Source: Luteolibacter sp. Y139 (GTDB taxonomy: Bacteria > Verrucomicrobiota > Verrucomicrobiia > Verrucomicrobiales > Akkermansiaceae). Taken from it: a stretch of 64,000 nucleotides of DNA. This document shows positions 1-64,000 of the stretch, piece by piece; position 1 is the stretch's first letter; each line of letters begins with the position of its first letter. The notes under the pieces were generated by a model. The model was given only the letters and a program-made list of their open reading frames with translations. It was not told the DNA's origin and made no database searches. Location: NCBI RefSeq assembly GCF_038066715.1, contig NZ_JBBUKT010000011.1, positions 62,001-126,000 of the forward strand, read 5' to 3'. Both the position numbers and the translations under genes were made by a program.

Positions 1-1161
1 GAAGGTCTCCGCGGCCGCCTTTAGGAAATTGTCGCGCGCTTCCCATTGGTCACCGCTGGAGCATTGCACCAGGAAGAGGGCGATCATGCCGGTGCCGGGG
101 TGGACGGAGAGGTCGGTGCCGTAGGCACCATCGTGGCCGAACATGCCATTCCGCAGGTGATAGCCGAGGCTGTAGTTCACCTTGGTGGTGCCGGTTTGTT
201 CCTTGCGGAGTTCGTCCATCGCGGCGGGGGAGAGGTAGCGTTTGCCATCGAGTTCGCCATTGTTTGCGAGCAGCATGCCCCAGCGCAGGATATCGTGGGC
301 AGTGGAGAAGAGGCCACCGCCGGCTTCGGGGAAGCGGTGGACACGGTCGCTGAAGGGCTGGTGGAGGTAGCTGACGCTGCCCTTGGTGTAGCCGGTCTTG
401 TCTGCGTTCGGGCCGTAGGTATTGGCGAGCCGGGCGATCTGTGCATCGCTGGGCCAGAAGGTGGTCTCGGTCATGCCGAGCGGATCGAAGATGCGCTGCT
501 GGAGGAAGTTTTCGTAAGGCATGCCGCTGACGAGCTCGATGATGCGCGCGGCGATATTCATGCCCTGGTTGCCATAGGCATACTTTTCGCCGGGCTGCGA
601 TTGGAGCGGGCCGGTGACGGAGGCGGTGGCGCGGACGGCGAGCGGCACGCTATCGGCGCCGGTGATCTGTTGCAGTTCGGGGTGCGGGGCGAGGCCGCTG
701 GTGTGACTGAGCAGGTGACGGATGGTGACCGGGCGGGCGACGGGCTTGAGCAGGGTGTGCTTCTTGTCGTTTTCCGCGATGACCTGCCAGCGGTCGAGAT
801 GGGGAAGGAACTTCGTCACCGGGTCGTCGAGGCTCACCTTACCCTCGTCCACGAGCATCATGATGGAGGCGCCGGTGAACATCTTGGTCATCGAGGCGAT
901 CCAGAAGACATTGTCCTCGCTCATCGGTTTTCCGGCTTCGACATCGGCGTGGCCGATGAGGTTTTCGGAGACGACGGTGCCATCTCGGTTTGCGACGATG
1001 CCGATGACGCCGGCGAGCTTGTGGCTGTCGAAGTAGGGCTGCATCGCCGCGGCGACTTCCGGGCTGGCGAGAGGGGCTTCAGGCGCGGCGATGGCGATGA
1101 TGGGAAAGGCCGAGGCTAGCAGCAGAGAGGTCCAAACGCGGAAATGCCGGCGAGTTTTCAT
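1..1161 (-). CDS. Serine beta-lactamase-family hydrolase (partial, C-terminus beyond window)
   Basis: The reading frame is open from an ATG at 1161 down to base 1 without a stop, giving 387 residues of an incomplete protein. It begins with a hydrophobic signal peptide ending near the alanines of AIAAPEA, so it is probably exported. The class C beta-lactamase/DD-peptidase signatures are visible: the SxxK motif in ASMTK near residue 95, a YxN-type motif in YAYGN near residue 205, and an HDG triad near residue 350. The region LLSHTSGL is typical of the beta-lactamase/esterase (Pfam Beta-lactamase) superfamily. Such proteins are serine hydrolases acting on beta-lactams, D-Ala peptides or esters, and the substrate cannot be told from sequence. 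The missing part lies to the left of the window. Confidence 0.85.
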   Translation of the reverse strand, partial: MKTRRHFRVWTSLLLASAFPIIAIAAPEAPLASPEVAAAMQPYFDSHKLAGVIGIVANRDGTVVSENLIGHADVEAGKPMSEDNVFWIASMTKMFTGASIMMLVDEGKVSLDDPVTKFLPHLDRWQVIAENDKKHTLLKPVARPVTIRHLLSHTSGLAPHPELQQITGADSVPLAVRATASVTGPLQSQPGEKYAYGNQGMNIAARIIELVSGMPYENFLQQRIFDPLGMTETTFWPSDAQIARLANTYGPNADKTGYTKGSVSYLHQPFSDRVHRFPEAGGGLFSTAHDILRWGMLLANNGELDGKRYLSPAAMDELRKEQTGTTKVNYSLGYHLRNGMFGHDGAYGTDLSVHPGTGMIALFLVQCSSGDQWEARDNFLKAAAETF

Positions 1162-1223
1162 GGCGAGGATGAGTCGCTATTCAGAACGGCGGGAGGTGCG
1201 GCGAACCATCATGCATGACACGG

Positions 1224-1814
1224 TCACATGAGGAGGTGGCGGCCGATGGGAGCCGGGAGAGGATAAATCCGTTCGGCGGGAAGGTGGCGCTTGGCTTCAT
1301 CCGCTTTCCCCCTGCGGAGCAGATCGTGGATTTTGGTCACGGCGGGTGTGAGGTCTTCGATCTTGAGAATCCATTCGTCGACCAACGTGCGAATCAGATG
1401 GCGACTGATCCCCACCTGGATGCTGAAGTATTCCAGCCCTGCGCCTCGCAGCGTGCGCTCGGGATCCCATTGCACGTGAACCACGGCATCCTCGAATTGA
1501 CGATGCCAGTCATCCCGTGACCGGTGGGCCTTCGGTTCGTAGGAAGTAAGGACCGCCTTGCTGAGGGCTTCCTCCCAACCCTTGCGGGAAATCGTCACGG
1601 CCAGGGTTCTTTCCTGGCCGCTCTTGTTGCCCCAATTGCTCCGGTGCATGAGCCACAGGAACGACGGCTTGATCCACGTCATCCGGCCAAACGAAAACGG
1701 CTCGACGAAGCGTCCGGCCTTCAGTGCGGGATCGGCGATGGCCGAGGAATAGCCCTGATAGACGACGATGCTTTCGCCGTCGTAGTTGGCGCGGATTTCG
1801 TGTTTGGAAGGCAT
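1224..1814 (-). CDS. DUF4291 domain-containing protein
   Basis: A 196-aa soluble protein with the hallmarks of DUF4291: an N-terminal [16 protein letters not shown] segment, [18 protein letters not shown] in the middle, and GQERTLAV. The family has no established function. I chose the ATG at 1814 because homologues begin only a few residues before the RxIRAxYDxE segment. An in-frame ATG at 1844 overlaps the stop of the upstream MFS gene as TGATG and follows a GGAGGG, so a 206-aa form started by translational coupling is also possible. There are no signal peptide or membrane segments. Both genes are on the minus strand and are probably co-transcribed. Confidence 0.8.
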
Positions 1815-1843
1815 TGCGGGTCGATGGAGGAGGGCACTCGGCA

Positions 1844-3052
1844 TCATCCCTCCGGCACGTAGCGGCGGGTGGCGAGCATGAGGAAGGCGGCGACGGTGGA
1901 TGCCACCAGAACGCCTACCCACAGGATGGCGGGACTGAATTGCCACAGGGTGATGCCGAGCGACGGGCCGATCATGGTGGCGCTGCTCCAGCTGATGGAG
2001 CTGACGCCCTGATAGCGGCCGCGCATTTCATCCGGGGCCAGGCCGGCGATGTAGCTATTGCCCACGGGCAGGGCGATCATTTCACCGAGGGTGAAGATGA
2101 TCATGCTCGAGACCAGCAGCGGGAGGCTGGCACCGAGGGCATTCATGCCCATGCCGAGGCCGATGATCGCATAGCCGGTGGCCATGATGCGGACCGGTGC
2201 GAAGCGCCGTGTGAAGCTGGTCAGGGGCAGCTCGAGGAAGACGATGAGGATGCCATTCAGCGCCATCAGTAGGCCGTAGGCGCGCTCGTCGAGGCCTGCG
2301 CCTTCGGTGGCTTGGAGGCCATAGCTGCTGCTCATTTGCCAGAAGACGATGCCGATCAGCAGGCTGGCGATGGTGGCCAGTTGGAAGGGGACATTGCCCT
2401 TCATGTGCTGGAGAGCGTGGCTCCAGCCGAGCTTGGCGGCGGCAGCGCTGGCGGGCCGTGGCTTCAAGCCGAAGAGCACGGTGAGACCGAGGATGATGGT
2501 GGTGGCGGCGTCCGCGATGAAGAGCGCCATGAACGATTGCTTGGCCATGAAGCCTGCGGTGGCCATGCCGGCGGCGAAGCCGAAATTGATCGCCAGCCGT
2601 TGGCAGGAGAAGGCACGCACCCGCAGCGCTGGTGGCACGAGGTCGGCGATCAAGGCACCTGCTGCCGGGCCATACATGGCGGTGAGAAGGCCGGTCATGA
2701 AGGTGGTGCCCACCAGCGCCGGGACCCCATGGGCTTGTGACAGCAGCAGCATGAATATGGCCGCGCCCGCACACGAGATCAGCATGGTCGGCTTCCGGCC
2801 GATGCGGTCGGCCAGATAGCCGCCGATGGCGCCGGCAACCAAGGCGCCCGCTCCATAGGCCGCCATCACGAGGCCGGTGGTGCCGGCATTGTGCCCCTGC
2901 TGACGGAGGTAGATGGCCAGGAACGGGATCACGAAGTGACCGAAGCGGTTCACGAGCGTGCCGCTGAAGAGGATCCAGTACTGGCCGGGCAAGGCGCGCA
3001 GGTCTTGCCACAGCGTGGTGTGGTGGGGCGTGGCTATCGGCGTCGGGTTCAT
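1844..3052 (-). CDS. MFS transporter
   Basis: A 402-aa integral membrane protein of the major facilitator superfamily with about twelve hydrophobic segments. The loop after the second helix carries the MFS motif A, seen as [12 protein letters not shown] near residue 80. Length and layout fit the 12-TM drug/proton antiporter type (MdtH/YdeE-like exporters), moving a small molecule across the inner membrane. The substrate cannot be predicted. It is the first gene of a two-gene unit with the DUF4291 gene, whose possible start overlaps this stop codon. The ATG at 3052 lies just after a rho-independent terminator belonging to the small gene on its right, so it must have its own promoter or depend on read-through. 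Confidence 0.85.
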
Positions 3053-3064
3053 GACATGGGGCGG

Positions 3065-3103
3065 AAAACAAAAAGCCCCGTCTGCCGGTGTGGCGGACGG
3101 GGC
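3065..3103 (-). terminator. Rho-independent terminator of the 51-aa gene
   Basis: A GC-rich hairpin (12-bp arms at 3075-3086 and 3092-3103 with one mismatch, 5-base loop) is followed on the minus strand by a U-tract interrupted by one base (A-run 3065-3074 on the plus strand). The orientation fits termination of a minus-strand transcript arriving from 3127-3282. Confidence 0.8.
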
Positions 3104-3126
3104 GAAAACGGTTCTGGAGTGTCTGT

Positions 3127-3282
3127 TTATTCCATCACGATTTCATCCCGCCACGCGCGCTCGTATTTGGTGGTGCGGAAATTCGCGCCGAGCGGACGGA
3201 CGACGGTATGCCACATGCCCGCAGTCTGCCCGCCACGCACGAGGTGCGAGAGGGAGCGGGAAGCGGAGGACACCGGATTCAT
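3127..3282 (-). CDS. Small hypothetical protein, 51 aa
   Basis: An ATG at 3282 opens a 51-codon frame ending in TAA at 3127. The protein is basic and soluble, runs from MNPVSSASRSLSH to WRDEIVME, and has no membrane segment or signal peptide. I do not recognise a family. Support for a real gene is contextual: it is followed 24 bases after the stop by a strong terminator in the correct orientation, and no other minus-strand gene explains that terminator. The C-terminal stretch FRTTKYERAWRDEIVM has the biased, charged composition of a conserved small protein rather than of a random frame. It could alternatively be a small RNA with a chance ORF. Confidence 0.5.
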   Translation of the reverse strand: MNPVSSASRSLSHLVRGGQTAGMWHTVVRPLGANFRTTKYERAWRDEIVME

Positions 3283-3503
3283 CGGAGGGTCGGGAGAGTG
3301 TTAGGCAGCGGGGCGTGAGTCAATCCGGATCTCCGTGGAGAGAGGCGGCTGGACGGGTGGAACGGGATATGTTTTTGGCGGAAATCGGGGTGCGGGAGGC
3401 TTGTGGCGCGGGGTTTTAAGAAATTTCCGAAATCCTGAACTTGTTCGGGGGTTGATTTTCAAGTAATTCCCGGCGCGTGAACACTCCGGTCCCACTCCGG
3501 TGG

Positions 3504-4685
3504 ATGCGCTTCACCCCCATCGCTTTCGCCCTCCTCCTGTCCCTCTGTCCGCTGGCAGCCCAAGTGGTTGTCTCCTCTCCCGTGACGGTCACCCATCGCG
3601 TGCAGATCCAACCGATCCGCGTGAAGAAGACCAACGGGACGGCTGCGACCACCTTCGGGACGGGCACGACGGAGACCTACATCAAGGATCAGATCAATCG
3701 TGTGTGGGCGCAGGTCGGCGTGGAGATCACGTGGCTGCCGCTGGCGGACTACACGAACAACTTCGCCTACGACGGCTCACCGACGAGCTATGCCTCGACC
3801 GCCCGGCCCACGGCGCATTTGTCGCAGATCGTGGATGCCGCGGGAGTGCCACCGAAGAGCGGGAATGCGATCGTGGTGAACTTGTTCTTCGTGGAGATCG
3901 TGCCGGGTTTCGCGCAGACGAACGACAATACCTCGAACGGCCTCGCCTTCATCGACTCGAATGGGATCACGCTGCACGTGGGGACGAATCTCCTGACCTG
4001 GCAGGCCGGGCGGGATGTGGTCGCTGCTGTGGCCGCGCATGAGATCGGGCACAATCTGGGCCTGTCGCACGCGGCGAATAATACCGACAACCTGATGAGC
4101 CCGGGAGGCACCTCGCAGCGGCTGACCAGTGCGCAGAAGACGACGGTTTTCACGAACAACTCCGGCACGGATAGCTATGAGTTTCTGCAGCAGGTGGTGC
4201 AAAGCAGCCAGTATCAGCAGTGGGCTGCCACCAATGGCGTGATTGGCGGGCCGGAGGATGACCAGGATCATGACGGCATCACCAATGTGATCGAATTCAT
4301 GCTGGGGCTGAATCCCACCACATCGAGCAAGATGCCGGTGCCAGTGCCAGGAGCCAATGGTCTCACGTGGACCCTGACGAAGAATGCCAACGCGCTGGCC
4401 GATGGGCTGGTCTATCAGGTGGAAAGCGGCAATGGCGAGGCGTGGCTGCCCGCTGGTGCGAATGGCAGCGGAACCACCGTGGTGCAGGACAATGCAAGCG
4501 CGCTGATAGTGCGGCTGAATTCGGGAGGCGGCCGGCGCTTCATGCGGATGAATGTGGGCGTGCCTGCGTCGCTCACCGCGGGTTCAGCAGCGGCTGCGTT
4601 TTATGCGCCCGGGGAGCCGGGCGAGCGGGTGGTGTCGGATTGCGGCGATGCGGGCTGCGAGATTCATGCGGCGGTCCCTCCGTAG
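3504..4685 (+). CDS. Secreted zinc metallopeptidase (metzincin-like)
   Basis: A 393-aa exported protein. The ATG at 3504 gives a good signal peptide (MRFTPIAFALLLSLCPLAA), although an in-frame GTG at 3477 would add nine residues. The catalytic zinc-binding site HEIGHNLGLSH sits near residue 178, and a downstream NLMSP matches the Met-turn of metzincin peptidases. The C-terminal third carries a DQDHDGITNVIEFMLGLNP segment. This Asp/Asn-rich, calcium-binding-like spacer is common just before C-terminal anchoring or sorting regions in Verrucomicrobia. It likely degrades extracellular or periplasmic protein. The assignment to a specific MEROPS family (M10, M12 or M43) is uncertain. It converges with the DUF1501 gene on its right. 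Confidence 0.75.
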   Translation: MRFTPIAFALLLSLCPLAAQVVVSSPVTVTHRVQIQPIRVKKTNGTAATTFGTGTTETYIKDQINRVWAQVGVEITWLPLADYTNNFAYDGSPTSYASTARPTAHLSQIVDAAGVPPKSGNAIVVNLFFVEIVPGFAQTNDNTSNGLAFIDSNGITLHVGTNLLTWQAGRDVVAAVAAHEIGHNLGLSHAANNTDNLMSPGGTSQRLTSAQKTTVFTNNSGTDSYEFLQQVVQSSQYQQWAATNGVIGGPEDDQDHDGITNVIEFMLGLNPTTSSKMPVPVPGANGLTWTLTKNANALADGLVYQVESGNGEAWLPAGANGSGTTVVQDNASALIVRLNSGGGRRFMRMNVGVPASLTAGSAAAAFYAPGEPGERVVSDCGDAGCEIHAAVPP

Positions 4686-4706
4686 CGGAAGCTCTGCGAG
4701 CTTCCG
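4686..4706. other. Inverted repeat between convergent genes
   Basis: A perfect 8-bp stem (CGGAAGCT / AGCTTCCG) with a 5-base loop begins one base after the protease stop codon. There is no U-tract, so it may be a weak bidirectional terminator or a copy of a dispersed palindromic element. No second full copy was noticed in the window. Confidence 0.4.
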
Positions 4707-4804
4707 GCGGGGCGAGGCGTTCGAGAAGGTCGCCGCGTCGATTGTCGTGCGGGTCCGCCAGACGCCGGAACGGCGCAGCCGCTCCGCTACATATTCGGTC
4801 CGCG

Positions 4805-6274
4805 CTAGGCGAGGAATCCAAGCGGCCCGGTCGCGGCGGGCGTGAAGAAGTTGCCGACATTCGGCAGCACCAGAGGCAGGCTGGAGGGTGGCACGCCGAG
4901 CCACAGGGCGAGCTCGGCGAAGTATTCGTCGCAGCTCGTTGTTGGAATAAGCCGGCCACGGCCGGTATCGAGCGGGTTCAGGTCGTTGCCGCTTTCCGGA
5001 TTGAGGGCGAGGCTGGGATACTGGCCGTAGATCTTTTTTCCTACGACGCTGCCGCCCATCACGAAGTGATTGCCGCCCCATGCGTGGTCAGAGCCGCGGG
5101 CATTGCTGGTGAGCGTGCGGCCGAAGTCGGAGGCGGTGAAGAGCACGACTTGGTCCTGGATGCCGAGCGCGACGAGGGCTTGCCAGAATTCACCGATGGC
5201 TTGGTCCACCTCGCCCAGCATGGCTTCCTGAAGCGACAGGGTTTCACTGTGGTGGTCCCAGCCGCCGCGCTGGACGAAGAAGGTCTGGCGTGCGGCCTGC
5301 AGTCCATTGCGGCCCATGATGGCCTTCGCCACCTGCTTGAGCTGGCGGCTGAGTGGATTGTCATTGGTGAAGGTGGCGGTGGCAGGGAGATCAGGCGCGG
5401 TGGCGGCGGCATACATCTCGTAGGCCTGCTGAGCCTCGCGGCGCTTCTTCTGGAAGGTCTCCTGCAGCAGGTGGCTGTATTGCTGGGCCAGCATGCTATC
5501 GACGGCGGTGCTGGCGGTATTGTCGAAAGGACGATCGGGATCGTAGCCGGCTTTGTAGCCGGTGAGCGGAGTGGCTCCGCCGCCGGATCCATCACCGTAG
5601 CCGGCATTGACGGCATACTCCGCGCCGGTGATTCCGCTCTGGAAGACATTGCTGCCGTCGATGGAGATGTTCATCGAGACCGCCTGGCCGGGATTGATGC
5701 CCTTGATGAGGTCCATCATGCGGCCGGCCCAGCCGACGCCGGTGCGGCTCTGCGGAACGCTGGTCTGCCATTGCTCGATCTGATCGGAGTGCGAGTAGAG
5801 GCCGAGCGGCAGGCGCTTGGATGCGGCGATGACTTCGGCGCGGCTGAAGACTGGCTCGATCAAGGTGCCGACATTCGCCACGAAGGCGGCATCGCCTGCT
5901 TCGAAACGTGCAGCGAGGTTCGGCATCGAGGGATGCACGCCGAAGGTGCGGACGCCTGTATTGGTCGGGTGAATCCGGTGAAGATCCTCGAGATCGAGCG
6001 CGAGATCGCCGCGGCTGTTCACGTACTCGGTGCGTGAGTCATCGTGAGTAGAGGAAGGGCCGCTGTAGGGGGACAGCATGTTGAAGCTGTCATTCCCGCC
6101 GCTGAGGAAAAGGCAGACGATGGCGCGATACTCGCTGGCTACGGGCGGGGCTGCACTGGCGATGGAACCGGCGAGCCGCAGATTGAGCAGCGTATTCAGC
6201 AGCGGGATCGAGCTGACGGCGGAGCAGCTGGCTTGGCCGAGGAAGCGACGGCGGGACGTGCGGTGGGCATTCAT
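4805..6274 (-). CDS. DUF1501 domain-containing secreted protein
   Basis: A 489-aa protein of the DUF1501 family, which belongs to the alkaline phosphatase-like/sulfatase-related fold. I chose the ATG at 6274 because it places a twin-arginine signal (TSRRRFLGQAS) at the N-terminus; a GTG ten codons upstream also exists. Family signatures visible are CLFLSGGNDSFNML near residue 50, the VANVGTLIEPV segment, and in the C-terminal half VVLFTASDFGRTL and SDHAWGGNHF, which supply metal-ligand-like D and H residues. Folded export by Tat to the periplasm is expected. Unlike the two other DUF1501 genes here it has no PSD1 cytochrome partner. It faces the AAA ATPase gene divergently across a 198-base gap. 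Confidence 0.85.
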   Translation of the reverse strand: MNAHRTSRRRFLGQASCSAVSSIPLLNTLLNLRLAGSIASAAPPVASEYRAIVCLFLSGGNDSFNMLSPYSGPSSTHDDSRTEYVNSRGDLALDLEDLHRIHPTNTGVRTFGVHPSMPNLAARFEAGDAAFVANVGTLIEPVFSRAEVIAASKRLPLGLYSHSDQIEQWQTSVPQSRTGVGWAGRMMDLIKGINPGQAVSMNISIDGSNVFQSGITGAEYAVNAGYGDGSGGGATPLTGYKAGYDPDRPFDNTASTAVDSMLAQQYSHLLQETFQKKRREAQQAYEMYAAATAPDLPATATFTNDNPLSRQLKQVAKAIMGRNGLQAARQTFFVQRGGWDHHSETLSLQEAMLGEVDQAIGEFWQALVALGIQDQVVLFTASDFGRTLTSNARGSDHAWGGNHFVMGGSVVGKKIYGQYPSLALNPESGNDLNPLDTGRGRLIPTTSCDEYFAELALWLGVPPSSLPLVLPNVGNFFTPAATGPLGFLA

Positions 6275-6472
6275 GGGATCGTTTCGGATCACGCCGGGGG
6301 GCACGCGCGATGGGCTTATCTCAGATTTGGGGAGGCCTGTCTACCTAGGGCTCCGGGTCATTTTGCGCAGAGACACTGAATCGCTCTTTCTCCGCTTTCT
6401 TTTGCGGTCTGTTGGGATTCCGGGCGGCCTTTCCCATCGACATTGGGGCGGCGGGCGAGTGTCTTTCATGCG

Positions 6473-8122
6473 ATGTCTCTTCCGTCCTGGGCCACCGAGA
6501 TCGTCGCGCGCTACGAAAGCGGGGCGGCGGGTCAATTCATCCTCCACGGCAATGTCGCCGACCGCATGCTCTTGCGCCTGCCGGAGGGTCCGAAATTGGG
6601 ACGGCTGAATGACTACTTGTTAGACGTGTTGCTACCGCGTTTCCAAGTGGTGCTGAGCTATGATCCGGGCTTCGGCTTGCGCGTCGAGCGGGGGAAGGAA
6701 GTGTTTGCTGATTGGCCGGCGTTGAAGGAGATGCCGGAGTTGCCATCGCTGCCCTTGCTGGCGGTCCGGGCCATCGCTCGCTTTCTCCAGTATGCACGGA
6801 ACCTGCGCGCGGTCGGGGCGAAGCCGGTGACCGTGGCGGTGGTGCTGCGGGATGCGCAGCTCTACGTGCCGGTGCTGCCGCAGACGATGAATCATGAGCT
6901 GAGCGCGATTGCTTCGCTGATCCGCACGTGGGGTGGTGACACCACGCTGGCGGCGCATGGCCAGGCGGTGTTCCTGGTGGCGGATCGTATCAACAGCCTG
7001 CATCCGCTGGTTGCCACAAATCCGCGGGCGGCGGAGATCGAGCTGCCATTGCCGGATACGAGTGAGCTGGCCGGAGCACTGCAGGCGCTGGCTCCCGAGT
7101 GCCCGAAGGCGCTGGCGACGGATGCGGATTTTACACGCATCGCTTCGCGACTGGCGGGCACGTCGATCGCAGCCTTGGAAGCTTTCCTGCGGCGTCGCAA
7201 TCACGCGGGCCTGCCATTGGGCGATGCCGACCTCGGCGAGCTGCGGAAGGCGCTGGTCGAGCGCGACGCGGGTGAGTTGCTAGACTTCGTGGAACCTGAC
7301 CGAACCCTTGACGATGTGATCGGTTTGGAAGGCGTGAAGACGCGGCTGCGCCAGGATCTCACGCTTTGGAAACAGGACGAAGTCGAGGCGCTGCCGATGG
7401 GCTATTTGTTCTGTGGGCCTGTCGGGACGGGCAAGACCTATTTGGCCGAATGCCTCGCTGGTGAAGCGGGTGTGCCGGTGGTCACTCTTCGGAACTTCCG
7501 CGATCGCTGGGTGGGATCCACCGAGGCGAACTTGGAGAAGATCTTCGCGCTTCTGCATGCGTTGGGCCGTTGCATCGTCTTCATTGATGAAGCCGACCAG
7601 GCACTGGGCCGTCGCACGGCGGGTAGCGGAGACTCCGGTGTCTCCAGCCGTGTTTACTCAATGCTCGCCGCGGAGATGTCCGACACTCGTAATCGCGGCA
7701 AGATCCTGTGGGTGCTGGCCTCGAGCCGGCCGGATTTGATCGAGGTCGACTTGAAGCGCCCGGGCCGTATCGACGTGAAGGTGCCGATCTTCCCGACCGC
7801 GACTGCGGAGGAGGGGATGATCCTGTTAGGCGCGTTGTGCAAGCGCCGCGGCATCCCGCTTGATGATGCGGCAAAGGCCGCGTTGCTTCCCTTGGTTCCC
7901 TCATGGCTCACGCCGGGCGCTGCGGAAGCGCTCGCGGTGAAGGCCTATCGTCTAACAAAAACGGGAACCCCCTCCGCTCAAGAGGCGCTGCGCACTTGTT
8001 TGCAGGGTTACTTGCCGCCCGTCGATCCACTGGTCATCAAGGCTCAGATGCGACTCGCTTCTGAAGAAGCGACCGATGCGGAATTCGTTCCTGCGGAGGT
8101 CCGCCGCTACCTCGACTCCTGA
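6473..8122 (+). CDS. AAA+ ATPase (classical AAA domain) with unknown N-terminal domain
   Basis: A 549-aa cytoplasmic ATPase. The N-terminal ~270 residues include QFILHGNVADR near residue 20 and are otherwise unrecognised. The classical AAA module follows: Walker A GPVGTGKT with the lysine near residue 321, Walker B CIVFIDEADQ near residue 370, and a second region of homology containing RPDLIEVDLKRPGRID that includes the arginine-finger region. This places it with Cdc48/FtsH/proteasomal-type AAA proteins, which remodel or unfold protein partners. The ATG at 6473 was preferred to one at 6443 because homology-like sequence starts at MSLPSWATEIV. Its stop overlaps the next start as TGATG, so the two products are probably made together and may form a membrane-associated complex. 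Confidence 0.8.
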   Translation: MSLPSWATEIVARYESGAAGQFILHGNVADRMLLRLPEGPKLGRLNDYLLDVLLPRFQVVLSYDPGFGLRVERGKEVFADWPALKEMPELPSLPLLAVRAIARFLQYARNLRAVGAKPVTVAVVLRDAQLYVPVLPQTMNHELSAIASLIRTWGGDTTLAAHGQAVFLVADRINSLHPLVATNPRAAEIELPLPDTSELAGALQALAPECPKALATDADFTRIASRLAGTSIAALEAFLRRRNHAGLPLGDADLGELRKALVERDAGELLDFVEPDRTLDDVIGLEGVKTRLRQDLTLWKQDEVEALPMGYLFCGPVGTGKTYLAECLAGEAGVPVVTLRNFRDRWVGSTEANLEKIFALLHALGRCIVFIDEADQALGRRTAGSGDSGVSSRVYSMLAAEMSDTRNRGKILWVLASSRPDLIEVDLKRPGRIDVKVPIFPTATAEEGMILLGALCKRRGIPLDDAAKAALLPLVPSWLTPGAAEALAVKAYRLTKTGTPSAQEALRTCLQGYLPPVDPLVIKAQMRLASEEATDAEFVPAEVRRYLDS

Positions 8123-10086
8123 TGACACCGGAACAGGAACGATTCGCGGAGCTTGCAACGAGGTCATTGGAAGGAACACCGGAGCTTCGGGATGAAGCTC
8201 GCTCCGAGGTTCTGGGCCGCCTTGCTCATACCGGAGCCGACCCCGCGGAGGCTTCGGCAAGGCTGGAGTCGAGTCAGCCGCGATCCTTCTGGATGCCGGT
8301 GTGCCTTTCAGCGTTGGCACTCGTCGTTCTGGGCCTATGCGCCAGCTGGCAGATGACGAAAGTCTTGCCTGAAGCCAGAACGCTTCAGGGGCTCACGAAT
8401 TTCGGATCGTCTCTCAATCCCAAGGATCGATTGCGAGAGCGACTCGACCCGGAGACGCGCGATTTCGTCTATGCCTGCATTGGTTCGGACCATGAAGTGG
8501 CGAAGAACCTCCAGCGACAATGGGAACTTCATCCCGACGAGCTGGGAATCTACGAGGAGCTTGTACACCGCCGCATCGCCGCGAAAGAAGGCTTGCCCCC
8601 GGGTTTTCAGAAAACGTGGCGACGTCGTGATGGCGACAATGGCATGTGGCTCTTCCTCGAGGCGGTTGGCAAGAATGAGGAATGGAAGGCCAAAGGGCCG
8701 CCTGCCGGGGAAACGTTTTCCCGGGAGACGCTGGACTTGCTTCGTCAAAGCGCTTCAGCCCCGAGGTTCAAGTCCTACTTGCCTGAACTCCGCAAGCATC
8801 GTCTCGCCCTGCTGGGCCCCACCGACACGATGGCGGGAGAGACGGAGATCTTCCTCTACTCGATTTCGGCGCTCTGGGCACCGAGCATTCGCTACCAGAA
8901 CGACGCGCTCCTCACCTTTAGCAAAGCGGCAAAGCAGGCCGTGGTGGATAAGAACGCCACGGAACTTGCAGCCGTGATCAAGTCTTACGAGCGCTTGCCT
9001 GGTCGTCTGGCCGGGAACGGGAGCACGCTTTTGGATCTGATTCCCGCCGCGTCTAGTTGGAGCGAAGCAAGCAAGGTCATGGTCCAAGCGAGCCGGGACC
9101 TCGGACTGCAAGAGGAAGAACTCCGGATGGAAGAACTCGGGAAGCAATTCTCGGACTACCAGGCGACGTATCATAGGTCCCGTGCCGACGCGAAGCCGAT
9201 GAGCTCTCTCGCGCGGGTGTTGGTGAGTGGTCCACTGCCTGACGTGGTCGTCGAGGCATCTGCTTTCGAGCCCGGCCGGCGGGTGGAATACGCCGTGATG
9301 GAGCGGATGTCAGCTTTGCTGGCAGCGATCGTGGTGCTGCTATTTCTCGCCGTTGCCGTTGTCGAAAGCTTCCGCCGGGGCCGTCGGGTCAATGGCTTGG
9401 CGACCGGCTTGGAGCCTCTGTTTCATAGGGTGGATCTGCTGTGGACTTTAGGCCTCGGAGTTGTCGTTCCGTTGTTGTGGTATTTCGGGATCACACGAGG
9501 GACTGCTTTCGGCCTGCGCGATATCGGAATGACTTACTACGAGAACCAGCCGCATCCTATCTTGATCCAGGAGGGAGCGGCTTTGGTATTCATGCTCCTG
9601 ATGATCGTTCAGACGGTGCGCTGGCGCGTCTCCACGAGAACCAGCTTCCTAGCGTTGAAACCTGCTCGGCCATGGATCGGGTGGACGATGGCGGGCGTTG
9701 CCGCGGTGGTCATGCTTTCGGCGGGTGGAGTCCGCTGGCTTCCGGGAAATCAGCAGCGCTATCTGCAGGCGATCGCAGCTACCGGTGGCTTGCCGTTGCT
9801 GTGGCTATTGTGGGAGACGGGGATGATGCTCTTTTCGTCCCGTGACCAAGCTCTCGGTGGCGTCCTTTTGTGCCGTCGCATGATCGTGCCGCTCACACTG
9901 CTGGCGGGATTGCTGCTCGCATGCCGGGGGCCGCTGATGGCGACCGAGCGTTATTGTCACGCGCAGGACAATGTGACCCGAGCTGACCGCGAGCGTGGTG
10001 GGTTGACCCTGTTGGAGAGTCAAGTGGTTGAGAACGTTCGCAGGCGCATGCACAAGGCATTTTCCGAAGCCAGCTCCGCCCGCTGA
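8122..10086 (+). CDS. Multi-pass membrane protein of unknown function, partner of AAA ATPase
   Basis: A 654-aa protein I do not recognise. It has one transmembrane segment near residues 57-77, then a soluble, probably extracytoplasmic, domain of about 310 residues rich in charged amino acids (such as RETLDLLRQS and PELRKHRL). About six hydrophobic helices follow between residues ~393 and 610. The C-terminal tail (residues 610-654) is again charged. The initial 55 residues contain an EQERFAELATRSLEGTPELRDEA helix-like segment that could dock to a cytoplasmic partner. The gene overlaps the AAA ATPase stop codon by one base (TGATG), implying translational coupling. No catalytic motif was seen. 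Confidence 0.75.
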   Translation: MTPEQERFAELATRSLEGTPELRDEARSEVLGRLAHTGADPAEASARLESSQPRSFWMPVCLSALALVVLGLCASWQMTKVLPEARTLQGLTNFGSSLNPKDRLRERLDPETRDFVYACIGSDHEVAKNLQRQWELHPDELGIYEELVHRRIAAKEGLPPGFQKTWRRRDGDNGMWLFLEAVGKNEEWKAKGPPAGETFSRETLDLLRQSASAPRFKSYLPELRKHRLALLGPTDTMAGETEIFLYSISALWAPSIRYQNDALLTFSKAAKQAVVDKNATELAAVIKSYERLPGRLAGNGSTLLDLIPAASSWSEASKVMVQASRDLGLQEEELRMEELGKQFSDYQATYHRSRADAKPMSSLARVLVSGPLPDVVVEASAFEPGRRVEYAVMERMSALLAAIVVLLFLAVAVVESFRRGRRVNGLATGLEPLFHRVDLLWTLGLGVVVPLLWYFGITRGTAFGLRDIGMTYYENQPHPILIQEGAALVFMLLMIVQTVRWRVSTRTSFLALKPARPWIGWTMAGVAAVVMLSAGGVRWLPGNQQRYLQAIAATGGLPLLWLLWETGMMLFSSRDQALGGVLLCRRMIVPLTLLAGLLLACRGPLMATERYCHAQDNVTRADRERGGLTLLESQVVENVRRRMHKAFSEASSAR

Positions 10087-10090
10087 GCAT

Positions 10091-10807
10091 CTACGATTCG
10101 GCCAAGGCGGCGAAGAGCGCTTGCATCTCTTCGTCTACCAGATCACCGGAGACCAAGGTGCGGGCGATCTCCTCGCGCAGTCGATGCCGGTAGCGCTTCC
10201 TTAGCCGGTGCACGGCGACCCGCGCGGCTCCTTCGGTCATGCCGAATTTTTCCGCGATCTCCGCGTAGGCGATGCGATTGCTGCCCATGCCGAGGAACGG
10301 CTTCCATCGCGCGAAGTCTTCTTCCTCTGCTTCAAGATCGGCCAGCACCTTGTCGAGCAAGGCCATCGCCCACTCGCGATCGAAGAGCACGTCGGGGCTG
10401 AGCGGGTCGGCGGGATCGAGGGCGAGCCCGGTTTCCGCGTCGCGCCGGTCGATGGAGATCCTCGTGGCAAAGCCACCGCGCTTTTGCCGGTGGGCATGGC
10501 GCCATTCGTTGGCGAGGTAGTGCTTGAGCGTGCCTAACAGGAATGCGCGAAAACGCCCGCGGTCGACATCGGCATGACGCAGGCCCTGGCCTTCCCAAAG
10601 GTGGGCGAAGAATCCCTGCACCAGATCCTCCGCATCATGTTCTCCGTGGCCGAGTCGACGGACGTAGCGGTAGAGCGGCGGCCAGTAGATGCGGAACAGC
10701 TCCGCCAATCCCTCGCGTGCCCGCGCAGGATCCTCCGCACCCGCGTCGCCGACGAGAGTCCAGCGGGTGGTGGCGAAGAAGGAGACGTGTGGCTTTTCTC
10801 CGGGCAT
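10091..10807 (-). CDS. ECF-type RNA polymerase sigma factor
   Basis: A 238-aa sigma-70-family protein. The N-terminal FATTRWTLVGDAG opening is typical of planctomycete/verrucomicrobial ECF sigma factors. Region 2 is seen as LFRIYWPPLYRYVRRLGHGEHDAEDLVQGFF (two adjacent motifs), and region 4 near the C-terminus contains AEIAEKFGMTEGAARVAVHRLRKRYR, a helix-turn-helix recognising the -35 element (described here in pieces). It would direct RNA polymerase to a small regulon. It lies downstream of a sigma/FecR pair on the same strand, separated by 63 bases, and converges with the membrane-protein gene at 10086. No separate anti-sigma gene is attached to it. Confidence 0.88.
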   Translation of the reverse strand: MPGEKPHVSFFATTRWTLVGDAGAEDPARAREGLAELFRIYWPPLYRYVRRLGHGEHDAEDLVQGFFAHLWEGQGLRHADVDRGRFRAFLLGTLKHYLANEWRHAHRQKRGGFATRISIDRRDAETGLALDPADPLSPDVLFDREWAMALLDKVLADLEAEEEDFARWKPFLGMGSNRIAYAEIAEKFGMTEGAARVAVHRLRKRYRHRLREEIARTLVSGDLVDEEMQALFAALAES

Positions 10808-10870
10808 GCGGTACTGCTCATCCTAACGGAAATCCGCTGCCGCGTTACACGAGAAAGATGTCAGCCGTGC

Positions 10871-12268
10871 TCAAGGATAGCGCACGTGACGGACGGTGAG
10901 CCGGCTCAGGGCAAAGTCACCGCCGTAGTCATTCCACAGCTCCAGCGACGTGGGCATCACCTTCGCTTCCGTGTCCAGTTCGGCCAGCGTTTCCCCTTGG
11001 GCATTGGTGCCGGCGTGGAGCGTGATCCTTCCCGCTGAGGGGTCGTAGCGCAGGGTGAGATCGTGCGTCTCCAGCGCGGACAAGCGGGTGAGGCTGGATT
11101 CCCGGCCGGCAATGTCATCGCGCAGACGCCAGCAGTGATTCTCGCGGGCAAGGGCGACCACCGAGCAGAGGCGCTTGCCATTCGCATCGATCAAGGTGAT
11201 TCGCTCGATGCCGCTGCGGCGGGTCTTCTTGTCACCCATCACCGCTGGAGGCGTGGTGGTGAACGTCGCCACGAGGACCTCGCGGCCTTCACCTGCCGGT
11301 GGGTCGGCGAAGATGGCTCCGAGATGGCGGAAGCCGCCGGAGGTATCGAGCTGGCCATCGCCCGTTGTCATGATGCCCTGCTGCTCGACCACCTTCCACG
11401 GCTTGCCGATATCCGGCTGTTTTCCAGCGAGCACCGTGCCCGCTGGCTCGCTGAAGTCGTCGTCGAAGATCACCTGTTCCACCGGCGGCAATTGGCGGAA
11501 AGCCGTCCGCTCTGCGGCAGCGCGCCGGGTTGGTCCACCATCGCGCCACGATGCGGATTCACCCGTGGAAAGCACCAGCTTGTCCTCCCCCGGTCGTGTG
11601 ATCTCCACGCTGCCGCCCAGCACGTGGACGTCGCAGGACCCATCGTCCAACGCGCGGATACCGAAGTCGGTGCCGACGTGCCGCACGGTCGCTCCGGCTA
11701 CCTTTACCTCGAAGCCGGGGCTGTCCGCTGCCGTGTGGAAGAAGATTCGGCCGCGGCGCAGCTCGAGATCGCCGTCATTGTTCAGCAGCCGCAGGCTTGC
11801 CGAGCCGTCGATGCTGGCTTCGGCGGAGGGATTCAATCGCACGAGCAGCACGCCATCGTGCACCTCGAGCACCTCGCCCTTTTTCCAGAACTTGGAAGTC
11901 GCCTCTTTCCCATCGATCAGGAAATGGCTGTCCGCGGTGGCGGTCATGGTCACCCGCGGCGTATTCGAGTGAATGACAAAGGCGGTGAAGAATCCGGCCA
12001 CCAAGACGGCGGCGAGGGCGAGCAGCAGCTTGCCGATCTTGCGCCGCTTGACCGTCGGAACGGTGACCACCTTCGCATGCGCGGCGAGGTGCTCCGGCAT
12101 CTCGTAGGTGTCCACGAGCATCTGGTCCGTGCAGAGCAGCGCGTAGTAGTCCTTCCGCGCGGCCGGATCGCGCAGCAGGATTTCCTGGAGGCGCGCGAAA
12201 TCCTCCTTGCCGATGGTGCCGTCGACCAACTCATGGATCAGCGGCACGGTCTCGGACGGCCTGCTCAT
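10871..12268 (-). CDS. FecR-domain anti-sigma-like membrane protein with LamG-like C-terminus
   Basis: A 465-aa single-pass membrane protein. The cytoplasmic N-terminus (1-80, containing LIHELVDGTIG and a DYYALLCTDQML segment) resembles the anti-sigma part of FecR-type regulators. A transmembrane helix (LLLALAAVLVAGFFTAFVI) spans about residues 80-98. The periplasmic FecR domain follows, with GRIFFHTAADSPGFEV, GTDFGIR and the typical VLGGSVEITR / LSTGESA segments to about residue 245. The remaining ~210 residues look like a concanavalin/LamG-like beta-sandwich (DLTLRYDPSAGRITLHAG). Its start overlaps the stop of the sigma gene as ATGA, the standard arrangement of a sigma factor with its regulator. 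Confidence 0.82.
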   Translation of the reverse strand: MSRPSETVPLIHELVDGTIGKEDFARLQEILLRDPAARKDYYALLCTDQMLVDTYEMPEHLAAHAKVVTVPTVKRRKIGKLLLALAAVLVAGFFTAFVIHSNTPRVTMTATADSHFLIDGKEATSKFWKKGEVLEVHDGVLLVRLNPSAEASIDGSASLRLLNNDGDLELRRGRIFFHTAADSPGFEVKVAGATVRHVGTDFGIRALDDGSCDVHVLGGSVEITRPGEDKLVLSTGESASWRDGGPTRRAAAERTAFRQLPPVEQVIFDDDFSEPAGTVLAGKQPDIGKPWKVVEQQGIMTTGDGQLDTSGGFRHLGAIFADPPAGEGREVLVATFTTTPPAVMGDKKTRRSGIERITLIDANGKRLCSVVALARENHCWRLRDDIAGRESSLTRLSALETHDLTLRYDPSAGRITLHAGTNAQGETLAELDTEAKVMPTSLELWNDYGGDFALSRLTVRHVRYP

Positions 12269-12798
12269 GAACTCTCAGGTTGGTGGAGTTGCCCTTCAAT
12301 GCAGCGCCGCAGTCCGGCACGGAGCTGATGGAGGCGCGCCTTCAGCGTGCCCACGCTGCGGTGGGTGTCGTTTGCCAGTGTCTCCAGCGAGCCGCCGCTC
12401 CAGTAGCGATGGCGCAGCAGCTCGGTGTCCTTGGGCGTGAGCTTGGCCAAGCAATTGGAAAGCGCGGCGCGGCGCTCGGGAAGTTCGTCCACGGTATCGG
12501 CGAACTCGGTGGCGAAGAGGTCGAACAGCTTGTCGTCGAACGTGACCAGCGGCGACTTTCGCTGCTTGCGGAGGTGGCTCTTCACTTCCAGCTGGGCGAT
12601 TTGAAACGACCAGTTCTTGAAGCTGGAGCCCGGGCGGAATTTCTCGCGCTTCTTCCACAGCACCATGTTCACCGCCTGCCGGATGTCGTAGGCCGCGTGC
12701 ATGTCACCGGTGAGCGCGCGGATGAAATAGAACAAATCCATCTGGCAGCGGGTCAGTTCGCTCACGAATTCGTCGAGATTCTCTTCACTGGGGTCCAT
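12265..12798 (-). CDS. Sigma-70 family factor, Rhodopirellula/Verrucomicrobium type
   Basis: A 177-aa sigma factor. Region 2 includes CQMDLFYFIRALTGDMHAAYD and NMVLWKKREKF; the C-terminal region 4 includes LETLANDTHRSVGTLKARLHQLR, a helix-turn-helix. This matches the PVC-phylum sigma-70 family that is normally encoded just ahead of a FecR/LamG membrane protein. I chose the ATG at 12798 (MDPSEENLDEF) because the upstream in-frame extension reads into the queG 3' end and looks non-homologous. The stop codon overlaps the FecR start in ATGA. Release from FecR on an outside signal is the likely regulation. Confidence 0.85.
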   Translation of the reverse strand: MDPSEENLDEFVSELTRCQMDLFYFIRALTGDMHAAYDIRQAVNMVLWKKREKFRPGSSFKNWSFQIAQLEVKSHLRKQRKSPLVTFDDKLFDLFATEFADTVDELPERRAALSNCLAKLTPKDTELLRHRYWSGGSLETLANDTHRSVGTLKARLHQLRAGLRRCIEGQLHQPESS

Positions 12799-12836
12799 GG
12801 CTGCCAAGAATGCACGGCCTGTGCCGGTAGCGAGGT

Positions 12837-13868
12837 TTAGTTTGCGGGCGGGATTTCCGCCAGTCTGTCGCGGATCTTTTTCACGGCCCATGTGGCGTGT
12901 TCGGCAATCAGTGGATCCGGGTCGACCGCCGCCTGATCCAGCGCGGGAAGATCGTCCGCTCCGCCGGTATTTCCGAGCACCACGCAGACGTTTCGCAGGA
13001 AACGCGGGCGCTTGATCCGCTTGATCGGAGATTTGGAGAAAAGCGTGCGGAAAGCATCATCGTCGAGCGCCAGGAAATCGCGTGCCTTCATCGCGAAGAC
13101 CGCTTCGCGGGCGTGGAAGCGAGCTTCGCGGGCCTCCTTGGCAAAGCGGTTCCATGGGCACACCTCCAGGCAGGCGTCGCAGCCGTAGAGCCGGTCGCCG
13201 ATCGCCTCGCGGAATTCCTCCGGGATCGGTCCCTTGTGCTCAATGGTGAGATAGGAAATGCAGCGCCTGGCATCCACCCGGTGCGGCGCGGTGATCGCCT
13301 TCGTGGGACAGGCATCGATGCAACGCGTGCATTTCCCGCAGTGGTCGCCGAAGACCGGGTCCGGCGGCAGATCGAGCGTGGTCAGCAGCTCGGCGAGGAA
13401 GAACCACGTACCGATCTCGCGGTGGATCTGGACGGTCGACTTGCCATTCCAGCCGAGTCCCGCGTCGCTGGCAAAGTCCCGCTCCAGCACCGGGCCGGTA
13501 TCCACGTAAAACCGCTGCGCGCCACCCAGTGCCTGCATGCCCTCGTCCATCCGGCGCAGCATCTTCTCGATGATGTCGTGGTAGTCGTCATTCCACGCGT
13601 AGCGGGCGATCCGGTAGCCTTCGCCTGCGCTACGGCCGGGATAGTAGTTCAGCGCGAGGCAGACCACTGCCTTGCAGCCGGGCAGTACCTCGCGGGGGTC
13701 GCAGCGGCGCTCCGGCGTGCGCTCCATCCATGCCATCTCGCCGTGGCAGCCATCGCCGATCCAGTCCCGGAAGGCGTCCGCATGCGTCGCCACGCCCGCG
13801 GCCGCGATCCGGCAATCATCGAAGCCGGTCTCGCGGGCGAGCTGCTTGATCGCATCGGCCGGGGACAT
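12837..13868 (-). CDS. queG: Epoxyqueuosine reductase QueG
   Basis: A 343-aa cytoplasmic iron-sulfur enzyme that reduces epoxyqueuosine to queuosine in tRNA, the last step of queuosine synthesis, using cobalamin. Two 4Fe-4S ferredoxin motifs are visible: CGKCTRCIDACPTKAI near residue 180 and CDACLEVCPWNRF near residue 235. Other family segments are LNYYPG, VDTGPVLERDFA and GWNGKST. The C-terminus has the HEAT-like repeat (RNVCVVLGNTG, AEHATWAVKKI) found in the long QueG form. The ATG at 13868 (MSPADAIKQLARE) was preferred; an in-frame start 18 codons upstream adds a proline-rich leader unlike the family. No other queuosine genes are in the window. It is divergent from the next gene across 108 bases. 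Confidence 0.93.
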   Translation of the reverse strand: MSPADAIKQLARETGFDDCRIAAAGVATHADAFRDWIGDGCHGEMAWMERTPERRCDPREVLPGCKAVVCLALNYYPGRSAGEGYRIARYAWNDDYHDIIEKMLRRMDEGMQALGGAQRFYVDTGPVLERDFASDAGLGWNGKSTVQIHREIGTWFFLAELLTTLDLPPDPVFGDHCGKCTRCIDACPTKAITAPHRVDARRCISYLTIEHKGPIPEEFREAIGDRLYGCDACLEVCPWNRFAKEAREARFHAREAVFAMKARDFLALDDDAFRTLFSKSPIKRIKRPRFLRNVCVVLGNTGGADDLPALDQAAVDPDPLIAEHATWAVKKIRDRLAEIPPAN

Positions 13869-13976
13869 AGGGGGACCATGGGGCGGGAAGGGGGGGGTGA
13901 CAACTGTGGCGTGGCTCTCCACCCTACCCGAATCGGTGGATTGAAATCCCCGGCGGGTCCGTCACGTTTGGAAACC

Positions 13977-14867
13977 ATGCACCGTCGGCACTTTCTCGAA
14001 TCCTCCGCCCTCGCCCTCGCCGCCACCGGCATTTCGCCTCTGATGGCGGCGGAAGCCGCCCCGGTGGCAGCGGACCGCCCGCTCGCTGTTTTCACCAAGA
14101 TGCTGGAAAAGGTGCCGGCGGACGAACTCGCGGAGAAAGTGGCCGCTCTTGGCGTGACCGGCATCGAGGCCCCGATCCGCGCCGGGGGCCACATCGAGCC
14201 GAAGGACGTGCCGGACAAGCTGCCAGCCTTCGCCGAGGCCTTCAAAAAGCGGGGCCTCGAAATCGTGATCCTTTCGTCCGATGTCGATCAGGCGAGCGAC
14301 GAGCACGCGAAGGTGCTCCGGACCGCGGCTTCACTCGGCATCAAGCGCTACCGGCTGAAGCACTACAACTACGACCTGAAGAAGCCAATCGCGCCACAGC
14401 TCGCCGACATCCGGGCCAAGCTCATCGACATCGCTGCGATGAACAAGGAGCTCGGCGTGCAGGGTCAGTATCAGAACCACCGCGGCAACAACTACGTGGG
14501 TGGGCCGATCTGGGACATGGTCTGGGCGCTTGATGGCATCGATCCGGCGCAGCTGGGCCTCGCGTTTGATTTTGCGCATGCGACCGTCGAGGGAGGCAAT
14601 GCGTGGGAGCTGAACCTGCATCGCGCCGCGCCGCACATCGTGGCTTTTTATTTCAAGGACTACCGCCTGGATGGGCGTGAGTGGAATCCCTGCCCTCTTG
14701 GCGAAGGCTCGGTGAATCCGAAGTCGGCTGCTCTCGTTCGGCAGCTTCTTCCGGCGACCACGCCGATCTCGGTCCACATCGAATACATCAGCGGGAAGGA
14801 TCAGGCTGCCCGCATGTTTGAGGCGATGAAGAACGACGTGGCGACCTTGAAGAAGTGGCTGGCGTGA
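13977..14867 (+). CDS. Exported sugar phosphate isomerase/epimerase-like protein (xylose isomerase-like TIM barrel)
   Basis: A 296-aa protein starting MHRRHFLESSALALA, a Tat-like signal peptide with a short arginine pair followed by a hydrophobic stretch and cleavage after MAAEA. The mature part reads as a TIM-barrel of the AP endonuclease 2/xylose-isomerase-like superfamily: GVTGIEAPIRAGGHIEP near residue 60, VILSSDVDQ, LAFDFAHATVEGG near residue 200 and PISVHIEYI near the end. These supply the E/D/H metal ligands typical of the fold. Proteins of this type in Verrucomicrobia are annotated as sugar isomerases, but substrates are rarely known. The gene stands alone, converging with the giant CotH gene. 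Confidence 0.8.
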   Translation: MHRRHFLESSALALAATGISPLMAAEAAPVAADRPLAVFTKMLEKVPADELAEKVAALGVTGIEAPIRAGGHIEPKDVPDKLPAFAEAFKKRGLEIVILSSDVDQASDEHAKVLRTAASLGIKRYRLKHYNYDLKKPIAPQLADIRAKLIDIAAMNKELGVQGQYQNHRGNNYVGGPIWDMVWALDGIDPAQLGLAFDFAHATVEGGNAWELNLHRAAPHIVAFYFKDYRLDGREWNPCPLGEGSVNPKSAALVRQLLPATTPISVHIEYISGKDQAARMFEAMKNDVATLKKWLA

Positions 14868-14901
14868 GTGGTGGGTGCGGGGGCAAGGATGTCCCCGCTC
14901 C

Positions 14902-17900
14902 TCAGGGGCCGAAGGCGAAGCGTGCGAAGAACTTGGCTCCTCCTGGCGGTGGGGTGATGCGGTAGGTCAGGCGATCCACCGCCGGGCTGGTGGTCACCCG
15001 TTGGCTGCCGACGAATTCCGCGCCAGCATCCACGGCCCAGCTGGTGAGGTTCGTGGAAATCTCGGGAGTCACGGATGCCCCTTCCGCAGTGGCGCGGCGC
15101 GTGATCGTCATCAGGAACTTGCCATCTGCCTCGGCGGTGAAGGTTGGTGCGAGGCTTCGGTCAGCGACCTGCGGATTGCCTCCGAGAAAGTACTCCTCGC
15201 GCGTGGTGAAGCCGTCACCGTCCAGATCGGCGTTGTCGCCGGGATTGCCATTCGCGGCCTTCCAGTCGGCATAGCTCTGCGTGTCGCTGAGGCCAGGAGT
15301 ACCGCCGCCTGTCACCGCGCTTGCGCGCCAGCTCCGCGGATCTTTGTGGTCCGGTGCGGTCGTGGGATTGACCAGCACCAGCGAATAGCCATCGCCGTCC
15401 GCCTCGACCGGCCACGGGGGCACGTCATCGTAGGTGAAGTCGTGCAACTCGGTGCCGTTGGCGGCGACCAGCCGGATGTGCTCGCCGGAGTTATCGAGAT
15501 TGTTGGGGAAGGTTCCCGCGATGGGCCTGCCGGTTCCAAACGCGGCGTTGAAGGCTGCGACGTCTTTCACCACCAGGGTCCGCGCTCCGGGTGCCAGCAG
15601 CGTGCCGCCGGGGAAGGTGAAGGTGAGGCCTGCGGCGAAGTTCACGCTGCTCAGGTCGAGCGTCGCGTTCGAGACATTCGTCAGCTCCACATACTCGGTG
15701 GTTTCGACGTCTCCCGGTGGATTGTAGTAGATCTCGGAGACGACCAGGGTGGACGGCGTGGGCAGCGCGATGCCACCGGTATTCGTGACAACAATGCTGT
15801 CGCTGCCAACCACGGCGCCGGTGAAATCCACGGCTTCCAGCGTGATGGCATTCGGACCGGAGGCGATTGGCACGGCGGCTTGCCATGCGGTGGAGGATGT
15901 CCACGTCACGGCCAGCGGCACGCTCGATCCGGCGAGGCGGATGTTGCGCACGTTCACCCAGCCGGTACCCGCTAGGGTTACCGGGCTGAAGGGAGTGGAG
16001 AAGTTCGCTCCGTTGTTGGTGGTGATGTTGAAGGCGACGGTTGGCGTGTCGCTTTGGATCGCACCGAGGATGTAATTCGAGCGCGTGTTGATGTAGCTCA
16101 AGTGACCGGCGAAATCCTGGCCCGGCAGCAAGTTGCCGTAGTGCGCGGCCCATGGCCCCATGTAGCTCTGGTTGAAGACGGTCGTGCAGATATGATGGAG
16201 GTGGCCGAGGTAGAGGCGGCGGCGCGCGGGATTGGCGACAAGCTTCTGGAGTTCGGAATTGTCAAAGATGCCGCGCGTTGCATTGAACGCGTAGTCCATG
16301 TCGTGCGGGAAGTAGAGGACGCGCCCATCCGGCCGGGCATAGAAGATCCCGTTGTGGTTCGAGTTGTCGAAGAACGAGTCTCCCGCGCCCGTGGTGCAGG
16401 CATGGGCCAGTGCTTCGAGCCACTGGTCCGGATCGATGACGTCGGTCAAGCCGGCTTCAAAGGCGCTGCCGCTCCTGGAGAACTGCTTCGCGGCTGCCAT
16501 GATGCGCGAGTAGTCGTCCTTGTCCTGATTGTTTTCCTGCAGGAAGTTCCAGCGGTAGTTCTCCTTGTCGTCGCCTAGGTCGGTCATGTCCGTGCCGACC
16601 ACGCCGTCCGGCTGGGGCAGCTTGTAGCCATTGGCATCGGTCGTAGTCGGGTAGTAGATCAGCTCGTACTCCCAGGCCGACCCATCGCTGCCGTGTTCGA
16701 ACTGCGAGTCGAGGAAGACGTCGCCGTAGCGGGCCATTTGCAGGATCGCCTGGCTGGTGTGGGCCGGGTTCGGCGCGATGACCTGGCAGAGGTCGTTGTA
16801 TTCGGCGGGAATGTTGCCGCCGGCGGCCATGGTGTGATCGAAGAGGATTTCGCGGCAGCCGGTATCCTGGCCGTCCGAGCGGTCGATCGCCACGGTCTTA
16901 TGAACACCGCGGAACAGCTGGCCTTGGTTGAAGTCGAGATTGAACCCGACGCGCTGGTCGGAGGGGCGGCCGCGCTGGCTGCTCTTCAAGCGGACGCCGA
17001 CGTCGTAGTAGACCTCGTTCTCGTCATAGATGACCGTGCAGCCGAGCCGCTCGTTGCTCATCAGGTTGTTCTCCTGGTAGAGCAGGGCCTTGTCCGCCGC
17101 GTCCATCACGATGCGGATGTTGTGAAGCCCGTTGGTGGCGGCCAGGCTGTCGTTCACCTGATAGAGCGCGTGAGAGGCGACGCCATCGGCGGGGAAGTAC
17201 GAGGTTTGTGGTACTGCCGCCGCATCCGTGGCGGAAACGTAGAAGCGCACCACGCTGGCGGCGGTTTGGCCCGGGACGACGGCGGTGAAGGTGGCTCCGT
17301 CGCCGGTGGCGGTCATCGGCACGGCCGTGAACGATCCGCCATTCACCGCGTAGCCAAGTGTCAGTGTGCCGAGCCCGTCGGGGTCCGCGGCACGTGCTGT
17401 CACGGTCACGCTTTGACCTGCATTCGGCACGGCGGGCGAGTGGGTGAAGCGAGTGAAGCTGGGCCCGGCATTCGGCAGGGCGGTGGAGTTCGCCGTGCCC
17501 GGAGTGCCGGGGTTTTCAAACCTCGTCAGCTCGGTCGTCTTCGCGCAGCGATTGAAGTAGAGCCGCGTATTGAGCCGGTTCGATCCGCTGAGCCAGCGGG
17601 CGCGATAGCGGATTTCGTAGACGCGGCCGTTCACCACCGACCTTCCGTTGGTGAGGGTGGTCTCCACGTGGTTGTGCATGTGCTCGGTGGCTCCCTTTGC
17701 GGAAAGGTGCAGCACCGGGTTGCCGGGTTGGGAAGGATCGTCGATCACCTCGGCGTGGCGATGGTTGCCGAGGAAACGCCAGCCGGTCGTTCCCGAACTG
17801 AAGTTGCCATTGGCGATCATCGGTGTGGCGGTGGTGTCGGGATTTTCGATCACGGCGATGTCATCCAGCAACACGTCACCATCGTCTAACAAACCAAAGA

Positions 17901-20583
17901 TGAATTCCCGCCACTGGCCATCCGGTCCCACGCTGCTGGCGTTGGCCGTCATCCGGTAGCTGTAGTTCTGCCACGACCGCCGGGCGCTTTCATTGCTGGC
18001 GGCCCAGGCCTCGGGCAGTGAGTTGTCCGAGTGGGAGTCGCGGAGTTCCAAGGTGGATCCGTCGCCGTCGGCATCGCCCGGCCAGCGACCACCATCGAGG
18101 TAGTTTACTTCGTCGGCGGGATTGCCCGCTCCGTCGAATAGGGTCACCGTTTCGCCGCTGTTGTCCAGGCTGCCGGACCACGGGCCGAGCACGGTCACAC
18201 CGCCCGGCACGGGAAAGTTTCCTGGAGTCTTCGCGACGACCAGATAGCCGCCGGCGGCGATCATCGTGTTCGCCGGGAAGGTGAAGTCGACTCCGTTGCC
18301 CAGACGCCAGCCTCCGATGTTTACGGCTGCGGCACTTTTGTTGCGGAGTTCGATCCACTCCTTGTCCGCGCTCGCCGGTGTCAGGTCCACCGGGTGGTAG
18401 CAGAGTTCATTGAGCACGATGTCCTGATGGAGCGTGAAGGCATTGGTCGCGCCCGGTGTGGCAGACGAAGGGAAGAGCCAGCGCCCCGGCCACATGTCGC
18501 TGCGGCCGCGCACGACCGAGTCCGCGATCTGGGCATCGACCGGGGCACCGCTGGGAGCACGCAGGATGACCTTGTCGCCGACACCGGGGCGGAAGCCGAG
18601 TTGGATATAGTTGAAATGAAGCATGCCTCCCGGAGGCACTGTGGTATTCGGCAAGGCATCGGTGCCATCCACGGAACCGGCAACTTCCAGCGTGAAGCCG
18701 TTGGTCGAAATGGTCTGTGATGATGGGTTCCGGACTTCGATGAAGAACGATGGGGAGGCGGACGCTGCGATTTCATTCAGCTCCAGTGCTGCTGGCAAAT
18801 CGGGATCCACGGGTGTCTCGATGCCGCGCAGGTTCGCGGTGAAGTATGCGGTGTTATCCGAGGCACCGGTATGCACCGAGACGGCGAGGACATTCGTACC
18901 GCTCACGAGTGCGGTGGAGGGGACGGTCTGATATCCTGTTGCGGCCGGGGTGGCGAGATCGGCCAGTGCGGACGTCGAATGACTCACGCTGCCACTGGCC
19001 ATGCCACTGCGGGAGATCTCCTGGCCATTAAGATAGAAGACCGCGCCATCCGCCAGCGTGTGCCCGAGTTCCAATGTCGTGCGGGCGGGATCTCCGGTGA
19101 AGGTGAAGGATTTCCGGAAGTAGGAGGTGGAGGCGTTGGACGCCAGTGTGGTGCGAGCGGCACTATCGGGGAAGGCGGTGGTGAGGCCATACTTGGCTTC
19201 GAGGTAAGCACCGGTCGCTTGGAAATCGGCATCGCCGAGCGCATCGCGATAAATCAGCAGCTCGGCGATGTCGCCATTGAAGCCATTGAGCTGGCTGCCG
19301 TGGCGGCCGATCACGATCGGTTGCGGGGTGAGGCTCGATCCATCGTCGGCCGAAGTGCCTTCCATCACTCCATCGACCCACAATTCGAAGCGGCTGAGCG
19401 CGGGATTCCGCCGCACTGCGACGATTTGAAATTGGGTGGTGGAGATTGCAGTGGTGGATACCGGGCCGCCGAGGCTGCTGTTGTTGTCGTAGCGCTTCTG
19501 AAAGCCGTAGCGGCCGTTCACCGCCTTGAGTGAGACCAACGGCGGATCCGACACGGTTGGTACGCGGTCGAAGAGATAGGCACCGCTGCCATCGGAGATG
19601 CCGCCACTGCTCGGCGCGGCGTTCGCGCGGCAGACGATGAAATAGACGAAGCCCGAGGTGGGTCCAATGCCGGGCGAGACCGCGGTGCGGAACTCGTCGT
19701 TGCCATCGAAATTGACCGAGGGTTGTCCGCTCGGCGTCATGTTGGTGGCGAAAAATGGATTTCCGCCGGATGTGGCACTCTGGGTGGCGCCATCATCGGT
19801 GGCAGTGTCGTTCCATGTGGTGAAGCCCGCTCCATTCGAAACGCCGGTAATCGCACCGGCCCGGAAGCGCTCGACCAGGTTCGCGGTGGCTCCGAGGACC
19901 GGGGCAATGCCCGTGGTGGCGAAGGGCGCTTGGCCTTGTGACCATGCGCTGTCGTTGAAATTGGCATTCGCCCAGGTGCCGGCGGGCGCGGCGGTATTGT
20001 CGCGGTAGCGCCAGGTGGTGTCGCCGTTTGTGAAAACGTGGGTCAGCGGCTGATCCGGCGAATGGAAGTTGAGTGCGGCGGGCGTGGCGACCGCGCCCCT
20101 CCAATTCGCCGGGTCTCCGGCGCTGCGGCCTTCGTATCGCTTCGCCAATGTGGCACCCGCACCATCCGCGGTGACTGGCCACGGCGCGCTGTCGCCATAC
20201 GACAGGTGATCCATCAGGCGGCCGGTGGGGCTCAGCAGGTTGATCGTTTCGCCGCTATTCGAAAGGTTCCCGGTGAAAGGGCCGAGTACGCCGGGGATGC
20301 CGGCGAGCGATGCATGTGCCGGTGTTTTCGCGACGATCAGATATCCGCCGCCGGGGATCACTGTGCTACTAGGGAAGACGTAGTCGATGCCATCCGCCAG
20401 CGACCAGCCGGAGATGTCGACGTTCACCGCCATCTGATTGTGAAGCTCGATCCACTCCGCATCCTGGCCGGAAGCCGGGTTGTAGTTGATCTCGTTGAAG
20501 GTAACGACCGCGTCGGGTGTCTCGGCGAACAATCGTGCCGTGGCGACGACGCCGAGCAGCGGGAGCCATCTCATGGGAAACAT
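14902..20583 (-). CDS. Giant secreted lamin-tail / LamG / CotH protein
   Basis: A 1893-aa secreted protein starting with a signal peptide (MRWLPLLGVVATARLFA after an initial MFP). Domains in order: a lamin-tail domain at about 25-140 (FNEINYNP, EWIELHNQ, SNSGETINLL); a LamG-like beta-sandwich at about 235-460; a region with sugar-binding-like folds at 490-590; a second lamin-tail domain at about 745-870 (LNELCYHP, EWIELRNKS, DNSGETVTLF); a CotH kinase-like domain at about 1140-1500 with VGVRLKSSQRGRPSDQR and YFPHDMDYAFNA; and a third lamin-tail domain at about 1640-1760 (VSEIYYNPPG, DNSGEHIRLV). CotH proteins phosphorylate secreted proteins in spore formers; in PVC bacteria the substrate is unknown. 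The C-terminus shows no clear anchor motif. Confidence 0.85.
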   Translation of the reverse strand: MFPMRWLPLLGVVATARLFAETPDAVVTFNEINYNPASGQDAEWIELHNQMAVNVDISGWSLADGIDYVFPSSTVIPGGGYLIVAKTPAHASLAGIPGVLGPFTGNLSNSGETINLLSPTGRLMDHLSYGDSAPWPVTADGAGATLAKRYEGRSAGDPANWRGAVATPAALNFHSPDQPLTHVFTNGDTTWRYRDNTAAPAGTWANANFNDSAWSQGQAPFATTGIAPVLGATANLVERFRAGAITGVSNGAGFTTWNDTATDDGATQSATSGGNPFFATNMTPSGQPSVNFDGNDEFRTAVSPGIGPTSGFVYFIVCRANAAPSSGGISDGSGAYLFDRVPTVSDPPLVSLKAVNGRYGFQKRYDNNSSLGGPVSTTAISTTQFQIVAVRRNPALSRFELWVDGVMEGTSADDGSSLTPQPIVIGRHGSQLNGFNGDIAELLIYRDALGDADFQATGAYLEAKYGLTTAFPDSAARTTLASNASTSYFRKSFTFTGDPARTTLELGHTLADGAVFYLNGQEISRSGMASGSVSHSTSALADLATPAATGYQTVPSTALVSGTNVLAVSVHTGASDNTAYFTANLRGIETPVDPDLPAALELNEIAASASPSFFIEVRNPSSQTISTNGFTLEVAGSVDGTDALPNTTVPPGGMLHFNYIQLGFRPGVGDKVILRAPSGAPVDAQIADSVVRGRSDMWPGRWLFPSSATPGATNAFTLHQDIVLNELCYHPVDLTPASADKEWIELRNKSAAAVNIGGWRLGNGVDFTFPANTMIAAGGYLVVAKTPGNFPVPGGVTVLGPWSGSLDNSGETVTLFDGAGNPADEVNYLDGGRWPGDADGDGSTLELRDSHSDNSLPEAWAASNESARRSWQNYSYRMTANASSVGPDGQWREFIFGLLDDGDVLLDDIAVIENPDTTATPMIANGNFSSGTTGWRFLGNHRHAEVIDDPSQPGNPVLHLSAKGATEHMHNHVETTLTNGRSVVNGRVYEIRYRARWLSGSNRLNTRLYFNRCAKTTELTRFENPGTPGTANSTALPNAGPSFTRFTHSPAVPNAGQSVTVTARAADPDGLGTLTLGYAVNGGSFTAVPMTATGDGATFTAVVPGQTAASVVRFYVSATDAAAVPQTSYFPADGVASHALYQVNDSLAATNGLHNIRIVMDAADKALLYQENNLMSNERLGCTVIYDENEVYYDVGVRLKSSQRGRPSDQRVGFNLDFNQGQLFRGVHKTVAIDRSDGQDTGCREILFDHTMAAGGNIPAEYNDLCQVIAPNPAHTSQAILQMARYGDVFLDSQFEHGSDGSAWEYELIYYPTTTDANGYKLPQPDGVVGTDMTDLGDDKENYRWNFLQENNQDKDDYSRIMAAAKQFSRSGSAFEAGLTDVIDPDQWLEALAHACTTGAGDSFFDNSNHNGIFYARPDGRVLYFPHDMDYAFNATRGIFDNSELQKLVANPARRRLYLGHLHHICTTVFNQSYMGPWAAHYGNLLPGQDFAGHLSYINTRSNYILGAIQSDTPTVAFNITTNNGANFSTPFSPVTLAGTGWVNVRNIRLAGSSVPLAVTWTSSTAWQAAVPIASGPNAITLEAVDFTGAVVGSDSIVVTNTGGIALPTPSTLVVSEIYYNPPGDVETTEYVELTNVSNATLDLSSVNFAAGLTFTFPGGTLLAPGARTLVVKDVAAFNAAFGTGRPIAGTFPNNLDNSGEHIRLVAANGTELHDFTYDDVPPWPVEADGDGYSLVLVNPTTAPDHKDPRSWRASAVTGGGTPGLSDTQSYADWKAANGNPGDNADLDGDGFTTREEYFLGGNPQVADRSLAPTFTAEADGKFLMTITRRATAEGASVTPEISTNLTSWAVDAGAEFVGSQRVTTSPAVDRLTYRITPPPGGAKFFARFAFGP

Positions 20584-20644
20584 GGAAAAGGAAAAGCGGG
20601 TGTAAGGGTGGAAGGAGAGCCGGGGAGGGGCGGGCTCTCTCCCG

Positions 20645-20681
20645 AAAAAAGGCCCCGCGGATCGCTTGGATCCGCGGAGCC
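20645..20681 (-). terminator. Rho-independent terminator of the Ig-repeat gene
   Basis: A perfect 9-bp stem (20655-20663 with 20669-20677, loop of 5) preceded on the plus strand by an A6 run at 20645-20650, which is a U-tract on the minus strand. It lies 24 bases beyond the stop codon at 20707 and separates the two giant secreted-protein genes. Confidence 0.85.
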
Positions 20682-20706
20682 GTGAATCATCGAGGAACCG
20701 GGTGGG

Positions 20707-23700
20707 TCACTCCGTGTAGGAGATGCGATAGTAGGCGCGCACGTCCGGTGGATCATTGTCCAACACCGTCACGGTGCCCGAAGGTGGTGCGACTTCCGTA
20801 TCCACATTGGTCCAGCTCGCCGCTTGCAGGGTGGTGGAGCGCTGCAGGATGTAGGTGGCGCCCGGAGCACCCGTGAAGGTGCCGGTGACCGAGTTGCCAT
20901 TGAGATCCACTACCAGCGTCAGCGGACCCGGAGCCGTGCTGGCGGCGGGATTCACGGTGATCAGCACCGTGCCGAGGGCGGACGTGCCGCCCCAGCCATC
21001 GCTGACCGAGTAGGTGAAGCCATCCAGACCGCTGTAGCCGGTTGCCGGCGTGTAGGTGAGAATGCCTCCGTCGTTGGTAATCGTGCCGCCGTTAAAGCTG
21101 GTGGCACTGAAGCTGGCGATCGTCAGCGTGTCCCCATCCGAGTCGGTGTCGTTGACGAACATGTCGAACACGGGGTTGATCTCGAGCGGCACGTTTGCGT
21201 CGGTGGTCAGGTTGTCATCGGACACCGCCGGGTTGGTATTGCCCACCGTGACCGTGGCCACGTTGCTATCGACGAAGGTGACGCTATTGGTCACGCGCAC
21301 CTTGAAGTTGCCGCCAGAGGTCAGATCATCGATCGACACCTCATAGGTCGGGGAGGTCGCGTCGGGGATCGGGTTGCTGCCCTTGTACCATTGGTAGCTC
21401 AGGGTAGCGGAACCACTGGCTGCGACGCCGAGCGTGAAGACACCATTGTGGGGACCGGTGCCGCCTTGTGGTTGCACCACGATGTGCGGCGGGGTGTTCA
21501 GCGGAACGATACCGATGGCGTGCAGGCCTTCGACTCGCAGGCCGGTGTATCCGGTGACTGCGTCAGCGTTGTTCACCACGAAGTCGATGTTGTTAATGCC
21601 GGCCGTGAGGCTTGGAGCATTGGTGCTATTGATCGTGAACGGGGCCAGCACGCCGTAGGTGACGCCAGCGGTGTTGGTGATGCCGGTGGGCGATCCGTTC
21701 ACGCGGAGTGCGAGGCCGGAGTTGTCGGTGGCCCAGCTTCCGGTGATCTGCACGGTGGAGACATCGAAGCCGGTCAGATCAACCTGGGTGCGATAGACGT
21801 AGGTGCCGGGACCTTCGCCCGCATCCGAGTTCAGTGCGGCAGCAGCGTTGGTGACGGTACGTGGGCCGACCCAGGTTGAGGTAGCCGAATGAGGAATCCA
21901 CGAACCAGGAATCGGGTTTTGGACGAGCACGTTGGTGCTCGACGGATTGTCCGGGTTCACGATGAGCGTGTAGTGCGCATCCGTCGCTCCGGCAGGCAGT
22001 GCCTGGCCGAAGTTGTTCACGCCGGTGGGGAAGACACCGGGGACGTTTTCAAGCACGGAGACCACGGCCGCGTTGCTGGTGGCGGAGCTGACGCCATTGG
22101 TCACGACCAGCGTGTAGCTGCCGCCATCCGAGACATCGGCATCTTCGATGAGGAGCACGGGCTCCGTCGCTCCCGGGACGTCCTGGGTGCCGCGCTTCCA
22201 CTGGTAGGTCAGGGTTGCACTGCCGGTGGCTGCACCCCGCAGGGTGTAGCTGCTGTGAAGGCCGATGGATGCTCCCACCGGCTGCAGGGTGATCGTGGGA
22301 GCCACGCCGACCATGGCGTTCGCCTCACGATTGCTGCTGCCATAGATGTGCATCGTATCGGTGCCGGTGATGCCGTGGAGCATGATGGTGGCAGTGGCGG
22401 CGGTCGCCGTGTATGAGTAATCGAAGCGGATACCCTGGTTGTCGCCGTAGGTATGCTGATTGAGGATGGACGGGGGCTCGCCGGGGACTGTTCCGTAGAA
22501 TGCTCCTTCGCGTGCTCCCGCGCCGAAGCCGGCCGAGTAGATCGAGAAGACGTATTGCTTGCCCGCGGTCAGGCCCGAGAGGCTGAAGACGCTCGGGGAG
22601 CCATTGTAGCCGAAGTCCTTCGCCATCGCGGCGCCGTAGCCGGTGATGGAGTTGGTATCGTTGTTGAAGATGGTCGGCAGGGTGAGGCTGCAATTCGTTC
22701 CCGTGGGATTCACGCCGGCGATACCGGTGAAGTTCACGCCGTTGATGTTCGGGGAAACGGTGGTGCCGTAGCTTTGGGCGTGAGTGTAGACGTGATTCGG
22801 GCTGATGCCGGAATCGGAGTCATCATGCCATGCATTGACGGACCAAGCGCTGGTGGCGGTGCGGGGTGTCGTTTCCCGGTTGCTGAAGGCGCTGGTGTGG
22901 AAGGAGAGGCCGGACAGGGGCGGATAGGAGATCGTCACCGGCGAACCGAGCGCGTCGGTCGTGTAGGTGTAGTTCACCTTGATCCCCTGGCCTTTTCCGT
23001 ATTGGTTCAGGTTCACCGTGTAGGAGTTGCCTCCGAGGCTGCTGCTGAAGGTCGATGCCCGATTGGCCGTCGCGTCCGTCGGCGCATCCCAGCCGGCACC
23101 GTAGATGGTGAAGAGATACTGCGTGCTCGGCTTCAGGTTCTGAAGGGTGACCGAGGTCGCGCCGTCGTAGCGGAACGGGCTCGCCAGCGTGGCGCTATTG
23201 CCGGTAACTTGCAGGACCCCGGCACCAAAGGCGGCGGAGGCAGTGAGCCCGGTAAGATTGTAGACGCCCGGCAGCGCGCCCTGGCGTCCGTAGAAGGTGA
23301 CGCCATTGATCGTCACGTTCGTGTTGGCATTGCTCAGCTTGAAGGCGTGAGTGTAGACGTAGCTGGAGTCGACTCCGGAACTCGCATCGTCGGTCCATGG
23401 GGAGAAGCTCCACGAATTGGTCGAAGGGACCACGGTCAGGCTGTCCAGAAGCAGCGTGTGGTCGCCATTGGCGGAACTCGCAGGAGCTACCGTCGGTTTT
23501 GTATTGGTGAAGGTGATCACGTGCGACGTGGCCGTCGCGGTGAATTCAAAGCTGGCGGTGCGGTAGGCAGCGGTGCCCCCGACGGCAGACACTTCCGCAG
23601 AGACGGTCGGTCCCGCTGCCGGGTTATCGATCGAGAAGCGGATATGGGGGACGTTCGCGGGAGTCTGCGAACGAGCATTCACCCTGACCGACACGTTGTA

Positions 23701-24051
23701 TTTGGTGCCGATCGTCAGGCCCGAGACGGTGGTTGAAAGCGATGGCGTTGCCGCGCCCGTGGCCTGGAGGAAGGCGACATTCGGGGTGCTGGGAATCGTG
23801 CCATTGTTGGCAAACGGGGAGGTGCTCGCCGGATTGAGGCCGACCCGGTCGAGCGGCGAGGGCGTCCATCCGTTGATCGAGGCGGCGCCGCCGTTGCCGG
23901 AAGCATAGCCTGGGAAGGTGGTGAAGTTGGCGGCATCGAATCCCGGGTTGGTCAAGGTTTGCGCCGACAAGGGGGTCGCGGAGAACAGGAGCGCCGCGGC
24001 GAGGCAAGTCGCCAGCACTCCTGTGGAGCACGAGGTTAGTTTCATGGGCAT
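20707..24051 (-). CDS. Secreted multidomain adhesin-like protein with Ig-like and cadherin-like repeats
   Basis: A 1114-aa exported protein with a signal peptide (LATCLAAALLFSATPLSAQ). The N-terminal part (30-210) resembles carbohydrate-binding DUF642/CBM-like beta-sandwiches (LTNPGFDAANF, VNARSQTPANVPHIRFSIDNP in pieces). Two related domains follow at about 215-410 and 410-580, both containing a YVYTHA/VYTHAQ motif and an SFSPWTDDASSGVDSS / SVNAWHDDSDSGIS pair, so they look duplicated. Two Ig-like domains (LSYQWYKGSNPIPDATSP and TYQWKRGTQDVPGATEP) and a cadherin-like tandem segment (TDSDGDTLTIASFS, GLDGFTYSVSDGWGG) come before a C-terminal LQRSTTLQAASWTNV stretch. Such proteins bind extracellular polymers. 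A start at 24045 (MKLTSC) is equally possible. Confidence 0.8.
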   Translation of the reverse strand: MPMKLTSCSTGVLATCLAAALLFSATPLSAQTLTNPGFDAANFTTFPGYASGNGGAASINGWTPSPLDRVGLNPASTSPFANNGTIPSTPNVAFLQATGAATPSLSTTVSGLTIGTKYNVSVRVNARSQTPANVPHIRFSIDNPAAGPTVSAEVSAVGGTAAYRTASFEFTATATSHVITFTNTKPTVAPASSANGDHTLLLDSLTVVPSTNSWSFSPWTDDASSGVDSSYVYTHAFKLSNANTNVTINGVTFYGRQGALPGVYNLTGLTASAAFGAGVLQVTGNSATLASPFRYDGATSVTLQNLKPSTQYLFTIYGAGWDAPTDATANRASTFSSSLGGNSYTVNLNQYGKGQGIKVNYTYTTDALGSPVTISYPPLSGLSFHTSAFSNRETTPRTATSAWSVNAWHDDSDSGISPNHVYTHAQSYGTTVSPNINGVNFTGIAGVNPTGTNCSLTLPTIFNNDTNSITGYGAAMAKDFGYNGSPSVFSLSGLTAGKQYVFSIYSAGFGAGAREGAFYGTVPGEPPSILNQHTYGDNQGIRFDYSYTATAATATIMLHGITGTDTMHIYGSSNREANAMVGVAPTITLQPVGASIGLHSSYTLRGAATGSATLTYQWKRGTQDVPGATEPVLLIEDADVSDGGSYTLVVTNGVSSATSNAAVVSVLENVPGVFPTGVNNFGQALPAGATDAHYTLIVNPDNPSSTNVLVQNPIPGSWIPHSATSTWVGPRTVTNAAAALNSDAGEGPGTYVYRTQVDLTGFDVSTVQITGSWATDNSGLALRVNGSPTGITNTAGVTYGVLAPFTINSTNAPSLTAGINNIDFVVNNADAVTGYTGLRVEGLHAIGIVPLNTPPHIVVQPQGGTGPHNGVFTLGVAASGSATLSYQWYKGSNPIPDATSPTYEVSIDDLTSGGNFKVRVTNSVTFVDSNVATVTVGNTNPAVSDDNLTTDANVPLEINPVFDMFVNDTDSDGDTLTIASFSATSFNGGTITNDGGILTYTPATGYSGLDGFTYSVSDGWGGTSALGTVLITVNPAASTAPGPLTLVVDLNGNSVTGTFTGAPGATYILQRSTTLQAASWTNVDTEVAPPSGTVTVLDNDPPDVRAYYRISYTE

Positions 24052-24368
24052 TAGGGTTTTTCTGGGAGGCTAGGTTTTTGGTCGGATCAGCGCCGTCCGC
24101 ACGACGAGGCTGGAACCGATGAACCCCGGTTTTACCCCGGTGCCCGGGAGAGACGATGGAATTGGATTCCCAATCCCTGCCAAAATGGCCTCTGCATGTT
24201 AGAATGGAGCGACTCCCAATGCTTCCAGCCGTCTTCAGTCGCCATTCGGACGCAGGGAAAGTTGTTTCGTTCCGAAACCCAAATGCGGGGTGGGGGTTTG
24301 AATCAAAGTCCACGATCCTGACATTTTCGCTTCCCGCCCGGCCGTCATCTGCTTTCGTCGCCGCCCGC
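24052..24368. promoter_or_regulatory. Divergent intergenic region, 317 bases
   Basis: The gap separates two divergent genes and must hold both promoters. It contains an imperfect run of GGTTTTACCCCGGTGCCCGGG-like sequence near 24125-24147 and nothing that reads as a gene or RNA. No confident -10/-35 pair was found. Confidence 0.4.
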
Positions 24369-24857
24369 ATGGATAAGAACGCATTCTGGAAACTCCTCGA
24401 CGGCCTCGACACCGAGGACGCCGCCGCTGAACTCGCCAGCCGTCTCGAAGAACTCGAACCGGCCGAGATCGCGGACTTCCAGCGTCACTTCGATGACGCT
24501 CATGCCAAGGCCTACACCTGGTCGCTGTGGGGTGCCGCGTATCTCATGGAAGGCGGCTGCTCGGACGATGGATTCAACGACTTCCGCTATGGCCTGATTT
24601 CCCGCGGCCAGAAGGTCTACGAAGCGGCTCTCGCGAATCCCGACAGTCTCGCCGATCTCCTGGACGAAGAAGATTTCCTTTCCAACGAGGAGTTCGGCTA
24701 CGTGGCCGGCCAAGTTTACCAGTCGATCACCGACGAGGAGATCCCGCATTCCGACGACCCACCGGCCTTGGAGCCTTCAGGTGAAGAGTGGGATTTCGAT
24801 GACGAGGATCTGAACGCCGAGAAGCTTCCGAAGCTGGCGGCGAAGTTCGGGGGCTAA
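24369..24857 (+). CDS. DUF4240 domain-containing protein
   Basis: A 162-aa acidic soluble protein. The N-terminal MDKNAFWKLLDGLD and the central YLMEGGCSDDGFNDFRYGLISRG (given in part) are signatures of the DUF4240 family, whose function is unknown; the family occurs near contact-dependent or toxin-immunity loci in some genomes but nothing here supports that. The C-terminus is strongly acidic (EEWDFDDEDLNAEK). The ATG at 24369 was chosen because the family begins at the DxxxFWxLI segment; a longer frame from 24156 reads non-homologous. Its TAA overlaps the TAG of the convergent DUF1501 gene by three bases. Confidence 0.85.
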   Translation: MDKNAFWKLLDGLDTEDAAAELASRLEELEPAEIADFQRHFDDAHAKAYTWSLWGAAYLMEGGCSDDGFNDFRYGLISRGQKVYEAALANPDSLADLLDEEDFLSNEEFGYVAGQVYQSITDEEIPHSDDPPALEPSGEEWDFDDEDLNAEKLPKLAAKFGG

Positions 24858-26275
24858 GACCCGAACAGGCTCATCACTGGCTTCCCCTTGCCATCTTCGG
24901 TGGCGTAGAAGGGACGCTTCTCGATGTCATAGACTGTCTTCGGGCTGATGCCCATGGCGGTGAAGATGGTGGCATGGAGATCGCTGATGGTGACCGGGTC
25001 CTTCACGGCGACCAGAGGGCGTTCGTCCGCGGTCGCACCGTGAACGTGGCCTTTCTTTACGCCGCCGCCGAACATCACGACCGATGAGCCGCCGGTGAAG
25101 TGGCGGTGCAGGCCGTAGTGGGTCATGCTCTCCAAGGTGTCGGATTTCACGCGTGCCTGGTCCTTCGCCGTCGAGCCGGGCACGCCTTCGATCATCATGT
25201 CGCGGCTGAACTCGCTGGCGATGATGACCAGCGTGCGGTCCAGCATGCGCCGCTCTTCGAGGTCGCGGATCAGTTGAGCGATCGGACGATCGATCTCTTG
25301 CTTCATTTTGACGACGGTGTCGTGGCCGTTCTCGTGGGTATCCCAGTAAACGAAGGGAACGTACTCGGTGGTGACCTCGATGAAGCGTGCACCCGCTTCC
25401 GCCAAACGCCGGGCCAAGAGGCAGCCGCGTCCAAAGCGTCCCGAATCATAGGCATCCAGCGCTGACTTCGACTCGCGGGTGAGGTCGAAGGCTTCCTTCT
25501 CCTTCGAGCCTAACAAGCGGTGCGCGTTTTCCAGCGAGCGGAGCATCGACTCCTGCTGGTAGTCGCTCATGAAGTCGCGCTGCGGGTTCGCGTCGACGAG
25601 CTTCCGGTAGAGTTGGTAGCGGTTCGCGAAGCGGCTGGCGTCCATGCCCTCGGGTGGGCGCACCGAACGCGCGGCCTCGTCCGGGAAGGGGAGATTGAAG
25701 GGTCCGAACTCAGACCCGAAGAAGCCGCCGGTGGTGAAGGCCTTGAGCTCCTCGCTTTCGCCGATGCCTTCGAGCCGCTGGCCAATATTGACAAAGGCGG
25801 GCATCACCGGATTGCGCGGGCCGAGCACGCGCGCCATCCACGCGCCGATGTGCGGGGCGGCGACGGTCTGCGGCGGCACATAGCCGGTGTGCCAATGATA
25901 CTGGTGGCGCGAGTGAAGGATGGAGCCCAGGTCCGGCTGCACGTGCGAACGGATCAGCGTGGCGCGATCCATCAGCTTTGCGATTTCCTCAAGGCCTTGG
26001 CCGATCTTCACGCCATCGAGCGAGGTATTGATGGCGGGGAAGGTGCTGAGGATCTTGTCGATCGGCAGGCCTTTTTCGAAAGGGTGGTAGCCCTTCGGAT
26101 CGAAGGTTTCCGGAGCGGCCATGCCACCGGCCATCCACAGCAGGATGCAGCAATCGGCAGTCGCCTTCGGATGGACGACCTCTTCGCTGCCGAAGGCGCG
26201 TGGAGCGCCGGACATCGCTGCGGCGAGGCTGGAGGCGGAGAGCGCCTTGAGAAACGTGCGGCGTGTGTTGTCCAT
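24854..26275 (-). CDS. DUF1501 domain-containing Tat-exported protein
   Basis: A 473-aa DUF1501 protein with a Tat signal at the N-terminus (NTRRTFLKALSASSL). Visible family features are the metal-site-like CCILLWMAGGMAAPETFDPK near residue 42, the HSRHQYHWHTGY segment near 120, and the C-terminal VIIASEFSRDM and HYGLHRHFTGGSSV motifs. DUF1501 belongs to the alkaline phosphatase/sulfatase-like fold. In Planctomycetes and Verrucomicrobia it is almost always encoded next to a DUF1549/DUF1553 cytochrome, as here: the neighbouring gene ends only 4 bases upstream. A role in degradation of sulfated or complex polysaccharides is often inferred but not proven. Confidence 0.9.
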   Translation of the reverse strand: MDNTRRTFLKALSASSLAAAMSGAPRAFGSEEVVHPKATADCCILLWMAGGMAAPETFDPKGYHPFEKGLPIDKILSTFPAINTSLDGVKIGQGLEEIAKLMDRATLIRSHVQPDLGSILHSRHQYHWHTGYVPPQTVAAPHIGAWMARVLGPRNPVMPAFVNIGQRLEGIGESEELKAFTTGGFFGSEFGPFNLPFPDEAARSVRPPEGMDASRFANRYQLYRKLVDANPQRDFMSDYQQESMLRSLENAHRLLGSKEKEAFDLTRESKSALDAYDSGRFGRGCLLARRLAEAGARFIEVTTEYVPFVYWDTHENGHDTVVKMKQEIDRPIAQLIRDLEERRMLDRTLVIIASEFSRDMMIEGVPGSTAKDQARVKSDTLESMTHYGLHRHFTGGSSVVMFGGGVKKGHVHGATADERPLVAVKDPVTISDLHATIFTAMGISPKTVYDIEKRPFYATEDGKGKPVMSLFGS

Positions 26276-26279
26276 GGAG

Positions 26280-28688
26280 TTAGCGGACGAATTGGAATTC
26301 CGGCAACAGGATGACCATCCACAGGAGGTCTTCGATCGCCTGCGGCGTGGGTTGCGAGCCGAGCACGGTGCCGAGACCGTTCTTCTCGGCGGCAGTGGCG
26401 CGGCGGCCGAGGGATCGCAGGAAAACCTGGTCGATCAGCTCGGGCGTGGGCTTTCGTGCGGCGGAGAGGGAAGCGGCACCTTTTTTGAGAAGGCCGGCAA
26501 GCTGCTCACCATTCGCGAGGTCGATGGCCTCCAGCGTGGTGATATTGTCCGGACGCATGCTGACGATCTGTTCGCGATTCGGCCGGCCGAGTGCGCGCAT
26601 CAGGAGATCCGCCGGAACCAAGGACGCGCGCACCATCGGTGACGAATCGGCGGTGAGCGGAGGCATTGCGGCGACGAAGCGATCCCACACTGCTGGATTC
26701 GCCAGCACCTGAGCTGGCTGCCAATCCTGCGGCGGGCGAGGGAAGCGGCCCTTCGCATCAGGCAGCGTGGCAGTCCATTTCCATGACGGCCCGGTCGCGA
26801 TGGTGAGCGGCTTGCCATCGGGCAACTCGATCCGGCCTTCTAACAGGAAGCCCGCGGGATTTGGCCCACTGCCGCCATTGCGAGCGATGACGATGATGGA
26901 GTTTTTCCCTGCGCGGAGATCCTTCAAGTCGACGGCGACGCCACGCGGACCTTCCGGCCGGATGGTCTCGTGCACGATGGAGCGGCCATTGACGAAGATC
27001 TCGGCCTCGTTGTCGGCGATAAACACGGCCTTCGCGGACAGTGGTGCGGTCGGCAGGGTGACTTCGGTGCCGAGCGTGATGGCGTTGTCATCGGGCATTG
27101 CCGACGAGGCATTCGCATCCGACCAGATCCACTTGGCGGCGAGGGCGGAGGAGCCGCTTCCCTTGCCGCGCGGGACTGCGTCATTCGCTTTGGCCGGTGC
27201 GGTGCCGGTGAGCGTCCACACGGCATCCACGAATTCCTCGGCGGTCATGCGCTTGGGAAGCGGGCCACGGAAGATGGCGGGGTCGGCATTCTTCGCGGTC
27301 ACCACCGGCTGGGACTGATAGATCTGGGACGAGGCGATGAAGGCGAGTGCCTTTTTCAAGTCGTAGCCGTCATCCACGAAGCGGACGGCGAGGTAGTCGA
27401 GCAGGTCTTCATTCCACGGCTGGGTGTCCATGGCATCGACCGGATGGACGATCCCACGGCCCATCAGGCGGTGCCACAGGCGATTGACGATGGTGCGGGT
27501 GAAGCGGCCGTTGTCCGGATGGGTCATCAGGCCGGCGAGTTGCTTCAGCCGCTCCGGTTGGGGCGCACTTGCATCGACTTCGCCGAGCTCGGGGAAGATC
27601 CAGCCGGCCTTGGCCATGCGGCCGGTGGGTTTGTCGCAGCGCGCGATTTCCAAGGGCCGCTCGGAGTAGATGGCGGCGAGACCGTAAGCCTGATCGAGCT
27701 TCCAGCGGTCCACGAAGCTATCGTGGCACGAGGCGCACTTCATGTTCAGACCCAGGAAGGTCTGCGAGATGGATTGGGAAAACTGGATCTCTCGGACTTG
27801 CGAGGCATTGACGCTGCCGCGCCACTGGATGCCATCGATGAAGCCGCGCGAGTCCGGGGTTGGAGGCGCGAGCAGCTCGCGGGCGAATTGGTCGTAAGGT
27901 TTGTTAGAGACCAGCGACTGATAGAGCCAGCCGGTGATTGGCTTGCGGCCGCCATCGATGTAGCCGGTGCCTTGGTAATCATTCCGGAGCAGGTCGTTCC
28001 AAAAGCTCAGCCAGTGCTCGGCGTAGTCGGTGTCGCGGGCAAGCGTGGCGGTGATCAGTTTCTCGCGCTTGTCCGGTGCCTTGTCGGCCACGAAGGCATC
28101 GATGGCTTCCGGCGTGGGAAGCAGGCCGGTGAGATCGAGGGTGAGGCGACGGATGAAAGCGGCATCACCGAGAGGTTGCGGGCGGGTGACCTTGTTGTCG
28201 GCGAAGTAGGCGTCGACCAGGCGATCGATGGGATTTTCGCGGCCTTCCACCACCGGCGGCAGTTGTGGCCGACGCGGCTTGAGCGGCGGCTCGTAGGCAG
28301 CCTTGCCAAAGCTGAAGCCGGGCTCCCACGCCATGCCCTCGTTGATCCACTTCTTGAGGATTTCGACTTGGTCCGCGGGAACACGCTCACCCTTCGGCGG
28401 CATGCGGTCCGACTTGTCCTCGGAGAGAACGCTTTCCAACAGAACGCTCTCGTCCGCCTTGCCGGGTTCGACGACCGCGCCGTCCTCAGAACCGGCGAGC
28501 AGTGACTCGCGGGTGTTCATGGAGAAGCCGCCTTTTTTGGCGGTGTCCATGTGGCACTTGGAGCAGTGCTCCTTCAGGATCGGGACGACCTGGTGGGCAA
28601 AGTCCACGTCCGCCCGGGCGGCGAGCGGTGCCAGTAGCACCGCTGCCATCCCACCCAGCCCGGTCGTTGATTTGACGGCTCTCCTCAT
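26280..28688 (-). CDS. Planctomycete-type cytochrome (PSCyt1) with DUF1549/DUF1553 domains
   Basis: An 802-aa exported protein (signal peptide GLGGMAAVLLAPLAARA). A c-type heme-binding CSKCH near residue 42 starts the PSCyt1 domain (HQVVPILKEHCSKCH, RMPPKGERVP). DUF1549 follows (NPIDRLVDAYFA, FIRRLTLDLTGLLPTPEAIDAF, AEHWLSFWNDLLRNDYQGTG in parts), with an internal CASCH near residue 320 in the LNMKCASCHDSFVD segment. Then comes DUF1553 (FTRTIVNRLWHRLMGRGIVHPVDAMD in part). A carbohydrate-binding-like insert lies at about 510-640, and the C-terminal end of DUF1553 (QVFLRSLGRRATAAEKNGL) closes the protein. Electron transfer in the periplasm is implied by the heme motifs. It forms an operon with the DUF1501 gene. 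Confidence 0.9.
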   Translation of the reverse strand: MRRAVKSTTGLGGMAAVLLAPLAARADVDFAHQVVPILKEHCSKCHMDTAKKGGFSMNTRESLLAGSEDGAVVEPGKADESVLLESVLSEDKSDRMPPKGERVPADQVEILKKWINEGMAWEPGFSFGKAAYEPPLKPRRPQLPPVVEGRENPIDRLVDAYFADNKVTRPQPLGDAAFIRRLTLDLTGLLPTPEAIDAFVADKAPDKREKLITATLARDTDYAEHWLSFWNDLLRNDYQGTGYIDGGRKPITGWLYQSLVSNKPYDQFARELLAPPTPDSRGFIDGIQWRGSVNASQVREIQFSQSISQTFLGLNMKCASCHDSFVDRWKLDQAYGLAAIYSERPLEIARCDKPTGRMAKAGWIFPELGEVDASAPQPERLKQLAGLMTHPDNGRFTRTIVNRLWHRLMGRGIVHPVDAMDTQPWNEDLLDYLAVRFVDDGYDLKKALAFIASSQIYQSQPVVTAKNADPAIFRGPLPKRMTAEEFVDAVWTLTGTAPAKANDAVPRGKGSGSSALAAKWIWSDANASSAMPDDNAITLGTEVTLPTAPLSAKAVFIADNEAEIFVNGRSIVHETIRPEGPRGVAVDLKDLRAGKNSIIVIARNGGSGPNPAGFLLEGRIELPDGKPLTIATGPSWKWTATLPDAKGRFPRPPQDWQPAQVLANPAVWDRFVAAMPPLTADSSPMVRASLVPADLLMRALGRPNREQIVSMRPDNITTLEAIDLANGEQLAGLLKKGAASLSAARKPTPELIDQVFLRSLGRRATAAEKNGLGTVLGSQPTPQAIEDLLWMVILLPEFQFVR

Positions 28689-28727
28689 ACGCCGGTGCTG
28701 GTCAGGTTGGTTGGAAGGGTGCCTGAG

Positions 28728-31700
28728 TTACTTCGCCAGCAGATAGGCGAGCAGATCCTTCAGCTCTTCCGGATTGAGGCGATTGATCAGGCCGGCGGGC
28801 ATCGGCGAAACCGGGGACGGCTTGATGTCCTTGATCTGGCTGCGCTCGATTTCGCTGGTGGCGCTGAAGTCGAAGGGACTGGTGGCGATGATCCAGTGCT
28901 CGTCCTTTTCCTCGATCAGCTTGCCGACGACCTGCGAGCCATCCTTCTTGAAGACGGTGTCGAAGGCGTATTGGTCGGAGACGACCTTGCTCGGTTCGAG
29001 GACGGATTCGGCGAGGTCCTTCACGGTGAAGCGTCCGCCCACAGCGGTAAGGTCGGGACCGGCGGAGCCGCCTTCACCATCGAAGCGGTGGCAAGCAGCG
29101 CAGAGCGAGGCTTGGAACATCTTCTTGCCGTTCTCCTTGCTGCGACCGGTCAGGCCAGTCGCGGCGAGCTTCTCGATCTCGGCGACAGTCCATTCACGGC
29201 CGGGGCCTTGGACCGGCGGCAGATTGGCCAGCGGGTTTGCGGTGACCACGGGGGCCATCTTGCTGATCCAGTCGCGCTCCTCAGGCGTGGCGGTTTCCAG
29301 CGCCTGCTTGCGAAGGTCCTGGATGAAGCCGGCATAGCTGGCACCACCGCTCTTCTCGGTGAGGCGGCCGAACCATGCGAAGAAGCGCTTCCGCTCTTCC
29401 TGGCTCCACGGGCCCTTCACGACGCGCAGGCAGTAGATGTAGTGGATGACCTGCGCGGGTGGCAGGTTCTCGATCATCTTCTTCACGTCGCCGCCGTACT
29501 GGGTATTGCGCGCGGCAACGGCGAGCCAGTCGGGTGCCGGCGAGGGGCCGGTGGTATCCATCAGTGTCAGCGTGCGACCGACGATGCCGGGAGCCTGCAA
29601 GTAGCAGAGCATGCGGCACAGTTCGCGATCGAGTTCGCGCTGATCCGAGGGGAAAGCGGCGTCAATCTTGGCGATCATCTTGGTGCGCTCATCGGCGTTC
29701 GGTTCACCATGGCGGGCGAAGGCGAGGCCGGCGGCGCGCAGCCAGTTGAGCTTCTGTTGGAGATCGAGCTTCGCCCAGTCGAGGCCGAGCAAGGCGTTGA
29801 GAGCAATGCCCCGCTGCGAACTGGTGCCGGTGCGAACGAGGCCCATGGAGCCGTCGATCACCCTCCACGGGTCTTTCTCGGTGGCGAGCTTCTGGGCGAA
29901 TGCCTGCGGGCCCACGAGCTCAAGGGCGACGCGCGAGTTGAAGCGCTCGATGCGATCCGGCGAGCCAAGGCCTTCCCAAGCGCCGTCCTTGCTGGCGATG
30001 CCAGCCTCCTTGGATTCGTAAGGAACGGGAGCGGTCGATTCGCGACCCGTGTAGGTCACGCGCCAGAGCGCCGAAGCCGTGCGGCGACCGCCGGTCATGA
30101 AATACATCGCGCCGTCCTTGCCGATGACCGCATCGGTCAGTGGCAAGCCGGTGCCGGCAAGGAAGTCCTCGCTCTCCGCCTTGTAGCCTTGGCCATTCGG
30201 CGTGGCGTGGATCGCGTGGATGGTGGCGTAGGTCCAGTCGAAGGCGTAGATGGCCTTCTGGTACTTCGCGGGGAACTTGGCGTCCTTTCCGGAAACCACG
30301 CCGGTGGGCGAGCCGGGACCCATTTCCAGGAGCGGCGGTACACTATCTTCATAGTAGATCGGCCATGGGCCGGTGCCATTGCGCCAGCCGAACTCCGCGC
30401 CGGGAAGGATGTGGCAGATGCGGGTGGGGCGATACCACGGCATGCCGAGGTCCCACTCCATGTCGGAGTCGTAGCCGAAGAGATCGCCGTGCTCATTGAA
30501 GGCGATGTCGTAGGTATTGCGGAAGCCGCTGGCGACGAGCGTCCAGTTCGAGCCATCGGTATTGCAGCGGGCGACCCAGCCGCCGGGTGCGAAGCGATCC
30601 TGCGCGTGGCCGCGGGCGTCCGGGCGACGTGGCAGGAGTTGGTCTTCTGCCCACACCTTAGGGACCAGCGAGTCCTTCATCTCCGGCAGGTCGGTGAAGT
30701 TGCCGGCGACGAAATAGATGTATTTGCCATCGGGAGACGGCACCAGCGCGTGCGGGCCGTGCTCGCCATTGCCCTTCACGCTCAGGACGCGTTCGGCCTT
30801 GTCGGGTTCGCCATCGCGATCGCTGTCGGTGACGCGATAGACGCCGGCAGGTTCCGGACCTTCGTTCACGGTGACCCAGAGCACGCCCTGGTGCCACAGC
30901 AGGCCGTGAGCGCCGGCAAGCGGGATGGCGGTCGGAGTGACGATCGTTTCCTGGTCCGGCTTGGCGGCCGGAGTGACGCGGTAGATTTTTCCGTACTGGT
31001 CGGAGCAGAGGAGCTTGCCGGAACCATCCACGGTCATGGCCACCCACGAGCCCTGGACATTCGGCACCTGATAGAGGCGCTCGAGCTTGAAGCCGGGAAG
31101 GAGTTGATACTTGTCAGTGACATCGACAGGAAGGGCGCCGCCTTCGGAATCCGGCTGGAGGACCATGCCCCACGGGCCATCGCCCATTTTGCCGACAGCC
31201 ACGGCAGGCGTCCAATCCTTCGGCGTGAAGCGTGGCTCTTGCCAACCGCGCGGCGCTTCGAGCGAGGTCTGCCACTTGTCATCCGTCACGATCCATGCCT
31301 TGCGGCCGCCTTTGACCGTTGCGGAGAAGCGCAAGGCCATGCCGGCGCTGCCACCTTCGTTGCGGCCTTCCACGGCGATGACGTTGCGGCCGCCCTGGAC
31401 GATGTACTTGGAGACATCGTGGTTGGCGGGCGCACCCCATTCGGCGGTGAAGCCAAGGTCCTTGCCATTGATCCAGACACGCTGCCAGTTGTCGCAGGTG
31501 ACGGTGAGTGAGGCGGAGATGATGTCGCGCGGCAGCGAGAACTCACGGCGGAAAAAGACCTTCTGGTTGTCGGCCGGTGAGGCGTTTTGCCAGATCCAGG
31601 AGATCGTTGGCTCGACCGTTTGAGGGTTGGCGCTGGTGTCGGCGGTGGCCTTCGGTGGAACGGCCACCGGCGCGGGAGCGAAAGTACGGATCCGCAGATC

Positions 31701-32333
31701 CTTGAACTCCGCTTTCATCGCAGGGCCGGCGTGGACTTGCAGGGCCAGCACGCCTTTCAGCGAACGCTTCGCGGCATCCACATCATGGATTTCGGCCACG
31801 GGCTTGTCATTGATGTAGTGAGTGGCGGTGTCACCCTTCGCGACGATGCGGTAGGTATTCCACTCGGCGAGATTGGTGGCGGGACGATCAAGCGATCCGG
31901 TGACGGTCGGCTTGTCGGCGAGATCCACCTTCTGGCCGCTCTGGCAGGCGATGCCGCGGCCTCTCTCCTCATAGAGCATGCCGAGGTAATTCGGATCCGG
32001 ATGCAGGTCCATCTGGTAGCCGCCGACGATCCACTGCTTGGGATCGACGATCTTGCTGCGGTACTGGACGCCGGAGTTGTTGGCGTCGACGCGGGCCTTG
32101 TATTCGAGTTCGAAGTCCGCGACTTCGCCTTTCCAGATCAGGAACGAATTCGCGGCGAGCTTGCGCTTGTCGTCATCGGTCTGGCCGATCAGCACGCCAT
32201 CCTCGACGCGCCAGAGACGCGGATCTCCGGTCCAGCCGTCGAGATTGCGGCCATTGAAAAGTTGTTTCCATTCCTGGCCGTGAAGCGGCAGCGCGATGAG
32301 GAATAGAGCGGCGAGTGATGGAAATTTTTGCAT
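28728..32333 (-). CDS. DUF1080 (3-keto-disaccharide hydrolase-like) fused to PVC-type heme-binding dehydrogenase
   Basis: A 1201-aa secreted fusion; the ATG at 32333 begins a signal peptide (MQKFPSLAALFLIALPLHG). Residues ~20-230 are DUF1080/3-keto-disaccharide hydrolase-like (WKQLFNGRNLDGWTGDPRLW, VGGYQMDLHPDPNY). Residues ~255-390 form a galactose-binding-like sandwich. Residues ~400-760 form a beta-propeller dehydrogenase-like domain (FKLERLYQVPNVQGSWVA, HGLLWHQGVLWV) and are followed by HEAT-like helices. The C-terminus is a c-type cytochrome with CAACH near residue 1080 (GKKMFQASLCAACH) and the GPDLTAVGGRF, SVLEPSKVVSDQY signature of PVC-type heme-binding proteins. It is probably a periplasmic sugar oxidoreductase. 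Confidence 0.88.
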   Translation of the reverse strand: MQKFPSLAALFLIALPLHGQEWKQLFNGRNLDGWTGDPRLWRVEDGVLIGQTDDDKRKLAANSFLIWKGEVADFELEYKARVDANNSGVQYRSKIVDPKQWIVGGYQMDLHPDPNYLGMLYEERGRGIACQSGQKVDLADKPTVTGSLDRPATNLAEWNTYRIVAKGDTATHYINDKPVAEIHDVDAAKRSLKGVLALQVHAGPAMKAEFKDLRIRTFAPAPVAVPPKATADTSANPQTVEPTISWIWQNASPADNQKVFFRREFSLPRDIISASLTVTCDNWQRVWINGKDLGFTAEWGAPANHDVSKYIVQGGRNVIAVEGRNEGGSAGMALRFSATVKGGRKAWIVTDDKWQTSLEAPRGWQEPRFTPKDWTPAVAVGKMGDGPWGMVLQPDSEGGALPVDVTDKYQLLPGFKLERLYQVPNVQGSWVAMTVDGSGKLLCSDQYGKIYRVTPAAKPDQETIVTPTAIPLAGAHGLLWHQGVLWVTVNEGPEPAGVYRVTDSDRDGEPDKAERVLSVKGNGEHGPHALVPSPDGKYIYFVAGNFTDLPEMKDSLVPKVWAEDQLLPRRPDARGHAQDRFAPGGWVARCNTDGSNWTLVASGFRNTYDIAFNEHGDLFGYDSDMEWDLGMPWYRPTRICHILPGAEFGWRNGTGPWPIYYEDSVPPLLEMGPGSPTGVVSGKDAKFPAKYQKAIYAFDWTYATIHAIHATPNGQGYKAESEDFLAGTGLPLTDAVIGKDGAMYFMTGGRRTASALWRVTYTGRESTAPVPYESKEAGIASKDGAWEGLGSPDRIERFNSRVALELVGPQAFAQKLATEKDPWRVIDGSMGLVRTGTSSQRGIALNALLGLDWAKLDLQQKLNWLRAAGLAFARHGEPNADERTKMIAKIDAAFPSDQRELDRELCRMLCYLQAPGIVGRTLTLMDTTGPSPAPDWLAVAARNTQYGGDVKKMIENLPPAQVIHYIYCLRVVKGPWSQEERKRFFAWFGRLTEKSGGASYAGFIQDLRKQALETATPEERDWISKMAPVVTANPLANLPPVQGPGREWTVAEIEKLAATGLTGRSKENGKKMFQASLCAACHRFDGEGGSAGPDLTAVGGRFTVKDLAESVLEPSKVVSDQYAFDTVFKKDGSQVVGKLIEEKDEHWIIATSPFDFSATSEIERSQIKDIKPSPVSPMPAGLINRLNPEELKDLLAYLLAK

Positions 32334-32363
32334 GAACGGGTGAAACAAGAAACGGAGCGTACT

Positions 32364-33059
32364 TCAGGGATTCTTTCCGGATGACACGCGATGATCGGGA
32401 AATCCGAGTACGCGCGGGGTGCGGTTGCCGGGTTCAGTGATGACGAAGACAATCGTGCGGACGGCGGGATCGTGATTCCACTGGGTTTCGCAGAGCGGGT
32501 AGAGCGCTTCCTTCCCGGGAATGCGGAAGGTGAGGTTCACGTTGTAGGACTCCAAGGTGGAAGCCGGGGGATCCAGAACGATCTTCGAGCGGGTCTTCAA
32601 GACGAGTTGCTGTTTTCCGACGCTGCCGCCGACGTCATTGGCGGTGAGATTGAACCACATCATCTGGCCGGCCTTGAAGCGATCGGCACTGGCATCAATG
32701 ACCTGCATGCGAACCGGTGCCACCTTGTTCTCCGCGTCCGGACTGAGCAGCAGGTAGAGATCGCCGGTGGTTTCAGGCACGGTGGCGGATGGAGCGCCGG
32801 CGGGGAGGGGCTGATCTTTCGTGGGCAGCGCGGGCAGCATCCTGAGCGTGAGCGCCCCACTGGGCAGCTCATAGACCTTCGACAGATTCATTCGTGGCAG
32901 CTCCACCTCTTGGGCGGCCTTGCCGTCGTGCAGGTAGAGTTTTTCCGGATCCGAGTCTGTACCCCCGAGGAAGAGGATGCGGCAGGTGCGATCGCCCTTT
33001 TTTTCTTGGGCGGTGAGGGAGAGCGGCAGGAGGCAGCAGAGAAAGGCGAGAAGGCGCAT
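32364..33059 (-). CDS. Secreted protein of unknown function next to Verru_Chthon cassette protein A
   Basis: A 231-aa exported protein with signal peptide MRLLAFLCCLLPLSLTAQ. I do not recognise a Pfam family. The sequence is beta-rich, with segments such as CRILFLGGTDSDPEKLYLHDG, LTLRMLPALPTKDQP and FVITEPGNRTPRVLGFPD; there are three cysteines. The gene starts 12 bases after the stop of the Verru_Chthon cassette protein A gene, and ends 30 bases before the DUF1080-heme gene, so it is in the middle of a tight run. Its position suggests a partner of the cassette protein, possibly for surface assembly; this is inference from neighbours only. Confidence 0.7.
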   Translation of the reverse strand: MRLLAFLCCLLPLSLTAQEKKGDRTCRILFLGGTDSDPEKLYLHDGKAAQEVELPRMNLSKVYELPSGALTLRMLPALPTKDQPLPAGAPSATVPETTGDLYLLLSPDAENKVAPVRMQVIDASADRFKAGQMMWFNLTANDVGGSVGKQQLVLKTRSKIVLDPPASTLESYNVNLTFRIPGKEALYPLCETQWNHDPAVRTIVFVITEPGNRTPRVLGFPDHRVSSGKNP

Positions 33060-33071
33060 GGGATCAGTTTG

Positions 33072-36000
33072 TCAAATTTCCGAGGGGTTTAGCCAGCGGA
33101 AGCTCACCATCTCGAAGCGGCGGCCGAAGGTTTTGTTGATCGCCACCTTTGGCGACGTGACGAGATCGGCGGCGTCGGCGGAGCTGACGTAGTCGCGAGT
33201 TCGGCGGACCACGGCTTCGCAGACGGCGCGGCTGACGATGTTGCCCTGGTCATCGCGGGCATCGCCGTGGGCACGGATGACGAAGGTATCATCGCGGGCG
33301 GAGAGGATCGGCGCGAGCGGGCGGAGGATATCGGCCTGGCGTGTCCAGCCGGGCAGGCCGTAGGCACTCCAGCCTTCGGCAGCGGCGGGGAACTTGTAGC
33401 CGGCATCCGCAGCCTGGGGAATATTGGCGGAGGCCCTGCCGGTGCTTCCGACCACAGCTTCGATCTCCGAGTAGGGATTGGAGCTCCCTTTCGCGACTTC
33501 GTTCATGGCGGTCTGGAGGGCTCCGGCGAGCGCGAGGTCACCGGACGAAAGCTGGCGGTTCACGAACTCGGAGAGCGACAGGAAGGGCCCGCGCAAGCGG
33601 ACTTGCTTTACGATTTCCTCCGCGAGCTGGTCGATGAACTCATCGTCCAGCACGCGATAACCGGAGAATTCGGTGGCTTCCGGGAAGCTGCCGGAACTGC
33701 CAGCTGTTCCAGCTTGCGAGTCGCCGGAGATGGAAAAGCGGCTGCTCGCGTAGTCATTCTCGCCGGAGCTGTCCACATTCCATGAAGTGCCGCTTTCGCG
33801 GATGAACGGAACCTTCTGCTTGCGGGCGTGACCGAGCAAGGCGCGCCAAGCGGTAACTGAAGTGGAGTTCACGTTGAACATGCCTTCCACTTCCAGATGA
33901 GAGGAGACCTTGCGGTAGGCATCGGCGGGTTTCACGTTCTGGTCGTAGAGCTTGGTGGCATTGCCTGGTGCTGCGGCGACGTAGCCGGTATCCTCGGCGG
34001 TTGGCTTGTAGGCGCGGTTGGCGAGCGGAGCCACGCCGGAGACGAAGTCGGTGTAGGTCGTCTGGAGGTTCTTGCCGCTGGTGCCGTAATTGGTCGGATC
34101 GGGCGCGATCGAGGAGAAAAACCAGTCGTCGAACAGCAAGTGATTGGCGCAGTAGCTGTCGTCGTACTGGAGGTTGGTGTCGGCGGTGTAGTTTGCGATG
34201 GCGTTTGCGGGCATCAGCGGGCTCGCGTCGCTATTGCCGATCAGATTGAAGGCATAGGGCGGGATGGGATTCTCGTAACGAAGGTCCCAGTTTTGCAGCT
34301 CACCCAAGGAAGCCAAAGGGCGCACCGGGATTTCCGCGATCACGCAGCGCGAGAGGCCGTCGGCCTTGTTGAAGCCGGTGACGATGTAGCCGCGGTTGGT
34401 CGCGTCGCTGGCATTCGGAAGCTGGCTGTCACCGCCGGGAGCGTGCTTGATGAAGCTGTAGTCGAATGGCGAGTTCACCGGGTGATTGGTGCCATTGTAG
34501 TCCATCATGATCGTGGGTTCCGCCCGATCCTTGTCACCCATGGCAGTGTAGTTCACCAGCGGGCTGGATTGGACGAATCCCTTGGCCGGGAGGTGGGTCT
34601 TGCTGGCCATCCGCGCACCGAAGACGGTGGACATGAAAGGCACCGGGCTGGAAGACGCCTGTGCCAGCGTGGCATCTGCAAGCGCGCTGAGAGGCTTGTA
34701 GACTTCGTTGGCCACCTTGTCCGTGTAGACCATCCGGTAGACGAGGTGCCGCGGGCCTCCGGCGGCGAGCGACATGTCCAGATAGATGCCGACGCCTGTC
34801 TTGCCGGCATCTTCGTAGATCGTGTCGAACTTGGCGTCCGCCTTGATCGTGGTGCCGCCGGCACCGGTGACCACCTGGCCGGCGGAGTTCTTCAAGTCGA
34901 AGTAATGGCCGCCCTTGCTGCGGTAGCCGGGTTGCAGCTCCAGTGCGACAGGATTAGTACCGGCGGGCGGGGTGGCGGGAACGATTGCGACCACACTCGG
35001 ATTCGTGCTCGAGCCGGGGCTGAAGACGCGGGTCTCGCCGGGCTTCAACACGAATGATTGGGAGATCTGATACGACAGGCTGCCCACGGTCGAAAGAGCG
35101 GGCGTGTTGTTGTTGCTGACGCCGAAGAGGCAATTGTAGTTCGCCGAACCGCTCACATTGTAGCGCAGTGCGACCGGTAGCGGCTTGGGAATGTAGAAGC
35201 TGAGGGCGGCCGGCGAGGTCAGCTCCACGCTGTAGGGATTCCACATCGTGATCACCGGCGTCAGCAGCAGTCGGGCGGTGTATTGGCTGGCCGATCCCGC
35301 GGTGCCGGTCGTCCCGGCGTAGTGCGAGAAGACCCACTGGACGCGGGCAACCACGGGCAGCAAGCGAACCTTGTGGAGGAAATTGAAGGCATTGCCGCTG
35401 TCATCGATCGCATACGAGGAGGAGGCGATCCGGTTGCGGCCGTTGGCGCTGCTGGTGATCTTCTTGTAGAGGGTGGCGTAGTCGCGGAGGTTTTCCCAAC
35501 TCGTCACCGGACCGTGACGATAGATCGTCATGTCGCCCGCGGAGCCACGGTAGGCAGCCCACGGGTAGAGCATGGAGCGGTCGGCCGTGGCGTTGCCGGA
35601 GGTGGGTTTGGCGGCGGCGACGTCCTTGTCCGGTGTAAGGCGGAAGAAGGGAAGATTCGACGAGGGCAACTGGGTCCAGTTCTCGGTGGCGAGCGAGAGG
35701 TCCTTGCGCCAGCCGCCGGTGGCGGTGTTCGTCAGCAGGCCGACCGAGGTGGCGGAGAGGTCGTGGAAGAACTCCTGCGAAACATTCAGGGTCTCCTTTT
35801 TTCCGAGGAGGTCGCCGAGCATCAGGCTGACGGCGCGATCGGCGGGCGCCGCGTCGTCGAGCAATTGCTCCATGCGAAACGACTTCGGGTCGGCCACGGT
35901 ATGGGTCTTCGCCAGCACCGACCAGCGAGCCGCATTATCATCTGTCGGCTTCTGGGGTTTGGGCAGGCGGGCTTTCTGATTTTCCCCGCCGATCCACCAG

Positions 36001-36563
36001 GCGAGGCCGCCCTTGCCGTCAGGAGTGGAGATTTCCTGGGGCACCAGGTGGATTTGCATTTCATCCCGGCCGGAACCGGTGCCGACGGTCTTGGCACCGA
36101 TCAGTGGTACGCTGCCGCTACGCTCTTTGGTATCGGGCAGGGTCTTGGAGTCGCCTGACGTGGACGTCAGCCAGCCGAGGAAGTTGGCTTGTTTCTTTGA
36201 GGCATAGTTGCCGGGTGAAGTCGGCTTGCCCTTCGAGTCGTGATCGGCGCCCCCCCAGCTCTTCCATGCGCCGAGGACCGCCGGGCGGCCGGCTCCCTGG
36301 ATATCAGCACGGGCGGTGACGCGGGTGTCGGCACCGGTTTTTTTCTGAAGTTCGCCGATCGCGATGACGAGCGCCATGCGGGCGTTCGCCCGGGCTTGGG
36401 CGGCGTAGCCATCGCGACCGCTGCTGCGCAACGAGATCGAGGACAGGCCGAGCAAGCCGGTGACGAGCACCATCATCAGCACCATCAACGAGAGTGAGAT
36501 GATCAGGGCGAAGCCACGTGGCTGACGCTGTCGATTGGAAGAAGAAGGAATGGGCGCGGTCAT
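33072..36563 (-). CDS. Verru_Chthon cassette protein A (pilin-like N-terminus, 1163 aa)
   Basis: A large protein with a type IV prepilin-like N-terminus: a basic leader ending QRQPRG is followed by the hydrophobic FALIISLSLMVLMMVLVTG helix. The start resembles the TIGRFAM Verru_Chthon cassette protein A (about 1000-1400 aa), which in Verrucomicrobia is usually encoded with smaller pilin-like proteins B, C and D. Those smaller partners are absent from this window, so the gene is solitary or a divergent copy. The rest of the protein is rich in beta-structure and Ser/Thr/Asn and ends near LVTSPKVAINKTFGRRFEM. An outer-surface or pseudopilus role is suggested by the family; no biochemical function is known. 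Confidence 0.85.
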   Translation of the reverse strand: MTAPIPSSSNRQRQPRGFALIISLSLMVLMMVLVTGLLGLSSISLRSSGRDGYAAQARANARMALVIAIGELQKKTGADTRVTARADIQGAGRPAVLGAWKSWGGADHDSKGKPTSPGNYASKKQANFLGWLTSTSGDSKTLPDTKERSGSVPLIGAKTVGTGSGRDEMQIHLVPQEISTPDGKGGLAWWIGGENQKARLPKPQKPTDDNAARWSVLAKTHTVADPKSFRMEQLLDDAAPADRAVSLMLGDLLGKKETLNVSQEFFHDLSATSVGLLTNTATGGWRKDLSLATENWTQLPSSNLPFFRLTPDKDVAAAKPTSGNATADRSMLYPWAAYRGSAGDMTIYRHGPVTSWENLRDYATLYKKITSSANGRNRIASSSYAIDDSGNAFNFLHKVRLLPVVARVQWVFSHYAGTTGTAGSASQYTARLLLTPVITMWNPYSVELTSPAALSFYIPKPLPVALRYNVSGSANYNCLFGVSNNNTPALSTVGSLSYQISQSFVLKPGETRVFSPGSSTNPSVVAIVPATPPAGTNPVALELQPGYRSKGGHYFDLKNSAGQVVTGAGGTTIKADAKFDTIYEDAGKTGVGIYLDMSLAAGGPRHLVYRMVYTDKVANEVYKPLSALADATLAQASSSPVPFMSTVFGARMASKTHLPAKGFVQSSPLVNYTAMGDKDRAEPTIMMDYNGTNHPVNSPFDYSFIKHAPGGDSQLPNASDATNRGYIVTGFNKADGLSRCVIAEIPVRPLASLGELQNWDLRYENPIPPYAFNLIGNSDASPLMPANAIANYTADTNLQYDDSYCANHLLFDDWFFSSIAPDPTNYGTSGKNLQTTYTDFVSGVAPLANRAYKPTAEDTGYVAAAPGNATKLYDQNVKPADAYRKVSSHLEVEGMFNVNSTSVTAWRALLGHARKQKVPFIRESGTSWNVDSSGENDYASSRFSISGDSQAGTAGSSGSFPEATEFSGYRVLDDEFIDQLAEEIVKQVRLRGPFLSLSEFVNRQLSSGDLALAGALQTAMNEVAKGSSNPYSEIEAVVGSTGRASANIPQAADAGYKFPAAAEGWSAYGLPGWTRQADILRPLAPILSARDDTFVIRAHGDARDDQGNIVSRAVCEAVVRRTRDYVSSADAADLVTSPKVAINKTFGRRFEMVSFRWLNPSEI

Positions 36564-36599
36564 GGGTTTTTGCGTCGCGTTCCGAGGGTTTGCAGGATC

Positions 36600-36616
36600 G
36601 GACCTGGGCTAGGTCC
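36600..36616. promoter_or_regulatory. Perfect palindrome upstream of cassette protein A
   Basis: GGACCT and AGGTCC form a 6-bp inverted repeat around a 5-base spacer, 37 bases before the cassette protein A start codon. It could be an operator for the neighbouring AraC regulator or a short hairpin in the leader; the sequence cannot decide. Confidence 0.3.
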
Positions 36617-36701
36617 TTTCAAAAACGGGTGATCGATTTAACAGGTCGGAGAGACATCGTGAAATTCTCAGAGGACCCCTTTTAGGGGGATCCCTGCGGC
36701 G

Positions 36702-37184
36702 TCATGCGGCGCCGGCGCGGCGGCCGTGGAAGGACTCCTTCCACTGTCCTGGCGTGAGGCCGAGGTGCTCCTTGAAGAGCCGGCAGAGGTTCTTCGCGTT
36801 GCCGAGGCCGGTCTCCATTGCCACGGGCTCCAGCTTCACGTCGTCCTCGCGCAGCATCATCGCGGCGGCTTCGATCCGGCGGGCGATGATGTCCTGGCCG
36901 ATCGTGGTGCCGGTGACCGAGCGGTAGAGCCGGTGCAGCGAGCGCACGGACATGCCGCACTCGCGGGCCAGCGATGAAACGGTGAGCGGGCGGGAATACT
37001 CGTAGCGGATCGTGCGGAGGACCTTGCGGATGCCGGGATTGTCGCACTCCGTCACCGCGGCACTGCGCTCGTGAAAGGAAGCGCGGGTTTGGCGCGTACG
37101 ATCACTCCAGTCGTATCCGCCTCCGGGAGCGTCGACCAGGTCCGCGCTATCGCCGGATCCATCGTGGCATGCATCGAGTTTCAT
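36702..37184 (-). CDS. AraC-family transcriptional regulator
   Basis: A 160-aa protein that is little more than an AraC-type DNA-binding domain. Residues ~50-150 hold two helix-turn-helix motifs: the first in PLTVSSLARECGMSVRSLHRLY, the second in VAMETGLGNAKNLCRLFKEHLGLTPGQW, with the family-typical RLFKEHxGxTPGQ ending. The first 45 residues are polar and not similar to a sensor domain, so a ligand-binding part is missing or minimal; this short form may respond to abundance or phospho-relay partners. It is transcribed toward the cassette protein A gene 138 bases away and may control it. A tandem repeat lies 66 bases before its start. Confidence 0.85.
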   Translation of the reverse strand: MKLDACHDGSGDSADLVDAPGGGYDWSDRTRQTRASFHERSAAVTECDNPGIRKVLRTIRYEYSRPLTVSSLARECGMSVRSLHRLYRSVTGTTIGQDIIARRIEAAAMMLREDDVKLEPVAMETGLGNAKNLCRLFKEHLGLTPGQWKESFHGRRAGAA

Positions 37185-37249
37185 GGGTTTTCGGCCACGG
37201 GGATTTCTCCAGTGGACCGTGCTTCCCTACCCGAATGGATGTCGCTTGG

Positions 37250-37269
37250 ATACCTAGGCGAATACCTAG
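37250..37269. promoter_or_regulatory. Direct repeat ATACCTAG, likely regulator binding site
   Basis: Two copies of ATACCTAG start 12 bases apart (37250-37257 and 37262-37269), about one helical turn, in the gap upstream of the AraC gene and downstream of the response-regulator operon. Tandem half-sites are what AraC-type dimers bind, so autoregulation is plausible. Confidence 0.35.
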
Positions 37270-37343
37270 TAATCACATAATCGACTCATTTACAAAGAAA
37301 TGAGGGTGTCACAAAAGTGACGAAACGAGCCGGTTTTGGCCGT

Positions 37344-38006
37344 TCAAGGAGCCTCAGGCTCGCGCTTCATGTACTTCAGTACCGCTTCCGTACGCGTTCG
37401 CACGTGGAGCTTCCGGTAGATATTGCCCAAGTGGAAGCTGACGGTTTCCATCCGCACGCCGAGCTCGTGGGCGATCTCCTTGTAGAGATAGCCCTTGGCC
37501 AGCAGGTCGAGCGTTTCCTTTTCCCGCTGCGTGAGGTGGTAGTCTTCGCTCGGTTCCGCGACCGGCAACTGGACGGGCAGTTGGAAGTGCTGCACCACCT
37601 TGCGGGCGATGCCGCTCGACATCGGTGAACCGCCGGCAACGACATCATCCAGCGACTCCAGCAGCTTGGCGTCGATATCGCGCTTCAGCACGTAGCCGGA
37701 GGCACCGGCGGCGAGCGCTTCGAAGACGCGGTCGGCGTCCTCGAACACGGTGACCATGAGGAATTGCGTATTCGGGCACAGCGGCTTGATCTTGCGGAGG
37801 AGCTGGATGCCGGAGAGGCCGGGCAACTGGATGTCCATCACACAGGCTTCGGGAGCGTCCTTCTGCAGGCCTTCCAGTGCGGTTTCCGCGCGGCCGTAGC
37901 AGCCGGTCACGGTCCACTTGTCCGAAGCGGACAGTGTTTCGCGGAAGGACTCGCGCAAAAGCGAGTCGTCTTCAACGATGGCGATGGTGCGCTTGGCCGA
38001 ACTCAT
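37344..38006 (-). CDS. NarL/LuxR-type response regulator
   Basis: A 220-aa two-component regulator. The receiver domain at 1-120 begins RTIAIVEDDSLLRES (acidic pocket DD) and has the phosphorylatable aspartate in CVMDIQLPGLSG near residue 58 and the conserved lysine in YVLKRDIDAK near residue 110. A LuxR/GerE helix-turn-helix occupies the last ~65 residues: LTQREKETLDLLAKGYLYKEIAHELG (in parts) and VSFHLGNIYRKLHVRTRTEAV. Its ATG overlaps the stop codon of the upstream kinase (ATGA), so kinase and regulator are coupled and almost certainly cognate. The longer reading frame starting at 38240 was rejected because it lacks homology before the receiver domain. Confidence 0.93.
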   Translation of the reverse strand: MSSAKRTIAIVEDDSLLRESFRETLSASDKWTVTGCYGRAETALEGLQKDAPEACVMDIQLPGLSGIQLLRKIKPLCPNTQFLMVTVFEDADRVFEALAAGASGYVLKRDIDAKLLESLDDVVAGGSPMSSGIARKVVQHFQLPVQLPVAEPSEDYHLTQREKETLDLLAKGYLYKEIAHELGVRMETVSFHLGNIYRKLHVRTRTEAVLKYMKREPEAP

Positions 38007-40570
38007 GCCTTCGGCAATGCCGGAACTTTGGGGAGCTGGCAACGGAAGATCGCGCGGGTGCCCTCTCCAGGCGTCGATTCGATGACACAAGTGCCACCGA
38101 GCTCGGCGAAACGGGCAGCGAGATTCGTCAGGCCATTGCCCTCCTGTGGAATCGAGGGATCGAAGCCCAGGCCATTGTCCGAGATCTCCGCGAATAGCAC
38201 GCCGTGATCGAGCAGGCGCAGCATGAAGGTGGCCTCGCATGGCCCTGCGTGCTTGAGGATATTGTGCAGCGCTTCCTTCACCCCGAGCGCGAAGTGATGG
38301 CGGAAATCCGAGCGCAAGGTCACCGGCGGAAGATTGTCCGCGATGTCGATCCGCAGCCGAACCGGACTATCGCGGAAGATTTCCTGGGCGACTGCGGAGA
38401 GGTGGGTGGCGAGGTGATCGAGTGTGTCATTCGACGGATTTACCGCCCATACGAGGCCGTCCATCGCGGTGACGAGGTCGCGGGCCGCGGATTCGAGCCG
38501 CACGACCTGCTGGCGTGCCCTTTCCGGATCGCCATCGATGGCACGCCGCACGAAGGAAGCGGCGAGATTCAGCACGGTGACGCGGGTACCGAGGTCATCG
38601 TGCATGTCGCGGGCGATGCGGGCGCGGTCGCGTTCCACCGCGTGCTGGAGCTTGATGGCGGAGAGCCGGTGACGGGCCCGGCGGCGATAGGCGGCGAAGA
38701 AAAGCAAAGCGGTGGCCAGCACGCCGGCGGCGACCGCGAGCGGGGCGAACCATTCGCGCTCCCAGATGGGGCGCTCGATCTTGATCGGGAAAGCGAGGCT
38801 TGCCGTGGCCGGTTGCGGCTCGGATCCCACGGCGATCGCTTGGAAGGCATACTCGCCGGGCGGCACATTCAGGTAGCTCGCCCGCAGCGAAGCTCCGGGA
38901 ATCACGTTGAAGGCTTCCTTCCAGCTCAGCAGGAAGGTCTCGCCTCCGGCGGCCGGCTTCACCCCGAGCTCGCGGGTGGAAGTCCACTGCGCGTAGCGTT
39001 TCTGCTCGGCATCCACCAAGCCCAGCGAGGGGCCGCGCATTTGCATCACGCGTGCGATCGCCGGCTCGGTGCCGTGCCGCTGCCAATGCAGCGGGACGCC
39101 GCCGAGTTGGTTCATCCGCTCGCCTTGCTGGAAACCGCCGTCTTCCCAAAGGTTGGTCTGTGGTGCGGACGACCGCGCCAGCGCGAGGTCGTCGATCACC
39201 CAGATGCCGGTGGTATCGTCGGTGCCGGATGAGATGGTGACGTGGACTTTTCTCGTGCCCTCCGGAATGAAGAGCGGCTCGGTGCGCTGCACCATCGGCG
39301 AACTCAGGGCATCGATCTGCCAGCCGATGCTCGAGCCCGTGGTGGCGAAAACCCGCTGCGTGAGCAGGGCGTCTCCGGCGCCCAGCATCCGCCACTCCAT
39401 GGTCATGCCGCGCGCGGCTGGGTGCCACTCGTCGCCAAGCCCCTCGAGACGGCAGCGCACCGCCAGCGGATCGGCATTCACGCCGGGCAAGAACTTGAAA
39501 TCGAAATCCAGCCGGTGGAGTCCAGGGCCGAGCACCAGCGGCTGGCCTGCTGGCGGCAAGACCGCCGGCTGCTCGCCAACCTGCACCTGCTCCAGCATCA
39601 TTCCCAAGGGAGGTCCTTGCGGCGGCGCGCGGCGCAGGAGTTCGTCCAAGCGGTTTTTTTCCTCCTCGTCGACAAAGCAGAAGTCGTAGGGAGCGCGGGC
39701 GATGCTGCTGATGCGGACTTCATCGATCAGTCCGGGGAAGAATTCCTTGGGTGCATTGCTGCCCTGGCGGTTGCCAGTGTTGCCGATGGCGAAGTCCGCG
39801 AGCTGCCGGCCGAGGTCCGCGGTCAGGGTTCCTTGGCCGATCATGTTGGCGGTCTCGTTCCCTTCGCCCAGCTTGGTCCAGTAGAGCTTCAGGTTATTCA
39901 CCGCCGACTCACGGCCGTCGTACACGACGGCGGCGTGGAACCAGTCCGTGGTGTTCACCGCGTGCGGGCCATCCTTTGGCAAGGTCGCCAAACCTCCCCC
40001 GCGGACGTCGCTCCCCGTGATCGGCAGGAAGCACAGGAAACCCGGCTTTTCGACCCGGAAAATGAAGACCCGGTTCGCCGTCACTTCGTCGTCCATGCTG
40101 ACGATGTCGAGCGCCAGACCGGGGGAGTCCGCAGGCATCACATCGAACTTCACCAGCGCCTCGATCGTGAAGGCCCCGTCGTGTCCCATGATCGGGAAGG
40201 GCGGATCGACATTGTCCTTCGGCCCGCTGTCCAACTCCGGCTTGGCCAGCAGGATCGGCCCGTACTCACGGTCTCCTTCCGGCAGGGGCTGGAAGGAAAT
40301 CGCCGCACCGAAGCCCGGGTAGGGCGGTTGGCTGGCCCTGGCGCCATTGAGCAGGCCTAGCAGCGGCGACGGGCTGACCCCGTCGTCCTTGAAGGGAGGA
40401 CCGGCCTCGTCGAGGTGCCACAGGTGCAGTGTGTGCTCGTCCGATTCATAGGGTTGGATGGTTGGTGCGCCGAGGACCGCCGCCACCATTCCCACTGCCA
40501 CCATGACTTGAAGCACCCACATCTCCCGCCAACAGAAACGCCTCCCGTGCGCGTTGCAAGCTGCGAACAT
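38003..40570 (-). CDS. Hybrid-membrane sensor histidine kinase with extracellular LamG domain
   Basis: An 855-aa sensor kinase. After a signal/anchor segment (WVLQVMVAVGMVAAVLG) the extracytoplasmic part holds a LamG/concanavalin-like domain at about 50-290 (HLWHLDEAGPPF, FTIEALVKFDVM, GLIDEVRISS), followed by a beta-sandwich region to about 600. A transmembrane helix (FAPLAVAAGVLATALLFFAAY) leads to a HisKA_3 dimerisation domain with the phospho-acceptor histidine in ARDMHDDLG near residue 657, and a C-terminal HATPase_c domain (EALHNILKHA as N-box, EISDNGLGFD as G1). This is the NarX/LiaS-type class. The ATG at 40570 has an AAGG at the right distance; 40522 is an alternative start. A LamG sensor suggests carbohydrate or cell-surface sensing. 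Confidence 0.88.
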   Translation of the reverse strand: MFAACNAHGRRFCWREMWVLQVMVAVGMVAAVLGAPTIQPYESDEHTLHLWHLDEAGPPFKDDGVSPSPLLGLLNGARASQPPYPGFGAAISFQPLPEGDREYGPILLAKPELDSGPKDNVDPPFPIMGHDGAFTIEALVKFDVMPADSPGLALDIVSMDDEVTANRVFIFRVEKPGFLCFLPITGSDVRGGGLATLPKDGPHAVNTTDWFHAAVVYDGRESAVNNLKLYWTKLGEGNETANMIGQGTLTADLGRQLADFAIGNTGNRQGSNAPKEFFPGLIDEVRISSIARAPYDFCFVDEEEKNRLDELLRRAPPQGPPLGMMLEQVQVGEQPAVLPPAGQPLVLGPGLHRLDFDFKFLPGVNADPLAVRCRLEGLGDEWHPAARGMTMEWRMLGAGDALLTQRVFATTGSSIGWQIDALSSPMVQRTEPLFIPEGTRKVHVTISSGTDDTTGIWVIDDLALARSSAPQTNLWEDGGFQQGERMNQLGGVPLHWQRHGTEPAIARVMQMRGPSLGLVDAEQKRYAQWTSTRELGVKPAAGGETFLLSWKEAFNVIPGASLRASYLNVPPGEYAFQAIAVGSEPQPATASLAFPIKIERPIWEREWFAPLAVAAGVLATALLFFAAYRRRARHRLSAIKLQHAVERDRARIARDMHDDLGTRVTVLNLAASFVRRAIDGDPERARQQVVRLESAARDLVTAMDGLVWAVNPSNDTLDHLATHLSAVAQEIFRDSPVRLRIDIADNLPPVTLRSDFRHHFALGVKEALHNILKHAGPCEATFMLRLLDHGVLFAEISDNGLGFDPSIPQEGNGLTNLAARFAELGGTCVIESTPGEGTRAIFRCQLPKVPALPKA

Positions 40571-40657
40571 TGAACACCTTGCCTTTCGAGTGGTCCTAAC
40601 CATTAGATCCCCCTTTACCGCGCCTCCCCCCCGAGATGACCGGACGACTGACATTCG

Positions 40658-41179
40658 ATGCCCCAAGCTTCCTTTATTGTGCCTGCCATTCTGGCGGGTG
40701 GCCTTCTTTTCGGGTGGATCATTGCGCGCTGGCTGGAGAGACACTTTGATCGCAGCCGCGGTGCCAGCTCCGAGGAGCTGCTGGACGAGTTGGAGACCGC
40801 CTGCACGCCCCGCCGCAGTTTCGAAGTCCGCGTTCGTCCGGATCTCTTGAAGCCCTTTCTTTCCTGTGTGGCGGATGAGGTCGACAGCGGCTTCAGCCCG
40901 CGCCATGCCCGTCACCTGCTAGGACGCATCCTGTCACTCCGCGACCATGTCGTCCGTCACACCTGGTATGCGGTGAAGGTGAATGGCATCCGCACCAACC
41001 TCGACCTGCAATGGTCGCGCGATCCGGATGGCCGGATCCGGCTGCTGGTGCTGGCCGTGCCGAAGATCATCCGAGCGTTGAAAAAACAGGCCAAGGTGCC
41101 GGTTCCGGCAGCTCCCGCGCTGGCGCAGCGCGACACGGTGATCGAGGCGAGCCCGGTGCAATCTCCGGCTGGCAGTTGA
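40658..41179 (+). CDS. Membrane-anchored protein of unknown function
   Basis: A 173-aa protein with one N-terminal transmembrane segment (FIVPAILAGGLLFGWIIARW) and a cytoplasmic, basic domain (RRSFEVRVRPDLLKPFLSC, LGRILSLRDHVVRHTWYAVKVNG). The C-terminal 30 residues are a proline/alanine-rich tail. I do not recognise a family. The gene is divergent from the LamG sensor kinase (88 bases between starts) and is followed 51 bases later by the MoaD-like gene on the same strand, so it may be the first gene of that small plus-strand operon. Confidence 0.65.
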   Translation: MPQASFIVPAILAGGLLFGWIIARWLERHFDRSRGASSEELLDELETACTPRRSFEVRVRPDLLKPFLSCVADEVDSGFSPRHARHLLGRILSLRDHVVRHTWYAVKVNGIRTNLDLQWSRDPDGRIRLLVLAVPKIIRALKKQAKVPVPAAPALAQRDTVIEASPVQSPAGS

Positions 41180-41229
41180 CCGCGCTCCTGCGTTGACGGG
41201 GCATGCGAGCGTTTCCATGGTCATAGGTC

Positions 41230-41499
41230 ATGGCTTCCATTGCGTTCACGCAGCACCTCCAGACGCACGTCGATGCGCCCCGCTCGGACGTCTCCAGTGG
41301 AACCGTGCGGGACGCACTGGAGGAAGTCCTGGCCGAGAACCCGCGGCTGCGTGGGTATGTGCTCGATGATGCGGGTGCGGTGCGGAAGCACATCGCCGTC
41401 TTTCTCGACGGCGAGTCGGTGAAGGACCGCACCGGTCTGAGCGACCCGCTGCCGCCCGGCGGTGAGATTTTCGTCATGCAGGCCCTGTCCGGGGGCTGA
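41230..41499 (+). CDS. MoaD/ThiS-family ubiquitin-like sulfur-carrier protein
   Basis: An 89-aa protein with the beta-grasp fold of MoaD/ThiS: the C-terminal tail ends LSGG, the diglycine that is adenylated and thiocarboxylated in sulfur carriers, and the segment RGYVLDDAGAVRKHIAVFLDGES is typical of the family's central sheet. The usual partners (MoaE, MoeB, ThiG, ThiF) are not in the window. It sits 34 bases before a BNR-repeat protein gene. The same MoaD-like/BNR pair is, as I recall, seen in other bacterial genomes, suggesting a shared but unknown function rather than molybdopterin synthesis. Confidence 0.85.
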   Translation: MASIAFTQHLQTHVDAPRSDVSSGTVRDALEEVLAENPRLRGYVLDDAGAVRKHIAVFLDGESVKDRTGLSDPLPPGGEIFVMQALSGG

Positions 41500-41533
41500 C
41501 GTTCCATTCGTTGAAAGGAAAACGCGCTTTCTT

Positions 41534-42649
41534 ATGAAACCCCGCATCCACGTCGGCACCCGCAAGGGCCTCTTCGCCTTCGAGAAAACGAATGGCCACT
41601 GGACTCCGGCCGGGGAATGGTTCCTCGGTATCCAGGTGCCGATGCTCCTTCACGATCGCCGGGACGGTCTGCTGCATGCGGCCGTGGAGCATGGGCACTT
41701 CGGGACCAAGATGCACCGGTCTGCCGACGGTGGTGCGACGTGGGAGGAGACCGCGGGCGTGGTCTATCCGCCGAAGCCGGACGATGCGCCGGAGATTCGG
41801 GACGGTTTTCGCAACGTAGTGGTCCCATGGTCGCTGGAAAAGGTCTGGTCGCTGGAATCCGGCGGCTCCGATCAGCCGGGCTTGCTGTGGTGTGGCACCA
41901 TTCCCGGCGGGCTATTCCGCTCCACCGACAGTGGCGGGACGTGGGAGCTGGTGCGCAGCCTGTGGGATCGTCCCGAGCGGGCCCACTGGGCTGGCGGTGG
42001 CTATGATTTCCCGGGCATTCACTCGATTTGTGTCGATCCACGCGACTCGCGGAAGGTGGCGGTCGCCATTTCCTGTGGTGGCGTCTGGCTGACGACCGAT
42101 GGCGGCGAAACCTGGGAGCAGGGTGCTGATGGCATGACCTACGATTTCCTCCCGGCCGAGCAGGGGGGAGCCGCGCCCGATGGGCAGGATCCGCATCGCA
42201 TGGTGATGTGCCAGGACGCGCCCGATCGCTGCTGGGTGCAGCATCATTGCAGCATCTACCGCTCGGATAGAGCTGGCCATGGCTGGGAAGAGATTTCCGG
42301 TGTGAAGCCGTCCGGCTTTGGCTTCGCCGTCGCCGTGCATCCGAAGGATCCCGACACGGCGTGGTTCGTGCCTGCGCGGAAGGATGAGTTCCGCTACCCG
42401 GTCGATGGGGAATTCGTCGTCACCCGCACGCGCGACGGTGGCAAATCCTTCGAAGTCCTGAGCAAGGGGCTGCCGCCCGCGCCGTGCTACGATCTGGTCT
42501 ATCGCCACGGCCTCGACATTGACGACAGCGGCGACCGGCTGGTGATGGGTTCGACGACCGGCGCGCTATGGGTCAGTGAGGATCAGGGCGACTCGTGGGA
42601 GCTGCTGAGCGCCCACCTGCCGCCGGTTTACTGCGTGCGCTTCGCCTGA
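41534..42649 (+). CDS. BNR/Asp-box repeat (sialidase-like propeller) protein
   Basis: A 371-aa protein made of beta-propeller repeats with Asp-box turns of the type SxDxGxTW: HRSADGGATWEE, FRSTDSGGTWEL, LTTDGGETWEQ, TRTRDGGKSFE and SEDQGDSWEL, spread about every 50-70 residues. This is the sialidase/BNR (F5/8-like exo-alpha-sialidase, WD40/YVTN) fold, but without a signal peptide, so it is probably cytoplasmic. The true start is ATG 41534 (MKPRIHVGTRKG), because the upstream in-frame codons belong to the overlapping MoaD gene region. Sialidase activity should not be assumed; the catalytic Tyr/Glu of true sialidases is not evident. Confidence 0.85.
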   Translation: MKPRIHVGTRKGLFAFEKTNGHWTPAGEWFLGIQVPMLLHDRRDGLLHAAVEHGHFGTKMHRSADGGATWEETAGVVYPPKPDDAPEIRDGFRNVVVPWSLEKVWSLESGGSDQPGLLWCGTIPGGLFRSTDSGGTWELVRSLWDRPERAHWAGGGYDFPGIHSICVDPRDSRKVAVAISCGGVWLTTDGGETWEQGADGMTYDFLPAEQGGAAPDGQDPHRMVMCQDAPDRCWVQHHCSIYRSDRAGHGWEEISGVKPSGFGFAVAVHPKDPDTAWFVPARKDEFRYPVDGEFVVTRTRDGGKSFEVLSKGLPPAPCYDLVYRHGLDIDDSGDRLVMGSTTGALWVSEDQGDSWELLSAHLPPVYCVRFA

Positions 42650-42674
42650 GGCCCGCCATCTGCTAGAGTGAGGC

Positions 42675-43148
42675 ATGCCAGACGATCTCCGCTTCATGCG
42701 CCGCGCCATCGAACTCGCCCGGATCGGGATGAATTCGGGGGCGGGTGGTCCTTTCGGTGCGGTGGTGGTGAAGGACGGCGAGATCGTCGGTGAGGGTCAC
42801 AATCGCGTGGTCGCCACCAACGACCCGACCGCCCATGGCGAGGTCGTCGCCATCCGCGATGCGTGTGCCCGTCTCGGCACCTTCAGCCTGGCTGGCTGCG
42901 AAATCCACACTACGGGCGAGCCCTGTCCGATGTGCCTCGGCGCGATCCATTGGGCACGCATCGGCAGGATCTACTATGGGTTTAGTATTTCCGACGCCGC
43001 GACGATCGGCTTCGATGACCGGGAATTCTACCGGCAGTTTTCGCTGCCGCCGGACGAGCGGGATGTGCCGATCGCCGAGTCGCCCGGGCAGGAAGCGAAG
43101 GTGTTACTGGCCGAGTATCTGTCCCTGCCGGACCGGGTGGCCTACTGA
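42675..43148 (+). CDS. Nucleoside deaminase (cytidine/deoxycytidylate deaminase superfamily)
   Basis: A 157-aa zinc deaminase. The catalytic zinc site is intact: HGE (TAHGEVVAIRD) near residue 54 carries the ligand histidine and the proton-shuttling glutamate, and PCPMCLGA near residue 85 carries the two cysteines. The overall pattern (ARIGMNSGAGGPFGAVVVKDG, EIHTTGEPCPMC) is closest to guanine deaminase/nucleoside deaminases rather than to the tRNA adenosine deaminase TadA, but I cannot exclude TadA-like use. Guanine deaminase makes xanthine from guanine in purine salvage. It lies 25 bases after the BNR gene and is the last gene in this plus-strand run, followed by a terminator. Confidence 0.88.
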   Translation: MPDDLRFMRRAIELARIGMNSGAGGPFGAVVVKDGEIVGEGHNRVVATNDPTAHGEVVAIRDACARLGTFSLAGCEIHTTGEPCPMCLGAIHWARIGRIYYGFSISDAATIGFDDREFYRQFSLPPDERDVPIAESPGQEAKVLLAEYLSLPDRVAY

Positions 43149-43155
43149 GAAGCAG

Positions 43156-43185
43156 GGCTCTCGCCGAAGTGTTTCGCCGAGAGCC
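43156..43185. terminator. Bidirectional hairpin terminator
   Basis: Arms at 43156-43168 and 43173-43185 (13 bp, one mismatch, loop of 4) lie in the 66-base gap between the convergent deaminase and PEP-CTERM genes. The flanking A/T-rich bases on the right are too few for a strong U-tract, but the position fits both transcripts. Confidence 0.65.
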
Positions 43186-43214
43186 ACAAAATTGGCAGAC
43201 AAGCAGACCGCCAA

Positions 43215-44102
43215 TCAAATGCGGCGTCGGCGCAACAGCCCCACGCCAGCAAGCGCGCCCAGAAGGGCGGTGGATGGCTCGGGAACGGCTGCCAGACCGC
43301 TGAATGTCAGACCCGGCGTGCTGCCAACCGAGCCCAGGAAAGTGCCGACACCGGTGGTGAGATCGATGGAGTAAAAGTTCGTGACTCCGCTGGCATTGGC
43401 CAAGGCGTATCCAGTGTTCGTCAGGTCGATGTCAAAGCCGCTGCCGGTGGGGGTGAAGCCCAAGCCAAACGCGCTGACCGCCACGCCGTTACCGAACGAT
43501 CCCGTAGGTGTGGTGTGCGAATTGAGGAAACCATCGGACGAAAGCGTATACAGAATCGTGGAGGGAGGATTGTTGCCCGGGTTCGTATAGGCCGCAGCCA
43601 CGACGCTGACGCCCGGACGGGCGACCGCGGACGAACTGGTAAATGAGAACCCACCATCGACCGTTACGGCACCGGGACTTGTCACCGTCTGTGGAGCCGA
43701 GGCGAAATCCGGTTGAAGACGGTAGTTGTTGGCACCGCCATTGGAGATTACCCGGACCCGGTCGGCAGCTGGATTGAAGTCGAAGGTGGTGACGGCGCCG
43801 GTGATCGGATTGGTATTTGGCGTCCAACCGCCGGAACTCGCCCCGGTCGCGAGATTGATTTGGGATCCGGCGCCGCTGCCGCTGATGGCGTAGAGCGCGC
43901 CGTTTGCCCCATAAATATCGACGTCAACGTAGCCCGAAGCGGCACCAGATGCACCGACTTGGGTTACCGTTCCGGGAGTTGCGGAATCGAAGGAGTAGAA
44001 GCTGTTATTGCTGCCGATCGTGTAGATTGTGACAGCGTCGGCCGACGAGGCTAACAATCCGGAAGCGATCACTGGGAGGAGGAAGAAGGAGCGAGGGGTC
44101 AT
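43215..44102 (-). CDS. DUF4394 protein with PEP-CTERM sorting signal
   Basis: A 295-aa exported beta-propeller-like protein. The ATG at 44102 starts a signal peptide (FFLLPVIASGLLASSADA). The body matches DUF4394: YTIGSNNSFYSFDSATPG, DFNPAADRVRVISNGGANNYRL and VVAAAYTNPGNNPPST (short excerpts). The C-terminus carries a complete PEP-CTERM tail: VPEPSTALLGALAGVGLLRRRR, a VPEP motif, a hydrophobic helix and a terminal arginine patch, which direct exosortase processing in exopolysaccharide-producing bacteria. An exosortase gene is not present in this window. The long reading frame from 44186 was not used because its first 28 residues are basic and lack a signal peptide. Confidence 0.92.
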   Translation of the reverse strand: MTPRSFFLLPVIASGLLASSADAVTIYTIGSNNSFYSFDSATPGTVTQVGASGAASGYVDVDIYGANGALYAISGSGAGSQINLATGASSGGWTPNTNPITGAVTTFDFNPAADRVRVISNGGANNYRLQPDFASAPQTVTSPGAVTVDGGFSFTSSSAVARPGVSVVAAAYTNPGNNPPSTILYTLSSDGFLNSHTTPTGSFGNGVAVSAFGLGFTPTGSGFDIDLTNTGYALANASGVTNFYSIDLTTGVGTFLGSVGSTPGLTFSGLAAVPEPSTALLGALAGVGLLRRRRI

Positions 44103-44307
44103 GGTGGTTTTTTGGAGGATATGAATTCGCACGGCGGAGGCCCGCATCGCGAGGCCCCTTCTGGAAGGCAACGCGCGTCGATTCATTCCGGATGCGTGAA
44201 AAATCGCACTCGTGAGCCATTGCGCCCAATCGATGGGTACGGCACGGCCCGAATAGTTGGTCGACGGGGGCCTTGCTGAAAGAAGGCCGTCCTCCGTTAT
44301 GAGGCGG

Positions 44308-44862
44308 TCAGAACAGCCCGAAGAACCACTTCCGTTTGGCGGTGCGCTTGTAGCTGCCGTCGCCGACGGAGAGGACTTTCACCTCCACTTCGGCGAGTCC
44401 CTGGTCCCGGAAGCCGATCTTCTTCGCGGCTCGCGGTGAGAGGTCAATGATGCGGTCGCCGATGAAGGGGCCGCGGTCATTGACGCGGCACTTCACGGAC
44501 TTGCCGTTCTGGAGATTGGTCACCTGCACCATGCAGGGCAGGGGCAGGGTCTTGTGCGCGGCGATCAGATGCCAAGGCATGACCTTTTCCCCGAGCGAGG
44601 TCTGGCCGCGCTTGAGGCCGAAGAAGCTGGACTCATTGTACCACGAGGCCGTGCCGGTCTCGGTGTGGTGGAGCGCCTCGTCCACGCCCATCGGCTGATA
44701 TGTCTGTCCGCGGACGTGGTAGGACTTGGTCTGGTAGCCCTTGTAGTTGCCGCTCGGATAGGCGCAGGAGGCCAGCAGTAGAAACGGAAAAAGCCGGAGA
44801 AGCACCCAGCGGCCCGCATTCGGGCCGGCCTCAGATGAACTCCGGCGTGAGAAAGCGGGCAT
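44308..44862 (-). CDS. rlpA: RlpA-family septal ring lytic transglycosylase lipoprotein
   Basis: A 184-aa outer-membrane lipoprotein. The N-terminal lipobox LLLASCAYP places the acylated cysteine at about residue 33. The double-psi beta-barrel RlpA domain occupies ~70-165: GTASWYNESSFFGLK, AAHKTLPLPCMVQVTNLQNGKS and VNDRGPFIGDRIIDLSPRAAKKIG, with the catalytic aspartate in NDRGPF. RlpA cleaves denuded peptidoglycan at the septum; unlike many versions it lacks a C-terminal SPOR domain. Its start overlaps the HU gene's stop as TAATG, so the two are co-translated. Confidence 0.9.
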   Translation of the reverse strand: MPAFSRRSSSEAGPNAGRWVLLRLFPFLLLASCAYPSGNYKGYQTKSYHVRGQTYQPMGVDEALHHTETGTASWYNESSFFGLKRGQTSLGEKVMPWHLIAAHKTLPLPCMVQVTNLQNGKSVKCRVNDRGPFIGDRIIDLSPRAAKKIGFRDQGLAEVEVKVLSVGDGSYKRTAKRKWFFGLF

Positions 44863-45179
44863 TATTTGTCGCGCTCGCGGATCATCGGGAGGGTGCGGGC
44901 GACCTGCTCCTTCATTTCCTTGCCGGGCTTGAACTTGACCACGGCGCGGGCGGGGATCGGCACGTCCTTGTCCGGATCCTTCGGGTTGCGGCCGATCTTG
45001 GCCTTGGTTTCCTTCACTTGGAAGGCGCCGAAATTCCGCATCACGACGGTGTCGCCGTTGGAGAGGGAATCGGTGATGGAATCAAGGGTCTTTTGGATCA
45101 CGTCAAACACCTGCTGCTGGGTGAGGCCGGTTTCGTTGGAGATTTTGATGACGAGCTCGCGTTTGGTGATGGTAGCCAT
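44862..45179 (-). CDS. HU-family DNA-binding protein
   Basis: A 105-aa nucleoid-associated protein of the HU/IHF family. The typical N-terminal helices are seen in TKRELVIKISNETGLTQQQV, and the beta-arm region in VVMRNFGAFQVKETKAKIGRNP, ending with the family's PAR-V-FKPGKEMKE segment (IPARAVVKFKPGKEMK). Length is normal for HU (about 90-105). It bends and compacts DNA. It overlaps the rlpA gene and is preceded by an 88-base gap to RNase HIII. Confidence 0.95.
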   Translation of the reverse strand: MATITKRELVIKISNETGLTQQQVFDVIQKTLDSITDSLSNGDTVVMRNFGAFQVKETKAKIGRNPKDPDKDVPIPARAVVKFKPGKEMKEQVARTLPMIRERDK

Positions 45180-45267
45180 GGCTTTACGGGTGAAGTGGTG
45201 TTGCGTGCGGCGGGGGGATTGGACACCACAGAGCGCGGTCTTTGTCCCGCGAAAAAAACGCTAAAGT

Positions 45268-46281
45268 TCATGCGGAATCCGTGCCAGCGCCGTTTGAATC
45301 ACCGGTGACCGCTGACGTAGTCTTGAAATGCAGCTTTGCAACCTTGCCAAGCGCTTCGATTCCATGTTTGGCGACGACCTGTTTGGCGGCCTCGATTACC
45401 GCCGTGGAGGCCCCCAGCGGTAGCACGATTCCACCAGCGGATGAGCTTTTGTCGATCCACTCGACGAAGCGCTCACGGGCGAGAATCGACGCTGCAGCAA
45501 CGGCAATGTCCGATTCTCCCTTGGTCCGCTGGTCGAGCTGGAGTGTGATATTCTGCTGCTTCAAGGCGCGGAGCAGGACGTCGGGCCGGGCGAACTGGTC
45601 GCTGAGGGCGCGAGGACATTTGGGCCGCTGGTCTGCAAGATTTGCAATCACCTTGGCATGACCCCAGGCGAGGAGGCGGTTGAGGTTGCCAAAGGAGCGG
45701 AACATCTCGTTGTAGCGCTCCGGGCCGATGGCCACGACGGAGGTCGCGACGCCGGGAACCTGGCGGATCTTTTCAGCCAGGTCGCGGATGCGTTTAGCGC
45801 TGGAGATGCGTTTCGAATCCATCACCCCGGCGGTCATCAGCGCGCGGGCGACCGTGGCATCGGTATAGACGCCAGCGATGACCAGCGGGCCGAAGTAGTC
45901 GCCCTTGCCGCTTTCATCGATGCCGAAGTGCGGCGCGAACATTTCGGGATCGAGCTCTTCCTCGTAGCCGAGCTTGGCCTCGCCGAGCACCTCGGGTTCG
46001 AGGATGAAGCGGATGAAGTCCTCGGTGTCCTTGCCCTGCACCAGCACCTTCGGGCCCTTTTCGTAGACGGAGACGTTCAGCTTGCCCTTCTTGGCGGCAT
46101 ACAGAGTGTAGGGTTTGGCCTCGAAGTCGTAACCGCGCTCTTCCAGCACCTCCTTCAGCCGGGCGGCTTGGGCGGTGGTGAGCGGGGCGGTGTGCGAGGT
46201 CAGGGACACGGAAGACAGGGAATCGCGGCGGTGGCGAATTGGCCAAGATTTTTCCTTAAACCCGGCTCCCGGCTTCGACAT
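45268..46281 (-). CDS. rnhC: Ribonuclease HIII
   Basis: A 337-aa RNase H2-family enzyme of the HIII class, removing RNA from RNA/DNA hybrids. The N-terminal substrate-binding domain (residues ~30-110) includes YDFEAKPYTLYAAKKGKLNVSVYEKG (in parts). The catalytic core has GIDESGKGDYFGPLVIAGV near residue 118 with the DE(S) motif, DSKRISS near residue 155 and the C-terminal GESDIAVAAASILARERF near residue 260, supplying the four acidic residues. The ATG at 46281 is used; the first ~25 residues are unusual, so a GTG at 46209 remains possible. It is on the same strand as HU and rlpA. Confidence 0.92.
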   Translation of the reverse strand: MSKPGAGFKEKSWPIRHRRDSLSSVSLTSHTAPLTTAQAARLKEVLEERGYDFEAKPYTLYAAKKGKLNVSVYEKGPKVLVQGKDTEDFIRFILEPEVLGEAKLGYEEELDPEMFAPHFGIDESGKGDYFGPLVIAGVYTDATVARALMTAGVMDSKRISSAKRIRDLAEKIRQVPGVATSVVAIGPERYNEMFRSFGNLNRLLAWGHAKVIANLADQRPKCPRALSDQFARPDVLLRALKQQNITLQLDQRTKGESDIAVAAASILARERFVEWIDKSSSAGGIVLPLGASTAVIEAAKQVVAKHGIEALGKVAKLHFKTTSAVTGDSNGAGTDSA

Positions 46282-46338
46282 CTCCTCGGTGCTGGCTGCG
46301 AAAAAACGCGGCCGATACCTCCCCAGCGACCTTCCCCG

Positions 46339-46369
46339 GGCCCCGTCCGTTTTTCCAGCGGACGGGGCC
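46339..46369 (-). terminator. Strong hairpin after the second DUF1501 operon
   Basis: A perfect 11-bp GC-rich stem (46339-46349 with 46359-46369) with a 9-base loop lies 21 bases beyond the DUF1501 stop codon. It has no U-tract after the stem on the minus strand, so it is a weak intrinsic terminator or an RNA-stabilising hairpin. Confidence 0.55.
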
Positions 46370-46389
46370 TCGCATTTCCGGGCCTCAGG

Positions 46390-47852
<1,463 letters not shown>

Positions 47853-47856
<4 letters not shown>

Positions 47857-50717
47857 CGGGTCAGGGCGATGTCGGAGTTGAGCAGCGTGTTTGCGACGAG
47901 CACGAGTGCTGCTTCATCCGGTGTAGGTGCGAGCTTGGCGGACTCCGCGGGAGATTTCTCGTAGTCCGCCCTGGCGTCGGCGTGGAGCTTCGCGAGCGTG
48001 GCGACAACAGGTGGAGGTGCGTCTTGAAGCGTCAGCATCTTGTAGCCCCGGGCGAGACGCTCTTCGACATTTGCGCCTTCCATCCGCTTCGCGAAGGCCT
48101 GCGCGAGTTCGATGTAGGCGGGGTCGTTCAGAGTCACCAATGCCTGCAATGGGGTATTGGTGGAAATGCGGCGGGCGGAGCAGACGTCGCGAGTCGGTGC
48201 GTCGAAGGTGAGGAAGGCGGGATAGCCGCTGGTTCGTTTCGAGTAGGTGTAGAGGGCGCGGCGGTAGCGATCCTCGCCTTGGGAGGTGTCCCACTTGGCA
48301 CCGCTATAAACGGACTTCCACACGCCTTCCGGCTGGGGCGGATAGACGGGCTTGCCGAATTGCTTGTGCGAGAGCAGGCCGGAGACGAGCAGCGCTTGGT
48401 CGCGGACCATCTCGGCGGAGAGCCGTTGGCGGGGGCCACGGGAGGCGAGCTGGTTTTTTGGGTCGCGTTGCAGCGCTTCGGGGGTGGCTTTCGACGACTG
48501 CCGGTACGATGCGGATAGTACCAGCTCTCGCAGGAAAGGCTTGAGGTGCCAGTGATGTTGATCTCGCAAGCGCAGTGCAAGGTGATCGAGCAAGGGCTGG
48601 TCTGCGGGTGGCAAGCCGGAGCTGCCGAAGTCTTCCTGTGTTTCCACAATGCCGATGCCGAACAGCTCGGCCCACAGTCGATTTGCCAGCACGCGGGCTG
48701 CCAGAGGGTTTTCCGGTCCGGTGAGCCAGGTGGCGACATCGAGGCGCGTCAGGCGGCCGTCTTTCTTCGGCCCGCCAGTGAGCGCGGGGATGGCCGGCTG
48801 GACGGACTTCTCCTTGGTCATGCGGTTGCCGCGGATGAAGACGCGGGTGTCGCGAGTGGCATCCGGCAGGCGTTCCTGCATCACCGGGATCATGGTGCCT
48901 TGGATGGCATTGTAAGACTGCTTGAGCTGGCCGTGGGCGATCCAAGCGGAGGCCCGCTCGGGGCTCATCACGAAGTTGGTGAGCCGCTCATCGGGCGATA
49001 CGGCGAGGCGGAATTTCCGCATCACGCAGCCCTGAGTCTCATTGCAGGTGACGCCGTGCTTGAGGCGGATCTCAAACTTCGAGTCGGGTGGTGAATCCTC
49101 GACCTTCTCCGCCACGAACCATCCGGTTCGCGGGCTGCGGAGCACGGGATAGTCGCCGAAGCCGCCGCCGCCTTGAACCACGCCATTGGGATCGAGCGGG
49201 CCGGCGATGAAGTCGCTGACAACTTCCTTCAGCTTCACCGGTTGGCGTGTGCCGTCTGGCAAGATGCGATCGATTTCCAGCTTGGTGACCACCGCGCCGA
49301 ATTCGCTCCATTTCGCCGGGTCATCGCTCATCGGCAGGATGTCCAGCCGCAGCACGCCGAGCCGCGAAGCAGGCACGGTCACGGTGAAAACGGTGGCGGT
49401 GGGGTTGGTCCCGCCGGCGAGGAAAACACCATCAGGCTGCTGCTCCAGCTTGCCGGTGTCGGCCGATGCTGCGGCGGAGTCTGCTTTCACCGTCTGCCAG
49501 CCGGTGGTCTCCTTCGCGAGCGCGAGCGCCGCTTCGTTGAGCTCCTCGCGGTTGGTGCGGATATCCTTTTCCAAGCGCTGGGCATCCGCCTGCTGGGCGG
49601 GATCGTTGGCGGCCTTCGACTTGGGAAACTCGTTGTTCAGGTCGCTGTCCTCGCTGTTATCGAAGAAGGCCATGAACTTGTAGTAATCGTCATGGGGGAA
49701 GGGGTCGTAGGGGTGGGAGTGGCACTGGATGCAGCCGAAGGTGGTGGCATTCCACGCCGTCCAGGTTGTGTTCACGCGGTCCATCACCGCAGCGGTCCGA
49801 TACTCTTCGTCGTCGGTGCCGCCTTCGGTATTGTTCTGCGTATTGCGGTGAAACGCGGAGGCGATGAGGTCGCCGGGCTCGGGATTCTCTAACAAATCGC
49901 CCGCGAGCTGTTTGCGTGTGAACTCATCGAAGGGCATGTCCGCATTCAGCGCGCGGATGACCCAGTCGCGGAACGGCCAGATATCGCGGTGCGGATCTTT
50001 CTCAAAGCCAGTGGTGTCGGAGTAGCGCGCAAGATCGAGCCACATCGCCGCCCAGCGCTCGCCGAACTGAGGTGACGCGAGCAGAAGGTCCACCGCGGCT
50101 TCCATCGCTGCCTGTGGATTGACGGCTACGCCTTTCTGGAAGGCATCCCACTCCTCGAGTGTCGGCGGCAGGCCGGTGAGATCGAGCGTCACGCGGCGAA
50201 ACCACTCGGCCGGCGGAGCCTCGGGCATCGGGGAAAGCTTTTCCGCCTCCAGCTTGGCGAGCACGTGGCGGTCGAGATCCGTCTTCGGCCACGCCGCGTT
50301 TTTCACGGCAGGGACCGGCGGCTCGACGGGCTTCTGAAAGGACCAGTGCTCGCCCCACTTCGCGCCCTCTTTGATCCATCGTTCTAACAATGCCACCTGC
50401 TGCGGTTCCAGCGGGTGCGGATGCTCCTTGGGCGGTGGCATCCGTTCGTCGGGGTCGCTGCTCTTGACCCGGTGCATGAGTTCCGATGCTGCGGGGTCGC
50501 CAGGGACCACGATGGTCTTGCCGGACTTGCCCTGGCCGAGCGCTTCTTCCCGGTAGATGAAGGAGGTCTCGCCCGCCTGCTTCACCCCGCCATGGCAGGT
50601 GGTGCAGTTCTTGGTGAGGATCGGCCGGATATCGCGGTTGAAATCCACGGGCTCTTCCGCGCTAACCCGAGAGGGGGTGATCTGGAGCAGGAGTAAGGAA
50701 ACGAGGAAGCGCGACAT
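47853..50717 (-). CDS. PSD1/PSCyt1 cytochrome with DUF1549 and DUF1553
   Basis: A 954-aa exported protein; the ATG at 50717 starts a signal peptide (MSRFLVSLLLLQITPSRVSA). The c-type heme site CTTCH near residue 41 (RPILTKNCTTCHGG) begins PSCyt1, with RMPPPKEHPHPL further on. DUF1549 spans ~130-330 (DLDRHVLAKLEAEKLSPMPEA, WFRRVTLDLTGLPPTLEEWDAF, QLAGDLLENPEPGDLIAS in parts), with CIQCHSHPYDPF near residue 335 as a second heme-like motif. A galactose-binding-like insert follows at ~440-620. DUF1553 occupies ~640-920 (NPLAARVLANRLWAELFGIGIV, SGYPAFLTFDAPTRDVCSARRIS). It is the electron-transfer partner expected for DUF1501. Confidence 0.92.
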
Positions 50718-50886
50718 GGTGCAGGTCGGGGCAGGGAATTCTTGCCTCCCTCGCACGGGTTACTGACGGATTTGGTAATAAATGAAATGAAAAATGAGAA
50801 ATGGAGCCAAGTGGTGGTGTGGCCATTTCATGCGACGGGCTCCAACGCCCTCTCTTCCCTCGCGCGGGCAGCATGATTCCAAGAAA

Positions 50887-50917
50887 AACGGCCGGAACCC
50901 CGAGGGTTCCGGCCGTT
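50887..50917 (-). terminator. Rho-independent terminator of the coiled-coil protein gene
   Basis: A perfect 14-bp stem with a 3-base loop (arms 50887-50900 and 50904-50917) is flanked on the left by an A-rich run at 50881-50888, giving a U-tract on the minus strand. It lies 26 bases after the stop codon at 50943 and is the strongest terminator in the window. Confidence 0.9.
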
Positions 50918-50942
50918 GAGTAAACCTTTTACGGGGGCCAGA

Positions 50943-52148
50943 TCAGAGACCGGCGCTGCTCTTTTCCTCTTCCGTCTTCTTTTCCTTTTCGGCGGTGCGG
51001 GCGTTGAGCTCCTCAACCGTCTTGCGGAGGGTGTCGATCTCCGTCGACTTCGCAACGATCTGCTGCTTGAGCTCGTCGCGGTTGGTCACGGCGGAGGCGA
51101 GTTCACCCTTCACCGAAGCCAGCTCCTTTTGAAGGGTGGCTTGGGTGTCTTCCGCGCGCTTGCGGGAAACGTTGGCTTCGCGGATCGCAGCGGTGGCGAG
51201 TTCGGTCTGTTCCTTGGCGGCTTTGATCTCGGCAGCGAGTGGTGCAACCGTGCCACGGAGTTGGGCGGCTTCCTTCTGAAGCTGTGCCAGGCTGTCGCGG
51301 GTCGCGGTGAGTTCGCTCCGGGAGTCGTCGCGTTCCTTGGTCACGGCGGCGGTGGCTTGCTTGAGTCCGTTCGCTTCATTCTGGATCGCTGCGACGGTTT
51401 TTTCCCGTTCGTCCAGCTTCGCGGCGAGTTCGGTGCGCTCGCGGATGGCCTTGGCGAGCTCCTCTGTCTTGGCCTTCGCGTCGGCAGTGAGCTTCGTGAA
51501 GGTTTCCTTGAGGCTGGTGAGGGCGCTTTCGCTGGTGCTGAGCTTTTGCTTGGTGCTGGCGTGGGCCTTGGCTTCCTCTTCACCGCGCTTGGCGAGATCC
51601 GCATTGGCGGTCTTCAGCGCTTCCGCCTCTTTCTTCAGCGCGACGCGCTCGGCCGGGGCCTGGAGTTCGCCGCGAACCTCGGCGAGGTCGCTCTTGAGCG
51701 TGGAGAATTCTTTCAGAGCCGTGCCCATCTCATCGCGGAAGGTCGCGAGCTTCGCATAGGCTTCCTCACCGGCGCCGAGCTTCTTCTCGAGCACGCCAGC
51801 CTTGTCTTTCCAGCGGGCGATTTCCTCGGTGGTGGAGCCGACTTGCTGCTTGAGGCCGGCAAGCTGCTGTTCCAGTTGCTGCTTTGCCTCGCGCAGGGCG
51901 GTGGCTTCGGTGCGAGCGGCATCGCGCTGGGCGGCCGTATCCGCGGTTTCCTTGCGGACGTCGCGGATCGTCTGGTTGGCGTTTTCGAGATTCTTCTGAG
52001 CGCCAGCGAGAGCTTCGGCATCGGAAACGGCGGCGGTGGGGGCCGGGGCGGCGGGCTGCGCGGGAGTGGACGCGGTGTCCTGCGCTCGGGCGAGCGGACT
52101 GGCGAACACCGCGAGGGTGAACCAGATGGGTGCAGTAGTGAGTTTCAT
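50943..52148 (-). CDS. Exported long coiled-coil protein
   Basis: A 401-aa protein with a signal peptide (MKLTTAPIWFTLAVFASPLARA) and then an almost continuous alpha-helical coiled coil rich in K, E, A and Q from residue ~45 to 390 (for example KNLENANQTIRDVRKE and LAQLQKEAAQLRGTV). No enzymatic domain is visible. It ends in a Lys/Glu-rich tail (AEKEKKTEEEKSSAG). Such proteins act as periplasmic spacers or scaffolds. The ATG at 52148 was preferred over one at 52187 because it begins the signal peptide. It is a single-gene transcription unit with the strong terminator described. Confidence 0.85.
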   Translation of the reverse strand: MKLTTAPIWFTLAVFASPLARAQDTASTPAQPAAPAPTAAVSDAEALAGAQKNLENANQTIRDVRKETADTAAQRDAARTEATALREAKQQLEQQLAGLKQQVGSTTEEIARWKDKAGVLEKKLGAGEEAYAKLATFRDEMGTALKEFSTLKSDLAEVRGELQAPAERVALKKEAEALKTANADLAKRGEEEAKAHASTKQKLSTSESALTSLKETFTKLTADAKAKTEELAKAIRERTELAAKLDEREKTVAAIQNEANGLKQATAAVTKERDDSRSELTATRDSLAQLQKEAAQLRGTVAPLAAEIKAAKEQTELATAAIREANVSRKRAEDTQATLQKELASVKGELASAVTNRDELKQQIVAKSTEIDTLRKTVEELNARTAEKEKKTEEEKSSAGL

Positions 52149-52396
52149 GATTTGAAGGATCAGTCGCGGGAAGGCAGGTCCCCGCAAACCTTGGCCTCTA
52201 TGTAATCAACAAATTGCGGCATTCAATCAAGTTTCATACTAAATATGCCTAAAGTGATTTTTTGCTGCATCATGCACGGAGGCGGAGATGCGCCTTTTGA
52301 TGGAAAAGAAGGGCCATCTCGCACCCCCTCATTCCCGGAATCCATTCGCCCGCCTTGGCTCGCTTTCACCGCAAGCCGGGATCGGAAAACAATTCG
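52149..52396 (-). promoter_or_regulatory. AT-rich promoter region of the coiled-coil gene
   Basis: About 50 bases just upstream of the coiled-coil start (52200-52265) are clearly AT-rich relative to the rest, consistent with a promoter, but no good -10/-35 pair could be fixed by eye. The remainder up to the trmD stop shows no gene. Confidence 0.35.
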
Positions 52397-53071
52397 TCAC
52401 CCGTCCAGCAGATCCGGCCGGTTTTGCCGGGTCCGCTCCAAGGCCTTCTCCTTCTTCCACGCCGTGATCTTCGCGTGGTGGCCGGAGATCAGGACGTCCG
52501 GCACCTTCATGCCGCGGAAATCGATGGGGCGGGTGTAGGCCGGAGCCTCCAGCAAGCCGGGATCGGAAAAGGATTCGTCCTGGTGGGAGCGTTCGTCGCC
52601 CAAGGCACCGGGGAGCAAGCGCACGATGGCATCCGTCACGACCGCGGCGGCGATGGCACCATTGGTGAGCACGTAGTCGCCGATCGACAGTTCGAGATCG
52701 ACGAGCGCCTCGATGACCCGGTGATCGACGCCCTCGTAGTGGCCGCAGAGCAGGATGAGGTGCTTTTCGTCCGACAGCTCCTTCGCGATGGCCTGCTTGA
52801 AGACCGTTCCCTGCGGAGTCATCAGGATGACCTTCGACTCCGGCGTGCGCAGTTCTTCGATCGCGGTGAAGATCGGGCCGGGCATCATGAGCATGCCTTG
52901 GCCGCCACCGCAGAGGGTATCGTCGGTGCGCTTGTGCTTGTCGGTGGACCAGTCGCGGATGTTATGCGCGCGGATTTCCACCAGCCCGGCGTCCTGCGCG
53001 CGGCGGATGATGCTCTCGCCCAGCGGGGCGAGGGCGATCTCGGGGAAGAGGGTGAGTATGTCGATGCGCAT
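52397..53071 (-). CDS. trmD: tRNA (guanine-N1)-methyltransferase TrmD
   Basis: A 224-aa SPOUT-family methyltransferase that makes m1G37 in tRNAs with the CCN/CUN-type anticodons, preventing frameshifting. The signature opening MRIDILTLFPE, GGGQGMLMMPGPI near residue 55, the trefoil-knot SAM-binding LLCGHYEGVDHRV near residue 108, and SIGDYVLTNGAIAA near residue 130 are all present. Length is close to the usual ~240. In many bacteria it is in an operon with rpsP, rimM and rplS, which are absent here. Confidence 0.97.
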   Translation of the reverse strand: MRIDILTLFPEIALAPLGESIIRRAQDAGLVEIRAHNIRDWSTDKHKRTDDTLCGGGQGMLMMPGPIFTAIEELRTPESKVILMTPQGTVFKQAIAKELSDEKHLILLCGHYEGVDHRVIEALVDLELSIGDYVLTNGAIAAAVVTDAIVRLLPGALGDERSHQDESFSDPGLLEAPAYTRPIDFRGMKVPDVLISGHHAKITAWKKEKALERTRQNRPDLLDG

Positions 53072-53116
53072 TCGGTTCTTTGGGTCGATAGCAGGCCCAA
53101 AAACAAAACCGCCTGC

Positions 53117-53467
53117 CTAGGGCAGTTCAACAGAGAAGAGGTTTGGGGACGGAGCTGGTGCCACAAACTCTCCCACCTGCGAACGATTTTGACTACAGAC
53201 CCGTACTGTGAGTCTGCTCCACTCCTTGGGAAGTTCGACAATGCCGTCTTGATCTGGATCCTTCCTGGTGCCGTCAGGGCCAAGCAAGTAGACGTTGGTC
53301 ATTGGAACTCGCATGCGCACGAGCCGCACGAGAATCCGTGGTTGTAGAGGAGCTGTTCCAGGTCGCGGCCTAAAATAAATGTATACGGCCCACGCGAGGG
53401 CAACAGCTGCAATGATTGTTCCGAGAGTTGTGGCATCTAGCAGGGGAGTGAGGGCGAGGGTTTTCAT
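53117..53467 (-). CDS. Small membrane-anchored hypothetical protein
   Basis: A 116-aa protein with a short hydrophobic segment (TLGTIIAAVALAWAVYIYF) near residues 11-30, so it is probably tethered to the membrane, and a soluble part of about 85 residues containing ILVRLVRMRVP, GPDGTRKDPDQDGIVELPKEW and a C-terminal beta-rich end. I do not recognise a family. Start ATG 53467 was chosen (MKTLALTPLLD); the frame can also be read 14 codons earlier. It is downstream of, and on the same strand as, the 208-aa gene, with 92 bases between them. A DPDQDG acidic stretch could bind calcium. Confidence 0.55.
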   Translation of the reverse strand: MKTLALTPLLDATTLGTIIAAVALAWAVYIYFRPRPGTAPLQPRILVRLVRMRVPMTNVYLLGPDGTRKDPDQDGIVELPKEWSRLTVRVCSQNRSQVGEFVAPAPSPNLFSVELP

Positions 53468-53559
53468 GAAGGGACGTGGTTCGAGGGAAGTCGTAGGGGT
53501 GAACAACAATCGTCATCGAGGCGTCCGGAGCGGGTGGAGTTACGGATTCAGGTGCGGGT

Positions 53560-54186
53560 TCAGGTGGCCGCGGTGGGTGCCGCGGTGAAGGAGGAGATTC
53601 CACGGAACATGCGTTCCAAGTTGGAAAGCTGGTGTTCACCGGTTTCGGTAACTTCGTAGGCCTTCGGGCTGCCGAGTTGCTTCCCGGCGCTGGTCAGCAA
53701 TGGTTTGCCGTTTTTCTCGTTCGTCATCTTCGTGAGGATGTCGGAGACGTTGGGCTTGGAGCCGAGCTTCTCGACGAACACGGCTCCGATTTCGGCCACG
53801 GTAATGAATGCTTCTGGCTTTTCGTGGCGGAGGATCCCGATGGTCAGCAGCACCTGATCTGGGTGAGTCAAGGTCTTCGCTCCATGACGGAGCATCGCCT
53901 CCGCCCAGTAGGGGGGCGCGTCGCTTGAGGGGGCTGCTGTTGTGGGGACGGAGGTGCTTGCCGGAATCCGCAAGTGGACTTCGTTCTCGAAGAGCTCTCT
54001 CAAGGTGGGATCTTCCACCAGACTCCACGCTACCAGCAGGCAGCTTGTGGCTTCGGAGAGTGTAACCGTGGGGAGGTTCGTGCCGCCCTTGCTGCGTTGA
54101 TACGCCATCGTGTCAGCAAGCCCGCGAATCTGCTCAAGCGGCAGATCACGAAGCTGAGCCAAGAGGTTGGTGTACCAAGCGAGCAT
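53560..54186 (-). CDS. Hypothetical protein with possible winged-helix C-terminal half
   Basis: A 208-aa soluble protein. The N-terminal helical half starts MLAWYTNLLAQLRDLPLEQ and has ATSCLLVAWSLVED; the C-terminal half contains LTIGILRHEKPEAFITVAEIGAVFVEKLG (in parts) and SNLERMFRGI, which read like winged-helix/MarR-type helices. No catalytic residues are seen. The ATG at 54186 is preferred because the frame upstream (to 54246) is in the AT-rich intergenic DNA. Composition differs slightly from neighbours (more A/T), and with its small partner it may be an accessory insert. Confidence 0.55.
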   Translation of the reverse strand: MLAWYTNLLAQLRDLPLEQIRGLADTMAYQRSKGGTNLPTVTLSEATSCLLVAWSLVEDPTLRELFENEVHLRIPASTSVPTTAAPSSDAPPYWAEAMLRHGAKTLTHPDQVLLTIGILRHEKPEAFITVAEIGAVFVEKLGSKPNVSDILTKMTNEKNGKPLLTSAGKQLGSPKAYEVTETGEHQLSNLERMFRGISSFTAAPTAAT

Positions 54187-54751
54187 TTTGAAAATTCTGA
54201 GGGGTGAATTGTGGTCGCGGCGCTCGACGGCGCGATATATGGGCAATCAAAAAGTATCTTTCAATATTTTTCCTGAGATGAAGGGAAATGATTTTGCAAC
54301 CAATGCTTTAAATGGAAATGGGAAGCGGGTAATGGCAGGATTCCTCGAATCAAAAATAGAAAACGATAGTCAGCGACCAATGGCTTTGCGGAGGCCTGGT
54401 GCTGTTCCACAAATTTCGGTTTGGCATGATCCTGAAGTCCCTCCGGTGGCGAAGAATCGTGAAGGCTTCATGGGCGAGTAGTCTCGATCGCAAGGCGGCT
54501 TGAAGCACGGGGCGGTGCGCTATTCCGAGCGTAGGAAAGAAACGGACGAGAAGGCATTGCCCAAGCCTTTCGTGGGGGCTCTAGCCTCAGCGGTCTTCCT
54601 CATGTCTCGACTCTCCGAGGAGGTCGGCAAGGTGAAGGTGCTCGATAGGGCGGGCGTTCTCGTCGCAAGACTTTGTCGGAGAACACTTCGCCTCCGAAAT
54701 CTCAATCCAGCGTCTTTTCTCAACTGGCCGAATTCTGGAAGCCCGCTTCCA
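54187..54751. other. AT-rich intergenic region without convincing gene
   Basis: About 560 bases separate the unknown gene pair from the zinc-ribbon gene. The first ~300 are markedly AT-rich (poly-A/T runs at 54240-54290 and 54345-54365), unlike the rest of the window. Both strands have short open frames only. A tight hairpin (54736-54751, 7-bp arms, loop of 2) lies at the zinc-ribbon gene's stop codon. Confidence 0.5.
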
Positions 54752-55951
54752 CTAGTGATTCGCCAAGAGCGCGATCAGCAGGATCACGGCGATCACCAGC
54801 AGCGTGACGAAGAAGATCTTCCAGGCGCTGAGCGGGAAGCGGGCGTGGGCGGTGCCGGTGACGGCATTGACGGCTCCCTGCCAGGTCTTGCCGCGGTACT
54901 GGTAGGCGAGCAGCCAGATGGGGACGAGGATGTGCTTGAAGGTCTTGTCGGAGAACTCGGGGTAGATCTGGAGATTCCGATACGTGTCGCCGGGCACCTC
55001 GTGGCCGCACATTTCGCGCAGCATGCCCTCCATGGTGCCAAAGCCGAGGCGGGCGGCATCCATCAACGGAATCTGGTAGTGTTCGACCTGCCAGCCGGAG
55101 ACGTAGCGGGTCTCGTAGGGTACGAGATCCTTCGTGGGAAAGGGCTCCAGCTTCTGAAGTAGCTCGGTATCGAGGCCACGGGAGCCGGAGATGACGATGT
55201 CATCGAACCATGTGGAGACATGGCCGCTGGCCGGCCGCCATTTGGTGCGGCGCTCTTGGCGGGTGACGGTGCGGCCTTCGGAGTCGCGGCTTTGGACGGT
55301 GACCCAGTAGTAGGTGCCGCTCTCCGCAGTCCACGGGCATTCGGCGGAGGAGTCGAAGGTCCAGTAGGGGAGATAGACGCGGTTGATCCGGTCGATCAGG
55401 TTGCGGCGCTTGAGGTCATTCGGCGCAAACCAGCGTGCGGCGAGGAAGGCCTTGAGCGCGTGGTAAGCAGTCTCCTTTGAAATGGCGGCGGGCAGCAGCG
55501 ATTCCGGCGAGATCGGGCTGTGGATGTCGTTGTAGTCGAGCAGTTCGGGCGAGCCGCAGAAGTCGCAGTGCTGCGCGACGGTGTCGGCACTGCGGACGAG
55601 CACGGCGTGGCAGTTGTTGCACTGCACGCGGCGGGTGGCGGTGTCGACATTGACCGCCTTGTCGCCGAGGCGCGAAATCGCCTCATCGAGATCGTGCTCG
55701 ACGATGGTGCCGGGCATCGGCGGCGGGCCCTCACGGGGGAAACGCGTGCCGCAAAACGGGCACACGAGTTCCTTCTTCCCCGGATCCCACTCGGCCTTGC
55801 CGCCGCACTCGGGGCAGACGTGGCGCTCAAGCGACCGTACTTCCGCAGCGACCCCGCGCTGCCCGGGCAGCGGGGGTGGGATGCGTTTCTTCGGCAGCTC
55901 GAGCGGCGGGGCGTCCTCGTCCGGCGGTGCCGGTGGGTCAACGGGCTCCAT
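54752..55951 (-). CDS. Zinc-ribbon membrane protein (TFIIB-type zinc finger-like)
   Basis: A 399-aa protein with two zinc ribbons: C-PECGGKAEW...VCPFCGTRF near residues 46-70 and CNNCHAVL...HCDFCGSPELL near 110-137, four CxxC knuckles in all. The remainder is a beta-rich domain (NRVYLPYWTFDSSAECPW, ERRTKWRPASGHVSTWFDDI) and the C-terminus has a transmembrane helix (IFFVTLLVIAVILLIALLANH). This arrangement, next to an SPFH protein, is like the YdjG/YdjH-YdjI proteins that tether PspA in B. subtilis (family knowledge recalled, not tested). It is 38 bases from the SPFH gene on the same strand, an operon. Confidence 0.8.
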   Translation of the reverse strand: MEPVDPPAPPDEDAPPLELPKKRIPPPLPGQRGVAAEVRSLERHVCPECGGKAEWDPGKKELVCPFCGTRFPREGPPPMPGTIVEHDLDEAISRLGDKAVNVDTATRRVQCNNCHAVLVRSADTVAQHCDFCGSPELLDYNDIHSPISPESLLPAAISKETAYHALKAFLAARWFAPNDLKRRNLIDRINRVYLPYWTFDSSAECPWTAESGTYYWVTVQSRDSEGRTVTRQERRTKWRPASGHVSTWFDDIVISGSRGLDTELLQKLEPFPTKDLVPYETRYVSGWQVEHYQIPLMDAARLGFGTMEGMLREMCGHEVPGDTYRNLQIYPEFSDKTFKHILVPIWLLAYQYRGKTWQGAVNAVTGTAHARFPLSAWKIFFVTLLVIAVILLIALLANH

Positions 55952-55989
55952 GGCAGTGCACGGGAATGCGGCAGGGTGCCGCAGCCACG

Positions 55990-57069
55990 CTAGTGAGCGA
56001 GGAAGGCGTCAAGCGCGGCGCGGGTGACGCGGTAGCTGGAGCCGATCTTCTTCGCGGGCAGGTTACCGGACTCGATCTCGGTCATGACGTCCGCCTCGGA
56101 GACACCGAGCATGCGGGCGACACTGGCAGGATCGAGGATATCAGGATTGGCCTGGACTGGAGCGGCGGAAGCGGCAGCGGGTGCGCCGGGCATCGGCGGC
56201 GGAGAGCCACCGCCGGTGAGTCCACCTTGCTGCATGAGTTCCTTCGCGACGGCAAATCCGACGGCGAGTTCGCTGGCAGTGCCGGCAGCACCACCACCGC
56301 CACCGGCGGCCATGCCCTGTCCCATCTGGTACTTCACGTAGTCGTTGAGATTGCCGATGGCCGACATGGCGGAGCGCTTGTCGATGGCCTCCTCGACTTC
56401 TGGCGGAACGCTGACGTTCTCGACGATGAAGGAGGACACCTCGATGCCGTATTTGGCGGAAATGACCGGATTGATCAGCGGCAGCAGCGCCTCACCGAGG
56501 TCGGTGTAGCGGGTGGCGACGTCGAAGACCGGGACGTGCGCATTTGCCAATGCGTCGGAGAAGATGCTGACGACGCGCGAGCGCATGGTGTCCGCGAATT
56601 CATCGACGCGGAAGTCATGGTCGGAGCCGGCGACTTCCTTGAGGAAGGTCTGCACGTTCGTCACCTTGAAGTCATAGGTCCCGTAGGCGCGGGCGCGGAC
56701 GACGCCGAGGTCGGCATCGCGCAGCATGATGGGATTGGCAGTGCCCCACTTGTTGCCGGTGAAGAGGCGGGTATTGACGAAATAGACGTCCGCCTTGAAG
56801 GGCGATTGGAAGCCGTACTTCCAGCCCTTGATACGGGTGAGCACCGGGATGTTGTCCGTGGTCAGCGTGTGCTTGCCGGGACCGAAGGTATCGCCGAACT
56901 GGCCGAGGTAGAGGAACTGCGCGACCTGGCTTTCCCTAACAATCAGCTGGGCGCCGTTCTTGATCGCCTTGTCGTCGTCGGGGTAGCGCCAGGCGATGGT
57001 GTCCCGTGAGTCGTCCTGCCACTCGATGATTTCGAGCAGCTCGCCTTTGATGAAGTCCATGAGTCCCAT
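55990..57069 (-). CDS. SPFH-domain protein with excisionase-like HTH tail
   Basis: A 359-aa cytoplasmic protein of the YdjI/virion-core SPFH type. Residues ~1-260 form the SPFH domain (MGLMDFIKGELLEIIEW, GPGKHTLTTDNIPVLTRI, FKADVYFVNTRLFTGNKWGTANP in parts, with a helical coil around EEAIDKRSAMSAIGNLNDYVKYQ). A glycine/proline-rich linker (~265-310) is followed by a ~48-residue helix-turn-helix (DPASVARMLGVSEADVMTEI and GSSYRVTRAALDAFL), similar to excisionase/MerR-like winged helices. Family members usually carry a zinc ribbon instead. The genes for a PspA-type partner are not in the window. Confidence 0.85.
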   Translation of the reverse strand: MGLMDFIKGELLEIIEWQDDSRDTIAWRYPDDDKAIKNGAQLIVRESQVAQFLYLGQFGDTFGPGKHTLTTDNIPVLTRIKGWKYGFQSPFKADVYFVNTRLFTGNKWGTANPIMLRDADLGVVRARAYGTYDFKVTNVQTFLKEVAGSDHDFRVDEFADTMRSRVVSIFSDALANAHVPVFDVATRYTDLGEALLPLINPVISAKYGIEVSSFIVENVSVPPEVEEAIDKRSAMSAIGNLNDYVKYQMGQGMAAGGGGGAAGTASELAVGFAVAKELMQQGGLTGGGSPPPMPGAPAAASAAPVQANPDILDPASVARMLGVSEADVMTEIESGNLPAKKIGSSYRVTRAALDAFLAH

Positions 57070-57171
57070 ATGCGTGGAAGGGGTAGATTGACCCCTGAAG
57101 GCTGAATGGCCCCGCGCGGCCCATCAATGAGAAATCGGGGGCGATTTTCGTAACCGCACGTAGAAAGAAAA

Positions 57172-57199
57172 AGCCCGGCTCCCTCGCGGGAACCGGGCT
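57172..57199 (-). terminator. Rho-independent terminator of ilvC
   Basis: Arms 57172-57178/57193-57199 and an inner TCCC/GGGA stem with a 4-base loop form a hairpin, preceded on the plus strand by an A-rich run (57163-57172) and followed by T3. It is 24 bases after the ilvC stop codon. Confidence 0.85.
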
Positions 57200-57223
57200 C
57201 TTTGGAATCGTTTGCGTTCTCGA

Positions 57224-58270
57224 TTAGTTCGAGGACGAGATCAGGCTGGCCTGGGTGGCGCCCTTCTTGAGCTTCTTGGCCTTGAGCCAGCTCATGGTGG
57301 CGCGGAGCTTTTCACCGGTCTTCTCGATCGGGTGATTGGCTTCTTCCTTGCGGATCTTGTTGAAGCGCGGGTAGCCGTTCTTGTATTCGGCGATCCAGTC
57401 CTTGGCGAACTTGCCGTTCTCAATGTCCTTGAGCTGCTTCTGCATCCGCTTCTTGACGGAGGCGTCGATGATCTTCGGTCCGACGGAAACATCGCCCCAC
57501 TCGGCAGTTTCGGAGATGGAGAAGCGCATGCCGGCGAGGCCTTGCTCGTTCATCAGGTCGACGATGAGCTTCAGTTCGTGGAGGCACTCGAAGTAGGCCA
57601 TTTCCGGCTGATAACCGGCTTCGACCAACGTTTCGAAACCGGCCTTCACGAGGGCGGAAGCGCCGCCGCAAAGGACGCACTGCTCGCCGAAGAGGTCGGT
57701 GACGGTTTCCTCGCGGAAGTCGGTTTCAAAGACACCGGCACGGGTGCAGCCGACGCCACGGGCCCAGGCGAGAGCCTTTTCCTTGGCCTTGCCGGTAGCA
57801 TCCTGGTGGATGGCGATCAGGCCGGGGACGCCCTTGCCGGCGACGAACTGGGAGCGGACGGTGTGGCCCGGGCCCTTCGGCGCGACGAGGATGACGTCGA
57901 TGTCTTTTGGCAGCTTGAGGCCACCGAACATCACGGCGAAACCGTGGGAGAAGAGAATGGTCTTACCGGCCTTGAGGTTCGGCGCGATGTCCTTTTCGTA
58001 GACGCCCGGGATGACAGTGTCCGGGACGGCGACGAAGATCACGTCGGCAGCCTTCACGGCTTCGGCGGTGTCCATGACCTCGAAGCCGAGCTTCTTGGCG
58101 ACTTCGCGGGACTTGGACTTCTTGTAGAGGCCGATGACGACCTTGCAGCCGCTGTCCTTGAGGTTGAGAGCGTGGGCGTGGCCCTGGGAACCGAAGCCGA
58201 TGACGGCCAGGGTCTTTTTCTTGAGCGGCGTGAGCGACGCGTCCTTGTTCGTATAGATCTTCGCGGCCAT
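57224..58270 (-). CDS. ilvC: Ketol-acid reductoisomerase, class I
   Basis: A 348-aa enzyme of branched-chain amino acid synthesis that converts acetolactate or acetohydroxybutyrate to the dihydroxy acids using NADPH and Mg2+. The N-terminal Rossmann fold has [17 protein letters not shown] near residue 25 with the [12 protein letters not shown] cofactor-specificity loop, SHGFAVMFG, and the catalytic [19 protein letters not shown] segment. The C-terminal helical domain contains [35 protein letters not shown] and [10 protein letters not shown] with the metal-binding aspartate and glutamates. Length and single C-terminal domain identify the short class I form. No ilvB/N/D genes are nearby. Confidence 0.96.
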
Positions 58271-58383
58271 GGCGATGGTTGTCAGTGTTGAACCGCCAGA
58301 GGCCTCCTCGGCCGCGGCGGGCGGACAAGCTGGAGACTTGACGCTCAGGGGTCAAGCGCGCGATGCGCGGCGAAAAGCGGCCT

Positions 58384-61300
58384 TCAGGCGATCTCGACGT
58401 AGCCCTTGCCGGTTTTCTCCGCGATCAGCTTGGTCATCTCACGGGTGGCGCGTGCTTCGTCGGCGAAGGTTTTCACCTGCGCCTGCCCGCTGGTGCCGAT
58501 CCGGCCGAAACGGATGTGGAGCGATGCGCCGTCCTGCGAAACGGCCCAGAACTTGCGTGAATTTCCGCCGGTGAACTCGAAGCGGCGATCGTTAGCGGCA
58601 CCGGAAACGGGTGCTACGGCCGGCTGCACGGGTGGCGGTGAAAGGGGCGGGGAAGGTGGTGAAACGGGCTCTGCCGGTGCCTTGTCTTCTTCCTCCGGTA
58701 AAATTTCCTCTTCCACCTCTAGGATCTCGCGGCGTAGCAGGCGCTCGATGCGTTCCAGCACCGCCTGCGGCTCGTGCCACCAGTCCTTGGCCATGACCAC
58801 GGCGACCTGCCAGCCGAACGCGCGCAGGATGCCGGGTCGGGTGTGAAAGCGCTCCAGCACGCCGGAAGTGCCGCCACCCTCGACGAGCACGGCGAGCTGG
58901 TGCCGGTCCGCTCCTCGCTCGCGCACGGCGACATCGCAGCGGAAACGGCTTTGACCGGTATCCGTTTCGACATGCCAGCCGCGCTGCTGCAAGGCGGAGG
59001 CGATTTGGCGGGCGACTCCGTTGCCGGAGGTTTCGCGGGAAAGCGACTTCCGCTTGAGGGGATTGAGGCCATCGAGCACCTGCCGGGCCATGGCAGGCTC
59101 GCTGCGGGAGAGGCTTTCGGCGTACTGCAGGAAGTTTTTGAGAGCCCGCGCGCCGTCGTTGTAATCGTTGGTGATTTGGTGATGGCGGATGCTGCTCACC
59201 AGCACCATGTGGTGGCGGGCGCGGCTGAAGATCACATTGAGGCGCTTCTCGCCGCCGCGCTGGTTGATGGGGCCGAAGTTCATCCGCATCTTGCCGGATG
59301 GATCGGGGCCGTAGCAGACGGACATCAGGATGATATCGCGCTCGTCGCCCTGGACGTTTTCCAGGTTCTTCACGAAGAGGCCGCAGAATTGATCGTCCTC
59401 CTCGCGGACATACTCGGCCTCCAGGCGGGTGGCGAATTCCGGATCTTCGGCGGCGAGGGCTTCGAGCGCGGACTCGATCTCGCCCTGCTGCGCTTCGCTG
59501 AAGGCCGCGACGCCGATGCTGAGCTTCGATTCAGAAATCAATAGCCCGCGCACGAGGCGGGCGATGACCGCTGCTTCGGTAGCATTGCGGCGATCTTCAT
59601 ACGGGGCATTTTCGCAGCGGAGATAGCTGATGGGGCGAGTGAGGATTTCCGGCACGAATTGCCCGGCATCCTCCGGCGTGGCGACGACGAGATCTTCGCA
59701 GTCCGCGGTCGTGAGCTGGCGATCGGGGATGGTGTAGAGTTCGCCACCGTAGAAGGCCGCGTTGCTGAAGCTGATCAGCGACTCATAGCGGCTACGGTAG
59801 TGCCAGGCCAGCAGGGTGCTTGGCAGGTTCCGGGCGCATTGGGTGAGGAAGCTGTCGGCATCCATCAGCAGGCTCACCGATTCGCCATCTTCCTCGACCG
59901 TGAGTTCATCGTCGTCGTCACCGCCACTGCTGCTGAAGAAGCTGGTGGGCGGGAGCTGCATTTCATCTCCCACCACGATGACCTGCTGCGCTCGGTAGGC
60001 CGCGGGCACGGCATCTTCCACAGGGATCTGGCTCGCTTCGTCGAAGATCACGACGTCGAACAAGCCGGTGTCGAGAGGCAGTGTGTCCGACACCGAGAGC
60101 GGGCTCATCAGCCAGATCGGTTTCAGGTCGCGCACCACTTCACCGCTGTCGCCTGCGGCGAGATCGCGGATTGATTTGTAGCGCATCGTCTTGCCGAATT
60201 CGTGTTCGAGTTCTCGGCGCCCGGCGGTGTAGGACTTCTTGAATGCCTTCTGGTCCGCCGAAAGCACCGTCGCCGATTGATTGGCGATCTGGACGTGTTC
60301 GAGGAAGCGCTTGCGGACGCCAGCGCGGATCCAGCCCGCATTCTGGTCCAGCCACTGGCGGTGGGCATTGGCCAGGCGGTCGAGTTTCTGCTGGAGGAGA
60401 TGGCAGTCGAAGCGCTGCAGCATGCGGTCCTCGCGATAGAGTTGGGTGAGCGTCTTGCGCGCGCATGCGGCTTCGAGCTGCTCGGCGGTGAAGGCAAACT
60501 CGCGCGTCGATCGACGAAGCGCCTCGGGCGTGGCGGCGAGATCGCGAAGGGCGGGCAGAAGTTCGGGCAAGGCATCGAGCTCCTCACGCACTTCGCGGAC
60601 GGCGGAGGAAAGTTCGGCGAGGCCGTGGCTTTCCGCTCCGTGGAGCAGCTCGCGCAGATTGGCTTCCAATCGCTGGAATCCGGGTGCGAGCGCGGCCAGG
60701 ATTTTCACCAATCCCGCTCCTTGGTCTGAGGAAAGCAGGCGGGTCTTCAGTGCCACAATTGCCGGTGGCGCGGCGGGATCGTTCAAGGTCTTCAGGTCCG
60801 CAGCGAGCGCGCCGGGTTCTTCACTCGCGAAGTCTCGCAACGACCGGGCGCGGACATCCGCCAGCGCTGCCGCCGCGGCGTGCTCCGCGGAAAGGTCGGC
60901 CAGCACCTGCTCCCACGTGGGAGCAACCGCATGCTTGGAGAAGTCGTAACGCGCTCGCAGCACCTTGCGCAGCCGCCACCACGCGGGATTGATAAAGCCG
61001 AGCAATCCTTGGACTTTCGGCGCGAGGGAGAGCGCGGTGGTCGTGTCCTCCGGCGGCAGTTTGTCGATCCAGTGTTTGTTCTTGGTCTGCTTCGCCGCGA
61101 GATCCAGCCGCTTGGCTTCGTGCTCCGCCTGCAATTTCGAGAACTCGGCGGAGCGCTGCGCTTTCGTATCTAACAGATCTAGCAACCCTCGCTCGGCGAG
61201 CGGCAGCAAGCGCCGCGAGAAATCGAGCAACTGCCCGATTTCTGCCAGCGTGTCCCAATGTTCGATGGGCAAGGCCGTTTGTTCGAGCGCGTCCTGGAGA

Positions 61301-63849
61301 TCGTCGAGTTGGTGCTCGGCGTCGTCGAGCCGAGCAGCGAGTCCTTCCAGCGGTGAATCGCGGGTGATGACCGCTTCGCCCAGCCAGCGCAGTGGATGGG
61401 TGGCGAAAACCGGTTCGGCGCCGAGGTCGCGTAGCACTTCGCCGAGGCGGATAACGACGTCGCCGTGCTCCAGCCAAACGTCGTAGCCCGGCAGGTGTTC
61501 TTCTTCTGCTGCCGTGAGATCGGGGCAGGCGCTGCCGTCATGGGTGCCGCGCAGTTCGATCAAGCGCTGCAGCAGCCCGTTCAGGGTCACGCCTGCTCCT
61601 TGCGGCACGGATTGAAGCTGGGTGGCGTATTTTTCAAGCGCCCCGAGCTCGCTTGCCATCGCCCGCAAGGCCGCGTGGCGCTTCGAAGCATCGTGCTCGC
61701 TGCCGCCGGCAAGCCATTGCTCGTAGGTCTGCTTGAGATTGAGGATGAATTCCTTCTTGTCCGTCTGCGAATCGTGGATGAGGCAGCACAGTTCATCGAG
61801 GCCTTGCTGGCGCAGGCGGTGGAAGACGACATCGATGGCGGCGCGCTTCTCGCAGACGAAGAGCACGCGTTTTCCACGAGCCACGTAGTCTGCGATCAGG
61901 TTGGTGATGGTCTGCGACTTTCCGGTGCCCGGTGGTCCCTGGATGATCAGGCTGTCGCCGAGACGGGCTTTGGCGATCGCACCGACTTGGGTCGCATCGG
62001 CGACGATGATGAGGTGCTGGTCGGAAGGCGGCAGCTCCGGCGGTGAGGTCTCGTCAATGGCCTTCGGCTCGATGGAGAAGACCCGGTCGAAGGCGAGGCT
62101 CGGCGTGTCGTGCTCGATGAGGTTCGCGTAGTCGCGGACCAGGGTCATCTTGCGGTAGTTGAAGTTCGCGAGGGTCATCGCGCAAAGGTCGAGCTCCCAC
62201 GAGTAGGGATTTCCCTGCGATTCCTCCACCAGCGTGAACATCTTCCGGTCCGTGACGGTGCCAGCTCCCGCCATGAAGGGCGTGCGCGGTCGTGGCGGCG
62301 CACCGGCGAGTTCGCGCAGCGGCAGCGGTGAAGGCACCACCAGCTTCTGGAACATCTGCAGGCCCAGCGGCCGGAAGTCGGTGCGATCGTAGCTGTAGTC
62401 GAGGCTGCCCGCGCGCTTCACCCGCCTTCCCTGGCGGGCCATGCGGCGGCGATACTGATCGAGCCGCTGTTTCGCGCGCTCGTGGACGAGCTGGATCTTC
62501 GGCTTGTCCGCGAGTTCGAGCGTGATGCCTGGTTCGGTCGCGTGGATCAGGCGGCAAAGGTTTTCATGGAAGGCGGCGAGGGTCGTCTCTCGCAGGTCGA
62601 TGGTTTCCGGGAGATCAAGATCGTAGAGCTGCTTGAGGTGATGGCGCAGCGCCGGGTTTACCTCTGCTTCGCTGCCTTGCGGTTCGAGCGTGTAGTGGTC
62701 TTTGACTCCCTTTCGCTTTACCAATTCCACCGGCAGCAGCAGCAAGGGTGAGTGGATTCGCTCGTTGGGTGCTTCCTTGAGATTGTTCCAACGCAGGAAG
62801 GCGATGACCAACCGGAGCTGCGAGAAGCCATACTCAGCGCGGCTGCGTCGCGCGTCGCTGATCAGCTTGTCGAGCTGGCCGGGAAGGTATGGGGCTTCCT
62901 CGTAACGCAGCCATTTTTGCAAGGGCAAGGCGCGTCCGGAAACGATCTCGGGGGCCAGGCCATCGTGCCAATAGAAGAGCTGGTCGGGCCGGATGTTCCG
63001 GAAGTCGAGCACCAGCGGGACGCTCGCCGTGGTGAGATTGAGCGTGGCCTGCGAGCTTTGGAAATAGAGTAGCCGGTTACGCCGCGAGACCTCGAACAAG
63101 CGGTCGCGCAGATGCGTCTGGATGATCCGCCGCCGTCCGCCCTTCGTCGCCGTTGCGAGGCCCGGCAACGCAAGCACGTCGGCATCCACGGGTTGATCGC
63201 GGTAGCTTTCCAAGCGCCGGATCAGCGAGGGAAGATCTTGTGCGCGCTTGCCGCGATGCAGCTCGGTCATTTCCACGATCAAGCCCGCGATCACCGGATG
63301 CAGCCGCGGCGCGATGGTAAAGAGATTCTTCCGCGAGTTCGCGAAGCGTTCCAAGTCATCGCGGTCCGTGAGATCCAGTCCGCAGGCGAGGCTGGCAAGC
63401 AGCATGCCGAGCGAATGGATGTCGGTGAGCGCGTCGTGATGGCCGATGGCGTGCTCCCAATTCGCGTAGCCTGCTAGAAAGACCGGCTTCGTGATCTCAT
63501 CGTCTGCGGTCCCGACATCGAGGTTGGAGACTTTGGTGAGATAATTCTCGTCCGACTCGCGGCGCATTTCGCCGATCACCTCCACGCCATGGCTGGCGGG
63601 AACCTGTAGCTCATAGACGCGGATCGCGTTTGACGTGGGGGCGATGCCTTCCGTCGATTTCAATCCGAGCGCGCGGTCATCGTGAACGACCAGCGCCGAG
63701 ACTCCGCGCAAGGGCGCCACCTGCGCGGCATCGTGGATGGCCACGACCTCGCGCATCAGCGGTAGCACCGCGGCAAGCACGTCATCGGTCTCGAAGCCGC
63801 CGCGCTCGTGTCCCTGTTCGAGGAAATGGAGGAAGGGATTCTCGGTCAT
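58384..63849 (-). CDS. Kinase-like/DUF4011/SF1 helicase/Vsr-like nuclease/WGR fusion (defence or repair candidate)
   Basis: An 1821-aa protein. N-terminal region ~40-190 resembles a degenerate protein kinase (LAGYANWEHAIG, TDIHSLGMLLASLACG as C-lobe helices), with no visible catalytic HRD/DFG residues. DUF4011 spans ~240-440 (HLRDRLFEVSRRNRLLYF). A superfamily 1 helicase core follows with Walker A GPPGTGKSQT (lysine 644), Walker B VVIFDEASQIP (aspartate 1270), VGDEMQLPP and AWHYRSRYE motifs. A long helical region lies between 700 and 1200. Residues ~1610-1710 resemble Vsr/MTES-1575 endonucleases (CDVAVRERG, LAVLVEGGG, ILRAFGWQVAVV). After a proline-rich linker, ~1755-1821 is a WGR domain (FEFTGGNSRKFWAV, RFGRIGTSGQ). 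I used the ATG at 63849, overlapping the upstream stop (ATGA). Confidence 0.85.
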   Translation of the reverse strand: MTENPFLHFLEQGHERGGFETDDVLAAVLPLMREVVAIHDAAQVAPLRGVSALVVHDDRALGLKSTEGIAPTSNAIRVYELQVPASHGVEVIGEMRRESDENYLTKVSNLDVGTADDEITKPVFLAGYANWEHAIGHHDALTDIHSLGMLLASLACGLDLTDRDDLERFANSRKNLFTIAPRLHPVIAGLIVEMTELHRGKRAQDLPSLIRRLESYRDQPVDADVLALPGLATATKGGRRRIIQTHLRDRLFEVSRRNRLLYFQSSQATLNLTTASVPLVLDFRNIRPDQLFYWHDGLAPEIVSGRALPLQKWLRYEEAPYLPGQLDKLISDARRSRAEYGFSQLRLVIAFLRWNNLKEAPNERIHSPLLLLPVELVKRKGVKDHYTLEPQGSEAEVNPALRHHLKQLYDLDLPETIDLRETTLAAFHENLCRLIHATEPGITLELADKPKIQLVHERAKQRLDQYRRRMARQGRRVKRAGSLDYSYDRTDFRPLGLQMFQKLVVPSPLPLRELAGAPPRPRTPFMAGAGTVTDRKMFTLVEESQGNPYSWELDLCAMTLANFNYRKMTLVRDYANLIEHDTPSLAFDRVFSIEPKAIDETSPPELPPSDQHLIIVADATQVGAIAKARLGDSLIIQGPPGTGKSQTITNLIADYVARGKRVLFVCEKRAAIDVVFHRLRQQGLDELCCLIHDSQTDKKEFILNLKQTYEQWLAGGSEHDASKRHAALRAMASELGALEKYATQLQSVPQGAGVTLNGLLQRLIELRGTHDGSACPDLTAAEEEHLPGYDVWLEHGDVVIRLGEVLRDLGAEPVFATHPLRWLGEAVITRDSPLEGLAARLDDAEHQLDDLQDALEQTALPIEHWDTLAEIGQLLDFSRRLLPLAERGLLDLLDTKAQRSAEFSKLQAEHEAKRLDLAAKQTKNKHWIDKLPPEDTTTALSLAPKVQGLLGFINPAWWRLRKVLRARYDFSKHAVAPTWEQVLADLSAEHAAAAALADVRARSLRDFASEEPGALAADLKTLNDPAAPPAIVALKTRLLSSDQGAGLVKILAALAPGFQRLEANLRELLHGAESHGLAELSSAVREVREELDALPELLPALRDLAATPEALRRSTREFAFTAEQLEAACARKTLTQLYREDRMLQRFDCHLLQQKLDRLANAHRQWLDQNAGWIRAGVRKRFLEHVQIANQSATVLSADQKAFKKSYTAGRRELEHEFGKTMRYKSIRDLAAGDSGEVVRDLKPIWLMSPLSVSDTLPLDTGLFDVVIFDEASQIPVEDAVPAAYRAQQVIVVGDEMQLPPTSFFSSSGGDDDDELTVEEDGESVSLLMDADSFLTQCARNLPSTLLAWHYRSRYESLISFSNAAFYGGELYTIPDRQLTTADCEDLVVATPEDAGQFVPEILTRPISYLRCENAPYEDRRNATEAAVIARLVRGLLISESKLSIGVAAFSEAQQGEIESALEALAAEDPEFATRLEAEYVREEDDQFCGLFVKNLENVQGDERDIILMSVCYGPDPSGKMRMNFGPINQRGGEKRLNVIFSRARHHMVLVSSIRHHQITNDYNDGARALKNFLQYAESLSRSEPAMARQVLDGLNPLKRKSLSRETSGNGVARQIASALQQRGWHVETDTGQSRFRCDVAVRERGADRHQLAVLVEGGGTSGVLERFHTRPGILRAFGWQVAVVMAKDWWHEPQAVLERIERLLRREILEVEEEILPEEEDKAPAEPVSPPSPPLSPPPVQPAVAPVSGAANDRRFEFTGGNSRKFWAVSQDGASLHIRFGRIGTSGQAQVKTFADEARATREMTKLIAEKTGKGYVEIA

Positions 63850-64000
63850 GGTCGGGCGGCGGCGAGCAGTTCGGAGGACTTTTCCTTGAGTCGCTTGAGG
63901 TCCTTCGCTTTCAGCTTCAGTTCCTTGGCGGCGAGCTTTTCGAAGTGGCTCAGGCATTCGAGGTCGCGGGCCCGCTCGATGGCCGCGGCTACCGGCAGTT
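63846..64000 (-). CDS. Partial gene upstream of the helicase fusion (C-terminal 50 aa)
   Basis: Only the last 50 residues are in the window: the frame runs from the right edge to a TGA at 63846-63848, which overlaps the ATG of the helicase gene as ATGA. The visible tail is a highly charged helix (HFEKLAAKELKLKAKDLKR and KEKSSELLAAARP). No family can be assigned from this part. Because of the overlap it must be co-translated with the helicase fusion and is probably its functional partner. Confidence 0.7.
   Translation of the reverse strand, partial: LPVAAAIERARDLECLSHFEKLAAKELKLKAKDLKRLKEKSSELLAAARP

Follow-up and report, generated by a model that had tools for sequence, protein, structure and literature searches.

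A large helicase-nuclease of the DUF4011 family, encoded in the window (the whole stretch of 64,000 nucleotides of Luteolibacter sp. Y139 DNA that was analysed), has an M48-type zinc peptidase as its near-obligate partner. The large gene (P0001; 58384..63849, minus strand) is a single ORF of 1821 codons encoding a protein of 1821 aa, and it is the second gene of an operon in which the peptidase gene (P0002, 396 aa) comes first, the two overlapping by 4 bp. The peptidase gene, recognised by its ORF, Pfam and alignment, has its 3′ end in the window (63846..64000, minus strand) and spans 63846 to 65036 in extended coordinates, past the window edge (contig C11:125846-127036). The reading we favour, with middling confidence, is that the pair is a two-gene, protease-coupled, chromosomal accessory system for policing DNA that is abnormal or enters the cell.

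The large protein consists, in order, of a pseudokinase C-lobe, DUF4011, an SF1 helicase, an MTES_1575 nuclease, a proline-rich linker and a WGR domain. Five of these parts had been read in one ORF from the letters alone in the first-pass annotation, and all five were confirmed, on the minus strand, as are the coordinates that follow. DUF4011 (residues 250-405; 62635..63102), the two helicase motor parts AAA_11 (residues 618-686; 61792..61998) and AAA_12 (residues 1341-1553; 59191..59829), the MTES_1575/Vsr-like nuclease (residues 1614-1703; 58741..59010) and WGR each scored above their Pfam cut-offs, the nuclease with 44.1 bits against 38.2, and the proline-rich linker (residues 1709-1754; 58588..58725) was read from the translation. 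Walker A is GPPGTGKS at residues 638-645, and the motif DEAS (residues 1270-1273; 60031..60042), located by conservation in the aligned sequences, is Walker B/motif II. Both, together with many other motor residues, were conserved in at least 95% of 77 sequences, and the PDB sequence matches of the motor were SMUBP-2, SEN1 and UPF1, that is, a UPF1-like SF1 core. The nuclease residue D1639 was conserved in 75 of 77 sequences and position 1657 was acidic in all 77 (D in 73 and E in 4, with E in the window protein), a pattern suggesting that the nuclease is probably active. Neither an ADP-ribosyltransferase catalytic domain nor DUF3320 was found in the large protein among Pfam families at E<=1, and HEPN and transglutaminase families were not reported in it by Pfam. 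Relatives of the large protein were collected with six peptide patterns of the query, the best 80 of 132 being taken as 79 loci, so that near kin and Pseudomonas and Variovorax sequences are over-represented; three loci (L018, L046 and L075) were left out of the 77-row counts and of the tree, and a further alignment, A3, has 47 rows.

The N-terminal region (residues 2-220; 63190..63846) resembles the C-lobe of protein kinases according to a fold test and alignment, and no N-lobe was present. The positions of the HRD and DFG motifs were unconserved in 77 sequences. The kinase-like N-terminus that had been called degenerate thus has a real kinase similarity, limited to the C-lobe, and this region is a pseudokinase as judged by alignment. 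An active kinase was ruled out, since the catalytic positions vary freely. Eleven positions within residues 1-250 were nevertheless invariant in the 70 sequences (of 77 N-termini) of alignment A1.

The C-terminal WGR domain (residues 1756-1820; 58390..58584) was identified by Pfam (65.6 bits against a cut-off of 22 bits), by alignment and by profile comparison with the PDB, in which a profile of 25 of the 55 tails (alignment A6) matched a Bacteroides fragilis WGR structure (5.7e-23) and PARP3 (2eoc, E 2.4e-5). This bears out the earlier call of a WGR domain and its relation to the WGR of PARP3. WGR domains of PARPs bind DNA ends; by analogy, the domain may bind DNA ends here as well, and it could gate the helicase-nuclease. 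When homologues were searched for the same domain order, the architecture proved to be recurrent, with a WGR tail in 55 of 80 sequences and none in 25, where L018, which is frameshifted and has its WGR in another frame, was counted as missing. A WGR encoded in trans at the tail-less loci was also considered, and hmmsearch of the analysed stretches found none except that other-frame copy in L018. Where the tail occurs it is well kept: K1766, F1767, W1768 and G1782 were present in 55 of 55 tails, R1783 in 54 of 55, and many further residues were nearly invariant. WGR presence changed 9 times on the 77-row tree; the tail is therefore dispensable in evolution, and we regard it as a module and not as the defining sensor of the system.

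The absence of WGR from 25 of 80 sequences and the unconserved kinase catalytic positions might also mean that the tail and the kinase-like region are relics, and that the protein is an ordinary Hhe or ProA homologue whose active parts are the helicase and nuclease only. This is very improbable in view of the near-invariance of WGR residues wherever the tail occurs, the 11 invariant N-terminal positions and the fact that the protein misses the cut-offs of both the ProA and the Hhe models. Furthermore, the peptidase partner is conserved with this family, yet no peptidase homologue was found (tblastn, E<=1e-3) at any of the four paralogous plasmid loci examined out of 297 records.

The partner peptidase matched Pfam M48 with 33.6 bits against a cut-off of 20.3, and the residues of its HExxH motif (H124, E125 and H128) as well as E171 and D175 were invariant in 73 of 73 sequences. 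No transmembrane stretch was found in the protein, its NCBIfam matches were HtpX models only, and it matched none of the PADLOC models. M48 was matched by 66 of the 67 members of alignment A2, which was used for the peptidase model, covers 67 of 78 upstream genes and includes the row of L068, apparently its one Pfam-detected acetyltransferase. The peptidase also has an extra C-terminal helical part (about residues 300-396) with a conserved motif, YLxxVMLDFxxADPDLxD, which looks TerB-like by eye; TerB was matched there by one of 67 members at E 0.011, with an hhalign probability of 14% and no TerB match in the PDB.

A zinc peptidase that shares one operon with a helicase, a nuclease and a PARP-type module invites comparison with the repair of DNA-protein crosslinks or stalled complexes, in which WGR and the helicase would find the end, M48 would digest the trapped protein, and the helicase and nuclease would clear the remnant. 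Wss1 and SPRTN offer a precedent, being described in an extract of PMC7782752 as HExxH metalloproteases that work on DNA-bound proteins. The similarity to the Pfam SprT-like family is weak and widespread, as 54 of the 67 A2 members touched it at E<=0.5 (best E 2.8e-7); however, the window peptidase (21.3 bits) and the peptidase of locus L027 (22.9 bits) both fell below its cut-off of 25.6 bits, and the DPC-protease structure 6mdw was only a weak fold match (E 1.0). The peptidase fold and structure model is that of the L027 homologue rather than of the window gene. Crosslink repair is the main rival and has the most merit among the alternatives, and we consider it somewhat unlikely.

The association of the two genes was close in every comparison. 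The peptidase gene was present in 78 of 80 loci, 77 times directly upstream of the large gene, while the second most recurrent neighbour cluster was found in 20 of 80; a single-gene system is thereby ruled out. The 4-bp overlap recurred in 48 of the 78 loci. Distance matrices of the peptidase and the large protein correlated with r = 0.97 over 73 loci, compared to a maximum of 0.16 in 1000 permutations; seven loci that were partial, broken or without peptidase (L018, L046, L075, L068, L010, L026 and L040) were left out of this comparison. Among 77 relatives, the large gene (most of its length) and the peptidase (E<=1e-50) occurred in the same 9 genomes, and among 199 Pseudomonas genomes, where two candidates were scored per genome for the large gene, both occurred in the same 8, including G161, in which the pair is visibly decayed. 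At the thresholds used, 17 of these 276 genomes therefore had both genes and 259 had neither, a near-strict co-inheritance. The pair was also adjacent in a distantly related genome of the phylum, G543, whereas a weaker peptidase match in G064 had no large-protein homologue within 11 kb.

A few loci depart from this pattern. L075 is an exception to the pairing whose contig begins inside the gene, and in L046 the peptidase gene is present and the large gene itself is split. L068, from Planctomycetaceae, carries the large gene without a peptidase gene anywhere in the analysed stretch; it is the sole uncut locus of this kind, an apparent acetyltransferase gene lies upstream, and its large protein also lacks WGR. 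The absence of the peptidase from L068, together with the 9 changes of WGR, was counted against the surveillance reading. In the decayed Pseudomonas locus (L133, in G161) the large gene is fragmented, and the peptidase is matched in two frames.

G015, a genome of the same genus as the window, encodes a natural fusion of 1934 aa (P0003; L092:3934-9735, minus strand) with M48, DUF4011, SF1 helicase and MTES_1575 and no WGR by Pfam. Its first part, which is also the weaker peptidase match of that genome, was 31% identical to the partner peptidase (E 5e-16). We take this fusion as a strong sign that the peptidase and the helicase-nuclease work together, and a peptidase and a helicase-nuclease in one polypeptide would also suit crosslink repair. 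Another peptidase-helicase fusion, suspected from a 2133-aa open frame in G055, turned out to be two separate frames.

Tight co-presence, the 4-bp overlap with the peptidase gene first, and the damaged look of both genes in G161 are what one would expect of a toxin/antitoxin-like pair, in which the peptidase restrains a toxic helicase-nuclease, or the reverse, and selection acts on locus stability and not on defence. L068, however, retains the large gene without the peptidase, and in L018 and L046 the large gene is split beside the peptidase gene, although sequencing errors are possible in these two. Addiction modules are moreover abundant on plasmids, and no full copy of this pair was found there. 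Such a pair is quite unlikely in our estimation.

The system is patchily distributed and cassette-like in its presence and absence. Of 18 genomes from the same genus as the window, 5 carried the pair; the large gene was found in 17 of 81 Variovorax genomes, and the peptidase in 5 of 288 genomes sampled from the whole phylum. This patchiness argues against a core housekeeping role, and it is also unlike core repair, which weighs against crosslink repair. A genome of the same genus whose ilvC is 97% identical (G008) has a clean empty site in which the flanks of the operon meet: the sequences at 57162-58381 and 65090-68866 adjoin there at positions 5071-6288 and 6290-10064 of locus L085. The 6,708-bp difference (58382-65089 in extended coordinates; 58382..64000 in the window) contains the peptidase and the large gene as its only called genes. 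A search for repeats at the two edges tested found one 8-bp inverted match between them and no direct repeat of at least 8 bp. Species of one genus vary in where exactly the pair sits: in G003 and G009 (L088 and L089) it adjoins a gene judged TetR-like by eye and is not directly next to ilvC.

Evidence of carriage by plasmids or phages was sparse. Among 72,556 plasmids and 50,697 phages, no record covered 80% of the large protein and one phage record matched it partially; the peptidase had no plasmid match, and no relative was found in the viral collection. Partial matches to the large protein occurred in 297 plasmid records, most of which, among the matches listed, were annotated as DUF3320 or DUF4011, and DUF3320 was found in 2 of 3 plasmid paralogues tested. 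The tree (FastTree, 77 rows, long branches flagged) largely follows phyla, with 5 changes for 5 groups where the minimum is 4, and with some cross-order placements; one record named Rhizobium, for instance, falls among Erythrobacter. A tRNA-borne island in Pseudomonas was considered and rejected, with 1 tRNA among 10 loci at a distance of 9.5 kb.

We compared 148 neighbour genes (of 294 eligible, from 63 loci, after 12 near-duplicate loci had been left out) with 131 control genes, taken from 16 regions picked at arbitrary places in carrier genomes, using PADLOC at E<=1e-10. The neighbours matched 98 families, each by one gene, and the controls 49 families, one by three genes and the rest by one; many of the 25 neighbour families shown were reverse-transcriptase models that possibly stem from one gene. 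No defence-island signal was evident in this coarse comparison, which counts families rather than genes and leaves room for a weak signal, and the neighbour genes looked ordinary and metabolic by eye. The first-pass annotation had held that homologues found always in housekeeping contexts would speak against defence. This was borne out in part, as the neighbours showed no evident defence enrichment and there was no full plasmid or phage copy, but the patchiness speaks against housekeeping. Ordinary neighbours, the lack of a full plasmid copy and a tree mostly by phyla are likewise points for crosslink repair. SOS control was ruled out because LexA-like boxes were not enriched upstream: the gamma pattern occurred at 3 of 76 loci, where 4.0 were expected, and four other patterns at 0 or 1, and this again weighs against repair.

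Three further minus-strand genes of the window were noted by eye: one for an SPFH/virion-core-like protein with a C-terminal excisionase-like helix-turn-helix stretch (55990-57069) and after it one for a zinc-ribbon membrane protein (54752-55951), an unusual domain pair; and one for a planctomycete-type cytochrome c/PSD1-like protein of 967 aa (47853-50756).

The surveillance or defence reading draws on the conserved peptidase active sites and helicase and nuclease motifs, the co-inheritance, the fusion, the patchiness and the empty site. Counted against defence were the lack of an evident defence-island signal, the ordinary neighbours, the absence of a full plasmid or phage copy, of a viral relative and of a plasmid match to the peptidase, and the tree that largely follows phyla. 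On the reading we favour, the role would be directed against phages or other invaders. The large protein would load on DNA, with WGR as a possible sensor at ends or breaks and the SF1 helicase translocating, and would unwind the DNA and then cut it with the MTES_1575 nuclease. The co-made M48 peptidase would probably be a gate or a second effector: it may cleave the large protein, thereby releasing or inactivating the nuclease, or the DNA-loaded helicase may turn on the peptidase, whose targets would be proteins of the phage or of the host. Between the large protein and the peptidase, the pseudokinase C-lobe could serve as a docking or regulatory surface. A more specific version, which we consider unlikely, is a DNA-end-gated machine in which WGR sits at a broken or blocked end, the helicase threads, the nuclease cuts, and the M48 peptidase, docked on the half-kinase, digests DNA-bound proteins. 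Its targets, if it were true, would be complexes that replicate or package phage DNA, or else covalent crosslinks, and we know of no earlier bacterial system in which a dedicated metallopeptidase and a helicase strip DNA-bound proteins.

Either way, the pair connects one branch of DUF4011 helicase-nucleases with a peptidase. Should it serve defence, metallopeptidases would join the nuclease-protease logic recently shown for Hachiman and Canu; should it serve repair, bacteria would have a counterpart of SPRTN-type crosslink repair.

The link to anti-phage proteins that had been drawn through Hhe and Mokosh held at the family level: the best matches of the large protein were ProA, Hhe and the candidate PDC-S37, with both curated cut-offs missed. 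That these are anti-phage or candidate families was counted for the defence reading, and it weighs against crosslink repair. ProA (NCBIfam NF058533) was the top NCBIfam match with 696 bits, below its cut-off of 1500; the best stretch is residues 601-1730, the helicase and nuclease core, whereas neither the N-terminal third nor WGR is covered, and no description of ProA was among the literature matches listed. The PADLOC candidate PDC-S37 scored 688 bits, no threshold being given, with residues 537-1724 aligned to model positions 204-1356 of 1550; this match covers neither the pseudokinase and DUF4011 nor WGR, and the model carries no description. Hhe scored 449 bits with NCBIfam NF042953 (cut-off 2000 missed) and 302 bits with PADLOC PDLC02194. 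Hhe has DUF4011, an SF1 helicase and a Vsr-like nuclease, and the large protein has these in the same order, but the window system adds the M48 partner, the pseudokinase N-terminus and WGR. The kinase-like and helicase parts of the large protein resemble Mokosh, which combines a catalytic protein kinase domain with SF1 helicase parts (123 bits to PADLOC MkoA); in contrast, the kinase region here is a C-lobe only with unconserved catalytic residues, and the nuclease, WGR and peptidase are extra.

The MTES_1575 class, as presented in an extract of PMC3710099, joins an SF1 helicase and a Vsr REase to a C-terminal wHTH (DUF3320), through which it is predicted to recognise invading DNA. On that description it shares with the large protein the helicase and nuclease core and a predicted C-terminal DNA-binding module, and differs in having wHTH/DUF3320 where the large protein has WGR. 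A core DUF4011 gene adjoins the P. aeruginosa hotspot cDHS1, according to an extract of PMC10250203; identity with that gene is unlikely because no more than 8 of 199 Pseudomonas genomes have the pair. Known M48 peptidases such as HtpX, BepA and ZMPSTE24 differ from the window peptidase, which has no transmembrane stretch, carries the additional helical part at its C-terminus and is encoded with a helicase-nuclease. The terms "WGR domain" and "DUF4011" were not matched together in one paper of the open-licence literature, and none of the open-licence literature matches listed tied a DUF4011 helicase-nuclease to a peptidase, so that prior publication is possible.

By analogy, nuclease-protease Hachiman comes closest as a mechanistic precedent: as reported in an extract of PMC12799240, its defence needs the protease, the helicase and the nuclease, the last being a proenzyme that the protease opens; Hachiman is also described, in an extract of PMC12278908, as sensing DNA damage. 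Hachiman and Canu resemble the present pair in that protease and nuclease co-evolve within a single immune locus, which in Hachiman also includes a helicase, but their proteases are of trypsin or caspase type, where M48 is found here, and the arrangement of helicase and nuclease differs (extract of PMC12799240). Within the known DUF4011 family, the system of the window is a variant in which the helicase-nuclease has a metallopeptidase as its near-obligate partner and carries half of a pseudokinase and, optionally, a WGR tail.
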